Of a stretch of DNA of 45,287 nucleotides, positions 1 through 45,287 are shown piece by piece. Both the position numbers and the translations under genes were made by a program. Location of the stretch: IMG/VR virus record IMGVR_UViG_3300006100_001303, positions 1 to 45,287 of that record; one strand, 5' to 3'. The notes beneath the pieces were generated by a model, which was not told the DNA's origin, ran no database searches, and saw only the letters and a program-made list of their open reading frames with translations. This stretch comes from a virus. Within the stretch, counting starts at the first letter, position 1. Each line of letters opens with the position of its first letter.

Positions 1-276
1 CACCTCGTGTGCAAAACCGAATTCGCATTCTTTGGGATCTAACTTCAGCACAAAGCCGACGTTATAATAGAAATTACGACCGTCAGTGGCTAAGGTAGGT
101 AGCCAATCTGAAGCATCGATAATTTTCAGTCGAGTAGCCAGATTGCCGAAAAACGGATGCCGCAACAGCAGACCGATACGTGCAGTAACTAGACGTTCAA
201 CTGCATCATTCTTTTCTGCAACAGTGTATTCGCGCTTTTCAGCCTTAGCAGTACGCTCTTGTTTCATGACAGTCAT
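1..276 (-). CDS. DUF2201-type putative metallopeptidase/VWA protein, partial (N-terminal 92 aa)
   Basis: The gene runs off the left edge, so only the first 92 codons are visible. After a charged start, the protein reads HPFFGNLATRL, then ATDGRNFYYN, and ends at FAHEV. This matches the N-terminal putative metallopeptidase domain (DUF2201) of bacterial proteins that carry a C-terminal VWA domain; the HE of the expected HExxH motif is the last thing seen. Such proteins are usually encoded beside a MoxR AAA+ ATPase, and the next gene upstream is one. The start at 276 is preferred because TAAGGA lies just before it; an in-frame ATG at 267 is the alternative. The VWA half is not visible and is inferred from family architecture. 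Confidence 0.72.
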   Translation of the reverse strand, partial: MTVMKQERTAKAEKREYTVAEKNDAVERLVTARIGLLLRHPFFGNLATRLKIIDASDWLPTLATDGRNFYYNVGFVLKLDPKECEFGFAHEV

Positions 277-299
277 AAAATATTCCTTAGTGTTTAATG

Positions 300-335
300 T
301 AGTCTAATTGTATAGATATTTACAATGGTTGTCAA
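300..335 (-). promoter_or_regulatory. sigma70-like promoter for the DUF2201/VWA gene
   Basis: On the minus strand TTGACA (330-335) is followed after exactly 17 nt by TACAAT (307-312). Predicted transcription starts near 300, leaving a leader of about 24 nt. The -10 sequence is one arm of an inverted repeat, ATTGTA (307-312) and TACAAT (321-326), separated by 8 nt. Confidence 0.75.
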
Positions 336-348
336 TAGAGACTATATG

Positions 349-374
349 AAAAAGCCCCCGTTAGGGGGCTTTTT
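349..374 (-). terminator. Rho-independent terminator after the MoxR gene
   Basis: Perfect 11-bp inverted repeat, AAAAAGCCCCC (349-359) and GGGGGCTTTTT (364-374), with loop GTTA. The stem ends 1 nt from the stop codon of the MoxR gene. It carries a T-run on both strands and could work in either direction. Confidence 0.88.
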
Positions 375-375
375 A

Positions 376-1455
376 TTACTCCATTGCAGTAATAATGTAC
401 TTACCGTACTTGCCGTGGAATTCATCGAAGCTCTTCAACTTTGATGGATCAAATGGCAGGTTGTATTGGGTAAGTGCAACCTTTGCGCCCATAACCGTAA
501 TTTCAGTAGGGAAGTTATCCATCATAAAGCGGAAGAAGCAATCTGCCTGAGAGTTCCAATCGGCTTCCTTGCGCTCGTGTGCAGTCTGCAATTCGTAACA
601 CATGGAAATAGTCAACGAATACATTGCGGAAATTTCCTTAATGTCCAGTTTCTTAACATTGCCGTTAAGGATATCTTCTGGACGAGGCAACATCTTAGCA
701 ATCTTTCGGTGTGCCATAAACTTGACAGCAAGACCGTCGCCGATAGCACCCGAAACAAGATCAGTTAGAGTACCTTCTGAAAGGTCATCGTCACCGAGCA
801 AGTCCGAAACAAACGACCAAGAACGCGGAGTAGCAAACGAACGACTTGGGCTGCGAGGATCAAAATCGTAAAGATCCTGCTTGGCAAAACCTACATAACC
901 AATGACCTGTTCGTGCAGCTTGTTCTTAACGGCCCATTCCTGCCAATCGTCGAAGCTAGTGCGCAGTTCCAAGTGCAGGAAGCGATTAGCCAGCGGAGCA
1001 GGCATACGATAAGTAACGCCCTTGTCAGTTTCACGGTTACCTGCAGCAACAATGCTGACACCCTTGGGCAAATGATAGCTACCAACTCGACGGTTAAGAA
1101 TCAGCTGATACGCAGCAGCCTGAGTAGCAGGAGCAGCAGAGTTCAACTCGTCAAGGAACAAAATTGCAGTGGATTCTGGATCGCTTGGAAGTTCAATAGG
1201 CGGAGCCCATTCCATCTTATGCGATTCTGGATTGAAGAACGGAATACCCTTAATATCAGTCGGCTCCCAAAGGCTCAAACGAACGTCGATAACTTCGCGA
1301 TCTGCTTCATCGCCGAGCTGCTTAACAATATCACTCTTACCGATACCTGGAGGTCCCCACATAAAGACCGGACGGTTTACCTTAAAACATTTGCGGATTG
1401 CAGCCTTAGCCTCGTTCGGAGTCTGGGTGCGGTTAATACTCATTGATTCTGCCAT
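376..1455 (-). CDS. MoxR-family AAA+ ATPase
   Basis: 359-aa AAA+ ATPase. Walker A GPPGIGKS is at residues 34-41 and Walker B ILFLDE at 98-103, followed by the GNRETDKG/ANRF segment typical of sensor 1 and the arginine-finger region. MoxR proteins act as ATP-driven chaperones that remodel a VWA-domain partner, often for metal-cofactor insertion or complex assembly. The downstream gene encodes exactly such a partner type. The two genes are separated by a strong terminator and the partner has its own promoter, so dosage of the pair may be set independently. The target in the infected cell is unknown. Family assignment is secure; the role is inference. Confidence 0.88.
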   Translation of the reverse strand: MAESMSINRTQTPNEAKAAIRKCFKVNRPVFMWGPPGIGKSDIVKQLGDEADREVIDVRLSLWEPTDIKGIPFFNPESHKMEWAPPIELPSDPESTAILFLDELNSAAPATQAAAYQLILNRRVGSYHLPKGVSIVAAGNRETDKGVTYRMPAPLANRFLHLELRTSFDDWQEWAVKNKLHEQVIGYVGFAKQDLYDFDPRSPSRSFATPRSWSFVSDLLGDDDLSEGTLTDLVSGAIGDGLAVKFMAHRKIAKMLPRPEDILNGNVKKLDIKEISAMYSLTISMCYELQTAHERKEADWNSQADCFFRFMMDNFPTEITVMGAKVALTQYNLPFDPSKLKSFDEFHGKYGKYIITAME

Positions 1456-1501
1456 TTGTGACCTCGTTGTTTAGAGTTGCGTAATTGCTTATTACTCGTG
1501 C

Positions 1502-1530
1502 ATTGTACTGCAAACGTAGGAGGTAGTCAA
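1502..1530 (-). promoter_or_regulatory. sigma70-like promoter for the MoxR gene
   Basis: TTGACT (1525-1530), 17-nt spacer, TACAAT (1502-1507) on the minus strand. Predicted start near 1495 gives a leader of about 40 nt before the ATG at 1455. Confidence 0.75.
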
Positions 1531-1535
1531 GTGGG

Positions 1536-1576
1536 TTTCAAAAATTATTTTTGAAAATATCAATTTTTATTGATAT
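1536..1576 (-). terminator. Two back-to-back hairpins, probable terminator
   Basis: Two perfect hairpins abut each other. 1557-1576 has arms ATATCAAT/ATTGATAT and a 4-nt loop; it spans the stop codon of the 125-aa gene and is followed on the minus strand by TTTTC. 1536-1556 has arms TTTCAAAAA/TTTTTGAAA and a 3-nt loop. Both stems are AT-rich, so termination strength is uncertain. Confidence 0.5.
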
Positions 1577-1944
1577 GCAATATTCATTGCTTTGGCAAGA
1601 CCAAATTTTTGAATATCACCGCTGAACAGTATTAATTGAACAGCAGTTTTTTCTTTGAACACAATGATAGATTTTTTGTTGAAATAATATGGACCATCGA
1701 TGAATCGATCTAACCAAAGCATGACTTGATTAGTTATGGTTAGATCTTTTGGAAATTCGATCTCATAACTTTTCATTTCTAATTTTTCTTTAAAAAGGGA
1801 ATAGCCTTCGTCTGTTAAACGAAGGCCACTGCTCTTTCGTGGATTCTGCCATATTGAATTATAAGTCTTAGCGTAACTACCGCTGTCGATACCTACACCT
1901 AGATGATCACAAACAATTTTAGTTAATTGTTGCTTGATATCCAT
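1567..1944 (-). CDS. Hypothetical protein (125 aa)
   Basis: No family recognised. The protein is soluble-looking and mixed in charge, with no membrane segment. It begins MDIKQQLTKIVCDHLG and contains GLRLTDEGYSLFKEKLE, which could be a small winged-helix-like or DNA-contacting element, but this is weak. It is the last gene of the long operon that starts near 7809. It overlaps the upstream gene by one base (TAATG), which suggests coupled translation. Confidence 0.7.
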   Translation of the reverse strand: MDIKQQLTKIVCDHLGVGIDSGSYAKTYNSIWQNPRKSSGLRLTDEGYSLFKEKLEMKSYEIEFPKDLTITNQVMLWLDRFIDGPYYFNKKSIIVFKEKTAVQLILFSGDIQKFGLAKAMNIAYQ

Positions 1945-2228
1945 TAGTCGAGCTTTTCACCTGCAGTCAGTTTAAACACTCCAAAGTCTGCACAATTGAA
2001 TAACTTGTTTAGTTTTTCCGCAAGATTAATTGCATGTCCGCTATTGGAGAATGAAACTTTCTTATATTTAGGTCCTAGCTGGTGTCCGAGGACACTAGTA
2101 GTTTTAAGGTTAACTGGCTTATCTTTATAAAAAACAGCCCAGATTGCTTCGGCTTCTAGGACTTGTTCGGTTTTATATGTTTTTTTATTCGTTATTTCGA
2201 GCAAAATGTTTGGTTTTGGCCTAGACAT
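1944..2228 (-). CDS. Hypothetical protein (94 aa)
   Basis: Small basic protein of unknown function, beginning MSRPKPNILLEITNKKTYK. No membrane segment or known motif. It has its own upstream control elements: a possible late-promoter octamer (2260-2267) and a hairpin that places the ribosome-binding site in its loop (2230-2258). It is one of the few genes in this operon with a real upstream gap. Confidence 0.68.
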   Translation of the reverse strand: MSRPKPNILLEITNKKTYKTEQVLEAEAIWAVFYKDKPVNLKTTSVLGHQLGPKYKKVSFSNSGHAINLAEKLNKLFNCADFGVFKLTAGEKLD

Positions 2229-2229
2229 G

Positions 2230-2258
2230 CAGCGTACCTCTTATTAATATATACGCTG
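2230..2258 (-). promoter_or_regulatory. 5' leader hairpin with the ribosome-binding site in the loop
   Basis: Perfect 7-bp stem CAGCGTA (2230-2236) / TACGCTG (2252-2258) with a 15-nt loop. The loop contains the AAGAGG ribosome-binding site of the 94-aa gene, whose ATG starts at 2228. The structure could expose or regulate the site; there is no functional proof. Confidence 0.45.
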
Positions 2259-2259
2259 T

Positions 2260-2267
2260 TATTTATT
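2260..2267 (-). promoter_or_regulatory. Candidate phage late-promoter octamer (AATAAATA)
   Basis: Minus-strand AATAAATA fits the relaxed NATAAATA late motif of marine T4-like phages, 32 nt before the ATG at 2228. Only one short motif supports it and the motif also occurs by chance inside genes. Confidence 0.3.
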
Positions 2268-2273
2268 ACATTC

Positions 2274-2498
2274 TTATAAAGATCCGCCGTCCATCTTAAT
2301 GGTGATATCACCTTGCTGTTGTAGATTGAATGCAATGGCATCTAAATCGCCTGCTAGACGCGTCATTACTACTGCTAGAGATTCTTCGAGCAAAATGACG
2401 TCATTTATTGACAAATTGAGGCTCTTTTGTCCGCTTTTTCGAGCGATTCTGGCCTTTTCTAGGAACATTTCGATAGGTAATGTATTCAAGGGTTGCAT
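2274..2498 (-). CDS. Hypothetical protein (74 aa)
   Basis: Small protein beginning MQPLNTLPIEMFLEKARIAR. It is largely helical in appearance, with a Leu-rich central part and no Cys or membrane segment. It overlaps the end of the 163-aa gene by 13 nt. No family recognised. Confidence 0.65.
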   Translation of the reverse strand: MQPLNTLPIEMFLEKARIARKSGQKSLNLSINDVILLEESLAVVMTRLAGDLDAIAFNLQQQGDITIKMDGGSL

Positions 2499-2977
2499 TG
2501 GTCTTTACTCACTGAATTTAGCACAGTCCTCATTTCAAGGTCTGTTTTGAATGGACCTTTATAAGGATACCGTTCGAGTGTAATTAACTTAGGACAAAAG
2601 CTCTTAACCCATCCTTTGCGGAATTGAATTACGTAATAGCCTGCACAATATAGGCTTTTACTCTTGGAACTTTTTGCATAGATCGGCAAACGTTTTTGAA
2701 CATTCCATAGTGGACCGTATGCTTTACCGTTAGTTGGAAATCCGTAAATTTCGGTAGGCAAAGGAGGCTTTGTTACTTTTTCTTTCTTTGAGATATCTTC
2801 GGAAAGAGTTATACCAAATCTTTCCTTGATTTCTTTTAGATCGTGTACTTCGAATTTTTGACCACGGCACAATAAGCTATACCCTTTTTTCTCTTTGCTA
2901 AGGGTAGCTAATTTTTCTCCGCCGTTTTCTAGAATCCAAAATTTATTTGGAACTAGTACTTTTGCTCTCGTAATCAT
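2486..2977 (-). CDS. Hypothetical protein (163 aa)
   Basis: Basic protein of unknown function with two similar-looking beta-rich stretches (LLCRGQKFEVHDL and YCAGYYVIQFRKGWVK). It overlaps the RNase H gene by 4 nt (ATGA), so it is probably translated together with it. No domain recognised. Confidence 0.7.
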   Translation of the reverse strand: MITRAKVLVPNKFWILENGGEKLATLSKEKKGYSLLCRGQKFEVHDLKEIKERFGITLSEDISKKEKVTKPPLPTEIYGFPTNGKAYGPLWNVQKRLPIYAKSSKSKSLYCAGYYVIQFRKGWVKSFCPKLITLERYPYKGPFKTDLEMRTVLNSVSKDQCNP

Positions 2978-3960
2978 TGGTGATACCTTGCGTTTAGCGG
3001 CTCTGCATAACTTTGTACTTGTTCACTGACTTTGACAAGATCGTGCTGGCCGCAAAATTTCATAAGTCGAATACCGACTTGACTAATATTCTTTTCTTTG
3101 TCGATTTCTGCCTGGATTGTTTCTACAATTTGCAGTTTAACATCATCGGGTTGAGCCTTAAGGTCGCAAAGAACAATGTTTCGATTGTAGTCCTCTAGAA
3201 CGCGATGTTCTTTACCTTCGTGATCAGTCCACCGTTGAAGCATTAGATTATTCCATGCCCACCCTTTAGAGTTGCGATCTGCAAATGCTTCTTGCAATCC
3301 GACTTTATTTTTAGTGCCTTTTTCACGAACACCTGGGTATGCACTGAACACATTATCGCTGGTATCGCCGCGCATACATTTCTTGAACAACTGCCATTCT
3401 GGCTCAGGAGCAGGTTTAATTTCGCCTGTCTTTTTGTCCTTGATCGGTTTACCTTTGTCGTCGAAGTAACCTTCGTGAGTAATGGTCATATTCATTACAC
3501 CGTTGTACTGTTTTACATTGGGCGCAATTAATTGTGCAAAATCACCGTCTGTTGAGATAATAACATGATTGTCATTAGGGTGAGCAGCGATCCACCCTGC
3601 GATTAGATCGTCGGCTTCGAGATTGGGATGGCGCAGTACGGAGCAATTAGTTTTTTCGTTGATGTATTCTTTAAACACATCAAATGTTTCCCAAAACAGC
3701 TTTTCTTCTTCAGCTTCTCGAACTGAATGAGCAGCACGAGCATCACTGCGATTACGCTTATATGGCTCATAATAATCTTTGCGCCACGAACGACCTTCGA
3801 GGCAGAAAACAACATGTTTGCCATCAAAGTCTGCCCACGCTTTTCGAATAGAACTAAGAATAACGTGCAGGCTCATTCCGACTTTTTCGTGAGCATCGCC
3901 GCGCATAGCATGCCGTGCTCTAAAAAATGTATTCGCAGTATCTACTAGAATATATGTCAT
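2974..3960 (-). CDS. rnh: 5'-3' exonuclease / RNase H (T4 Rnh type, FEN family)
   Basis: 328-aa FEN/PIN-type nuclease. The acidic metal-binding residues are in place: ILVDTAN at the N-terminus, LEADDLIAGW in the middle and STDGDFAQL soon after. A helix-hairpin-helix-like region follows (GDTSDNVFSAYPGVREKG). T4 RNase H removes RNA primers and adjacent DNA from lagging-strand fragments, working with gp32 and the clamp, which fits the polymerase and clamp genes in this window. Length is close to T4 Rnh (about 305 aa). It overlaps its neighbours on both sides. Confidence 0.86.
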   Translation of the reverse strand: MTYILVDTANTFFRARHAMRGDAHEKVGMSLHVILSSIRKAWADFDGKHVVFCLEGRSWRKDYYEPYKRNRSDARAAHSVREAEEEKLFWETFDVFKEYINEKTNCSVLRHPNLEADDLIAGWIAAHPNDNHVIISTDGDFAQLIAPNVKQYNGVMNMTITHEGYFDDKGKPIKDKKTGEIKPAPEPEWQLFKKCMRGDTSDNVFSAYPGVREKGTKNKVGLQEAFADRNSKGWAWNNLMLQRWTDHEGKEHRVLEDYNRNIVLCDLKAQPDDVKLQIVETIQAEIDKEKNISQVGIRLMKFCGQHDLVKVSEQVQSYAEPLNARYHQ

Positions 3961-4343
3961 TATCCGATTTCGCTCTTTCCGTTTCCGAGATTGTTGACAT
4001 TAACGTAACCGCCGTATCTACGGTCCATTGGTAACCCTTCGTCGTTGCCGATTTCTCGGCAAAGGTCTTGAAACCATTTATCGACGAGTTCTTCGTCTGT
4101 ACCGCCTGTGTAGCCTGCCTCGCGTAATGACACAATAAAATATTCATTCCAGTCGAGTTCAAAAAAACCATTCTTAGGATTTTCTTGATTAACCTGCACA
4201 TCAATTACAGCTACCCACGGTTCTTTATTTGCGTTAGCAATTTCTTTTGGAGTTAGCGGAGTACTAGGTACAGTATATTTTTCAGCTTCTTTCTCTGCAC
4301 CCTTACCGGTAAACCAATTTATGAATCTATCAAACATTGTCAT
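3960..4343 (-). CDS. Hypothetical protein (127 aa)
   Basis: Begins MTMFDRFINWFTGKGAEKEAE, a short amphipathic N-terminus followed by a soluble acidic domain that ends in a Gly/Asn-rich tail (GGYVNVNNLGNGKSEIG). No family recognised. It lies between queE and the RNase H gene, with a one-base overlap to the latter. Confidence 0.7.
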   Translation of the reverse strand: MTMFDRFINWFTGKGAEKEAEKYTVPSTPLTPKEIANANKEPWVAVIDVQVNQENPKNGFFELDWNEYFIVSLREAGYTGGTDEELVDKWFQDLCREIGNDEGLPMDRRYGGYVNVNNLGNGKSEIG

Positions 4344-4346
4344 TCC

Positions 4347-5189
4347 TTATGTAGCCCAAGCGTTCTTAAACAACGGCACTTGCAAACGATCACTATAACG
4401 CAAACCGTGTTGCAGTGCAAGCAATGCGACATTCTTATTATTTAATGCATACACGCTTTCTACACCACCTACGGGCATTAAGTAGATCGGACCGTTAAAT
4501 CCTGCATTACGATATAAGTTTGATACTTCTAACGCTTCGTTGGCATCGTCTTCGGTGGCAACTACAAACTTGAGATAAGCATAGCCTACCTGTTCGTAAT
4601 CGCAGACAATTTCTGGCCGGATTGCTTCTTCGCGCTTTTCGCCACTGACACTTAGCTTAGGACTTACACTAAATGTAATTTCTCTAGCATTGTCTTGTTG
4701 CTGCCATTCGATTAGATACTGCTTAAATCCATTATCTAATTCTTGCGTACCATTTGTTTCGAACGTGATTTCTTTAAGATTACGCATCTTGAAATTGCCG
4801 AGCAATTCTGGATATGAACGCTGCCAACCTAGCAGCGGCTCGCCGCCCGTGATAACAAGGTGCTCATCGCGCCATTCGTTATACGGAAGAAGTCCCAAGA
4901 TGCGATCTACGATCTCACCCGTTTCTACCTGCGGGGACAGACCTTTAAAACGCGGGTCCCAAGATGCGTAACTATCACAGCCTGTGGTGACAAGTGGAAG
5001 AGTGTGATACTCTGTATACTGTGTTGGATCAAGAGAGGATGCTTCGGTGCTCAATTCTCCCTTGGGCATTCCGAAGCCAGCGCACTTGAAATTGCAACCA
5101 AATGTGCGTAAGAAGATTGAAGGGACACCCATATATCGACCTTCGCCTTGAATACTATAAAATAATTCTGCTAGTTTAATCTTGCTCAT
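4347..5189 (-). CDS. queE: QueE-like 7-carboxy-7-deazaguanine synthase (radical SAM)
   Basis: 280 aa. The N-terminus FYSIQGEGRYMGVPSIFLR and the later VITGGEPLL are QueE/radical-SAM signatures. QueE converts 6-carboxy-tetrahydropterin to 7-carboxy-7-deazaguanine using SAM and a [4Fe-4S] cluster. The usual compact CxxxCxxC is not compact here: C32 and C36 are followed by AGFGMP, and the third cysteine appears at C71 in GCDSYASWDP, which aligns with the WCDT..SWDP of normal QueE. The motif is thus CX3CX34C, with an insertion of about 30 residues. The gene sits in the operon with guaC and the phosphoribosyltransferase, overlapping the 57-aa gene by ATGA. Together with folE, the queD-like gene and dpdA it points to DNA base modification. 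Confidence 0.88.
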   Translation of the reverse strand: MSKIKLAELFYSIQGEGRYMGVPSIFLRTFGCNFKCAGFGMPKGELSTEASSLDPTQYTEYHTLPLVTTGCDSYASWDPRFKGLSPQVETGEIVDRILGLLPYNEWRDEHLVITGGEPLLGWQRSYPELLGNFKMRNLKEITFETNGTQELDNGFKQYLIEWQQQDNAREITFSVSPKLSVSGEKREEAIRPEIVCDYEQVGYAYLKFVVATEDDANEALEVSNLYRNAGFNGPIYLMPVGGVESVYALNNKNVALLALQHGLRYSDRLQVPLFKNAWAT

Positions 5190-5359
5190 TCGCCGTCACC
5201 TGATTCATCTAATCCAAGAAGGTATCCTTCGAGATGCCCTTTAGAATGGCCTGCATAAAATGCATGACCCATCCATTTTTCGACTTCTTCTGAAATTTCA
5301 GGAAAGTCGCTGAAGTCTTTTGTACGTTGAAGTTCGATCCATTGTTGAAATTCGTTCAT
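5186..5359 (-). CDS. Hypothetical small protein (57 aa)
   Basis: A 57-codon frame beginning MNEFQQWIELQRTKDFSDFP fills the gap exactly. Its ATG follows directly on the stop codon of the 187-aa gene, and its TGA overlaps the queE ATG (ATGA). It is acidic at both ends with a GHAFYAGHSKGHLEGY centre. The tight coupling on both sides is the main support. Function unknown. Confidence 0.72.
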   Translation of the reverse strand: MNEFQQWIELQRTKDFSDFPEISEEVEKWMGHAFYAGHSKGHLEGYLLGLDESGDGE

Positions 5360-5923
5360 TTAATCTTTGCCCTTTAGACTATCTATAATTACTTTTCTTT
5401 CACGATTATACACTTGATCTTTCAAAAAGTCAAGCAGTTCGTCGTGCTGCATTGTTTCGGCTTTATTTAGAATATTCTTACAGGCCAGCATGTAATATCT
5501 ACTTCTAGCCGCCGCCTTAAATTTTGCTTGATCTTCTACATGGAACTGCAAGCATTGTCTGAAAACTTCTGCAGCCTGCGAAGGAGTTCCGCTCCACTTA
5601 ACATCTCCTTCTGGAGTAATTCTTACGACTTCTTTATTTCCCTGCGAATTGAACGTAATTCCGGTATTTTGAAAACTCGAACTAAAATTCATTCCTGTGG
5701 AGTAATAATGCGTAGGTGAAGTATATCCAGTAACGCCATTTGTTACGGTAAGTTTTGTCATAGTGCTTGCCCATTTATTTCGAATGATGAATTCTCTTGC
5801 GTTTGAATTACTCATCATTGCTGCACTTTCAACATGTAGAATTAATGAACTCAACCTAGATAGCAGATAGATAATTTTAGGAAGAATTTTAACTTTTATT
5901 TTTGCTTTAACTAATTCAAACAT
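5360..5923 (-). CDS. Hypothetical protein (up to 187 aa; start uncertain)
   Basis: The first 35 residues are basic and hydrophobic (IIYLLSRLSSLILHV) and could be a membrane or signal segment. The ATG at 5923 has no visible ribosome-binding site, so a start at MMSNSNAREF (about residue 36) or later is possible. The middle contains VVRITPEGDVKWSGTPSQAA, a short motif seen in small phage proteins, followed by a helical C-terminal part. Function unknown. It lies between guaC and the 57-aa gene. Confidence 0.6.
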   Translation of the reverse strand: MFELVKAKIKVKILPKIIYLLSRLSSLILHVESAAMMSNSNAREFIIRNKWASTMTKLTVTNGVTGYTSPTHYYSTGMNFSSSFQNTGITFNSQGNKEVVRITPEGDVKWSGTPSQAAEVFRQCLQFHVEDQAKFKAAARSRYYMLACKNILNKAETMQHDELLDFLKDQVYNRERKVIIDSLKGKD

Positions 5924-5928
5924 TTGAT

Positions 5929-6987
5929 TTACTTTGAAAACACCCTGTTAAACTGATTATTAACTCGCACAAAAGTAGTGCATTTGCTTAACTGTTTTAA
6001 ATTTTCTGCACCGACGTATGTGCAAGTGCTGCGCAATCCGCCGAGTATATCTTGTAGGGTGCTTGTAATTGGCCCTTTATAAGGTACTTCTACAGTCCGA
6101 CCTTCTGAACTTCTATACTCGGCGACTCCACCGTGGTGTTTTTTCATTGCAGTTTCGCTGCTCATTCCGTAGAATTGTACACAACGATCTCCGATTATAA
6201 TAGGTTTACCTTCATCAGTATGCCCGGACTGCTTCCAACGAGTAACTATTGTGCCACCGCCTTCGTCGTGACCGGCAAGCATTCCGCCGAGCATTACAAA
6301 GTCAGCACCTGCACCAAATGCTTTAGCCACATCTCCGGGACAAGTGCATCCACCATCAGCAATAATATGCCCGCCCAAGCCATGAGCGGCATCAGCGCAC
6401 TCAATAATCGCGGACAGTTGGGGATAACCGACACCAGTTTGGATCCTAGTTGTGCAAACACTACCAGGCCCAATGCCCACTTTAATAATATCAGCTCCAC
6501 GTAAAATTAACTCCTGTGTCATATCTGCGGTAACAACATTGCCCGCAATGATAGTGTGTTCGGGAAAAGTTCTGCGAACCAGTGCAACAAAGTCACCGAA
6601 TGATTCACTATAACCGTTAGCAACATCAATGCAGATAAAATGAACATACGGATATGTTTGCATTAGAAGTTGCAAGCGTTCAAAGTCCTTGTCGCTAGTG
6701 CCAGTGCTAACTGCAAATCTATGAGGATTTAATCCAAAAGGAATTTCAACAGTATCTTTGGTTAAGCAGGTAAACAACTCGTAATTTTGCAATGATTCTG
6801 CCATTTTGACGGTGCCGACTCCGTCCATATTGGCAGCCATAATAGGAACGCCTCTCCACGCTCGACTGCTATGTTTGAATGTATATTCACGCCGAAGATC
6901 TACATCTTTGCGACTAGTCAGGGTTGATCGCTTTGGGCGAATTAACACATCTTCAAAGTCTAATAAAATTTCTGGCTCAATCCTCAT
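5929..6987 (-). CDS. guaC: GMP reductase
   Basis: 352 aa, the length of bacterial GuaC (about 346) and without the CBS domains of IMP dehydrogenase. The catalytic loop [10 protein letters not shown] carries the active-site Cys, IIADGGC the phosphate-site Asp/Gly, and [17 protein letters not shown] and [15 protein letters not shown] match the GuaC C-terminal flap region closely. The enzyme converts GMP to IMP and ammonia with NADPH. It overlaps the phosphoribosyltransferase gene by 4 nt and is co-transcribed with queE. A phage GMP reductase could lower the guanine nucleotide pool or recycle guanine released during DNA base exchange; both roles are inference. Confidence 0.9.
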
Positions 6988-7532
6988 TTAGCCCACCACT
7001 CTTCCCAAGGAAAATCAACCCAAACATCGTCTTCAGCTTTGTTGATTTCGATTGCATTATGATCAGTTTTGAAGTTGCTCGATAGATTGTCTACAAGAAC
7101 TGCGAATCGTACATTTTTGTGCCAAACAGTATCCCATGATGACTCGTGTGGTAAGCAGCATCCTTGCCAATCGTTTTTAATCCATTCAAAGGTTGCACCG
7201 GTATCGTTAATGTCGTCGACGATGAGGATATTTTTACGCTTCTTGATATCCCAACGACAGTTGCCATACAAGTGCCGTTCGTCTTCGTTTACATAACCAA
7301 ATGCTTCGTCGGCCATCCAAGCGTTAGTTTCTGTATCCTCGTTGTCACGCAGGCACACTTTTAAAGTATTCATCGGAACATCGAAATAATGACTGATCAT
7401 TACAGCAGGAATTAAACCACCGCGTGTTAGTCCTACAACATAATCTGGGCGCCAGTTACTATTGGCAATATCTCGACATAGTTTAGCTGTGTATGCACTA
7501 ATGTGATTGTGTGTAAGTGTGAGCTTTTTCAT
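6984..7532 (-). CDS. Purine phosphoribosyltransferase (xanthine/guanine/hypoxanthine type)
   Basis: 182 aa type-I phosphoribosyltransferase. The PRPP-binding motif [14 protein letters not shown] is intact, the N-terminal loop [14 protein letters not shown] matches the Gpt/HGPRT pyrophosphate loop, and the end VDFPWEEWW resembles the FPWE ending of xanthine-guanine phosphoribosyltransferases. These enzymes join a free purine base to PRPP to give the nucleotide. The base specificity cannot be read from sequence. The 4-nt overlap with guaC implies that its product (possibly GMP) is the next enzyme's substrate. Confidence 0.83.
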
Positions 7533-7533
7533 A

Positions 7534-7809
7534 TTACCTCCGCAGGCATTCCATGGTAATCATTTTACCAAGTTCTTGGCCTAAATCTTGTTCATCAGTG
7601 ACAATAAAAAGTCGATTGTTATTAGAATCTCTTGTAACATCGTACTGCCTTGATTCAATAACAAATCCACCTGCTGCCCTATGAACTGTAATGTTCATAC
7701 CGTTTGCGCTAATGGTATCTCGACTTACTGAAGCATAAGATGCTTTTTCTAACGGATACTCTTCACTGCTATCTAACCAGTTCTTTACTTTTCTTTTAAA
7801 CCAACTCAT
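7534..7809 (-). CDS. Hypothetical protein (91 aa)
   Basis: First gene of the operon that contains the phosphoribosyltransferase, guaC and queE. It begins MSWFKRKVKNWLDSSEEYPL, a short amphipathic basic helix, then a beta-rich domain (GMNITVHRAAGGFVIESRQYD). AGGAG lies 11 nt before the ATG, a long spacing. No family recognised. Confidence 0.7.
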   Translation of the reverse strand: MSWFKRKVKNWLDSSEEYPLEKASYASVSRDTISANGMNITVHRAAGGFVIESRQYDVTRDSNNNRLFIVTDEQDLGQELGKMITMECLRR

Positions 7810-7881
7810 AGCGGCGCGAACTCCTGCTGTAGTTTACTTTGTTTCTTGATTATTTTTCCCATTTGTCACAACACCCATTTT

Positions 7882-7889
7882 TATAAATA
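7882..7889 (+). promoter_or_regulatory. T4-type late promoter (TATAAATA) for the HNH gene
   Basis: Exact TATAAATA on the plus strand, 34 nt before the ATG of the HNH gene at 7924, with an AGGAT ribosome-binding site in between. No gp55 or gp33 gene is in the window, so use of a T4-like late sigma is assumed. Confidence 0.5.
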
Positions 7890-7895
7890 TATTTA

Positions 7896-7924
7896 AGTTT
7901 AGCACAATATATAGGATAAGTCAA
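7896..7924 (-). promoter_or_regulatory. sigma70-like promoter for the guaC-queE-rnh operon
   Basis: TTGACT (7919-7924), 17-nt spacer, TAAACT (7896-7901) on the minus strand. The -10 is weaker than the others in the window. Predicted start near 7889 leaves a leader of about 80 nt. The -35 box overlaps the first base of the HNH start codon on the other strand, so the two units share and may compete for this 40-bp stretch. Confidence 0.55.
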
Positions 7925-8532
7925 TGTTTATAGATAACAAATACACTAAAGTTTATTACAAAATAATCAACAGTGCTATTGCTCGTAACCATCTCAAGGA
8001 ACGATATGACGGATTTCAAACACATCATATCGTTCCTCGTTGTTTTGGCGGATCTGATTCTTCTGATAACCTTGTTGTGCTTACCTACAAAGAACACAGA
8101 GTATGTCATCGTTTATTAATAAAAATGACAGTTGGCGCAAATAAACATAAAATGATGTATGCCTACAAACTGTTTAACAGACATTACGATATTTCTCATC
8201 TTCCTACTCCGCAAACATATTGCACTCCGGAATCCTACATTAAAATGTCTAATACAAGAAAGGTTAATGGTTCCTACAAACGAGGTAAAGACAACATATT
8301 CTCTACTCCAGAAATCGTTGAACAAGTCCGACAGCGTATGATTAATAACAACCCTATGAAAGCTCCCGAACAACGAGAGCGTATGATCCTAAATAACAAT
8401 AATCCTAATGTTTGTCCTGTAGTAGTCGAAGGAATAACTTTTCCTACTATAGGAGCCGCATCGCGATATTTTAATACTACGCCATACTTACTTAAGAAAC
8501 GATTTACTTACCATTTCTTGACTGTAGCCTAA
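7924..8532 (+). CDS. HNH homing endonuclease, free-standing
   Basis: 202 aa. The HNH core is FQTHHIVPRCFGGSD, then DNLVVLTYKEH and HRLL. The C-terminus (VVVEGITFPTIGAASRYF) looks like a NUMOD-type DNA-binding module found in phage homing endonucleases. These enzymes cut DNA at a target site and spread by repair. It is one of only two plus-strand genes, starts on top of the opposing promoter and overlaps the 3' end of folE by 29 nt, the pattern of an inserted selfish gene. No intron is visible around it. Confidence 0.88.
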   Translation: MFIDNKYTKVYYKIINSAIARNHLKERYDGFQTHHIVPRCFGGSDSSDNLVVLTYKEHRVCHRLLIKMTVGANKHKMMYAYKLFNRHYDISHLPTPQTYCTPESYIKMSNTRKVNGSYKRGKDNIFSTPEIVEQVRQRMINNNPMKAPEQRERMILNNNNPNVCPVVVEGITFPTIGAASRYFNTTPYLLKKRFTYHFLTVA

Positions 8533-9187
8533 TATTGTCAAAGAACTCTTTCTTTGTTCCTGCATCCGTAGAGAACGCACCACGTAATACGGTGGTTTGT
8601 GTTAAACTGCTGTGTGCCATGATGCCTCGATTGGTACAGCAACCATGCTCGGCTTCTAAGTAGACCGCTACGTTTTCGGAGTCTGTTGCGCGAGAGATTT
8701 CCCTAGCAATATCATTACAAAGTTCCTCCTGGAGAGTACCACGTCTTGCACACCATTGTGCGATTCGTGTGTATTTGCTAAGTCCGATGAGTTTTTGTGC
8801 GGCAATAATACCAATATAAGCAACACCAGTAACGGGTTGGTGATGATGGCTGCACATGCTACGAAGCTCGCTGCGAACAACAAGCATACCTTCGTAGCGG
8901 TCCTGCGAGTCATTTGGAAATGCTGTTGCGTCTGGTGCTGATTCATATCTACCTGCCATAATTTCATTAAAGTACATTTTTGCCAAACGCTTGGCAGTAC
9001 CTTTGCTATTTGGATCGTTTTCACGATCGATTACCAACGAATCTAACACACCTTCGAATGCTTCAGTAGTTTCGTCGATTAGCTTTGCAATATCTTCTTC
9101 GGTGAGATATTCTGAAATGTTATCACCGGCCCAAAAACGCTTGCCGGCAGCTTTTAAGGTTTCACGAATTTGTTTACTTGTTTTCAT
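8504..9187 (-). CDS. folE: GTP cyclohydrolase I
   Basis: 227 aa. Zinc and active-site residues are present: MCSHHHQPVTG (C112, H115 region), IGLSKYTRIAQW, and EHGCCTNRGI with the second zinc Cys. GTP cyclohydrolase I makes dihydroneopterin triphosphate, the first step towards both folate and 7-deazaguanines. With queD-like, queE and dpdA in the same window, the deazaguanine role is more likely. It has its own consensus promoter with a palindrome over the -10 box. Its last 29 nt overlap the opposing HNH gene, and the C-terminus (FFDNIRLQSRNGK) looks complete. Confidence 0.93.
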   Translation of the reverse strand: MKTSKQIRETLKAAGKRFWAGDNISEYLTEEDIAKLIDETTEAFEGVLDSLVIDRENDPNSKGTAKRLAKMYFNEIMAGRYESAPDATAFPNDSQDRYEGMLVVRSELRSMCSHHHQPVTGVAYIGIIAAQKLIGLSKYTRIAQWCARRGTLQEELCNDIAREISRATDSENVAVYLEAEHGCCTNRGIMAHSSLTQTTVLRGAFSTDAGTKKEFFDNIRLQSRNGK

Positions 9188-9202
9188 TATTATTTCCTAA
9201 TT

Positions 9203-9238
9203 ACACTATATTATAGTGTTTTATTTAGGCAATGTCAA
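9203..9238 (-). promoter_or_regulatory. Consensus sigma70 promoter with a palindromic -10, upstream of folE
   Basis: TTGACA (9233-9238), 17 nt, TATAAT (9210-9215), a perfect consensus on the minus strand. The -10 lies in a perfect 17-nt palindrome (9203-9219, arms ACACTATA/TATAGTGT around one central base), which could be an operator or an early-transcript hairpin. Predicted leader is about 16 nt. Confidence 0.85.
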
Positions 9239-9240
9239 TC

Positions 9241-10311
9241 TTACTTAATATTTTTTAATAAAATATCTGCACTGAAGAATGTCTCAGTTAACGCCATTGC
9301 CTGCTTGCGAATGTATGGAACTCGTGAATCATAAAAATCCATATGTTGCATAATTTCACGCATTAGATACGGACGACATTGCACGTATGAATCCCAATCT
9401 TCAGTCCATTCACTGGGGTACTTAAATGTATCGATATACATTTCGCTGTAGCTCAAACGATCCGGAACCATTGGAATTGCATCTAGCAATGCACCCTCGT
9501 AACAGCTAATACCTAAGGTTTCCTGCAAATTCGCACTGAAAATCATTTTAGCTTCGCCTAACAGATTATGATATTCATTCTTTGTTAGTTCTTGATCTTG
9601 ACATACAATGAATTCGTACTGCGGCAAGTGTTCTTTCAAATCACGAAATATTTCGACCTGCTTTTCTGGTGCAATACGATGTGGGAATAAGATTAGATCT
9701 CGCTTAGGCATACCTTTATACGGAGTAAGAGTTCCCTCCATGTATTCCATAGGCCATCCTGTTCTTACAATTCTACCTGGATGATAGCTCATGATGCTTT
9801 CGACATTGTCATCATCTAATAAGTTTGTGCAAAACATATCAATGTGAAAATCGGTGGCAAAATAGTTGTGGTCGAAACAATAGAAAAAACTAAATTCAGC
9901 ATTCCGTACCCAAGGTTCGTCTCCGATCAGCCGACCTAAAAAGTCTTGCGGATCGTAGCTACCTGCATGCCAAAGACCGTGTGTAGTAACAGGAATCTGT
10001 AGCAGTTCGCTCATATATTTTAGATTAATAATTCCGGGATGCCACGCATCGGTGAATATAAAATGGTCACCTGCGCGTACTTTACCTTCGGTGAATAACC
10101 TGGCCATCTGTTCGACTTGGCTAGCTTTATAGATATTTGTACCGCCGAAATTGAGAAATGCCCCGGGCGTGGTCGCCCGAGGAATATCTTTTGGTCCTTC
10201 AATAACATGAATTAAATGTCCATGTTTCTTTAGGAGTCTAGGTACATGGGTCTTCCATTGACCTGTATACCTAGATTCTACAGCTTCTAAATCGATTAGA
10301 AAGACAGTCAT
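9241..10311 (-). CDS. GT-B-fold glycosyltransferase
   Basis: 356 aa when started at MTVFLIDLEAVESRY. This ATG overlaps the stop codon of the upstream gene (ATGA), which decides the start; a longer frame exists but is not favoured. The C-terminal half has RDLILFPHRIAPEKQ, a region suggesting NDP-sugar binding, and ETLGISCYEGALLDAIPM, the E-x7-E-like donor-site motif of GT4-type enzymes. It is the last gene of the clamp-dpdA-queD unit. Phage glycosyltransferases of this kind modify hypermodified DNA bases or virion proteins. The operon context suggests DNA; the acceptor is not shown by sequence. Confidence 0.78.
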   Translation of the reverse strand: MTVFLIDLEAVESRYTGQWKTHVPRLLKKHGHLIHVIEGPKDIPRATTPGAFLNFGGTNIYKASQVEQMARLFTEGKVRAGDHFIFTDAWHPGIINLKYMSELLQIPVTTHGLWHAGSYDPQDFLGRLIGDEPWVRNAEFSFFYCFDHNYFATDFHIDMFCTNLLDDDNVESIMSYHPGRIVRTGWPMEYMEGTLTPYKGMPKRDLILFPHRIAPEKQVEIFRDLKEHLPQYEFIVCQDQELTKNEYHNLLGEAKMIFSANLQETLGISCYEGALLDAIPMVPDRLSYSEMYIDTFKYPSEWTEDWDSYVQCRPYLMREIMQHMDFYDSRVPYIRKQAMALTETFFSADILLKNIK

Positions 10312-10523
10312 CGTTTGTGCTGATGACCTCTTGCTTCTTTTGCTTCCCGGATATCCCGGCGGGCTTTGCGCTGCAAGTAATCTTGCTTGCTCTTCCATTC
10401 CTTATAAGCCTTAGACTTATAAAGATCTGCGGGATTGTATTCGATCAATTCCTCGCGGCAGTGGTTGAGCCATGCATCGAGATCGTCGAAAATCTTAGTC
10501 ACTTCGGGTTTCATAGAAATCAT
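10308..10523 (-). CDS. Hypothetical protein (71 aa), basic
   Basis: Highly charged helical protein (KAYKEWKSKQDYLQRKARRD and a C-terminal HQHKR) with AAGG before the ATG. It lies between the queD-like and glycosyltransferase genes and overlaps the latter by ATGA. No family recognised; a small nucleic-acid-binding or adaptor protein is possible. Confidence 0.72.
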   Translation of the reverse strand: MISMKPEVTKIFDDLDAWLNHCREELIEYNPADLYKSKAYKEWKSKQDYLQRKARRDIREAKEARGHQHKR

Positions 10524-10530
10524 TTTTACC

Positions 10531-10920
10531 TTAATTATTAGTAGTTGATGGAAAAATGAGGTAACAGCCGTTCTCGCCGTCCTCGCTTACTTCGATCCTA
10601 ATTTCTCTATTAGGATATCTTGCTTCGATGATTGACCATAAGTCCCTTGCAATCATCTCACAGGATCTGTGGTTAAGCTCTAACGTGCCGTCTTCGTATG
10701 CACGTTCTAGCCAACGCTTAAACTGAATAAATTCGATATCACGGTCGTCGTGAAATACCTCAATCCACACCTTAAAGTGGAAAATATGTCGATGAGGAAC
10801 TCCTAAAAAGCTAACATCATCCCAATCACGAGTAGCAAGTTTCGGATCTGTTGTTGCTCCCGGATACATATGGATACCTTCTTTTCTAAAGGTAACCCAA
10901 ATCATTGACTTATCGTTCAT
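10531..10920 (-). CDS. queD: QueD-like 6-carboxy-tetrahydropterin synthase homologue
   Basis: 129 aa with the 6-pyruvoyl-tetrahydropterin synthase fold pattern: H17, then HRHIFHF (H43, H45 as the HxH zinc ligands), DIEFIQFKRWL, ELNHRSCEMIA and VSEDGENGCY at the end. QueD turns dihydroneopterin triphosphate into 6-carboxy-tetrahydropterin. The catalytic Cys that normally lies a few residues before the HxH motif is absent: the first Cys comes well after it. The protein may therefore be an altered synthase or have another activity in the pathway, such as CDG processing. It overlaps the 175-aa gene by ATGA and is in the dpdA unit. Confidence 0.75.
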   Translation of the reverse strand: MNDKSMIWVTFRKEGIHMYPGATTDPKLATRDWDDVSFLGVPHRHIFHFKVWIEVFHDDRDIEFIQFKRWLERAYEDGTLELNHRSCEMIARDLWSIIEARYPNREIRIEVSEDGENGCYLIFPSTTNN

Positions 10921-11444
10921 TTAATAATCTCATCTTTGCTGTAATCGTCCCAGCTATTAAAATATTTGCGTGTTGTGAGTTCGTTGAGAGGTAAGCACCA
11001 AATACCTGCATTACTTGCTTCGAATCCCTTATCATCTATCTTAATTGTAGCATTATAATTGAGTAATTGCAAGTAAGGAATTTTTACCGATATTTGCGGA
11101 ATAAATCGACGATGCTCTGAAAGTCCGCTTTCAGCAACACCCTCTACTTCTGTAACATCGAAATCTAACGTACACCAAAAACCGGCATCTAAGCAGATTT
11201 TTATCATGTCTTCCCAAGGTTTCCACCCTTCGTAATCGTCAACACCTTTGGTGCTAAAACTTTGATTAGCACCGAAGTATATGTGTCTACAATTGTGTTC
11301 GTTAGCATACTTGATTATTTCTGCTGTATCTTGAATTCTTACAACAAATAAAGTTTTCATACCAAACGCAGGAGTTTTTTCAATTTCTGTACCGACAAAA
11401 AATGTTACATCAGTTGAAATGCCTGTGGTGTAATCTCTCTTCAT
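10917..11444 (-). CDS. Unknown 175-aa protein between the queD-like gene and dpdA
   Basis: Starts MKRDYTTGISTDVTFFVGTE and continues TPAFGMKTLFVV, RHIYFGANQSF, GFWCTLDFDVTEVEG and IPQISVKIPYLQLLNY. The alternating beta/alpha pattern looks like a small globular enzyme or binding domain. No catalytic motif is certain. It is locked between dpdA and the queD-like gene by 4-nt overlaps on both sides, which suggests a function in the same pathway. From memory, similar proteins sit beside queD genes in other marine phages; this was not checked. Confidence 0.72.
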   Translation of the reverse strand: MKRDYTTGISTDVTFFVGTEIEKTPAFGMKTLFVVRIQDTAEIIKYANEHNCRHIYFGANQSFSTKGVDDYEGWKPWEDMIKICLDAGFWCTLDFDVTEVEGVAESGLSEHRRFIPQISVKIPYLQLLNYNATIKIDDKGFEASNAGIWCLPLNELTTRKYFNSWDDYSKDEIIK

Positions 11445-13081
11445 TCGTCGATGCTTTCTTCTAGAGCGCGAAGGTCATCGTCGTCGGGATTTGCTAGATC
11501 GATTTCGATTTGCTTAGTTACTGTTTCTACATCGAACAAATTACCGAAGTGATTTTGAGCAGGCCCACCTTGTAGTCGAGCACCTTCTAGATCAGTTAAG
11601 AATGCTTTTCCTTGACGACTATCAATCATTTCGAATGCTTCTTCTTTGGTCTTGGTGTTGAACAAGTCTTCGATAAAGCTGTTAAAGTAAAGAATATTGC
11701 GCGGAACCCAATCACTGTATTCGTCACTCATATCTGCGGCTTTGACCTTTTTCCAGTGCTTCCAGTGCAATTTGCCCTTGGTCTTAACGAGTTCGATATC
11801 CATTAACTGTTGCGCTCTCTGCACAGCAACAATGTGACAATATACATTGTGACCCATCATTAGTGCATAGCTAAAACTATCCCATGAAGTTTTATTGGGA
11901 ATTTTGCCTAGTTTGTTTAGCTTAGGAACTTCAATATAATGATCAGGATTTAAGTGATCAAATGTGACACCTTTGCCTAGTTCCTCTTGTGTTTTCGGAA
12001 CGCCGAGATTGTAGTAAGCGATATCGCCCATTGTTAATCTACGACCGAATTCTGATTCAAACGGAAATGGAATATCTGATTCAGCAAGTGATTTATTATC
12101 TGGTGCCTTATCCATAATAACTGACCACCGTTTCGGAGTGTGAACTGCGTTAGTATAAACTAGCCCGTGTGCTGTTGCGATAAACGGACTAGCACAGTCA
12201 AACGAAATTGTAAGTTCTGGATTAATATGTTTTCTGACCTGTCGCTGAATTAGAGTTAGATAGCAACTCCAATCAAGTTGTGCGGTGCCCAAGAAGTGAA
12301 TCCAGTTTTTGTTTGTTAACAAACCGTCTTCTCTAAGGGTCATTAGGCGCTTAAGAGTGATATCCATCTTGCACATATTAGCACCACCGAATGCCCAGCC
12401 TTCTGCTTCTTTACCTGCATATGGACCAGCTGGATCACTAAATTCCTTAACGCCTTGATACCACTTTTCAGCAGTATCCCAGTCACTGCCCTGCAACACA
12501 TTCAGCCATTTAGTCTGACCTAACCGATTCTTTAAAAAGTAATCATTATTGAACCGTGTTTTATCTAAGCAATCTTCGAACGTTTTTAGTCCTGTTTTTT
12601 CACTGTGAATATGATCGCAGGCCCATGTCGGAACGTCTAACATCATGGACCAGTCAGCAGTGACTTCGAGCCATTCTAAGATACTCTGACGGGTTTTGTT
12701 TGCAGCAGGACCATCAAAATTTAACCAATCAAACTTAAGAACGCCCTTACCAATCTGATAACCGCCCGAGTCACCTAAAATCATTGTATTATTTCGGTCG
12801 CGCTGTTGAATCATGCTTTCTTGTGTTTGTGCTTTAACTACATCTAGCTGGGCATGACCTGCAGAATAAAGTGCATACTTATAGGTAAAGTATCCTTCTT
12901 CGGGATTTAAGAAGTTCATACCTTCGATACCTCGATCGAATCCTGCTGGAATTCTTTCTGTTGGCACAAACTCTTCTAATCGTTGCTTGGCAATATATGT
13001 GCTGTAAAAACTACTGATAGCTGGCAAATAGACAGCGTAGTCTTTCTGCAATGGAGTTAAATTAACTGGTGGTCGTGTCAT
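11441..13081 (-). CDS. dpdA: DpdA-type DNA deazaguanine transglycosylase (TGT paralogue)
   Basis: 546 aa with the tRNA-guanine transglycosylase signatures: ILGDSGGYQIG (residues 101-111, D104 as the base-binding Asp), NVLQGSDW (194-201), WAFGGANM (229-236), HFLGTAQ (262-268) and SFDCASPF (293-300), where D295 matches the TGT nucleophile. The tRNA-type zinc motif CxCxxC is not seen, which favours the DNA-acting DpdA branch. These enzymes exchange a guanine in DNA for a 7-deazaguanine base, usually preQ0 or a derivative, and so protect phage DNA from restriction. It is expressed with the sliding clamp, overlapping both neighbours by ATGA, as expected for modification during replication. Confidence 0.86.
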   Translation of the reverse strand: MTRPPVNLTPLQKDYAVYLPAISSFYSTYIAKQRLEEFVPTERIPAGFDRGIEGMNFLNPEEGYFTYKYALYSAGHAQLDVVKAQTQESMIQQRDRNNTMILGDSGGYQIGKGVLKFDWLNFDGPAANKTRQSILEWLEVTADWSMMLDVPTWACDHIHSEKTGLKTFEDCLDKTRFNNDYFLKNRLGQTKWLNVLQGSDWDTAEKWYQGVKEFSDPAGPYAGKEAEGWAFGGANMCKMDITLKRLMTLREDGLLTNKNWIHFLGTAQLDWSCYLTLIQRQVRKHINPELTISFDCASPFIATAHGLVYTNAVHTPKRWSVIMDKAPDNKSLAESDIPFPFESEFGRRLTMGDIAYYNLGVPKTQEELGKGVTFDHLNPDHYIEVPKLNKLGKIPNKTSWDSFSYALMMGHNVYCHIVAVQRAQQLMDIELVKTKGKLHWKHWKKVKAADMSDEYSDWVPRNILYFNSFIEDLFNTKTKEEAFEMIDSRQGKAFLTDLEGARLQGGPAQNHFGNLFDVETVTKQIEIDLANPDDDDLRALEESIDE

Positions 13082-13443
13082 AATATCTCTTTGCTTAATA
13101 TCACAGTTGCTTCTAACTGTGCTTTGGCGTTATTTAGGTTTGCTATTGCGGCTTGTACGGCAGGTTTGGTTTTAGCTAGTTCATCTAATTCCCATTGCTT
13201 ATTACGCTGCTCACGAGCCCAATCTAACAATGTTTCTGCTTCAGGGGTGAGACTTATCATAGGATACCCGCCCTGAAATTGCATCCAAGTGGTGCCGTCG
13301 TAAACTTCAAGTGACTGAGAATTTGTGTTATATCTTACGTCACCGACACCCATTGCACCACTAAAGTTGTTGAAATATACAGTTGAGGGCATTCCGCCTT
13401 GCACCTGTATGTACCTTCCTGTTGCGGAAATATTCTTTATCAT
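13078..13443 (-). CDS. Hypothetical protein (121 aa), virion-like N-terminus
   Basis: The N-terminal half is a beta-rich repeat-like segment (VGDVRYNTNSQSLEVYDG, TTWMQFQGGYPMI) of the sort found in phage fibre or neck proteins. The C-terminal half is a helical, Ala/Lys-rich coiled-coil-like region. It lies between the clamp and dpdA and overlaps both. Its presence in a replication and modification unit is odd. Function unknown. Confidence 0.65.
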   Translation of the reverse strand: MIKNISATGRYIQVQGGMPSTVYFNNFSGAMGVGDVRYNTNSQSLEVYDGTTWMQFQGGYPMISLTPEAETLLDWAREQRNKQWELDELAKTKPAVQAAIANLNNAKAQLEATVILSKEIL

Positions 13444-14174
13444 GCCTGCGCCGGAATAATATACTGATAAGTTGCAATCCCACTATCTAATGTGATCTGC
13501 ATTGCACCTTCATTACTGATGCTCAATTTAGCATTGTTAGCATCTGCAATCTTAAGAATGCTCAATACTTGGCTAACTGGCCAAGTCCATGCTTTTGACA
13601 AATTACCAGTAACGCCTGTTGCAAACACAAATTCACCACCGTGTGTGCTTTGATCGCCGAAGATAAATTTTAGATTACCACCGTCGGTCTTGGTTAAGAA
13701 TGTTGTGTGTTCATTGTTTGCTGCGGCCTGAAATTGAAAACGCTGAATAGCAGCAACACTTGGCTCAACTTCAACAGTCCATGTAACACCGCGGAACTTA
13801 ACAGTCTTTAGCTTTTCGTTAATGATTTCAGTGTTCATGAATCGATAATCGTTCTTGAAGTCACCTGCAGCATTTTCAAAGTGCAGACCTACGGGCAAAT
13901 TAACACCATTGCGATCGGCAGTTACGATATCAATTTTTGCCTTATCCTTGTATTCCGGGCAATCAAGGTGAATCTTTAGTTTGTTAAGCTGCGGCATACC
14001 GAATACGCCCTGCATTTCCGGAACTGCATTGTTTACTTCGCCATACATGATAACAGACCGATCGTCTGCCATGCTGTCGATTTTTGTAGATTCTTCATCG
14101 CCTGTAATCTTTACGATGTTTAAGAAGCCTAAGTTATGTGTATGTGATACAATGTCTTTAAGTAGATCAAGCAT
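13440..14174 (-). CDS. 45: Sliding clamp (T4 gp45 type)
   Basis: 244 aa, close to T4 gp45 (228 aa). The identification rests on length, a repeated clamp-like beta-alpha pattern (LNKLKIHLDCPEYKDKAKID; KLSISNEGAMQITLDSG), the ending YQYIIPAQA, and position directly downstream of the DNA polymerase. The trimeric clamp tethers the polymerase to DNA and in T4 also activates late transcription. It has its own sigma70-like promoter and leads the unit that includes dpdA. Confidence 0.75.
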   Translation of the reverse strand: MLDLLKDIVSHTHNLGFLNIVKITGDEESTKIDSMADDRSVIMYGEVNNAVPEMQGVFGMPQLNKLKIHLDCPEYKDKAKIDIVTADRNGVNLPVGLHFENAAGDFKNDYRFMNTEIINEKLKTVKFRGVTWTVEVEPSVAAIQRFQFQAAANNEHTTFLTKTDGGNLKFIFGDQSTHGGEFVFATGVTGNLSKAWTWPVSQVLSILKIADANNAKLSISNEGAMQITLDSGIATYQYIIPAQA

Positions 14175-14198
14175 TTTTATTTTTATCCTTTGTTGTGT

Positions 14199-14227
14199 AT
14201 TATATTTAGGTTTTGGTTAAAGGTCAA
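14199..14227 (-). promoter_or_regulatory. sigma70-like promoter for the clamp-dpdA-queD unit
   Basis: TTGACC (14222-14227), 17 nt, TATAAT (14199-14204) on the minus strand. Predicted leader is about 18 nt, with AAGGA before the clamp ATG. It would drive the clamp, dpdA, the queD-like gene and the glycosyltransferase together. Confidence 0.8.
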
Positions 14228-14236
14228 TGATTATTT

Positions 14237-16906
14237 TCAATCAAACGAAAATAAACTACCAAATGTATTATTTTGTGTAGTTGATTCTAAGTCCCAATCT
14301 AGCACGCCGATAAGATTATCTAGTTTGTTGTTAATAATCGCTGTTTCCATATCGGCATGATTAAATGGCAGTTCTCGGAACCATGGCGGCAAACGAAGTT
14401 CGTCGACTGGGTATGCAACCGAAGTGTATCCTAACGGATTATCCTTTACCTTGCAGACAATAACTTTCATACCGTCGACAATCTGCTGACTGTATTTGTC
14501 ACCATGCATGGTTTTAAGGGTGTTCCAATTAATACTAGCACGAACGTGTCCGGGCATATTTGCCTTACCGTACTTCTTTTCTTTGGCCTGATATTCTGCA
14601 ATGTTATTTGCTCGCTTTGGCGATCCTTTTTCCCAGCCTGGTCTGGCCTTAAATGCAGTTCGGAATTCGCTGATGCGATCTAGGATTTCCTGCTCAGGAG
14701 CACCGTCTAGTACTCTTTCGAGGATTTCACTTAAGAAGTCTTGCATGAATTCCGGAGTATCTGAACGCTTGAGATCTAAGCCCATTGCTTTGACTTTGCC
14801 TTCCTTGCCATCCTTGTCTTGACGCTTGCCTTCCTTATCGTAATAACGAACTGCATAACGCTTCTTTGTAATAAACAATCCACGGTCTGCAACAATTTCA
14901 CGACCTGCTTTAATAACTTCGCCGCGCGACTTAGGGCAATGAAAATCATCTAGCATGAATTGTGGAAATGTAGAGTTTACTTCGTCTGAAATCTGATCGT
15001 ATAGTTGAATAACTGTGTCCTTGTTCCAAGGAATTAATCCCTTTTGAATATCAGTTTTCAAAATAGGCCATGCACTGAAATAAACAGAGTCAGTGTCACC
15101 GTAAATTACACTTTTACCAATATGATCGTAATCTCCGGTGATATATTCATTAACCTTACCTGCCATGTGGCGAGCAATACGACGACCAGTGAGCGTGGTA
15201 CTTTGACCGATACGTTTGTCGAAGAATCTGCAACCTGCGTTAAGAATAGCACCATACAAACTGTTCAAGTTAATCTTCTTAACTAGCTGACGTTTATCCC
15301 AATATTCTTCTTCAATTGGGTTTTCTGCTTTAATTGCATCCTTTAGTTTGGCCTGCATTTCTTTACGTTCTGCATACCAACGCTTTAGAAGACCTGGAAT
15401 AATCCCTTCCTTTTCGTAGGTAAAGATAGTTCCGTTGGCACTGATCATCCACGGCTTGTTAGATTCGAAAATCACATCGTAAATTTGAGCACCACTAAGC
15501 ACATCGGTTGATCCGTCTTCCCAATCGACAATGATATCGTGGGCTTTGTCTTTGGCCATAACCAGTTCATATTCGTTGCTGCCAAATTTGCCTTCCCACG
15601 CAGCAGCAAAGCTCATTCCTCGAGCCATTTTTGCTTCAATTTCCGGAGTATTATAATCTGGTCGTAGCTGTCCGATAATTGTTTCTGGACCCATATTCAA
15701 CGCACGAATTGCTGACGGATATAGTGAGTTAATATCCATTGACCCGATCCATTCATGCAATCCCTTCTTGGGATATGCAACGTATGCACCTGCGGCCTGT
15801 GTATCGCCACGATCATCTTTGCGTGTGCGACTTGGAACAATTAGACCATGTCTATGGGCTTCGTTAATAATTGCCTGTTCTGTAACAGCAACAGCGCCCA
15901 TTGTTGTTTGCAATAGAACGGTGTTTTCGTGTGCAATCGAGTTCGCAAGATCGATAAATTTTAATTTCTTATCTAACTTATCGAGTAGTGCAGTGTCCTG
16001 CCGGTTATATTCAATGAATTTTCGGAAGTCATTGTTGTAAAGCTGATCAAGTGTGCCCTCGTATACTGTTTTAGTTTCACCGACTTCCATTTCACCGATA
16101 GCATCTAATCGATAGCTATGGCGTTCTTCGTATGTATACTTACGATAAAGTTCGAGACTATCAAGGTGTACACGCCCTGAAATATCATAAGTGACGGCAG
16201 CTTTTCCGTACTTTTCATATTCACGACGTTTTGGAAATTGATTCCACAAACACAATCTGCGAGTATCTTCCTTGCTTAACGTTTTAATGATTCGATTCAC
16301 AGTGTACGGCATATCGAACCCTTCACTGTTCCAACCACTTAACACGTCTGCATCTTCGATTAGATTTAGAAATGTGTCTAGCATTTCTGCTTCAGTTTCG
16401 TATAGAATTGTGTTAGGAATATCTTTGATTAATTCCTGAGCCTGTTCCATAGTTAAGGTTTTAGGCGGAACAGCTAAGCATACTAATGTATCTAACCATT
16501 GTAGATGAACTGCAATTGCAGTAATTGGCATGAATGCATCGTCTGGGCTTGCATATCCTCTTTCGGGATCGAAGTCCACCTCGATATCCCAAAATGCAAC
16601 GTTAAGTTTAGATTCGTCTCTGCCTAGATAGTTTTCTTCTAAACAACGAAATACCGGATTAATATCACTTTCGAACAACTTATGACCACTATGAATCTTT
16701 TGTTCTTTGGTGTATTCTTTCCAGTTTTTAGCAACAACTTTGCTTAACGGATCGCCAAAAATGCTTTTGTATTTGCCTCTCTGATCTGGATAATAGAACA
16801 CATATCTTGCTGGGTATTCTTGGTAGATGCGACCTAATTTTGGGTCGCGCTCTACAACTTGTACGACATCATTGTCGCGGTCCCATCGTGCGTCAACGTA
16901 ACTCAT
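14237..16906 (-). CDS. 43: Family-B DNA polymerase (T4 gp43 type)
   Basis: 889 aa, close to T4 gp43 (898 aa). In order: exonuclease motif FWDIEVDFD, LSGWNSEGFDMPY, exonuclease III-like YNRQDTALLDKL, polymerase motif A MDINSLYPSAI, motif B KKINLNSLYGA and motif C YGDTDSVYF. All catalytic acids of both proofreading and polymerase sites are present. It replicates the phage genome with the clamp and clamp loader in this window. It overlaps the small upstream gene by ATGA and is followed by the clamp with its own promoter. The C-terminus TTQNNTFGSLFSFD resembles the clamp-binding tail of gp43. Confidence 0.97.
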   Translation of the reverse strand: MSYVDARWDRDNDVVQVVERDPKLGRIYQEYPARYVFYYPDQRGKYKSIFGDPLSKVVAKNWKEYTKEQKIHSGHKLFESDINPVFRCLEENYLGRDESKLNVAFWDIEVDFDPERGYASPDDAFMPITAIAVHLQWLDTLVCLAVPPKTLTMEQAQELIKDIPNTILYETEAEMLDTFLNLIEDADVLSGWNSEGFDMPYTVNRIIKTLSKEDTRRLCLWNQFPKRREYEKYGKAAVTYDISGRVHLDSLELYRKYTYEERHSYRLDAIGEMEVGETKTVYEGTLDQLYNNDFRKFIEYNRQDTALLDKLDKKLKFIDLANSIAHENTVLLQTTMGAVAVTEQAIINEAHRHGLIVPSRTRKDDRGDTQAAGAYVAYPKKGLHEWIGSMDINSLYPSAIRALNMGPETIIGQLRPDYNTPEIEAKMARGMSFAAAWEGKFGSNEYELVMAKDKAHDIIVDWEDGSTDVLSGAQIYDVIFESNKPWMISANGTIFTYEKEGIIPGLLKRWYAERKEMQAKLKDAIKAENPIEEEYWDKRQLVKKINLNSLYGAILNAGCRFFDKRIGQSTTLTGRRIARHMAGKVNEYITGDYDHIGKSVIYGDTDSVYFSAWPILKTDIQKGLIPWNKDTVIQLYDQISDEVNSTFPQFMLDDFHCPKSRGEVIKAGREIVADRGLFITKKRYAVRYYDKEGKRQDKDGKEGKVKAMGLDLKRSDTPEFMQDFLSEILERVLDGAPEQEILDRISEFRTAFKARPGWEKGSPKRANNIAEYQAKEKKYGKANMPGHVRASINWNTLKTMHGDKYSQQIVDGMKVIVCKVKDNPLGYTSVAYPVDELRLPPWFRELPFNHADMETAIINNKLDNLIGVLDWDLESTTQNNTFGSLFSFD

Positions 16907-17040
16907 TCAGATTCCTCCCGAATGACTTCTACATCTTCACTTAATTGTTCTTGGAGTTTGCAACGTGTGGTGCAATAATCGATATCGATACACGAGTCGC
17001 AGAGAAATTCTCTTTCTTCTTTTATCATTTTATTTTCCAT
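16903..17040 (-). CDS. Small zinc-binding-like protein (45 aa; start uncertain)
   Basis: The frame contains CDSC, then CTTRC, four cysteines in a pattern that could bind zinc, followed by an acidic helix. It overlaps the DNA polymerase start by ATGA. The ATG at 17040 (MENKMIKEERE) is preferred; an ATG at 17028 has GGA at a reasonable distance and a GTG at 17088 gives a longer frame. Function unknown. Confidence 0.55.
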   Translation of the reverse strand: MENKMIKEEREFLCDSCIDIDYCTTRCKLQEQLSEDVEVIREESE

Positions 17041-17119
17041 ACCGCTTATGGCCGGCAACCTTCTTCGCGACGATTTGTGGCTCGTCACACCATACTCTAT
17101 ATAATTTAATTATCTAATT

Positions 17120-17389
17120 TTAGGGATTACTGCGGGTATCATGGCCGGTAGCAGCAACGATAGTTTCGAGATCGTCGAAATCGCTGAATACGTTTTCCCA
17201 GTTACCCTTTTGTGCAACTTTGATTGCTTTCTTAATAATTGCAGGTTTTACTTCTAATTCTTCTGCAACTGCTTTAATTGTGTCGTTAAGACCTTGGGTA
17301 AGATCTTCAACTTCTTGAAGGACGGTAACACCTTCGTTAACCAACTGCTTGAGCTTCGCTAATTCAGCGTTGCCAAAAACTTTACTCAT
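17120..17389 (-). CDS. DsbA-like dsDNA-binding / transcription-associated protein
   Basis: 89 aa, the same length as T4 DsbA, and mainly helical. The segment IKAVAEELEVKPAIIKKAIKVA followed by VFSDFDDLETIV resembles the C-terminal part of DsbA-like proteins of T4-like phages, which bind DNA near late promoters. Similarity is by pattern only. It has its own sigma70-like promoter and lies directly upstream of the polymerase block. Confidence 0.5.
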   Translation of the reverse strand: MSKVFGNAELAKLKQLVNEGVTVLQEVEDLTQGLNDTIKAVAEELEVKPAIIKKAIKVAQKGNWENVFSDFDDLETIVAATGHDTRSNP

Positions 17390-17411
17390 ATTTTCTCCTT
17401 ATTGTTTACGT

Positions 17412-17440
17412 AATATAAACGAATTATTTGAAAATGTCAA
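17412..17440 (-). promoter_or_regulatory. sigma70-like promoter for the DsbA-like gene
   Basis: TTGACA (17435-17440), 17 nt, TATATT (17412-17417) on the minus strand. Predicted leader about 16 nt with AAGGAG before the ATG. A short 5-bp inverted repeat (GTTTA/TAAAC) overlaps the -10. Confidence 0.78.
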
Positions 17441-17444
17441 TCAA

Positions 17445-17882
17445 TTATCTTTTAAGGCTCGCACGTAGCATCCATCCGTGCTTACGGTGTGCATCCATGC
17501 GTTCGGCTAAGAAGTTTGAGAAACCGTGTTCGCCGTGTTGTTCTGCAAGATCGTAGACCATTTTAAGAACCTTGCCCATTTTTTCATTGTCGCCTAACAG
17601 TTCGTTTATCATTGACATTTGATCAAGAACGTCTGTTTCGTCTTCGATTTGTGTTAGCATACTAAATCGAGCAAAGCTAGCTGGAACATATGATCCAATT
17701 GCACGAATTTTTTCTGCAAAATCATCGATTGAGCTGTATACTTCTTCGTAGATTTTGCCAAAAAGTTCGTGGTATTCTAGAAAATCTGGGCCTTCTATGT
17801 TCCAATGAAAGTTGTGTGCTTTCAAATAGAAAGCAAATTCAGAAGAAAATGCAATTTTTGCTGCTTTGCTAAGATCGCTCAT
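17445..17882 (-). CDS. Dps-like ferritin-family protein
   Basis: 145 aa four-helix protein with the Dps signature: HNFHWNIEGPDF, YHELFGKIYEE, then IDDFAEKIRAIG. The ferroxidase ligands H26, H38, D53 and E57 are present. The acidic ligand normally four residues after the second His is Gly (G42), so the intersubunit iron site may be weakened. Dps dodecamers bind and protect DNA and detoxify iron and peroxide. It is the last gene of the likely virion block and overlaps its upstream neighbour by ATGA, so a packaged or DNA-coating role is possible. Confidence 0.85.
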   Translation of the reverse strand: MSDLSKAAKIAFSSEFAFYLKAHNFHWNIEGPDFLEYHELFGKIYEEVYSSIDDFAEKIRAIGSYVPASFARFSMLTQIEDETDVLDQMSMINELLGDNEKMGKVLKMVYDLAEQHGEHGFSNFLAERMDAHRKHGWMLRASLKR

Positions 17883-19276
17883 TTGCTTAACTTCCTGCGT
17901 AGCATACCATTTAATTGATCTTCATATGTAATTTCTTGTTCAAATAATTTCTTTGCAAGACTATCGTGTGTCCATCCTTCGACTGCTACATCTTTGTCGC
18001 CGAGATATTTTGCACCTAATCCAGGCTTATCACCTTTGCGTTTATAATTTCCAGCACCACCGATGTGGAGGCTTGCTTGATTTCGTCCGACCGGGGGTGC
18101 TTTTCCCGGTCTTCCTTTTTTAATTTCTCCCCCTTTGGCAAGAAAATCTGCTAACATTTTTTCTATTTCGGGGTTAGGAGTTCCGCCGCCGCTTGCAATA
18201 ACAGCCGGAGCCTTCTTGATCGAACCTACGGTTGGATCGTCTTTTGACTTCTTAGGTTGAGGAGATCTTTCAGAGCTTTTTACATCTACGGTTTTTTTAC
18301 GATTTTCACCTCGTCGAAGTGATATAAGATTTTGTTGAGCAGCTCTAAGCCGATCATCCATTTTTCGTTCTTCGTATACTGGATCAACGGGTCTACCGTC
18401 GTCACCGCGGATTTCATCTCCAGTTACTTGGAGATGATCTAATGTAACTTTAATTCGATCATCTAATTCATGTACTTTATCTTCGTCACCCATTTTTACC
18501 GCACGATCTCGGAATTGAGCTAGTTTAGCAAGTTGCGGATCACTGTGCATGAGTTTTTGTGCTTGCATATGATTAATACCTGCAATTGCTGCAATGAATG
18601 CAGCAGTGCCAATTAGTGCAGCCTTGCCCCACCCCTCTTCTAGGTCATCATCTTCTCTGATTTCTCGTTTAAGTTCGAAAGATTTTTTAGGATATTTTGA
18701 TTTTAGTGTGTTAAGATCTTTTTCAGCATCTTTTGGATTAGTATATTTTGTTGACGGACGTCCGTCGATATATAAAACTGATACATGTTCGCCATTGGAT
18801 TCGTTGGTTTGAAAAACCTCTCCTTGATCGTGTTGACTCAGCATGTAATCTGAAACTGCTACAATCATTCCTTTGGCTTGTGCAATCTTTTCCTGCGCCC
18901 ATTCGGGGAGATTTTCTCCAGGTTGCAATGCTTTTCCTAGGTCAACAGATGATCGAACAATGGTATGCAGATCACTTTTGATCATTCCTACTTCGTCGTT
19001 GTATTCACCGCCGCCGTTTGTATTTTCTCGTTGTCCATAATCGCCCATGCCGACTCCTGCCATTCTATCTTGATATTCATTTAACGTGTTAGTTAATTGT
19101 TCTTCGAGATCCTCGAAATATTTGTGTTTCTTCACTTTAAAGACACCGTTTTTTGCAACATGAATTTTGCGAGTCATCGGAGTAGCTGGACCTAATTTTT
19201 TTGTTCCGGGATGTCCGCTAGTCGGTTTGATTTTTCGCTTTACTGCTCGCATACCTTTTCGGTTTTCGTCGATCAT
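17879..19276 (-). CDS. Probable virion or internal-head protein (465 aa)
   Basis: Basic N-terminus (TRKIHVAKNGVFKVKKHKYF), then a helical module (SDLHTIVRSSVDLGKALQPG, LPEWAQEKIAQAKGM, DYMLSQHDQGE). Next is a small beta domain VSVLYIDGRPSTKYTN..PKKSFELKREI, one hydrophobic segment (AALIGTAAFIAAIAGI), a charged linker rich in Lys/Ser/Pro, and the tail LAKKLFEQEITYEDQLNGML. These modules recur in virion-associated proteins of marine T4-like phages (from memory). No enzyme motif. It is coupled by ATGA to genes on both sides. Confidence 0.62.
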   Translation of the reverse strand: MIDENRKGMRAVKRKIKPTSGHPGTKKLGPATPMTRKIHVAKNGVFKVKKHKYFEDLEEQLTNTLNEYQDRMAGVGMGDYGQRENTNGGGEYNDEVGMIKSDLHTIVRSSVDLGKALQPGENLPEWAQEKIAQAKGMIVAVSDYMLSQHDQGEVFQTNESNGEHVSVLYIDGRPSTKYTNPKDAEKDLNTLKSKYPKKSFELKREIREDDDLEEGWGKAALIGTAAFIAAIAGINHMQAQKLMHSDPQLAKLAQFRDRAVKMGDEDKVHELDDRIKVTLDHLQVTGDEIRGDDGRPVDPVYEERKMDDRLRAAQQNLISLRRGENRKKTVDVKSSERSPQPKKSKDDPTVGSIKKAPAVIASGGGTPNPEIEKMLADFLAKGGEIKKGRPGKAPPVGRNQASLHIGGAGNYKRKGDKPGLGAKYLGDKDVAVEGWTHDSLAKKLFEQEITYEDQLNGMLRRKLSK

Positions 19277-20085
19277 CTTTTTAACACCTTGGCTTTTTTC
19301 TTTTTAGTTTTTGGAGCACCTACAGTACCTCCAAACAACCAACCGCCCCCGCTTGCAGGAGAACTAGCTACAGCGCCTGCAGAAGTAGCACCTGCGCTAG
19401 CAGACTCGTTAGACATAATAGGATTTTGCTGAAAACGTGGGTTAATATCGTCGGCTTCTGCAACATCGTCTTCGTCTGCATCGTTGTGACCACTTTTAGT
19501 AACAATTTGTCCAGTACTGCGGTTCTTAGTTGTTAGTGTCTGTGGTTCGTGTTCAAGTTCCCCGCGCAGAATTTTACGTGCCCTTGCGAACCCTTCGATT
19601 ACTTTTTCCAATCCGTCTTCATCGGCTTGATATTTGATACCGATGCCACCCTTGGCTTCCCATGCACTAATGTTGCTACCACGGTCGTCGATTAAAATAT
19701 TAGGAGTGCCGTCTGCTTGTACGGCGTATTTTGCCTTGTTAGGTGTGATGATAATAGTAGCGGGCGGCGGACTTAGATGCTTTTTGATCCATTCTTTTTT
19801 CTGGATCTCAGTATTTTCGTGATCACCACGAAGAGGACTGGAACAGATATGATATCGACCAAATAATTTTACAGTAATTTTAATAAGCTGATCTGCACTA
19901 GGAAATTTTGGAAGTCGTGCAAAGAAATCTGTTCCGATCATTTTGTTTAATGTCGGATCAGTCTTTGCGGGCGGAATATCTCGATAGTTACCCGACTGTA
20001 TTCCAGCAAGTTTAGCATATTCTGAAAAGAAATCTGCTAGCACACCATCGAGATCAATATACACTTCTGGTCGTACTTCCTTCAT
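19273..20085 (-). CDS. HAD-like (deoxy)nucleotidase domain fused to a virion-type tail
   Basis: 270 aa. Residues 1-160 are a HAD phosphatase resembling 5'(3')-deoxyribonucleotidases: YIDLDGVLADFF carries the catalytic D11 and D13, and ILIDDRGSNI is the metal-binding motif IV. Residues 190-270 are a low-complexity extension with SASAGATSAGAVASS, GGGWLFGG and a lysine-rich ending KAKVLKR. The phosphatase could act on nucleotides; the tail looks like an anchoring or packaging segment. Its last residues resemble those of the neighbouring 169-aa protein (EPKVLK). It is overlapped by both neighbours. Confidence 0.72.
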   Translation of the reverse strand: MKEVRPEVYIDLDGVLADFFSEYAKLAGIQSGNYRDIPPAKTDPTLNKMIGTDFFARLPKFPSADQLIKITVKLFGRYHICSSPLRGDHENTEIQKKEWIKKHLSPPPATIIITPNKAKYAVQADGTPNILIDDRGSNISAWEAKGGIGIKYQADEDGLEKVIEGFARARKILRGELEHEPQTLTTKNRSTGQIVTKSGHNDADEDDVAEADDINPRFQQNPIMSNESASAGATSAGAVASSPASGGGWLFGGTVGAPKTKKKKAKVLKR

Positions 20086-20591
20086 TTTAATACCTTTGGC
20101 TCTACTTTCTTAGGTTTATCTGAGTGCATCCAATTAGCTACTGGACTCACGATATTAGTGTCTTCTCGTTCTCGACTTCGATGGTCGGTCATTGCTATCA
20201 TTCTTCCACCTCCGACCATGTCGATTGCTGATTTAATTATTTCCATATCAGCCGAAGAATATGGCATAATCGACGGATCACCTGCCATTGCACCCGACGG
20301 TGGAGTAGGATAATCGGGCGCTCCGGCCATTGCCAAAAAGAATCTCATCTGTTGATAAAAATTACCGTTACTCTTGTTCATGCTAAGATCTGGAAGTGAC
20401 ATCATTCCTTTTAATGTTGCAAGTTGATCTTTAGACAACATTTTTGGATTGCCCGGATGGTCAGTTTCATTTAAGGTGCTTTTTTTAGAAACAGTTGCAA
20501 TAACACGTTCTGCAATATGCATGAGTTGTGCAAGTTCACGACGATCTAGCGGCCGGCGATCTGATTCTTGCATAATTTCTCGAAATCTCAT
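20082..20591 (-). CDS. Probable virion protein with capsid-targeting-like N-terminus (169 aa)
   Basis: Begins MRFREIMQESD, which resembles the M-[KR]-x-x-E-hydrophobic start of T4 internal-head proteins. The body contains LPDLSMNKSNGNFYQQMRFF, LAMAGAPDYP, AGDPSIMPYSSADMEII and NIVSPVANWM, blocks that recur in structural-region proteins of T4-like marine phages (from memory). It ends KKVEPKVLK. No catalytic motif. Coupled by ATGA to the HAD-fusion gene. Confidence 0.62.
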   Translation of the reverse strand: MRFREIMQESDRRPLDRRELAQLMHIAERVIATVSKKSTLNETDHPGNPKMLSKDQLATLKGMMSLPDLSMNKSNGNFYQQMRFFLAMAGAPDYPTPPSGAMAGDPSIMPYSSADMEIIKSAIDMVGGGRMIAMTDHRSREREDTNIVSPVANWMHSDKPKKVEPKVLK

Positions 20592-20595
20592 AGTA

Positions 20596-20916
20596 TTATT
20601 TTCCTACTGGCTTCTCACCGGTCATGTTTGGTCGACCAAACCAAAGCTGAAACCATTCAGGAGTTCCTGGCTTTATATTATGCTCTCGTTCTAGCTGACG
20701 CTTTTCAGTGCCGGTTAGACTTGGATTGCTTCCCTTATTTATTTCTTGATTATGTTTCGCTTGTGCTGCACGATATTCAGCCAGTCTAGCTTCGGCACCG
20801 AGGCTGCCCATGTATTGCACAGCCTTTAGTTCATGGATCGGATCATCTGGTGCGAGATACGCATCGTCTTCGCTATCTTGACTTAGGTCTGCAGAAGTTA
20901 TACGATATTGCTTCAT
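20596..20916 (-). CDS. Hypothetical protein (106 aa), probably virion-associated
   Basis: Acidic N-terminus (ADLSQDSEDDAYLAPDDP), a helical middle and a distinct C-terminus GTPEWFQLWFGRPNMTGEKP. No domain identified. It overlaps the DUF6321-like gene by ATGA and sits inside the likely cargo block. Confidence 0.65.
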   Translation of the reverse strand: MKQYRITSADLSQDSEDDAYLAPDDPIHELKAVQYMGSLGAEARLAEYRAAQAKHNQEINKGSNPSLTGTEKRQLEREHNIKPGTPEWFQLWFGRPNMTGEKPVGK

Positions 20917-21914
20917 TTTGATTCCAAGATCTTAATTAATTCGGCCATTTTGTGTTCCCAAGTTTCGCTGACTTTAACGCAATTGTTAACCCGAGTGTTG
21001 CCCTTCATTTTAGTACCAGATTTTTTATAACCTTTCCAGCACTTAGGATCTAGTCGTTGTTTTTCTTCTTTTAGAGCTATAATTTCCGTTGTTGCATAGA
21101 CAATCATATCGCGCATTTCTTCAATGCTTTCACAATTCCAACGACGAAGCGCCTTGTTAATTGGACTATTAGGATCTCTCTTGGTCTTTGCACTTGCGCG
21201 AGATTTTTTCATACCTGACATACGAGCACAGAAAGACTTGCGGCGTTTTGCATCCTTTGAGCCTTTCTTTAATTCACTTGGCTTTTTTGTAACAGCGGTC
21301 TTTAATTTAGAACCTGGATTTTCTCTACGATATGCTTTGACCGCTTTCTTGCTCATCCCAGCGGTTTTGTCATGTTTATTAACTTTTTGCCAGTCTTCAT
21401 GTAATTCGGATTCACCGAAATATTTCTTGCCCATTTCTTCGTATGCATGTCGAATTTGCTCGATATTCATTTCGAGCTCTTTCATATGATGAGAAATAAT
21501 TTTCCATTCATTAGGACCGGCAGTTTGTGCTTTTTTTGCTAATTCTGCCAGCATCCATTTTGCTTGTTTTATTCTATATGATAATCGAGCAGGATTTACA
21601 CCCTGATGTCCGACGATCATCGGATCTTCAGGATTTTCCGGATTGTGTTCGATAGCTTCTTCGCAGCCTACAAGATCGCCTGCGCGAGCAGGCCGTTTCA
21701 TATTACCTTTAAGCTGACCTGCAGGACCTAGTTTATTCTTTTTTGAACCTGCAAACATGCTCTTTGGAAGCATTGCTTCGCCGAACTCTTTGGGATTTTG
21801 TGAAACATAACTGGCATTTCCTACGCCGCGTTTTGCTGCTTCCGGCGATCCGCCGTCGACTGATTCTTTTGTTTTATTCGATTTTTTTCGAATCGGTAAT
21901 TCCGAAGCTCTCAT
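20913..21914 (-). CDS. DUF6321-like basic phage protein (333 aa)
   Basis: Very Lys/Arg-rich. The central region DKTAGMSKKAVKAYRRENPG, KLKTAVTKKPSELKKGSKDA and KRRKSFCARMSGMKK, ending DPNSPINKALRRWNC, matches the phage DUF6321 domain. A second motif WKGYKKSGTKMKGNTRVNNC lies near the C-terminus. N-terminal half: helical, with a pattern AIEHNPENPEDPMIVGHQG. It begins MRASELPIRKK. It is probably a nucleic-acid-binding protein of the virion; the function of the domain is not known. Confidence 0.7.
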   Translation of the reverse strand: MRASELPIRKKSNKTKESVDGGSPEAAKRGVGNASYVSQNPKEFGEAMLPKSMFAGSKKNKLGPAGQLKGNMKRPARAGDLVGCEEAIEHNPENPEDPMIVGHQGVNPARLSYRIKQAKWMLAELAKKAQTAGPNEWKIISHHMKELEMNIEQIRHAYEEMGKKYFGESELHEDWQKVNKHDKTAGMSKKAVKAYRRENPGSKLKTAVTKKPSELKKGSKDAKRRKSFCARMSGMKKSRASAKTKRDPNSPINKALRRWNCESIEEMRDMIVYATTEIIALKEEKQRLDPKCWKGYKKSGTKMKGNTRVNNCVKVSETWEHKMAELIKILESK

Positions 21915-21926
21915 ACAAGTATTTCC

Positions 21927-22478
21927 TTAACAAGGTATACTAGTACTTATCATTTCCATTAGGGTTTCTGTGTCTTTGTCAGTTAAGGTCGAAGGAATCC
22001 CCCGACGAAACGCCTTAAAATCACGAATTTTTGCAGCTTCTCGCAGACAAGTACCACTTACTCCGTCTATACCATCTGAATCTGGATCTCGATCACCTAC
22101 TGACAGTAATTCGATTGATGCAAAGCTGTAGTCGATTCCGTTCTGTTTTTCAATAACAGGACCTAACGTGTTAATACGATCTCCGCCAGCCATGAATACA
22201 AGATTCTTATATTTTCCGTCCAGTGACTTAACAGCTTCTACGGGAGTACGAACTACATCATCACACGCAACAAAGTTGATGTTAGGGAACATCGTTTGTA
22301 ACAGTGTCATTTTGTAATCAATATCGAGAGGATTCTTTTTCTTGTCACGAGTTTTGCTGACAAAAATCACATGATCTGCGTTTTCAGAAGCAGCATAATT
22401 TTTGATTAGCTGAAACATCATGCCATGCCCGATAGTAGGTGGCTGAAAACGACCAAATGCAACTACTACGCTAGACAT
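21927..22478 (-). CDS. Cytidylyltransferase-like (NMNAT/NadR-type) nucleotidyltransferase
   Basis: 183 aa. AFGRFQPPTIGHGMMF is the HxGH-type nucleotide-binding motif and GVSGTCLREAAKIRDFKAF is the second (SxTxxR-like) motif. Related enzymes adenylylate nicotinamide mononucleotide or similar substrates. In marine T4-like phages such genes lie among virion genes. Here it is between the DUF6321-like gene and two polymerase-beta-type nucleotidyltransferases. The substrate cannot be told from sequence. It overlaps the next gene by 13 nt. Confidence 0.78.
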   Translation of the reverse strand: MSSVVVAFGRFQPPTIGHGMMFQLIKNYAASENADHVIFVSKTRDKKKNPLDIDYKMTLLQTMFPNINFVACDDVVRTPVEAVKSLDGKYKNLVFMAGGDRINTLGPVIEKQNGIDYSFASIELLSVGDRDPDSDGIDGVSGTCLREAAKIRDFKAFRRGIPSTLTDKDTETLMEMISTSIPC

Positions 22479-23335
22479 AGAATGACCTTTGACAATGCTT
22501 TTTCTTTGTTGACACCTTTAGGTGTACCAACTTCACCTGACTTAACTGTAACCATACTCTTGAACAATCCCATAATGCGTTTGGCACTGCGGGGATTTAC
22601 AATAGTATCTCTTGCAGATAATAGCAGCTGATCGAAGCTCTGGTCAAGATCATACTGCCACAGAATCTTCTTTACATCATTCCAATCTTGACTGGTCCAG
22701 TAGATATCGTGTTGCAAATGTTCAGTTGTGCCCGGTTTATAATGAACCATTCGTAACTCTACCTTGGAACTGCTTAACGAAAATTCGTATTCAGTATCAG
22801 GACCTAGATTCCTGAAGCCGGTCATTCCTAGAAATTTAACAAAAAATTCAGCTGGATGAGTTTCAATTGCAGCAACTTTAACCAGTCCTAGTACAAGACC
22901 TTGCTTTTCAGCAGGCATATCTAGGAACTCACGCTTAAACTCCGCTTCTTCTGCGCTCAGTGCAACAATATTGTCGATCTGCACAGAATACCCTAGAGTC
23001 TTGCTGTAAAACCTAACCGAAACAAGTTCGCCGGTGTTGCTAGTACGCTTGCCCGAATGCTTTTCTGAAGTAAATGGCATAATTACATCATTAGGCATTG
23101 TTTCAAAATATCTAACCATCAACTCTTTGACTAACCGCTTATCAGCACAATTGCCAATTTGGATGATAAGATCAATGTCACCGAACGTAGTCTTAGCGAG
23201 ATCGGAGTTGTAACTGCCAGACGTGGTCATGCTGACATATCCGGGGAAATTAGAAATTACCTCGCGATACTCGTCAACAAACTGTGCAAAGTCTGCACGG
23301 CTACGAACACGTTCTGCACCAGTTACACCGCTCAT
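22466..23335 (-). CDS. Polymerase-beta-type nucleotidyltransferase (289 aa)
   Basis: The motif TTSGSYNSDLAKTTFGDIDL is a form of the GS..x9-13..DhD signature of minimal nucleotidyltransferases, which transfer NMP to RNA, protein or small molecules. A helical domain follows. It overlaps a second nucleotidyltransferase gene by ATGA; the two may be diverged copies or a heterodimer. No toxin- or tRNA-specific motif is visible. Substrate unknown. Confidence 0.72.
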   Translation of the reverse strand: MSGVTGAERVRSRADFAQFVDEYREVISNFPGYVSMTTSGSYNSDLAKTTFGDIDLIIQIGNCADKRLVKELMVRYFETMPNDVIMPFTSEKHSGKRTSNTGELVSVRFYSKTLGYSVQIDNIVALSAEEAEFKREFLDMPAEKQGLVLGLVKVAAIETHPAEFFVKFLGMTGFRNLGPDTEYEFSLSSSKVELRMVHYKPGTTEHLQHDIYWTSQDWNDVKKILWQYDLDQSFDQLLLSARDTIVNPRSAKRIMGLFKSMVTVKSGEVGTPKGVNKEKALSKVILCLA

Positions 23336-24273
23336 ACATATTCCTTCAGCTTAGAAGTCTCAGGCAGGAATTTGCCTGTTAACCCTAGTTCATCTTTGTA
23401 GTTCAGCCAATGATACGTTAAATTGTCTGGAATGTCAACCCTAGTTGAGTCCAGGATTTTAAAATATGTGCAAAGTAGACGATGATTTTGATCAGGATCC
23501 ATGTTTTCAGCTAACAATGTGTAGAGTTTGTAATAGTCCTCTACATCATCTTGCGTAACGGTAAACCCTAATCGAGCACTTAACACAGCAAGCGCGCCTG
23601 CGGGCGACACTGCTATAATTTCACCGCTAGATTTATCCTTCACACCTGCTACATGATTAAACGAAAGTCCAGCCACTTGGAATGCACTAAGCATTAGCTG
23701 TGTACGATGCAGACCTTTAACATTTGAATCTTCAGGATATGCAGCAGAATAGTATGAAAACTTCAACCATTCAATGTTGCCTACCATCCAGTCAATCTGC
23801 ACACCGGTACCTAGGCCGAAATTATTTTCATCGACCTGCGGAAATAATGTAAAGATATTGCCATCAGTGACTTTCTTTTCGTCGCAGAAAATGTGCTCAG
23901 CATGATCATTGATGCATTGAGTTAGCAGTTTAAGAAACGCTTTAACACGTAGCTGGTCATCGCTGCTAGTACGGGCTCGCTTTTTGAGTTGAATGAATTC
24001 GTCTTCATACTCAGCAGCAATCAGTCCCCATTCTTCTAATGATCCGTAAACATCATTTAGATCAAACAAGTCGCGGATATCAACACCTAGATCGATGTCA
24101 CCGCTCACAGACTTTTTACCGACAGACCCTAACGGAATAAAATGATCTGTGTTAAACAGATAGTCTTTAGCTGGAAATAAATTGGATAGTTCTGCAAAAT
24201 ATGCGGTTAGTGTTGGAGTAATGTGTTCACGCTTAATGCTGCTTGTTTTATCAGCGAATACGTTTCCGCCCAT
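23332..24273 (-). CDS. Polymerase-beta-type nucleotidyltransferase (313 aa)
   Basis: FIPLGSVGKKSVSGDIDLGVD is a clear GS-x-DhD motif at about residues 46-66. A large helical C-terminal region follows, with GTGVQIDWMVGNIEWLKF providing a possible third carboxylate (QIDWM). It lies next to the 289-aa nucleotidyltransferase and overlaps the deaminase-peptidase gene by 23 nt. Substrate unknown. Confidence 0.75.
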   Translation of the reverse strand: MGGNVFADKTSSIKREHITPTLTAYFAELSNLFPAKDYLFNTDHFIPLGSVGKKSVSGDIDLGVDIRDLFDLNDVYGSLEEWGLIAAEYEDEFIQLKKRARTSSDDQLRVKAFLKLLTQCINDHAEHIFCDEKKVTDGNIFTLFPQVDENNFGLGTGVQIDWMVGNIEWLKFSYYSAAYPEDSNVKGLHRTQLMLSAFQVAGLSFNHVAGVKDKSSGEIIAVSPAGALAVLSARLGFTVTQDDVEDYYKLYTLLAENMDPDQNHRLLCTYFKILDSTRVDIPDNLTYHWLNYKDELGLTGKFLPETSKLKEYV

Positions 24274-25675
24274 TAGTCTTACCTTCTTCTACAGGTTGAT
24301 AGGATAGATACTCTGGATATTCTTTATTAAAATGACGGATTACTATTCCGGCCATTGCGTTTGCTTCATTTTCGTCTCTCGATCCCGTAGTAGGATCAAT
24401 GTTGACATGCTCTTCGTTTTGCTTTGCATGAGTTAACTCATGTGCAAGTGTTCGTAAAATGTCAACTGGTTGTCTATTTGCAATAGCCAATTCCAAGGTA
24501 TATGTATCATTGCGAAAACGTCCCATAGTAGGTTGGTGGTTATCGGAAATAGTTTTTCTTAAAATAATCGTCGGCATTTTGTTTAGTTTAATAATTTTCT
24601 TAGCTAAGGGCAAGAACTTTTTTAGAATTTCTTTGAAATCGGCAACATTAATTGATTCATTGATTCCGTCTTTGCCGTGCGAAGCCTGTCCCATACCGAT
24701 GTCGAATGATTCATCTTTGTAAGGGAGGCGATAATTGCTAATATCGCGAGGAGTAGTTTTTTTCGGTTGAGGACCTCTCCATCCTCGTTCCCAAGCTGCT
24801 GCACCTTGTGCTGCTGTTTTTCCTCTGCTAACAAAATAAGCAATGACTTGTTGTTTGCTAGTGAATACTTCGTTTACTGTATCTTCGGCAAACATATTTA
24901 CAAATCTACCTTTGATATTTTTCCACTCACCTCGTAGTGCATCGGCCGCCATTTGTTTGTCGTACGCTGCTTTTGCTAACTTAGCTTTAAGTGGGTCAAC
25001 TGGAGCATGTTGTCCTATATCTTCTGGCTTAATATCAAACTCATTCATTAATTTCTTAATAATGCGCTCGATATTTGCTAGTTCATTTTCATTTCTGCCT
25101 GATGTATTTTGTAATTTTTTGATTTTAGAAATTGCGTCATCACGATCGATTGCTTCGTGCATTTCATCATCATCTAAAAATACATCAGCTAGTTTTTCAC
25201 ATATAGCGCGAATTTTAGGATTATTAGTTTCTTGTAGAGTAAATCGTCGATCATTGTGTTCGTGTTGTGAAGGATCAATAAACCCGCAATATACTTTATG
25301 CACCGGACTTTTATTGATTAAATCTGTGCAACTTTCTCCTGCGCGGTCATCCATGTGCTCGCAGCAAGGACTTAATGTAGTTAAAATGATACTACCTTCA
25401 GGAATTTCACCATATTTTTTATAATAAGCAACCATTGCAGCACGTTCTGCATGTATACGTGTGCCGTCCTCTGCAGGAATATTCAATCGAGCAACAATAT
25501 TTTGATCAGGATCTAACACAGCAGCAGCAACCATACCGAAATATGCAGGTTCTTTCTTCTGTCCGCGTATTACCATATCTGCTAATTTCACAAGGATATG
25601 ATCTAGTTTGTGGAGGTTATGAATCTCCCAATCAGATTGCTTTTCGCTTATATGAAAAAATTCATTTAGTTTCAT
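24251..25675 (-). CDS. Cytidine-deaminase-like domain fused to a zinc metallopeptidase
   Basis: 474 aa. Residues 1-11 (MKLNEFFHISE) look like a T4 capsid-targeting sequence with an I-x-E cleavage site. Residues 25-150 are a deaminase-fold domain with H75-A-E77 and C104; the third zinc ligand is probably C116 in GESCTDLI rather than the usual PCxxC. A motif ISRGKTAAQG-like (SRGKTAAQGAAAWERGWRG) follows. The C-terminus has LAHELTHAKQ (HELTH at 412-416) and DENEANAMAG, which may supply the third ligand of a zincin peptidase. Two zinc enzymes in one polypeptide next to virion genes suggest an injected effector, as with T4 Alt. Target unknown. Confidence 0.72.
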   Translation of the reverse strand: MKLNEFFHISEKQSDWEIHNLHKLDHILVKLADMVIRGQKKEPAYFGMVAAAVLDPDQNIVARLNIPAEDGTRIHAERAAMVAYYKKYGEIPEGSIILTTLSPCCEHMDDRAGESCTDLINKSPVHKVYCGFIDPSQHEHNDRRFTLQETNNPKIRAICEKLADVFLDDDEMHEAIDRDDAISKIKKLQNTSGRNENELANIERIIKKLMNEFDIKPEDIGQHAPVDPLKAKLAKAAYDKQMAADALRGEWKNIKGRFVNMFAEDTVNEVFTSKQQVIAYFVSRGKTAAQGAAAWERGWRGPQPKKTTPRDISNYRLPYKDESFDIGMGQASHGKDGINESINVADFKEILKKFLPLAKKIIKLNKMPTIILRKTISDNHQPTMGRFRNDTYTLELAIANRQPVDILRTLAHELTHAKQNEEHVNIDPTTGSRDENEANAMAGIVIRHFNKEYPEYLSYQPVEEGKTNGRKRIR

Positions 25676-25676
25676 A

Positions 25677-26072
25677 TTAGCGTCCTAGATCGTATTCGCC
25701 TTTTAGGATATCTTTATGATAATGGTCAGCCAATCTCTTACAAATATCCATTCGAAATTTTTTGTGAAATATCTCATGTGGGTCGCCCATTGTTGGCTGC
25801 TTTTTAAAGAATTCTGCACATCCTGCGTTAACCATTGGCAACCATGTTTTCCAATCGTGCATGTCTTCGGTTTTGCTTTTAGCATGAGCTTTTTTGATTT
25901 TTTTAGCAATTGGCATGAAATATTTTTTATGAAAATCATCGTGATCAAGGATGTACCAAAAAACATTGTCTTTTAGTTCTTTTTCTTCTTCCTTGCCAAG
26001 GCCGGTAGGATCTTGATCCTTGTCTTGATTAACATTGTGTTCAATGTTTCCGAAAAATTCAAGTAGCTTCAT
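25677..26072 (-). CDS. Probable internal-head or cargo protein (131 aa)
   Basis: Begins MKLLEFFGNIEHN, sharing M-K-L-x-E-F-F-x3-E with the next gene's product and resembling T4 capsid-targeting starts. The rest is a helical, strongly basic, His- and Lys-rich protein (HKKYFMPIAKKIKKAHAKSK). It is the first gene after an exact TATAAATA late promoter and probably heads the cargo operon. No enzymatic motif. Confidence 0.66.
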   Translation of the reverse strand: MKLLEFFGNIEHNVNQDKDQDPTGLGKEEEKELKDNVFWYILDHDDFHKKYFMPIAKKIKKAHAKSKTEDMHDWKTWLPMVNAGCAEFFKKQPTMGDPHEIFHKKFRMDICKRLADHYHKDILKGEYDLGR

Positions 26073-26102
26073 GTCAGTTTAGAACCTCAAAATAGTATTG
26101 TG

Positions 26103-26110
26103 TATTTATA
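26103..26110 (-). promoter_or_regulatory. T4-type late promoter (TATAAATA) for the cargo block
   Basis: Exact TATAAATA on the minus strand, 31 nt before the ATG at 26072, with GAGG as ribosome-binding site in between. The gap between genes here has no sigma70-like sequence. A late promoter in front of the capsid-targeting-like genes fits virion expression. Confidence 0.6.
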
Positions 26111-26113
26111 TTG

Positions 26114-26584
26114 TTAAAAGTTTAACCTAATAGACTGCACAGTACCTTGTTGTATTGTAATTACAGCTCGAAGATAAGAATAAAGTCCGGTAAATTCTAC
26201 GATATCTGTATGAGTAGGGCGACTAACTGCACCACTAAATCCACCACTGATTCCGGCCCCACCGGTGGTTTCTAATCCTACATAAGTTTTTAATGCATCG
26301 GGAATGTCAAACCAGTCAGAATCATTGCAAGGATGAGGTGAAATCGATCCTTGAATATTGCAAGTTCCTTTAAACGCTCCTGAAATAGCGTAAGTAACTG
26401 AATGTGTTCTAACACCTAGGCCATAATAGCCGGCGGCAGGAAGTTCTTTGCTGTTTAAACTTAATGGGTTAATGGGCATTTGCCCATTAACCATCTGAGG
26501 CATAGTAATGCTAGGTTGCGTGGTATGTGAATTTCTAGTTATCCACGGATTATAAAATTCAAATGTACTTGTTAAGTTGGGCAT
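26114..26584 (-). CDS. Probable virion structural protein (156 aa)
   Basis: Beta-rich, Gly/Ser/Thr-rich protein (GLETTGGAGISGGFSGAVS; FTGLYSYLRAVITIQQGTVQ) without enzyme motifs; its ending resembles small phage proteins in the head-to-tail or baseplate region. Its start overlaps the 3' end of the 230-aa gene, preceded by GAGG. Exact role unknown. Confidence 0.6.
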   Translation of the reverse strand: MPNLTSTFEFYNPWITRNSHTTQPSITMPQMVNGQMPINPLSLNSKELPAAGYYGLGVRTHSVTYAISGAFKGTCNIQGSISPHPCNDSDWFDIPDALKTYVGLETTGGAGISGGFSGAVSRPTHTDIVEFTGLYSYLRAVITIQQGTVQSIRLNF

Positions 26585-27264
26585 AATTCATCCTCGGGTA
26601 CACTATTTATTTGTGTACCACGAAGAACAAATTCTTCAATTTTTTTAATATCAGAACCAAGAAATAATCCTATCATCATCAGCAATTTTTCATTTCTAAC
26701 GTAGATGGAATATCCTTCGCTATATCTACTACTTTCTCTTAAATAGCGGCGAGTAAGTTCTGTCATGTGAATATCGTCGGCATAATTTTCTAACCAATTA
26801 AGGAAAGATGTTTTACGAGATTGCGGTATTCGATTCTTTAAAATTATTCGAAATTGAAGTCCACTATGCGGATATCGTTGTCTTAAGACAACATTTTTTT
26901 TGGTAAAAAGTTTATCTAAATCGTCGTCATTCTCGGGTTCGTAGCAGTCAGTTACCCAATCTTGCATTGTGCGGCATATAACTTCGTGATCTGTACGGTT
27001 TTCCGTATAGAACTTTGTATATTGTCCTTCAACACGTTGTTTGAACTTTGTTTGATCAAGTTCGGAATATTTGTTCGAATATCTTCTCAGTTCATTGATT
27101 GAATTCTGACTAAAATCTTTATAACGCCATGTGTTAGTAATATTTTTCAGTGCTTTATCTAGATTATGGCGGTTTCGCGCAAGCACGTCGCCGCCATTAA
27201 TCCGGACTTCGATTCGAAACGGATATTTTCCGTAGAATAGTTTACTAGTCTTATGAATTTTCAT
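26572..27264 (-). CDS. Hypothetical protein (230 aa)
   Basis: Basic, soluble, rich in Arg and Tyr. Begins [20 protein letters not shown]. Other visible blocks are RQRYPHSGLQFRIILKN and YSIYVRNEKLLMMIGLFLG. No family is recognised with confidence and no catalytic motif is obvious. It overlaps clpA by 14 nt and the 156-aa gene by 13 nt. Confidence 0.65.
   Translation of the reverse strand: MKIHKTSKLFYGKYPFRIEVRINGGDVLARNRHNLDKALKNITNTWRYKDFSQNSINELRRYSNKYSELDQTKFKQRVEGQYTKFYTENRTDHEVICRTMQDWVTDCYEPENDDDLDKLFTKKNVVLRQRYPHSGLQFRIILKNRIPQSRKTSFLNWLENYADDIHMTELTRRYLRESSRYSEGYSIYVRNEKLLMMIGLFLGSDIKKIEEFVLRGTQINSVPEDELCPT
26597..26619 (-). promoter_or_regulatory. Stem-loop with AATAAATA in the loop
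   Basis: Perfect 7-bp inverted repeat GGTACAC (26597-26603) / GTGTACC (26613-26619) just before the ribosome-binding site of the 156-aa gene. The loop carries AATAAATA on the minus strand, which also fits the relaxed late-promoter motif. Either reading is possible. Confidence 0.4.
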
Positions 27265-29527
27265 CGTCTACTGTTTCTACGATTTTATCTGATGTAGTAT
27301 CTAATACATTGATAAAATTAAACACAAACTGGTCCTCATTGGTATCGATCTCTACAATGCCGCCATTAACCAGTCTTCCGAACAAGATCTCCTTGCTAAG
27401 TGGCTTCTTGATCTGATCATCAATGGTACGATGTAACGGACGAGCACCCATCTTCTTATTAAATCCCTTCTTGATCAGCAATTCAACTGCATCTGGTGTG
27501 GGCTTAACAAAGATATTTTTTTCCTTGATTTGCGCATTAAGTTCGTCGATAAACTTCTTAACAATGCGGATCATTACAGTGTGTTCTAGCTTACCGAATT
27601 GGATGATACCATCTAAACGATTGCGGAATTCTGGCTTAAAGAACGCATTGACTGCTGCATTAATTTCGCCGTCGCGTTCTTGACTACCGAATCCTACGCC
27701 ATTCTTTTCAGCATCGCTGGCACCAAGATTGGAAGTAAGGATAACAATGGCATTGCGAGCATCTGCCTTTTTACCATTAGATCCTGTAACAAAACCGTTG
27801 TCCATCAAACCTAGCAACACGTTACTTACACTAGGATGTGCCTTTTCAATTTCGTCCAAGAGCAACACGCAGTTCGGATGTTCCTGCAACTTAGTGATGA
27901 GCTGACCTGCATTTTCGTCAAAGCCAACATAACCCGGAGGTGACCCGAGAAACTTAGCAACACTATGCTGCTCTTGGAACTCACTCATATCAAAGCGCAC
28001 AAGCTGCACACCTAGAGATTCTGCAAGTACCTTAGCAGTTTCAGTCTTACCACAACCTGTAGGACCAACAAAAAGGAAATTACCGATTGGCTTGTTAATG
28101 GATTTCAAACCTGCCTGCGCAATGAAGATCTTGTCTAGCAAAATCTCAATAGCGGTATCTTGACCGAACACCTTGCCGTTCATGTTCTTTTCGAGATCTC
28201 GAAGGTTTTGATTTTCCTTGGCAGCAACCTGCTCGACAGGAAGATTTGCAGCCTTTGCAACTTCGAACATGATTTCTTCGTGATCGACAACGCCGCCTTC
28301 TTCATTGCGTACCTTGAATCGAGCACACGCACAGTCGATTAGGTCGATGGCCTTATCGGGCAAGTGTTTGTCAGTAATATACTTTGTACTGTACTTGACA
28401 GCATCGGTGATTGCTTGATTCGTAATCTTAACACCGTGATGCTTTTCGTAATACTTACGCAAGCCCTTGATGATTTCGATTGCCATCTCTTCGCTGGGTT
28501 CATTGACTACTACCCGCTGGAATCGTCTCATTAAAGCACGATCCTTTTCGAAATGCTTACGGAATTCTTCCCAAGTAGTGCTTGCAATGACCTTTAAGGT
28601 ACCTTTGGTTAACGCAGGCTTTAGCATGTTGCTCATATCGTTTGAACTGCTGCTGCTCACTGCGCCAGCACCACTCATCATGTGTGCTTCGTCAATGAAT
28701 AAAATGCAGTTCTTACGCTTTTCTAGTGCAGTAATTACCATCTTAAGGCGTTCTTCGAAATCGCCGCGATACTTAGAACCTGCAAGCATTCCGCTAATAT
28801 CGAGATTGTAAACAGTGTGGTCCTTGATATAATCAGGAACATCACCTTCGACGATCTTACGGGCAAGACCTTCTGCAATCGCAGTCTTACCTACGCCTGG
28901 TTCACCGATCATCATGACATTGCTCTTTTGGCGGCGCGCAAGAACAAGAAGAATATCGTCTATCTCTTTTTCACGACCGATTACTGGGTCGATCTTTTTC
29001 TGCTTAACTTTGTTGTTTAAATTGGTACAGAATTGTACAATAATCTTTTCTAGTTGAGCATTGCTGATTTCCTCGGCAGCTTCGGAAGTTTGCTCGGTTT
29101 CATTATTAATGAAGTCAACAAACTTGTCCTTATCAATGCCTGCAAGGCGCATAAAATGCAGTGCATGACTTTTCTTCTCAGAAAATAGAGCAACAAAACA
29201 GTCAGTGGGTTCGATAATAGTGCGGCCGCTAAACAATACTTGAGTAAATGCACGATTTAGCATTCGTTCAATACTATTGGTCTTTCGCGGCTTTTCAGTA
29301 AGTTCGGCTACCTCGATGTCCTTGAGCTGGGTTTTAATGAAATTATCGAGATTGTTCTTAAGTTCGGGAACGTTAGTGCCAAAATCTACTAGAACTTTTT
29401 CAAAATCTTTATCAGAAATAATACTGAATAAGAAATGTTCTAGAGTAACATATTCGTGTTTATTCTTAATAGCAAGTTTGATTGCTCGTTCAAAAATTGA
29501 TGCCAAATTCTTATTCGGTTCTAACAT
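27251..29527 (-). CDS. clpA: ClpA-type AAA+ unfoldase
   Basis: 758 aa, the same length as E. coli ClpA. N-domain (residues 1-140, [14 protein letters not shown]); D1 with [15 protein letters not shown] and [11 protein letters not shown]2 with [15 protein letters not shown] and [12 protein letters not shown]-terminal [17 protein letters not shown]. ClpA unfolds proteins and feeds them to ClpP. The ClpP-contacting tripeptide (IGL in ClpA, IGF in ClpX) is VGF here (NGVGFGSQ, near residue 610), a conservative change that should still dock with host ClpP. No clpP gene is in the window. It clusters with deformylase and DnaJ genes. Confidence 0.94.
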
Positions 29528-29528
29528 A

Positions 29529-30017
29529 TTATTTCCTTTTAGATTTCTTTACACTCATAGCCCATTTTAACGGGCTCACTCTATTTTTAAAAGTAATACC
29601 TTCTAGATGATCTAATTCATGTAAAAAGCATTTGCATTCATATCCTTCAAAGGTCCCCTCCATTAATTCGCCTTTTGAGTTCTGCCAACGTGCCTTAATT
29701 GCTGTCGGTCGCTTTATTTTAACATAGATTCCGGGGAAACTCAAGCACCCTTCTTCTAAATCTTCGAGATTATCTGTGTTTGCAATAACCTCCGGATTAA
29801 AGAATGCCATACCGTTGTCTGGGTCTTCTCTGCTGCCCATAACAAATACTCTAGCTTTGATTCCTACCTGATTTGCGGCTAGTCCGATGCCACCATTCAA
29901 GTACATGGTATCTAACATATCGTATTCTAATTTTTCCGGGTCGTAGATCGGATTTTCAAAATCAAAAGCAGGCATTTGCTCTGATAGAATTGGATTGGGA
30001 AATTTTACTATCATCAT
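29529..30017 (-). CDS. def: Peptide deformylase
   Basis: 162 aa with all three family motifs: GGIGLAANQVG, EGCLSFPG (zinc Cys) and CFLHELDHLEG (HExxH). The enzyme removes the formyl group from new proteins. Aquatic phages often carry it, which may sustain protein synthesis late in infection. It overlaps dnaJ by ATGA and is followed after 1 nt by clpA. The C-terminus (WAMSVKKSKRK) is short and basic. Confidence 0.94.
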   Translation of the reverse strand: MMIVKFPNPILSEQMPAFDFENPIYDPEKLEYDMLDTMYLNGGIGLAANQVGIKARVFVMGSREDPDNGMAFFNPEVIANTDNLEDLEEGCLSFPGIYVKIKRPTAIKARWQNSKGELMEGTFEGYECKCFLHELDHLEGITFKNRVSPLKWAMSVKKSKRK

Positions 30018-30838
30018 ATATTTAATTTTCTCAAATTCTCTTTTTGCGTATCTGAAAGATCAGGAATTTTGATCTTAATTTTTAACAACAATCTACCACG
30101 TTCTCCTGTATGAAAGTTCGGCATTCCTCGATTTGCAAGTCCTAACATTGCATCGTGCTGAATTCCTGCAGGGATTGCAGTATCTAATTGTATATTATCT
30201 AAGTCGGTGACGGTGATATTTGTGCCTAGCATTGCATCTATACAACTTATTTCTAGATTTTGAACTAGATCGTCACCGACTCTTGTAAATCTGGGATGAT
30301 CTTGCACATGAATAGTTAATAAAATATCTCCACGGGGTAATCCTTGGATAGAGTCATCACCCATTCCGCTTAATTTTAATGTGGTACCGTCATGTATACC
30401 TTTTGGAATTTTGATATTTACGGTTTGATTACGTCCACTAGGTAATGTAACCTCTGCAAGCAATTCTTTTCCGTAAAACGTATCTTCTAAAGTAATCGAT
30501 GTTGACAGCCGCATGGATTGATTTACAGCCTGACGCTGTCTAAAACCGAATATTTCTCCAAATGGGCTTCCATGACCGAATATGCTTTCAAATCCCTGTC
30601 CATCGAAGCTAAAATCAAATCCGCCATGTTGCTGATTATATTGAGGTGCGGGATTATCGTATGCTGCACGTTTTTGAGCATCACTTAATGTTTCGTATGC
30701 TGCACTAATTTCTTGGAATTTGTTAATGTCACCGCCTTTATCGGGGTGATGTTGCATCGCAAGTTTACGATAAGCAGATTTAATCTCTTGCTCTGATGCG
30801 GCTCGGTCTACGCCTAGAATTTGATAATAGTCATTCAT
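30014..30838 (-). CDS. dnaJ: DnaJ/CbpA-type co-chaperone (type B, no zinc finger)
   Basis: 274 aa. J domain at 1-66 with the catalytic HPD in MQHHPDKGGD. A Gly/Phe-rich linker (GGFDFSFDGQGFESIFGHG) leads straight into the substrate-binding C-terminal domains (IPKGIHDGTTLKLSGMG). The CxxCxGxG zinc-finger region is absent, making it CbpA-like. It stimulates DnaK (host) and delivers substrates. It has its own consensus promoter and starts the dnaJ-def-clpA unit. A separate protein at 36145-36582 carries a DnaJ-type zinc finger. Confidence 0.9.
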   Translation of the reverse strand: MNDYYQILGVDRAASEQEIKSAYRKLAMQHHPDKGGDINKFQEISAAYETLSDAQKRAAYDNPAPQYNQQHGGFDFSFDGQGFESIFGHGSPFGEIFGFRQRQAVNQSMRLSTSITLEDTFYGKELLAEVTLPSGRNQTVNIKIPKGIHDGTTLKLSGMGDDSIQGLPRGDILLTIHVQDHPRFTRVGDDLVQNLEISCIDAMLGTNITVTDLDNIQLDTAIPAGIQHDAMLGLANRGMPNFHTGERGRLLLKIKIKIPDLSDTQKENLRKLNI

Positions 30839-30850
30839 TGATTAGGATCC

Positions 30851-30893
30851 AGTATAATAAACTAATTATACTATGTTCTACGGTAGAAGTCAA
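30851..30893 (-). promoter_or_regulatory. sigma70-like promoter with a palindromic -10, upstream of dnaJ
   Basis: TTGACT (30888-30893), 17 nt, TATAAT (30865-30870) on the minus strand. The -10 lies in one arm of a perfect inverted repeat, AGTATAAT (30851-30858) and ATTATACT (30865-30872), 6 nt apart. Predicted leader is about 20 nt. Confidence 0.8.
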
Positions 30894-30901
30894 TGTATGA
30901 A

Positions 30902-31168
30902 TTATTTTACGCTATTAAAAATAGCTTTTTGCTTGGTATACCATTCAATCCATTTGGCATTTTTATTCTGGCATTCATGATATAGCCCGTAATTGTCTAC
31001 AACATTGCCAATTACATCGCTTAGTTTGGTAGTATCGGGCTGTTGTTTTAGATCTGGACAAGGTTGCATTAATTCTGGAATAGAATCGGGAAAATGTCGC
31101 TTAACGGGAATGACTGTTGCACAACCTGATAACGCCATTAATGACAGTATTGATAGAAACTTCTTCAT
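30902..31168 (-). CDS. o-spanin, Rz1-like outer-membrane lipoprotein
   Basis: 88 aa from the ATG at 31168, which overlaps the stop codon of the i-spanin gene by one base; a longer in-frame start is not favoured because it would bury the signal peptide. The N-terminus MKKFLSILSLMALSGCAT is a lipoprotein signal with the lipobox LSGC (C16). The mature part is short and Pro-containing, as in Rz1. It should be anchored in the outer membrane and join the i-spanin to fuse inner and outer membranes at lysis. Confidence 0.82.
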   Translation of the reverse strand: MKKFLSILSLMALSGCATVIPVKRHFPDSIPELMQPCPDLKQQPDTTKLSDVIGNVVDNYGLYHECQNKNAKWIEWYTKQKAIFNSVK

Positions 31169-31632
31169 TACTGAGCTCCTTGTGAAGCAGCATTTATTGG
31201 CGAAGTTGCTCCATGATTTAATACGGTAACAACCATTGGATCTAACGTGCAATCCTTGTCAATTGGAACTAATTTCTCTACGACTTCGGTATGGACTGTG
31301 TTTGTATGATCTTTGATAGTTACAGTATCTTTTTGGATTGCAGTCGAAAGTTCGGTATTGAGTGTCTTACTTTGCTCTTCGGATTTTGCAACAGCAGCCT
31401 GCAACTCCTTAACCTGTTCTTGATACCAAAGATGAGTATTGACTACACCTTCAAAATATACTCCTGCAAGAATAACTGCACAACTAGCAATTCTAACAGG
31501 TAGTGCATACATTCCGAATCCAGGCAGGAATTTTGCAAAAAAACTAATAAGGAACAAAATTAAGCCGACAGCTACTATTCCGTGTATAATAACTGATATA
31601 AATGCTAACGGCAGTAAGTGAATTAACCACAT
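31168..31632 (-). CDS. i-spanin, Rz-like inner-membrane protein
   Basis: 154 aa. The first 75 residues hold two or three hydrophobic segments (FISVIIHGIVAVGLILFLIS; IASCAVILAGVYF), then a periplasmic coiled coil (QEQVKELQAAVAKSEEQSKT) and a charged C-terminus. More than one membrane segment is unusual for an i-spanin, which normally has a single N-terminal one. The directly overlapping lipoprotein gene supports the spanin call. No endolysin or holin gene was recognised nearby. Confidence 0.72.
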   Translation of the reverse strand: MWLIHLLPLAFISVIIHGIVAVGLILFLISFFAKFLPGFGMYALPVRIASCAVILAGVYFEGVVNTHLWYQEQVKELQAAVAKSEEQSKTLNTELSTAIQKDTVTIKDHTNTVHTEVVEKLVPIDKDCTLDPMVVTVLNHGATSPINAASQGAQ

Positions 31633-31670
31633 AGTTTTGTTCCTTATATGTTTTTACTTATCCATTGAAT

Positions 31671-32057
31671 TCAGATAGTTCCTTTATCTAGGAGAACTAA
31701 TTCGTTTTCGCGATCGATATATTTGAATTCAACCTTGGTAGGTTCGAATGGTTGAATTGCAGCAAATACGTCATGGGTGTTTAACGTACTACACGTATAC
31801 ACATCTAACTGCATCATAGCAGGCTCACATTCGTCCCATACATGCATAGCAATATGGCTAGTCTCAATAATTGTCACGGCGGTCAGTCCGCGATTACCGA
31901 CCATGTCAGAATATACAGCGTAGGGGCCCATTAGAATTTTCATGCCGATTTTTTCGACTAGCTCTTTCATCCAGTCTTGAATTGCTTCGGCGCATTGTGG
32001 TGGATTATTTAACTCTGCTCTGACGATAAGATGCTTGTGTTCAAGTACTTTACCCAT
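31671..32057 (-). CDS. speD: S-adenosylmethionine decarboxylase
   Basis: 128 aa, the bacterial SpeD class-1B size. The autoprocessing motif ETSHIAMHVW contains the Ser that becomes the pyruvoyl group, and MMQLDVYTC with the active-site Cys follows. The enzyme makes decarboxylated SAM for spermidine synthesis. speD is a known auxiliary gene of T4-like cyanophages; polyamines may help DNA packaging. No other polyamine gene is in the window. Confidence 0.88.
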   Translation of the reverse strand: MGKVLEHKHLIVRAELNNPPQCAEAIQDWMKELVEKIGMKILMGPYAVYSDMVGNRGLTAVTIIETSHIAMHVWDECEPAMMQLDVYTCSTLNTHDVFAAIQPFEPTKVEFKYIDRENELVLLDKGTI

Positions 32058-32086
32058 TTCATACCTTCCCTATTGATTAAATGGTG

Positions 32087-32102
32087 ATATCCGCATGGAT
32101 AT
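32087..32102 (-). promoter_or_regulatory. Hairpin in the speD leader
   Basis: ATATCC / GGATAT 6-bp stem with a 4-nt loop, about 30 nt before the speD ATG. The 84-nt leader (32058-32141) also holds CCGCGG (32110-32113 area) and a possible late motif AATAAATA (32120-32127, minus strand). A regulatory structure is possible; no known riboswitch is recognised. Confidence 0.3.
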
Positions 32103-32141
32103 AAATCGCCGCGGTTGTTTATTTATTTTAATGTGCGTAGT

Positions 32142-32912
32142 TTACCAGCGTTCCTTAGAAAGTATTATAGCACGACTACCATTTCTGATCAAGAAATGAT
32201 TTTCTATTTTATTAATGTCGTAATTGCCTAGATACTTGTTTAGATAGGTTACTTGACTGCGACTAGATTCGTCAAGCTGTAGGCCGCCTTGCAGCGCATT
32301 TTTAAGCACATTGTAATCCCCTATCGCGATTACTCTAGCAGACAACGATTCTGCAAAAGGTTTCCTAAATGTAACAATGCTATCTTCTACAGTGATATCG
32401 TCGATCGCTCCTTGGTCAAAAAATTCAGAAATTTCTTCTTCCTCGGAAGAATTAACTCTGATTTTATATGCTTCGGGAGTTAATGGAATTACTTGCTGGG
32501 CAGTGTTAACATCGAATTCGTGGCCTTCGATATCTCTATACCAGCGGAATTTCCACGAAGCACACCCGCATAGTTGCCCGATACCATTTAGCAGATCCTT
32601 AATTTCTTCAGCAGCGTGTTCGGTTCTTTCGAGTTCGACGAATACGCTATAACTGCCGTCCTTTTCTTCACCTGAGCTAGTATCAGCATCGAGGACAAAT
32701 GAATAACCTTTTTCGATGAATTCCATTAGATCGATGGCAGGTTCTTTGCTGGCCGCACGAAATCTTAATACAAGTGTATCCTTATCTTCACCCATTTTAC
32801 TTTGATATTGATCAATGGTAAACAGATGGTCGATCATGTCCTTTAGGTCATCTTTACGAAGACCTTCGACAAGGTTACATCCCTTGAGTTGGTGTTTGTG
32901 GTACTGGTTCAT
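32142..32912 (-). CDS. Conserved-looking hypothetical phage protein (256 aa)
   Basis: Acidic soluble protein with SSEEEEISEFFDQGAIDD, and two apparent repeats of an alpha/beta unit (YKIRVNSSEE and IVTFRKPFAESLSARVIAIG). It overlaps the 180-aa gene by 38 nt and begins MNQYHKHQLKGCNLVEGL. No enzyme family recognised; from memory it resembles uncharacterised proteins of marine T4-like phages. Confidence 0.65.
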   Translation of the reverse strand: MNQYHKHQLKGCNLVEGLRKDDLKDMIDHLFTIDQYQSKMGEDKDTLVLRFRAASKEPAIDLMEFIEKGYSFVLDADTSSGEEKDGSYSVFVELERTEHAAEEIKDLLNGIGQLCGCASWKFRWYRDIEGHEFDVNTAQQVIPLTPEAYKIRVNSSEEEEISEFFDQGAIDDITVEDSIVTFRKPFAESLSARVIAIGDYNVLKNALQGGLQLDESSRSQVTYLNKYLGNYDINKIENHFLIRNGSRAIILSKERW

Positions 32913-33417
32913 TAGGCATTGCTTCCTGTGCGGCCATATCTGGCGTCATTGTTTGGCTTGGATCAATATCAATATGATCTTTGACGTATTCGCTTTGTTG
33001 GCGTTTTTGTCCTTGGAATATATCTTGCATTAATTTTTTAGGCATAGTGATCGATACAATCCAGATAGGTTGAGCATCAATCTTACCCTTTTTCGTGCCA
33101 GGTCGATAATCTCCGGGTTTGTAGATTTTACGAGGAACTAATAAATCGCTTTCTTTATAGGAAACTTTGCATCCATAATCGAGAAGTCTTGCTCCTCCAA
33201 TCGGATCTGGCATATTTTCGTAAGGCCACATAAATTTACATTCGACTGTATGTCGATGTACATTTGGTCCTTCAACTAATTCACCATCTTCCCAATTTTT
33301 AAAAACATATACATCGATATCGTCTAGCACTCGTTCAAAATCCTTGAGAATTTTAAACGATTCGTTATCGGTAGTTAGGTTTTCAATGTTTTTAATCAAA
33401 TCAATAATATCAAGCAT
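32875..33417 (-). CDS. Hypothetical protein (180 aa), possibly structural
   Basis: N-terminal helical region, then a beta-rich domain (VHRHTVECKFMWPYENMPDP, GGARLLDYGCKVSYKESDLL) and a Pro/Gln-rich flexible C-terminus (PNEPVPQTPTQGM). No membrane segment. It is preceded by a CATAAATA late-type motif and a GAGAG ribosome-binding site. It is divergent from phoH. Confidence 0.64.
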   Translation of the reverse strand: MLDIIDLIKNIENLTTDNESFKILKDFERVLDDIDVYVFKNWEDGELVEGPNVHRHTVECKFMWPYENMPDPIGGARLLDYGCKVSYKESDLLVPRKIYKPGDYRPGTKKGKIDAQPIWIVSITMPKKLMQDIFQGQKRQQSEYVKDHIDIDPSQTMTPDMAAQEAMPNEPVPQTPTQGM

Positions 33418-33438
33418 ATGGGTTCTCTCTTGGCAAGG

Positions 33439-33446
33439 TATTTATG
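33439..33446 (-). promoter_or_regulatory. Candidate late-promoter octamer (CATAAATA)
   Basis: Fits NATAAATA on the minus strand, 22 nt before the ATG at 33417, in the divergent gap with phoH. Short-motif evidence only. Confidence 0.38.
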
Positions 33447-33465
33447 CGATTCCGAATTTCGGCAT

Positions 33466-33495
33466 TTGATTAGGATTTTAAAAAATATAGATAAT
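33466..33495 (+). promoter_or_regulatory. sigma70-like promoter for phoH
   Basis: TTGATT (33466-33471), 18-nt spacer, GATAAT (33490-33495) on the plus strand. Predicted start near 33502, which places the upstream GTG at 33501 outside the transcript and supports the TTG start of phoH at 33531. Confidence 0.55.
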
Positions 33496-33530
33496 TAAGT
33501 GTGCAGGTCATCTACTTTAGGAGATGCGAT

Positions 33531-34286
33531 TTGTCTAAACCAAGAAGGCGTGAACGCAACACTGGTGCCAACAATGCTTATTCGCAGCGCGATGAGACAC
33601 CAAACCTTATCGAATTCAATCATTATGTTAAAAAGAAGAAAGACGTTAATATTGTTCCTCGCAATCTAAGCCAGGAAACATATATTGAGGCTCTTCGTAA
33701 CTCACGAAAATACATAGTCTTTGCCATCGGGCCAGCAGGTACCGGTAAGACTATGCTTGGAGTACAGCATGCCATCAAGCAATTCAAAGAGGGGGTGGTT
33801 GACAAAATAGTCATTACACGGCCGGCTGTATCTGTCGATGAAGAACATGGATTTCTACCAGGCACACTGGAACAGAAAATGGAACCATGGACTCGTCCAA
33901 TTTTTGATGTTTTCAAAGAATACTATCATCCACGAGAAATTACTTCCATGTTAGAAAATGGTCTTCTTGAAATTAGTCCTCTTGCTTATATGCGTGGACG
34001 CACATTCAAGAACGCTTACATTGTAGCTGACGAAATGCAAAATGCAACACCAAGTCAGATGAAAATGTTACTAACACGTATCGGTGAAAACTCGAGAATG
34101 ATTGTAACAGGAGATCTACAACAGGCAGATAGACCCGAAACAAACGGGTTATTAGACTTTGTGAGTCGTTTACGCACTCACTCAGGTCACAAGATGATCG
34201 ATATCGTGCAATTCCAAGCAAAAGATATCGAACGTCACCCGGCGGTTAAGGAAATTTTATCAATCTATAAGGAGTTAGACGACTAA
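33531..34286 (+). CDS. phoH: PhoH-like ATPase
   Basis: 251 aa from the TTG at 33531, chosen because TTTAGGAG lies 7 nt before it; an in-frame GTG at 33501 has no ribosome-binding site. Walker A GPAGTGKT, IVITRPAVSVDEEHGFLPG and Walker B YIVADEMQNATPSQ are intact, with RMIVTGDLQQAD as motif III. PhoH proteins are RNA-helicase-like ATPases, common in marine phages; their role in infection is not settled. It is a single-gene unit with its own promoter and a shared terminator, on the strand opposite to its neighbours. Confidence 0.93.
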   Translation: MSKPRRRERNTGANNAYSQRDETPNLIEFNHYVKKKKDVNIVPRNLSQETYIEALRNSRKYIVFAIGPAGTGKTMLGVQHAIKQFKEGVVDKIVITRPAVSVDEEHGFLPGTLEQKMEPWTRPIFDVFKEYYHPREITSMLENGLLEISPLAYMRGRTFKNAYIVADEMQNATPSQMKMLLTRIGENSRMIVTGDLQQADRPETNGLLDFVSRLRTHSGHKMIDIVQFQAKDIERHPAVKEILSIYKELDD

Positions 34287-34311
34287 AATAGAAAAAGAAA
34301 TTTAACCAAAG

Positions 34312-34358
34312 AAAAACCGCGTAACCACCGACCTGCAAATCGAGTTACGCGGTTTTTT
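34312..34358. terminator. Bidirectional Rho-independent terminator between convergent genes
   Basis: 14-bp inverted repeat AAAAACCGCGTAAC (34312-34325) / GTTACGCGGTTTTT (34344-34357), 18-nt loop. T-runs flank the stem on both strands. It ends phoH (stop at 34286) and the minus-strand gene (stop at 34357). Confidence 0.9.
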
Positions 34359-34701
34359 ATTCTTCATTGTTATTTTTGGTATCGTCGTCGCTAAATGCAC
34401 CGATAATTGCAAAAATTAACATAACTGGTAAAATAATAAACCAGAAATGGATTATTACGGCTCCTACGATTAGGAAAGCTATAGTAGCAAGAAGCCATTC
34501 GGGCATTTCTCCCGAAGAATGTGTTTCTTCGTAATACTCGTCCTCTTCGTAGTACGAATTGTTACGTGCGTTCCTTTGTTGATTTTTGAACTGCTTTTCT
34601 TGAATTCTAGCCTGCTTTGCTATATTTTTATTTCGTTCACAGTTCCAACAAGTTCCCCAGAGATTAACTGCTTGGACACCACAGAGACTACAAATTTCCA
34701 T
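34357..34701 (-). CDS. Small membrane protein with N-terminal zinc ribbon (114 aa)
   Basis: MEICSLCGVQAVNLWGTCWNC holds two CxxC pairs forming a zinc ribbon. A charged Gln/Asn/Tyr linker follows, then two hydrophobic helices (WLLATIAFLIVGAVIIHFW and FIILPVMLIFAIIGAF) and an acidic tail. It should sit in the inner membrane with the zinc ribbon exposed. It has its own consensus promoter and terminator as a single-gene unit, suggesting early expression. Function unknown; host-takeover or lysis control are possible. Confidence 0.72.
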   Translation of the reverse strand: MEICSLCGVQAVNLWGTCWNCERNKNIAKQARIQEKQFKNQQRNARNNSYYEEDEYYEETHSSGEMPEWLLATIAFLIVGAVIIHFWFIILPVMLIFAIIGAFSDDDTKNNNEE

Positions 34702-34712
34702 GTCGTTACTCC

Positions 34713-34756
34713 TTTGCTATTTGTTGTATAATAGCAAAATAGACGAGTACTGTCAA
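34713..34756 (-). promoter_or_regulatory. Consensus sigma70 promoter with an inverted repeat across the -10
   Basis: TTGACA (34751-34756), 17 nt, TATTAT (34728-34733) on the minus strand. A perfect 9-bp inverted repeat, TTTGCTATT (34713-34721) and AATAGCAAA (34730-34738), spans the -10 and predicted start. It could be a repressor operator. Leader about 20 nt. Confidence 0.83.
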
Positions 34757-35680
34757 CTACTGTAAACGAGCTAGCTTTACAAGAACAGCCGCGAGGTTAA
34801 TCTCCGGATCAGCAATTAGTGTGTGATCCACGAGTCCTTGTTTAATAATCAACAACGCTTGATCTCTGGTTTCGTCATCTTTGCCAAAAAGATCTAAGTT
34901 ATCGTACATCCACCGGTAGATGCCCTCCATTTCTTCAGGTCTTGCATTGCCGCATAGCAATTTACGTGCTGCTTGTATTTTACCCGCCTTAAACAAGTTG
35001 ACCATTTCGAATTTGTAATCAGACACACCTGCATCGTCATTGCCCGGGGGAACTAATTTCCCATCAACGCTGTGCTGTTGTAGAAGATTGATGCACTTTC
35101 TTAGATCTGGATAAACGCCCTTGACATACATATCTAATAGATCTAAGTCGAAATTAATGTTCTCCTCCATTAAAATTGTAGCAGCACGAGCGGTAAATTC
35201 TACTTGATCGATGCTGGCAAAATGCATTTGTTGGCATCTACTATGCAATGCTGGTACAATTCTGCTTGGAGTATTGCAGGTTAAAATAAATCTACAAGTT
35301 GAAGAATATTCTTCAATGACACCTTTCAGCGAATCTTGAGCTTGGATACTCAATCGATCGGCTTCGTCGAGCAATACAGTCTTAAATGGTCCGAACGGAA
35401 TCATGCTAATGAACGGAACAATCTTATTTCGAATAAAATCAATACCGGTTTCTCTACTAGCATTTACTTCTAAGATATCATAATTTTCGATTCCAATTTC
35501 ATGAAGTAGCAGTTTAGCCAGTGTTGTTTTACCGATACCGGGGCTTCCGCTTAAAAGAAGATGAGGAATGGACTGTTCTTTAATCCATGCTTGAATCTGT
35601 TTCTTTTGATTACCATCACGAAATACGTATCCGTCCACTGTATTTGGTCGGTATTTTTCAGTCCATAGTTCAACTGCCAC
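34757..35680 (-). CDS. 44: Clamp-loader ATPase (T4 gp44 type)
   Basis: 307 aa (T4 gp44 is 319). WTEKYRPNTVDGYVF at the start, Walker A GSPGIGKTTLAKLLL, Walker B VLLDEADRLS, sensor 1 FILTCNTPSRI and the SRC box ALHSRCQQMHF. It loads the sliding clamp, with gp62 as partner in T4. The start codon is GTG with GAGGGA upstream. No gp62 homologue was recognised beside it, and it lies 20 kb from the polymerase and clamp, unlike T4. A promoter -35 box begins immediately after its stop codon. Confidence 0.93.
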   Translation of the reverse strand: MAVELWTEKYRPNTVDGYVFRDGNQKKQIQAWIKEQSIPHLLLSGSPGIGKTTLAKLLLHEIGIENYDILEVNASRETGIDFIRNKIVPFISMIPFGPFKTVLLDEADRLSIQAQDSLKGVIEEYSSTCRFILTCNTPSRIVPALHSRCQQMHFASIDQVEFTARAATILMEENINFDLDLLDMYVKGVYPDLRKCINLLQQHSVDGKLVPPGNDDAGVSDYKFEMVNLFKAGKIQAARKLLCGNARPEEMEGIYRWMYDNLDLFGKDDETRDQALLIIKQGLVDHTLIADPEINLAAVLVKLARLQ

Positions 35681-35851
35681 TTAATTTCCCTCGCTTAATG
35701 CTTCTTTTGCAATATTGGCACACGTATAGCCGTGTCCGTGGCCATTTCCGTGTCCGAATTTTTCGATTTTGTCTAAAGCCGCTTGATATTTTGCGACTTT
35801 TTCTCGTAGTTCTCTTATTTCGCCGACATAGCGTTCAACTTCGTGATTCAT
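35681..35851 (-). CDS. Hypothetical small protein, Gly/His-rich (56 aa)
   Basis: Begins MNHEVERYVGEIRELREKVA, an amphipathic helix or coiled coil, then FGHGNGHGHGYTCANIAKEA. The HGxGHGHG cluster plus Cys could bind metal. It lies exactly between gp44 (adjoining, no gap) and the 97-aa gene (3 nt apart). The frame is supported by this spacing. Function unknown. Confidence 0.62.
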   Translation of the reverse strand: MNHEVERYVGEIRELREKVAKYQAALDKIEKFGHGNGHGHGYTCANIAKEALSEGN

Positions 35852-35854
35852 ATA

Positions 35855-36148
35855 TTATCCATAATAACCGTGTGATTTGTGTGTTCTCTCGGATGTAGTT
35901 CCGCAAAGTACGCATTTGTTCCAATATTCAGTGTATGCTTGATCTAAGTATGAACCACCGAAATAATACTGTTCTTGTGTAACCTCATCATGAGTACAAG
36001 TTTCAAGTAATTCTTTAATTGCATCATTATGCTTTTTTATCAGTTTACGTTTAGCAATAACGAATTCGTGGTTGTCGATCTCTGCTTGACTTTTATTAGA
36101 AAGTTTGCGGTGCTTTTCGATCTGCTTTTTGCGGTCTTCGAAGGTCAT
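35855..36148 (-). CDS. Hypothetical zinc-binding-like protein (97 aa)
   Basis: Highly charged N-terminal coiled coil (DRKKQIEKHRKLSNKSQAEI) and a C-terminal part with CTHDE and CVLCGTTSERTH, which together could chelate zinc. It overlaps the 145-aa gene by ATGA. No family recognised. Confidence 0.66.
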   Translation of the reverse strand: MTFEDRKKQIEKHRKLSNKSQAEIDNHEFVIAKRKLIKKHNDAIKELLETCTHDEVTQEQYYFGGSYLDQAYTEYWNKCVLCGTTSERTHKSHGYYG

Positions 36149-36582
36149 ACTGTTTCTTTCTTTAACAGTTCTATTGTGCGATACTGTTCGACTAGCTTAT
36201 CGTAATTGTCATAGTTTACCGCAGCAAGATCAGGATATTTTTCTTCAAGAGCACGATCGGTCATGTCCAATCTTAATCGTAACCATCTATCCTCATAAGA
36301 ATGTGGATCTACAAATTCTTTAAAGGAAATGTAAGGCATAAGTTGCACTTTGTCATTACCTAAATTTAGCGATAAACGTTCGGTTGATTTAATCATTCTC
36401 CCGTCGCCTTCGCAACGCCCGCATGTAGTACGATATGTACTATACTCTCTCTTGTGATAGTCGGATAATTCTTCTTTTTCGAAGAATCCGTATCCTTTGC
36501 AGTGCTCACAAAGGACAACAGTATTGGATCTGCTCAAACTACCAGTGATGTATTGAGGAAGGTCCTTGATCTCAATGGGCAT
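36145..36582 (-). CDS. Protein with a stand-alone DnaJ-type zinc finger (145 aa)
   Basis: VVLCEHCKGYGFF and TTCGRCEGDGRMI are two CxxCxGxG repeats, the hallmark of the DnaJ central zinc finger. There is no J domain. Residues after about 75 form a separate domain (NDKVQLMPYISFKEFVD; LEEKYPDLAAVNYDNYDK). The window's DnaJ lacks this finger. The pairing of the two is suggestive but not shown. It is followed directly by the cytidylyltransferase gene's start. Confidence 0.72.
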   Translation of the reverse strand: MPIEIKDLPQYITGSLSRSNTVVLCEHCKGYGFFEKEELSDYHKREYSTYRTTCGRCEGDGRMIKSTERLSLNLGNDKVQLMPYISFKEFVDPHSYEDRWLRLRLDMTDRALEEKYPDLAAVNYDNYDKLVEQYRTIELLKKETV

Positions 36583-37047
36583 TTATTTTCCTTTGTTATA
36601 CTCGGCTTCTACTACACGCTTGCGTAGATTACTGGATGAAAAACTGTGATCACGCCCATTGTAAATCAATTCGATTCCTCTGGACTCGCATTCTACCTTT
36701 CCGGTAAACTCTCTGTCTTTGTATTCAGTTCCGAGTATTCTAACGTCAAGCGGTAGTATCAGAAGCAAGTCAATTAAGTCTTGCTCTGTTTGGTAAACAA
36801 CAACTTCGTCAACGTATCTTACAGCAGCCAATTGAATTTGGCGTTCCACGATACTTTGAACGGGAGAATTTTTGCTAGCTCTGTCAATGGTGGGATCTGT
36901 TTGTAATCCTGCGATCAAATAATCACAATGATTTTTAGCTTCGGCTAACATTGCAATATGACCTGCATGAAGCAGATCGAATGTGCTGAAGGTGATGCCT
37001 ATTTTAAGGCCCTTGTCTTTTAATTCTTTAACTTTGTTGAAAATCAT
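36583..37047 (-). CDS. Cytidylyltransferase (glycerol-3-phosphate or similar)
   Basis: 154 aa. FSTFDLLHAGHIAML is the HxGH motif and FSSSNLRKRV the RSSxxxR-like C-terminal motif of the TagD/RfaE-type family, which couples CTP to an alcohol phosphate. Related genes occur in marine phages, perhaps for surface-sugar or lipid alteration. The promoter's -10 ends 5 nt before the ATG, so the transcript is probably leaderless or nearly so. No alternative start exists downstream before the conserved part. Confidence 0.8.
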   Translation of the reverse strand: MIFNKVKELKDKGLKIGITFSTFDLLHAGHIAMLAEAKNHCDYLIAGLQTDPTIDRASKNSPVQSIVERQIQLAAVRYVDEVVVYQTEQDLIDLLLILPLDVRILGTEYKDREFTGKVECESRGIELIYNGRDHSFSSSNLRKRVVEAEYNKGK

Positions 37048-37052
37048 GCCTT

Positions 37053-37081
37053 ATTATACACAAGGTATAATCAAGTGTCAA
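37053..37081 (-). promoter_or_regulatory. Perfect consensus sigma70 promoter abutting a start codon
   Basis: TTGACA (37076-37081), 17 nt, TATAAT (37053-37058) on the minus strand. The start of transcription falls at about the A of the ATG (37047). The -10 is one arm of ATTATAC/GTATAAT (37053-37059 and 37065-37071), 5 nt apart. The -35 overlaps the end of the upstream gene. Confidence 0.85.
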
Positions 37082-37313
37082 CGGATTTTTGCTGATTTAA
37101 ATGGGAATAATCTTTAGTTACAAATCGTAAGAATTTTGAATTATCAAGATATAATTTTTGTTCTTCCATAGGAAACGCCCACAGAGAACTTTCTTCTCCG
37201 TGAAATTCATTAAATGGGCAGACCCATCTGCCTTGCTTATTAGGATTTTCTTCATTAGGAATGTATATATGAAGAACCTTACATCTGGTACAAACGGACG
37301 GGCCTAATCCCAT
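37071..37313 (-). CDS. Hypothetical protein (80 aa)
   Basis: Begins MGLGPSVCTRCKVLHIYIP with one CxxC and a third Cys at WVCPF, so a partial zinc site is possible. The rest is aromatic and charged (EEQKLYLDNSKFLRFVTKD). Its ATG overlaps the stop of the 36-aa gene (TAATG). No family recognised. Confidence 0.68.
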   Translation of the reverse strand: MGLGPSVCTRCKVLHIYIPNEENPNKQGRWVCPFNEFHGEESSLWAFPMEEQKLYLDNSKFLRFVTKDYSHLNQQKSVDT

Positions 37314-37423
37314 TATTCTTCTTCGAAATCTTTACCAATAATCGAAACTGATACTCTGTCAGGTACTACGATAATCTTAGTTGAAAGGAAATACAATTGA
37401 AATCCTTCTTTAATTTGATTCAT
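37313..37423 (-). CDS. Hypothetical microprotein (36 aa)
   Basis: A 36-codon frame, MNQIKEGFQLYFLSTKIIVV followed by PDRVSVSIIGKDFEEE. It fills the gap exactly, overlapping the 61-aa gene upstream by ATGA and the 80-aa gene downstream by one base, which is the main evidence for translation. Function unknown. Confidence 0.55.
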   Translation of the reverse strand: MNQIKEGFQLYFLSTKIIVVPDRVSVSIIGKDFEEE

Positions 37424-37605
37424 ATACGATTCTGCCCTTCTTCTTTAAGGTAATGATCAATATATGCTACAAGGAATGCCCGTTGCATAGACATGATAAC
37501 ATCAATTGCGCCTTCCTTACCGAAAGTTTCAATAAATCCCGGAAGGCTGCTCTTTTCAAGAACAAACGTTTCAAACACGCTTTCTGTCTGCGGTTGGCCT
37601 GCCAT
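37420..37605 (-). CDS. Hypothetical protein (61 aa)
   Basis: Helical protein beginning MAGQPQTESVFETFVLEK, with an amphipathic C-terminus (SMQRAFLVAYIDHYLKEEG). It is coupled to the mazG gene (one-base overlap) and to the 36-aa gene. No family recognised. Confidence 0.68.
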   Translation of the reverse strand: MAGQPQTESVFETFVLEKSSLPGFIETFGKEGAIDVIMSMQRAFLVAYIDHYLKEEGQNRI

Positions 37606-38015
37606 TACAGGTCGCCTTCTTTGCGGTTTTCAGAATAGTGAGCATCAAACTTTCCACCCGGATAACGAGCTTCTAGCTTGTTGACATTTTCAGCAATAAC
37701 TTCGTTCGGATCAAGTCCAAGTGCATTACATGCATTGGTCCAATACCAAATGATATCTCCGAGTTCACGCTTCATGTGAAAAATGGTATCCTCGTTCAGC
37801 GGCTTGCCCTGAAAGAAAATCTTCTTTACAATTTCATTGAACTCTCCGCCTTCGCTGGCAAGTCCTATACCTGCTGTAAGTAGCAACGGAATGTTGACAT
37901 TACTGGTATTGTGGAGTTTCCGGACATGTTCTACAAATTCTACTGGATCCTTGCTTGTCTCTGAACAGACTGCTAGTACAAACTCTGCATACTTGTTTAA
38001 ATCTATGTTACTCAA
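37605..38015 (-). CDS. mazG: MazG-like nucleotide pyrophosphohydrolase
   Basis: 136 aa with the all-alpha NTP pyrophosphatase metal site EGGEFNEIVKK and, 30 residues on, KRELGDIIWYW (ExxE..ExxD). MazG hydrolyses (d)NTPs or ppGpp; phage versions may alter nucleotide pools or the stringent response. The family is common in T4-like aquatic phages. It overlaps the GroES-like gene by ATGA. Confidence 0.88.
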   Translation of the reverse strand: MSNIDLNKYAEFVLAVCSETSKDPVEFVEHVRKLHNTSNVNIPLLLTAGIGLASEGGEFNEIVKKIFFQGKPLNEDTIFHMKRELGDIIWYWTNACNALGLDPNEVIAENVNKLEARYPGGKFDAHYSENRKEGDL

Positions 38016-38422
38016 AATTTCCTCGCTTCATTAACAAAATCTTCTGGACGGTGTTGAACATTTGGAGTTGTATCAATACCATTATTAATCATCACTGCGT
38101 TGTCTGGCTTCTCGTTTTGCCAGCCAATGATGCTTTCAGCTTCGACCATACGAACGTCGATTACCTCACCGGTACCTTCGTCGACATTGACTCCCCGGGT
38201 CCATCTTCCATGTTCGACTAAAACCCAATCACCGACTTGATAATCGTCGACATTTTTATGTCCTTTTGCGTGAACTTTGGCCCATCGTGGATATATTCCT
38301 CTAGAAGTACCATTATCGTCGCGGATAATGATGCCACTAGCAGTTTTTTGATCTCCGAAATACATATCCGTAACTAGTACGCGATCGAGTACCGGAGTAA
38401 GTTTACCTTTTCTAATAACCAT
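38012..38422 (-). CDS. GroES-like co-chaperonin (gp31 type)
   Basis: 136 aa. The GroES beta-barrel shows as PVLDRVLVTDMYFGDQKTAS followed by GIIIRDDNG (mobile loop area), then WAKVHAKGHKNVDDYQVGDW and VLVEHG. GroES-like phage proteins (T4 gp31, CocO) replace host GroES on GroEL to fold phage capsid protein. It is longer than host GroES (about 97 aa) because of a C-terminal extension of about 40 residues of unknown role. Confidence 0.83.
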   Translation of the reverse strand: MVIRKGKLTPVLDRVLVTDMYFGDQKTASGIIIRDDNGTSRGIYPRWAKVHAKGHKNVDDYQVGDWVLVEHGRWTRGVNVDEGTGEVIDVRMVEAESIIGWQNEKPDNAVMINNGIDTTPNVQHRPEDFVNEARKF

Positions 38423-38425
38423 TAA

Positions 38426-38617
38426 TTACTTCTTTTGATTATAGTGATCGTTGACAATATCTTCACGCTTGCGAATAATTTGACCACCCGGTCCTAATTC
38501 ATCTCCGCGAGCATTCATTCTAACGTTGCCTACTGCTGGCATAGTTTCATTACGAGCAGCCAATGATTCTAGATCAACTTGCTTGCCCTGCATTGTTCGA
38601 TATACTTTACGTGCCAT
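38426..38617 (-). CDS. Conserved small phage protein (63 aa)
   Basis: Begins MARKVYRTMQGKQVDLESLA and continues VGNVRMNARGDELGPGGQII with a basic end. Proteins of this pattern are widespread in T4-like marine phages (from memory), but their role is not known. It sits 3 nt upstream of the GroES-like gene. Confidence 0.75.
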   Translation of the reverse strand: MARKVYRTMQGKQVDLESLAARNETMPAVGNVRMNARGDELGPGGQIIRKREDIVNDHYNQKK

Positions 38618-38626
38618 ATTATTTTC

Positions 38627-39148
38627 CTATCTTAAAAATTCAGTGATATCTAATTTGTATTTTAGACTATCGATCCTGTGTACTCCTAACAAGTATAAAC
38701 AATAACTTGCAACAGCACTTCCTCTGCCTACTCCCCATATGACGTTGTTTGATCGCATGGTGTCGACCAAGTATTTAAGGTATTTTAAGACCTCGATCAT
38801 ATTATGTTGATGAAAAAGTAACAATTCTTCACCTACTCTTACGAATTCTTCTTCAGTAGTGCATTGGTTTAGAATGTATTCCTCGATGGCTATATTTTTA
38901 TATTCATCGGGCATAAACCATTGTTTCTGATTATGTTCATCGAATTCTTCTTGGGTTTGAAATTTTAGTTCAAACTTTTTAAGATTAGGAATGGAATCTG
39001 CGTTCGTAGTACGTGCAAGATTAAATTGGTCAATTAATGTTTGATTTTGGATGTTTACAGACGATAAATCGGCGATTTTTCCAGAATAAAGACCTTGAAA
39101 AATGTCGTTTTCGTCTAAAATGATTTCACCGAACTTGGAAGTATTCAT
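38627..39148 (-). CDS. DnaE-like (DNA polymerase III alpha) fragment protein (173 aa)
   Basis: The C-terminal 40 residues, NNVIWGVGRGSAVASYCLYL and LGVHRIDSLKYKLDITEFL, match the GPGRGSAAGSLVAYALGIT..DPL segment of the bacterial replicative polymerase DnaE. The catalytic aspartates that would follow are missing, so it cannot polymerise. Similar phage proteins are often labelled DNA polymerase III alpha. It may bind DNA or interfere with host polymerase III; this is inference. Its promoter's -10 ends about 6 nt before the ATG, implying a leaderless mRNA. Confidence 0.78.
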   Translation of the reverse strand: MNTSKFGEIILDENDIFQGLYSGKIADLSSVNIQNQTLIDQFNLARTTNADSIPNLKKFELKFQTQEEFDEHNQKQWFMPDEYKNIAIEEYILNQCTTEEEFVRVGEELLLFHQHNMIEVLKYLKYLVDTMRSNNVIWGVGRGSAVASYCLYLLGVHRIDSLKYKLDITEFLR

Positions 39149-39154
39149 ATATGT

Positions 39155-39183
39155 ATTATAGCAAAATTTAAAGGAAAAATCAA
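39155..39183 (-). promoter_or_regulatory. sigma70-like promoter abutting the DnaE-like gene start
   Basis: TTGATT (39178-39183), 17 nt, TATAAT (39155-39160) on the minus strand. Transcription should begin at about 39148, the A of the ATG. No ribosome-binding site is visible between -10 and ATG. Confidence 0.75.
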
Positions 39184-39422
39184 CCTACATTTATGAGATC
39201 GTCTAAATCTTTGTTATGTTTTTGCATTAATTTCTTTGAAGCTTCTTGCTGACGACGAAGTGTTTCGTCACGGACCGCTTCGATTACTACTGCAATTTGC
39301 CTAGCAGCATCACCGTAGCCCATTCGAAGAGCAATATTGTACTTTTTATTGAGTTCACTCATTCGTGACTCAATTTCTGTGTCCTTTAATAAAGTAAGGT
39401 CTTCTAATAGTGGATTAAACAT
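39180..39422 (-). CDS. Hypothetical coiled-coil protein (80 aa)
   Basis: MFNPLLEDLTLLKDTEIESR followed by a long charged helix. The ATG at 39422, overlapping the fibre gene's stop (TAATG), is preferred over a TTG nine bases earlier. From memory, small proteins with a similar start occur in other T4-like phages, and the gene could be a fibre accessory or chaperone. Function unproven. Confidence 0.65.
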   Translation of the reverse strand: MFNPLLEDLTLLKDTEIESRMSELNKKYNIALRMGYGDAARQIAVVIEAVRDETLRRQQEASKKLMQKHNKDLDDLINVG

Positions 39423-39940
39423 TATGGCCAATGCTGCCCTACAGTGTTGACTTTAGCCCAAATATCTGCATTATCTCCAACATAATTGTTGTAACAAAAA
39501 TACACAGCACTGGTAGTTACGCAGCACATTCCTTTTACATCACCGACTGTTCCGGTTGATGCAGCTGGCGGGTTAGATCGAACAACAAATGTTCCTGTAG
39601 CAACATGATTGATTGCGTTAGTGATTGTTGTGTTGTACCATAATGAAACAATCGGTGAAACAATATCTGGAGTATAATTTGACAGTGAGTTAATTACTGT
39701 TGTAGTTACAGTTGAGGCAATAGTTGCCGCAAAATTGTCACCGATAACAGTAGCATCGTTGATCTGAGTTACTAGACCTCCGTACTGCGTTTGCAAATTA
39801 GTAATTTCGGTTGCAGCAGTATCAAATGCCTGCTGAATATTCATGGAATTATTGCGAAATCCTTGAGTGTCGTTGTCTACACCCGGCACAGGGAACGAAG
39901 TATCAATTAGGTTGCTATAGTTGGTAACGGTTGATGTCAT
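39422..39940 (-). CDS. Small tail-fibre-type protein (172 aa)
   Basis: N-terminal module LIDTSFPVPGVDNDTQGFRN, then FDTAATEITNLQTQ, homologous to the start of the 400-aa neighbour. The C-terminal half is a beta-rich unit with GTVGDVKGMCCV and NNYVGDNADIWAKV, like end domains of phage fibres. It is probably attached to the virion by the shared N-terminus. Confidence 0.7.
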   Translation of the reverse strand: MTSTVTNYSNLIDTSFPVPGVDNDTQGFRNNSMNIQQAFDTAATEITNLQTQYGGLVTQINDATVIGDNFAATIASTVTTTVINSLSNYTPDIVSPIVSLWYNTTITNAINHVATGTFVVRSNPPAASTGTVGDVKGMCCVTTSAVYFCYNNYVGDNADIWAKVNTVGQHWP

Positions 39941-39969
39941 GATATTATTTATTATCCTGTGTCATACGG

Positions 39970-41172
39970 TCAGTACTGATATGAACCGGTAATTGAAAAG
40001 TTTTGAGAGGAATTTGACAACGGCGTGGTTCCGTCATATTTCATTACTCGTAAATTTGTACCATTCCACAATGCATTAACCATATAGCTAGTTGATGTGT
40101 TTACTCCGGAAAACGCAGGAGTTCCTTGAGGAGCAATAGGAACAGATACTAAAATGCCACCGGTTGATGTAAATGCCGCTGCTGAAAATTGTAATCTAAA
40201 ATGAACAGTGTTGCTGCTGAGTTTGTTATAAACAAACGTTGCATTAGTCACTGTAAAACCTGTTGCAGATTCACCTGAAATAGTAGGAACATATGTCAGC
40301 CAACCACTTGCAGTAGTCACCGCGGCTCCGTTTACATATAAATTAGATGCTATTGTAACAGTTCCGGAATTGCTAATTACCATTGCATCAGTTGAGCTAT
40401 TGTTGATGTTAACTCTGACTGCATTAGACGAATACGTACCTATCACTAAATCACTTGACGCGGCAGCTAGATAAACATTATTTGATTGGCTGAATGATCC
40501 TACACCTGAGAAATTAGGTGAATTGATTCCAAATTCACCAAAGAAAGTTGACGGGGTAGCCTGATTATTGGATACATTAAAATTAGTCGAAGCTGTGCTG
40601 CTAGTACTATTATTTTGCAATACCATTTGATTGTAAGTAGTTGAGGTCGATGCATATGATGCAACAATATTAATGTCGCTGTAACCTAGTGTACCATATG
40701 AAAATGCACCAATGTTTGATGAAGAAACAATAGGATTAGCTGAAATTATTGTGCCACCTGCATATAGGTTATTACCTAATGACAATGAAGTTTGCCAAGT
40801 GGCGGTAGTTGTTCCCATAACTAGAACCGAGCCGGATGTTCCTGGCGCGATAAATGATGTTTTTCCGCTTGCCGTCTGGATTGGGATATCTCCCTGTAAT
40901 CCTCCTGCGATATTTGTAGCAGTACTGCTTACTGAGATAGTTCCGTCGAGCGCGACACTGACACCATTGCCGATTTTAACTACGCCGGTTGCAGTAGTAG
41001 TTGCAATAGTTACTCCTACTGGATTTGCTTGCAACGCGGTGATTTCCGAGGCGGCAGTGTCTAATGCAATGTTGATATAGCTAAAATTATCTCTAAATCC
41101 TTGACTGGGATTATCTTTTCCTTGTACTGGAAAAGTTGCATCGATATTTGATGTATTAATATTGCTGGCCAT
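39970..41172 (-). CDS. Tail-fibre-type protein (400 aa)
   Basis: N-terminal anchor NIDATFPVQGKDNPSQGFRD and DTAASEITALQ as in the smaller neighbour, followed by a Ser/Thr/Asn-rich beta-helix-like shaft (SNNQATPSTFFGEFGINSPN). A block ATNIAGGLQGDIPIQTASGK and VLVMGTTTATWQTSLSL is shared with the S74 fibre at 43624-45287, showing module exchange. It probably recognises host surface. Confidence 0.76.
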   Translation of the reverse strand: MASNINTSNIDATFPVQGKDNPSQGFRDNFSYINIALDTAASEITALQANPVGVTIATTTATGVVKIGNGVSVALDGTISVSSTATNIAGGLQGDIPIQTASGKTSFIAPGTSGSVLVMGTTTATWQTSLSLGNNLYAGGTIISANPIVSSSNIGAFSYGTLGYSDINIVASYASTSTTYNQMVLQNNSTSSTASTNFNVSNNQATPSTFFGEFGINSPNFSGVGSFSQSNNVYLAAASSDLVIGTYSSNAVRVNINNSSTDAMVISNSGTVTIASNLYVNGAAVTTASGWLTYVPTISGESATGFTVTNATFVYNKLSSNTVHFRLQFSAAAFTSTGGILVSVPIAPQGTPAFSGVNTSTSYMVNALWNGTNLRVMKYDGTTPLSNSSQNFSITGSYQY

Positions 41173-41195
41173 TACGTATATCTACCTTTGTCTGA

Positions 41196-41203
41196 TATTT
41201 ATT
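41196..41203 (-). promoter_or_regulatory. Candidate late-promoter octamer (AATAAATA)
   Basis: Minus-strand AATAAATA, 24 nt before the fibre ATG at 41172, with AAAGG between. It overlaps the last codons of the 807-aa gene. Short-motif evidence only. Confidence 0.4.
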
Positions 41204-43622
41204 GTCTTGCAGTTGGATAAAGTAACCAATTTGTTAATCCGGTTTCTTGTGTGGTTTCTATAATAACTCGATCGGTATCGAAATCTAGTTGTTTAAAATC
41301 AAATCCACTAGAGGCAATTCTTGATAGTACTTTAGCAGAATTACCCGGAATTACATAACATATCGGGACAATTTTAATAAACCCTAAAGGAACCCCGTTA
41401 GATTGTAATGTGGTCATGTATCGTGGTTGATAATCGTCGTCAATTGAGATAGTCATTCCTGGGCTAATTTGAATTGATTCTAATTGTATTTTCATGTTCT
41501 CTAATGATACCGCATACGACGGGCTATAGTTTCCGATCATCTGATCGTCGATCATTGATACATAGATTAATTCATATACTACATTATTGTTACTGTCTGT
41601 TGCTGCAATACTACCTATATCTCCAAAATAAAATCTTTTGCGATGAAATACTGACGTTAACGCCGATGCATAAGTGTCTAGTGATTCTATTTCTATCCCG
41701 GTTTCGATTAACATTTTAATATCGGGTTGAGTACCGAATTCTGGATCATTTGATCGATAAAGCAATGTAGGATCGAATATAGTTGGATCCGAAATAAAGG
41801 CATTGTACGCTGTTCTGTTATATACAGGCATAAACGGTTTAACATACATTCTTGTATATGCAGAACTAGGTTGTGCAGCAATTGTGATATAAAATTGCTG
41901 TGTTATAGAATCTAATCGGTAAACATCGTTTGCACTAACACTAAAATACCAATTTTTATCAATCGTTGTAGAATTTTGGTCTAAAGTCAAATCCCCCATA
42001 TCGAAGGTAGTTTCTGAATTATATTGGATTTTACCCTGTATTGTGCCGTCGGAATTTAATGTTAGTCCTGCAGGCAATTCTCCAGCAGCTAACGAATACT
42101 CTAAATTAAAATTAGTATTGACATTTTTTGCTACAACCGCAAGTTCTGAAATTTGACCTGGTATCAGAGTTCCTAAAGACGAGGTGCTAACAAATTCAAT
42201 GTAACTCTGTATATCACCATTGATAGTTAATAGGAATATTTGGCTAGATCTTACAGTATTACCTGTTTGATAATCAGTTTTGATTAGGCTTACAGTAAAC
42301 CTATAAGTTTGACTGTATGCGGGTTGATACGGGATTGTTCCAGAAATCACGCCTGACGATGTAGACAGACTGAGTGAAGGAGGATGGATACTAGGAGTAC
42401 CTGCGTAAAACCCTACTGAATCTGGCATATTACCTGTAATACTATTAGTTACTAATGGTCGATCTAAATTTACATATCCTGAAGTGTCACTGGTTTTGAA
42501 CACATTTGTAATAGTATAAGTAGTTGAGTTATAACCGGGGATATATTCATTAAGTTGTATCTGCATTCCTACCACAGGAAATAACGATGCATCTTTGAAA
42601 TATAATTGATTGTTTCCTGCTAGATTTTGCGTAGGATGTCCTAGAAAGTTATTTTGACTGTCAGAAATTAAACGTATATCAGGATTTACAGTAATCGACC
42701 AATCCCATATAACTGGTCCTACAAACGGATATGGATCATAATCATAAAGGTTTATTACTTGATTAGTTGCAGCTCTTACCGTTCCGAGATTAGCAACATT
42801 CGGTAATAGATTTCCTAGTTTACTTTGCCAAATTGGCGCCAGCAAATAACTGGAACTAGCATCAATTGTTGTGTTGTCTACGTCAATAAACGTATTATCT
42901 GATCTCATACTATTAGGATCAACTACTTCGATGCTGAATAATCGCTGTGCGCTTTCATAGCCGTCGGTTACGGTTACAATAAATTGGTATATTTTATTGA
43001 TAGTTTCGGGTTTGACTAGTTGCACTACATTATCGATGATAACGCTATGGTCATATGGATACGCATCATACATTTCGTCGTCGTAACCACCTGATTGACT
43101 GACCAAATTATCTAATGTTAAATTGTCTTTAACATACCCGTAGATTCTTCCTTCCTCGGTTAATGTCAATCCTGGAGGTAATTGACCTTGGTTATCGGCT
43201 ATGTAATATTTTAAACTATTTCCGGATGCGATGATGTCGGTCTGTGCTCTTAGAGTAATATCGATATATTCTAAATTAAATGTAAAAGCTTCACCGTTTT
43301 GTCCTACAGGAAGCGGTCCTTGGGTAGTTGCCCATACAGGAATACTAGGACCGATGACATCTAACTTAAAAGTTCGATCACTTATTCCGTCTGAGTTTTG
43401 TGCTCGTATAACAAATGTAGATGAAATTTCAGCGGGCACAGAGACCGGAGTTCCTATTAGTACACCAGATGCGGAGTTTAGGCTAATACCAGTTGGTAAA
43501 TTTCCTGCAATTAAAGAATATGTAAGATTAGTTCCTGTTGCTATTAATGGAATCGAGGTAGTCACTCGTTCCGTTAATGTTCCTAAGAATCCTGATGGTG
43601 TTTCCCAAATAGGAGCAGTCAT
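41199..43622 (-). CDS. Ig-like-repeat adhesin or tail protein (807 aa)
   Basis: Several cadherin/He_PIG-type Ig domains show as the repeated pattern LPTGISLNSASGVLIGTP, LPPGLTLTEEGRIYGYV and LPAGLTLNSDGTIQGKI. Beta-rich segments with Tyr/Asn/Ser lie between. The C-terminal 200 residues form a different domain (FYFGDIGSIAATDSNNNVVY). Such repeats occur in phage tail and adhesin proteins that bind carbohydrate. It lies between two fibre genes, and its start nearly touches the stop of the S74 fibre gene. Confidence 0.78.
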   Translation of the reverse strand: MTAPIWETPSGFLGTLTERVTTSIPLIATGTNLTYSLIAGNLPTGISLNSASGVLIGTPVSVPAEISSTFVIRAQNSDGISDRTFKLDVIGPSIPVWATTQGPLPVGQNGEAFTFNLEYIDITLRAQTDIIASGNSLKYYIADNQGQLPPGLTLTEEGRIYGYVKDNLTLDNLVSQSGGYDDEMYDAYPYDHSVIIDNVVQLVKPETINKIYQFIVTVTDGYESAQRLFSIEVVDPNSMRSDNTFIDVDNTTIDASSSYLLAPIWQSKLGNLLPNVANLGTVRAATNQVINLYDYDPYPFVGPVIWDWSITVNPDIRLISDSQNNFLGHPTQNLAGNNQLYFKDASLFPVVGMQIQLNEYIPGYNSTTYTITNVFKTSDTSGYVNLDRPLVTNSITGNMPDSVGFYAGTPSIHPPSLSLSTSSGVISGTIPYQPAYSQTYRFTVSLIKTDYQTGNTVRSSQIFLLTINGDIQSYIEFVSTSSLGTLIPGQISELAVVAKNVNTNFNLEYSLAAGELPAGLTLNSDGTIQGKIQYNSETTFDMGDLTLDQNSTTIDKNWYFSVSANDVYRLDSITQQFYITIAAQPSSAYTRMYVKPFMPVYNRTAYNAFISDPTIFDPTLLYRSNDPEFGTQPDIKMLIETGIEIESLDTYASALTSVFHRKRFYFGDIGSIAATDSNNNVVYELIYVSMIDDQMIGNYSPSYAVSLENMKIQLESIQISPGMTISIDDDYQPRYMTTLQSNGVPLGFIKIVPICYVIPGNSAKVLSRIASSGFDFKQLDFDTDRVIIETTQETGLTNWLLYPTARQ

Positions 43623-43623
43623 T

Positions 43624-45287
43624 TTATTTGTTGCCCTTCAACGTTTCGACTTCTGCTTTAAGTTCTTTAATTGCTTGAATTAGAAGTGGCACAATTCTGT
43701 CGTATTTAACAGCAAGATATCCGTCTTCTCTTTCGGCGACTGCTTCTGGCAATACTGCTTGAATTTCTTGAGCAATAACACCGACGTCATGCTTGCGAAC
43801 AAAATAACCATCTTCGTCGCCTTGATCCTTGAGGAAATCTGCAGTCCAATCAAATGTCACACCGTTAATTTTATCAATTGAATTAAGAGCATTTGGAATT
43901 GGTTGTACATTTTCTTTTAGTCTAGCATCTGATGAATAGTATGCAGTGATGTTGCCTGTTGCACGAATTTCACCACCTGTTCCTGATGCAGCGGTGCCGA
44001 CCCCTAATGAACTTACCTGAGTTGACGCATTAGGAACTGATGTTAGATAACTAGCAGCAGCTACACCACCTAGGTTTTGTGCATTTACTGCGGTACCGGC
44101 AACAATGTTCCATGTGCCTGTGGCATTTGTACCGCCAGTACTTGGCGCACCGATACTATTATATGAAATAGTAATAGCACCACTGCCGTTATATGTGCTA
44201 CCACTTGCAGAACCTGCACCACTATTGTTTATAGTTAATGAATTAGTGACTGCATTTGCAGTTATTGTCGATGATGTTACCCAAGTAGCAGTTGTACCAT
44301 TGCTTTGTAGTAATGTTCCTGCTGCACCGACAGGCAACATTGTAGTTGTACCAGCACCTGATTGGATGTGAAGCGACCCTGCTGCACCTCCTGCAACATT
44401 GGTAGAAGTACCAGCAGTTAATGTACTCGGAGCAACCCAAGTTGCGGTCGATCCGTTACTTTGTAGAACATATCCTGTAGAACCAATTGGCAACATTGTA
44501 GTTGTACCAGCTCCTGATTGGATGTGAAGCGAACCTGCTGCACCGCCGGCTACGTTGGTAGAAGTACCAGCAGTTAATGTACTCGGAGCAACCCACGTTG
44601 CGGTCGATCCGTTACTTTGTAGAACAGTAGCATTTGTTCCGATAGGCAACATGGTAGTTGTACCAGCGCCTGATTGAATTACTAACGAACCTGCTGCACC
44701 ACCTGCAACATTGGTAGCAGTACCATACATTATGCCCTGTATATATAGGTTACCGCCTGCAGTAATATTTCCTGATGCTAGCAATGATCCATTAGTTACA
44801 CCGCTGGTGCTTGCTGGATTGTATGATATAACATCACCGACAAAAATACTACCATCTAATTGGACAGATAGCTGGCCAGGAGTGGAACTAAATGTGAATA
44901 ATTGACTACCGACGCCGCCATTATATACAATACCAGTTACTGCGTCTATGTTAGAATTTGCGGGAGTCGAGCCATTCCATGCACTATTGCCGAAAAAGAA
45001 AGCCCCAGTGCCGGTGTTATATACTGTAGATGGTGTGAAATTCCCTCCTACATACATCGATCCTTGTACACCTACACCACCTGCAACGGTTAAGGCACCA
45101 GTAGTAGTTGAAGTTGACGCAGTCTGACTTGCTAGTGATAAAGATGTTTGCCATGTAGCAGTCGTGGTACCCATAACTAGGACAGAACCATTTGTACCTG
45201 CTGTGACAAATGATGTCACTCCTGCTGCACTTTGAATTAGCAGATCGCCTTGGACTCCGCCTGCGACATTAGTTGCAGTAGCGGCGT
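43624..45287 (-). CDS. Tail fibre with S74 intramolecular chaperone domain, partial
   Basis: The reading frame is open to the right edge, so the N-terminus is missing; a GTG at 45219 is not the real start. Three 52-aa tandem repeats are followed by a shaft and the C-terminal S74 domain: SSDARLKENVQPI (Ser-Lys dyad), GVTFDWTADF, HDVGVIAQEIQAVLPEAVAE and VKYDRIVPLLIQAIKELKAE. The S74 domain trimerises the fibre and cleaves itself off. The fibre probably binds the host receptor. Confidence 0.88.
   Translation of the reverse strand, partial: AATATNVAGGVQGDLLIQSAAGVTSFVTAGTNGSVLVMGTTTATWQTSLSLASQTASTSTTTGALTVAGGVGVQGSMYVGGNFTPSTVYNTGTGAFFFGNSAWNGSTPANSNIDAVTGIVYNGGVGSQLFTFSSTPGQLSVQLDGSIFVGDVISYNPASTSGVTNGSLLASGNITAGGNLYIQGIMYGTATNVAGGAAGSLVIQSGAGTTTMLPIGTNATVLQSNGSTATWVAPSTLTAGTSTNVAGGAAGSLHIQSGAGTTTMLPIGSTGYVLQSNGSTATWVAPSTLTAGTSTNVAGGAAGSLHIQSGAGTTTMLPVGAAGTLLQSNGTTATWVTSSTITANAVTNSLTINNSGAGSASGSTYNGSGAITISYNSIGAPSTGGTNATGTWNIVAGTAVNAQNLGGVAAASYLTSVPNASTQVSSLGVGTAASGTGGEIRATGNITAYYSSDARLKENVQPIPNALNSIDKINGVTFDWTADFLKDQGDEDGYFVRKHDVGVIAQEIQAVLPEAVAEREDGYLAVKYDRIVPLLIQAIKELKAEVETLKGNK
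44257..44724 (-). repeat. Three tandem 156-bp repeats in the fibre gene
   Basis: Three copies with a period of exactly 156 bp (markers GGCAACAT at about 44333, 44489 and 44645), each encoding 52 residues (NVAGGAAGSL.IQSGAGTTTM, LPIG...LQSNG.TATWV). A related, more diverged unit lies at the right edge. Suggests shaft lengthening by duplication. Confidence 0.88.

Follow-up and report, generated by a model that had tools for sequence, protein, structure and literature searches.

Gene content of the operon

The window, i.e. the whole analysed stretch of viral DNA of 45,287 nucleotides, is a 45-kb fragment, and contigs of its relatives reach 328 kb. According to the list of open reading frames, its minus strand carries three intact genes in head-to-tail order, dnaJ, peptide deformylase and clpA. 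These and the associated features are:

30865-30893, minus strand: sigma-70-type promoter, TTGACT-17-TATAAT, 11/12 match to consensus
30014-30838, minus strand: dnaJ, class B, 274 aa; J domain and DnaJ C-terminal domain, zinc finger absent
29529-30017, minus strand: peptide deformylase, 162 aa; Pfam and motifs
27251-29527, minus strand: clpA, full length, without middle domain, 758 aa; Pfam, PHROG and structure alignment
27689-27697, minus strand: codons of the VGF ClpP-docking loop (ClpA residues 611-613); alignment
26572-27264, minus strand: orphan reading frame of 230 aa, overlapping with the 3' end of clpA; may encode an adaptor or be a virion gene unrelated to ClpA
38012-38422, minus strand: gp31/GroES-like gene, outside the operon; phrog_931 and Cpn10

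The cassette of DnaJ, deformylase and ClpA described in the initial annotation is thus confirmed by open reading frames, Pfam and PHROG. Its assignment of the DnaJ to type B also holds, as the J domain contains HPD and is accompanied by the C-terminal domain, and the CxxCxGxG motif of the zinc finger is absent on motif inspection. Peptide deformylases share the motifs GxGxAAxQ, EGC[LV]S and HExxH, all of which are present in the window protein (GIGLAANQ, EGCLS and HELDH), together with a Pfam match to Pep_deformylase (E 1.9e-40). The operon extends past clpA, since the downstream orphan shares 14 bases with the 3' end of clpA, including its stop codon.

The consensus promoter proposed ahead of the operon is found as described and is conserved: sites scoring 11-12/12 lie upstream of dnaJ in 53 of 59 distinct relatives, against about 0.2 expected. 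The idea that this promoter is unique was dropped because the window contains several sites of 11-12/12: nine on its minus strand, counting that of the operon, and a single one on its plus strand. Throughout the lineage, dnaJ is located immediately 5' of clpA or of a deformylase-clpA pair, the deformylase gene being missing in 21 of the 74 relatives with full dnaJ. The same placement of dnaJ recurs in phages PAC2, Atu_ph07 and Phosso, whose ClpAs are 41-43% identical to that of the window. Between the window and each of four relatives dN is about 0.17 (dS was not estimable). These features support a predicted phage proteostasis unit with intact, conserved genes under a consensus promoter.

ClpA and its docking loop

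That ClpA is full-length was borne out by its alignment with E. coli ClpA (1ksf), which covers both proteins from end to end in a single stretch of 647 bits. Full-length ClpB and ClpC align with it in two separate segments, the pattern that a window protein lacking the middle domain should give. Pfam recognizes Clp_N (residues 16-64), AAA, AAA_lid_9, AAA_2 and ClpB_D2-small, the PHROG match is phrog_4871 (E 1.5e-246), and structures of the E. coli ClpA N-domain match residues 11-144. Both AAA+ modules contain Walker A and Walker B motifs in register with relatives. The pore loops and the N-domain are kept alongside the two ATPase modules, as is a canonical loop for docking on ClpP.

The initial annotation drew attention to VGF in place of IGL or IGF. 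The triplet is indeed there, at residues 611-613 and in register with E. coli IGL, but it is not unusual. Among the matches listed, the 81 lineage loops (window and 80 relatives) comprise 67 VGF, 13 IGF and one LGF. The 78 nearest bacterial ClpAs (80 loci, two of them dropped as incomplete) have IGF in 53 cases, MGF in 12, VGF in five, LGF, FGF and IGL in two each, and YGF and PGF in one each. VGF as a special loop was rejected on these counts; judged by alignment it is an ordinary ClpP-docking loop, which would suit host ClpP equally.

In a tree of 38 lineage ClpAs (left from 81 after dereplication at 85%), 26 of the 78 bacterial ones and those of 12 named phages, window ClpA is sister to the ClpA of contig G019 with support 99. 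Phage ClpA and phage ClpP both lie outside the bacterial groups in their trees. The lineage is common: ClpA relatives confirmed so far number at least 595, of which 80 loci, among the matches listed, were analysed.

ClpP and other partners in related phages

Neither clpP nor clpS or dnaK was found in the 45-kb window. Twenty of the 80 relative contigs, picked for length or nearness, were checked for ClpP, ClpS, DnaK, Cpn10, Aat and GrpE. ClpP is encoded in 18 of these 20, including both nearest long contigs, G019 and G020 (PF00574, E 1.8e-63 or better); as the 18 contain near-duplicates (e.g. G006/G009, G004/G005 and G013/G015), the independent ClpP lineages are fewer than 18. In all 18, clpP and clpA share a strand and clpP lies 16.4-40.6 kb upstream, never adjacent to clpA. 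The window holds 15,760 bp upstream of clpA and so falls short of the place of clpP seen in all 18, and the two relative contigs without ClpP also end before it. Gene order is common to the window and G019/G020 over 34.8-43.6 kb, and that shared with G020 also covers the other side of clpA.

The view that this ClpA comes without a phage ClpP is consequently not supported, and on the same count the idea that the lineage as a whole lacks ClpP was rejected. The initial annotation took a clpP gene at another site of the phage genome as contrary to its reading; 18 of 20 relatives carry one, and for the exact phage it is indicated by synteny. For the phage of the window itself we infer clpP through this synteny, and clpS and dnaK from its relatives.

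The Ser-His-Asp triad occupies the aligned E. coli positions in 18/18 lineage ClpPs and in 11/11 main ClpPs of named jumbo phages, a count taken without second ClpP-like copies of the named phages; that of Phosso, the only one aligned, has all three residues. At positions which we take to form the docking pocket, phage ClpPs show certain habits (His at 49 in 16/18, Tyr at 90 in 17/18). Comparison of the 18 lineage proteins with 31 bacterial ones revealed no distinctive phage pocket, as the named residues do not separate the two groups cleanly. Positions 60, 90, 92, 112 and 189 vary among the bacterial ClpPs too, and for this reason no claim about the pocket is made.

ClpS is encoded in 11 of the 20 contigs and was not found in the other nine, many of which are fragments. 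By alignment, the nearest ClpS keeps NDD.TPM and the following His of the E. coli type. DnaK is encoded in five of the 20, and the nearest relative carries ClpS, DnaK, ClpP and Hsp20. A block of DnaK, Hsp20, ClpS and heme oxygenase occurs in G019 and G011, the two contigs inspected. Neither GrpE nor Aat was found in 32 records (0 of 32 each), so these records show no complete N-end-rule pathway of phages that includes Aat. The GroES-like gene noted earlier elsewhere in the window is present at 38012-38422, where phrog_931 matches with E 9.7e-12 and Cpn10 with E 3.9e-4 and 20.8 bits, just below the Pfam cut-off of 21.1; when Cpn10 was the sole model run against the window, nothing was reported at E 0.001.

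A probable phage-borne ClpAP protease and its alternatives

We propose that the window ClpA is probably the unfoldase component of an ATP-dependent ClpAP protease carried by a large freshwater phage lineage. Large phages are often assumed to lean on host proteases or to redirect them. Here, because close relatives carry a matching ClpP, a protein-shredding machine of the phage's own is probable, and the predicted early-expressed ClpAP(S) with DnaJ is probably a private machine rather than a borrowed host protease. A private pairing of ClpA with ClpP is not proven by this, as the pocket residues do not separate phage and bacterial ClpP cleanly. Host RNA polymerase would transcribe the operon early, and ClpA hexamers would dock on phage ClpP, perhaps on host ClpP too. 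ClpS, where encoded, would hand N-degron proteins to ClpA, while DnaJ with host or phage DnaK would pass on or refold misfolded clients and the deformylase would trim N-termini of rapidly synthesized phage proteins. The whole set would most likely serve to police the quality of the abundant new phage proteins and to eliminate selected host proteins.

Redirection of host ClpP to chosen substrates by the phage ClpA, in a phage that either lacks its own ClpP or does not use it, would fit the canonical VGF loop shared with bacterial ClpAs and the 45-kb window free of clpP. We regard it as unlikely, given the ClpP of the relatives, before whose place the window stops, and the distribution among named large phages: full ClpP is present in 13 of 15 that bear ClpA versus 2 of 10 that are ClpA-less (Fisher p 0.002), where full means at least 130 bits, a line drawn after scores were seen, and where the convenience sample consists of mutually related phages, 12 from the ClpA match list (175 records) and 13 controls, chosen by accession.

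Still less credible is a ClpA that works by itself, or chiefly as an unfoldase or assembly chaperone, without ClpP, for example in virion assembly, although translocase or assembly roles are suggested in the available part of a survey (PMC7824862). Seven named phages have a solitary clpA flanked by virion genes, the ClpA of LR756501 has the loop QGM and is accompanied by neither ClpP nor ClpS, and the gene beyond the orphan in the window is virion-protein-like; against this, a VGF, IGF or LGF docking loop is kept in 81/81 lineage ClpAs, among the matches listed, and ClpP is retained in the lineage. Neither hijack of host ClpP nor solo unfoldase action is any longer needed as an explanation. 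Separate jobs under a common promoter, with DnaJ capturing host DnaK, deformylase maturing phage proteins and ClpA doing something else, are very improbable in view of the lineage-wide placement of dnaJ and its recurrence in PAC2, Atu_ph07 and Phosso, even with a deformylase missing from part of the lineage, many named phages whose clpA has no adjoining dnaJ, and the precedent of a phage J-protein that is expressed early and acts on DnaK (RB43 Rki; PMC3486835, in part).

The proposed phage-borne ClpAP has counterparts in known systems, and Clp sets of phages have been published before. In Agrobacterium phage Atu_ph07, as far as described in the accessible part of PMC6102473, the DnaJ gene (gp293) directly precedes that of ClpA (gp292), and ClpP (gp676) and ClpS (gp708) are located elsewhere in the genome, as inferred here. 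Atu_ph07 differs in having no deformylase between dnaJ and clpA, a 490-kb genome and reported ClpB and ClpX (same part of PMC6102473); its ClpA is 41% identical to that of the window. Sinorhizobium phage Phosso (PV764938) shares the order dnaJ, deformylase, Clp-family ATPase and encodes full ClpP and ClpS, but its ClpA identity is 41% and its downstream neighbours differ (thymidylate synthase). Moraphages resemble the window lineage by description, being large and mostly freshwater phages with ClpA as a core gene and with DnaJ, DnaK and Hsp20 in some members; they differ in that their reported hosts are mostly Bacteroidota, with DnaK of Flavobacteriales type, and a look for the term ClpP in that text (PMC12619734) did not find it. 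E. coli ClpAPS is matched by the end-to-end ClpA without middle domain, the IGL-type loop in register, the ClpP triad and the ClpS pocket residues, and differs in gene layout and in the position of phage ClpA and ClpP outside the bacterial tree groups. Rki of the T4-related phage RB43 is likewise an early-expressed J-domain protein, but according to the accessible part of PMC3486835 it is no generic co-chaperone, and the window protein instead has a DnaJ C-terminal domain. Within the open literature searched, the exact phrases phage or phage-encoded ClpA, ClpP, DnaK or Hsp70 returned no paper, and the available parts of PMC5964084, PMC13037316 and PMC4745127 contain nothing decisive for the operon.

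Phages carrying ClpA, ClpP and ClpS jointly would possess a regulated protease of their own, and the question becomes which host proteins disappear through its action. The freshest lead is the orphan overlapping clpA, which through this coupling becomes a concrete candidate adaptor of a viral protease. A more far-reaching version of our proposal, which we offer as speculative and rather doubtful, is a self-contained viral network of ClpA, ClpP, ClpS and DnaJ, in some phages with DnaK, Hsp20 and gp31-type GroES, switched on early via host polymerase; the orphan would be its dedicated adaptor or regulator setting the substrate list of ClpAP, and host proteins such as defence factors would be destroyed on the phage's schedule without host Clp parts. 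A Foldseek search of the orphan against PDB yielded nothing at an E-value of 0.001 or below, and the best VIA-align hits, to ferredoxin-like domains of unrelated proteins, reach a middling Z of 6.0. Among viral proteins, those it clearly matches are uncharacterized ones of phages. The gene next after it resembles a virion protein.

The dnaJ-clpA operon and its promoter

The initial annotation placed dnaJ, deformylase and clpA genes at 27251-30838, and ORFs, Pfam and PHROG matches confirm all three there. On the minus strand of the window the order is dnaJ, deformylase, clpA and an orphan gene, with a 4-base overlap between dnaJ and deformylase, a 1-base gap between deformylase and clpA and a 14-base overlap between clpA and the orphan. 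This last gene and two others on the same strand are:

26572-27264 (-): 230-aa orphan; start overlaps the clpA stop; predicted two-part ferredoxin-like fold, no confident solved match
24251-25675 (-): 474-aa ORF; deaminase domain (PF00383) at the N-terminus, the long rest uncharacterized
31671-32057 (-): S-adenosylmethionine decarboxylase-like gene; of 80 relative loci (found via ClpA), only L002 and L003 have a match (about 91%)

DnaJ contains the HPD motif and the C-terminal domain and lacks the zinc finger. At 36145-36582 (-) lies a lone protein with two CxxCxGxG motifs, resembling a free-standing DnaJ zinc finger. All three deformylase motifs are present in the window; as written, they are all retained in 39 of 56 relatives tested, the other 17 deviating in one of the first two. 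ClpA of Escherichia coli aligns with window ClpA end to end in one stretch (647 bits), whereas alignments of full-length ClpB and ClpC break into two. Both Walker pairs, pore loops KYRGD and GYVGF and the docking loop VGF are retained. To each of four relatives dN is about 0.17; dS was not estimable, most likely through saturation.

A promoter, TTGACT-17-TATAAT, is located upstream of dnaJ. The corresponding site scores 11 or 12 of 12 in 53 of 59 distinct relatives whose sequence extends far enough upstream, against about 0.2 expected from shuffles; a score of 11 was reached in 14 of 2000 shuffles of the window's own 150 bases. Nine sites of 11-12 of 12 occur on the minus strand of the window, so the dnaJ promoter heads one of several host-polymerase units. 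The operon is plausibly expressed early, a timing that we infer.

Matches to dnaJ, the orphan and deformylase were found in 75, 74 and 57 of the 80 loci, several of which end at contig edges. Full dnaJ ORFs are present in 74 of 80; among these, 52 have a deformylase of 120 aa or more and 21 have none, L002 and L003, among the nearest relatives, lacking it. The ORF counts thus indicate a constant dnaJ-clpA pair with an optional deformylase. The dnaJ-clpA layout recurs in the distant phages PAC2 and Atu_ph07, and Phosso has the order dnaJ-deformylase-clpA. In RaK2, 121Q, Munch, CBB, Hallingskeid, XaC1 and Vibrio phage 2.275, clpA lies by itself amid virion genes; in SCTP-2 it lies near phoH, with no dnaJ annotated.

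ClpP and the docking loop

A phage ClpA without ClpP had been proposed. The window contains no clpP but is a fragment of 45 kb, whereas relative contigs reach 328 kb, and the proposal does not hold for the lineage: 18 of 20 relative contigs encode ClpP (E 1.8e-63 or better). In 18/18 clpP lies on the clpA strand, 16.4-40.6 kb upstream, and its product retains the catalytic triad of Ser, His and Asp, near-duplicates existing among these contigs. Upstream of clpA, 15,760 bp are available in the window, 35,542 bp in contig G014 and 11,549 bp in G018; the window thus ends short of the clpP position, as do G014 and G018, the two contigs lacking ClpP. The clpA-clpP distance of G006 and G009, whose shared genes have the same identities to the window, requires 35,554 bp versus the 35,542 bp present in G014. 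G019 and G020, two of the closest relatives with long contigs, have clpA-clpP gaps of 17.4 and 18.3 kb; both share upstream gene order with the window, and G020 downstream order too. ClpP of G020 matches solved ClpPs with up to 245 bits. Lineage ClpPs are of two types (L092-L100; L081-L088 with L091), one with a 10-residue handle-region insertion and MIHR for MIHQ; ClpP of PAC2 clusters with the insertion type.

In a convenience sample of related large phages, ClpP and ClpS were each found in 11 of 12 picked for clpA (ClpS above cut-off in 10). Three of 13 further large phages proved clpA-bearing; two of these encode full ClpP, and the third has a match of 57 bits; the ten without clpA include two with full ClpP. 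Pooled, full ClpP accompanies clpA in 13/15 phages versus 2/10 without it (Fisher p 0.002, for this convenience sample).

The VGF loop, noted initially as standing in place of IGL/IGF, is not odd: it is the lineage's usual form, carried by 67 of 81 of its ClpAs and by 5 of the 78 nearest bacterial ones, the remainder of which mostly have IGF or MGF. The loop is QGM in LR756501, a ClpA phage without ClpP and ClpS, and IGV, IGM, MNM, LGM or IGG in named phages with divergent ClpP, except XaC1 (VGF). These sequences suggest, but do not prove, that docking loop and phage ClpP drift together.

In quick tree searches, lineage ClpAs form a single clade (100), the window being sister to L002 (the same contig as G019; 99), with bacteria on the opposite side (94) and long branches for several named phages; bacterial ClpPs likewise occupy one side of a branch (89). 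Both genes therefore look long-standing in phages rather than recently acquired from a host.

ClpS, chaperones and the orphan

ClpS, DnaK and Cpn10 occur in 11, 5 and 7 of the 20 contigs. ClpS of G019, aligned to solved ClpS, retains NDD.TPM and the later His. In G019 and G011, DnaK, Hsp20, ClpS and heme oxygenase are consecutive genes:

L246:7719-10996 and L247:3342-6697 (two relative contigs): DnaK-Hsp20-ClpS-heme oxygenase block

Aat and GrpE, sought in 32 records, were found in none. A phage DnaK is nothing new: Lak and further huge phages match it too.

These data fit best with a ClpAP(S) protease that the phage itself carries, in an operon headed by dnaJ; use of host ClpP, alone or in addition, is possible. 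Phage Clp sets are already known as a kind, as far as the available text of three reports goes: ClpA, ClpP, ClpS and DnaJ are reported in Atu_ph07 (PMC6102473), the four are treated separately in a jumbo-phage survey (PMC7824862), and moraphages have core ClpA, some with DnaK, DnaJ and Hsp20 (PMC12619734). The same text makes no mention of the conserved operon, promoter, clpA-clpP synteny or coupled orphan.

An ORF search finds a homologue of the orphan in 75 of 80 loci; in 72 of those 75, its start and the clpA stop overlap. Identity is 18-31% across the 46 relatives aligned. Its AlphaFold2 model (pLDDT 92) has ferredoxin-like domains as nearest solved folds, at low Z and with the two halves matched separately; clear viral fold matches are uncharacterized phage proteins, one from Atu_ph07. 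The gene following it is virion-protein-like in 29 of 35 members, which makes a structural role for the orphan equally possible.
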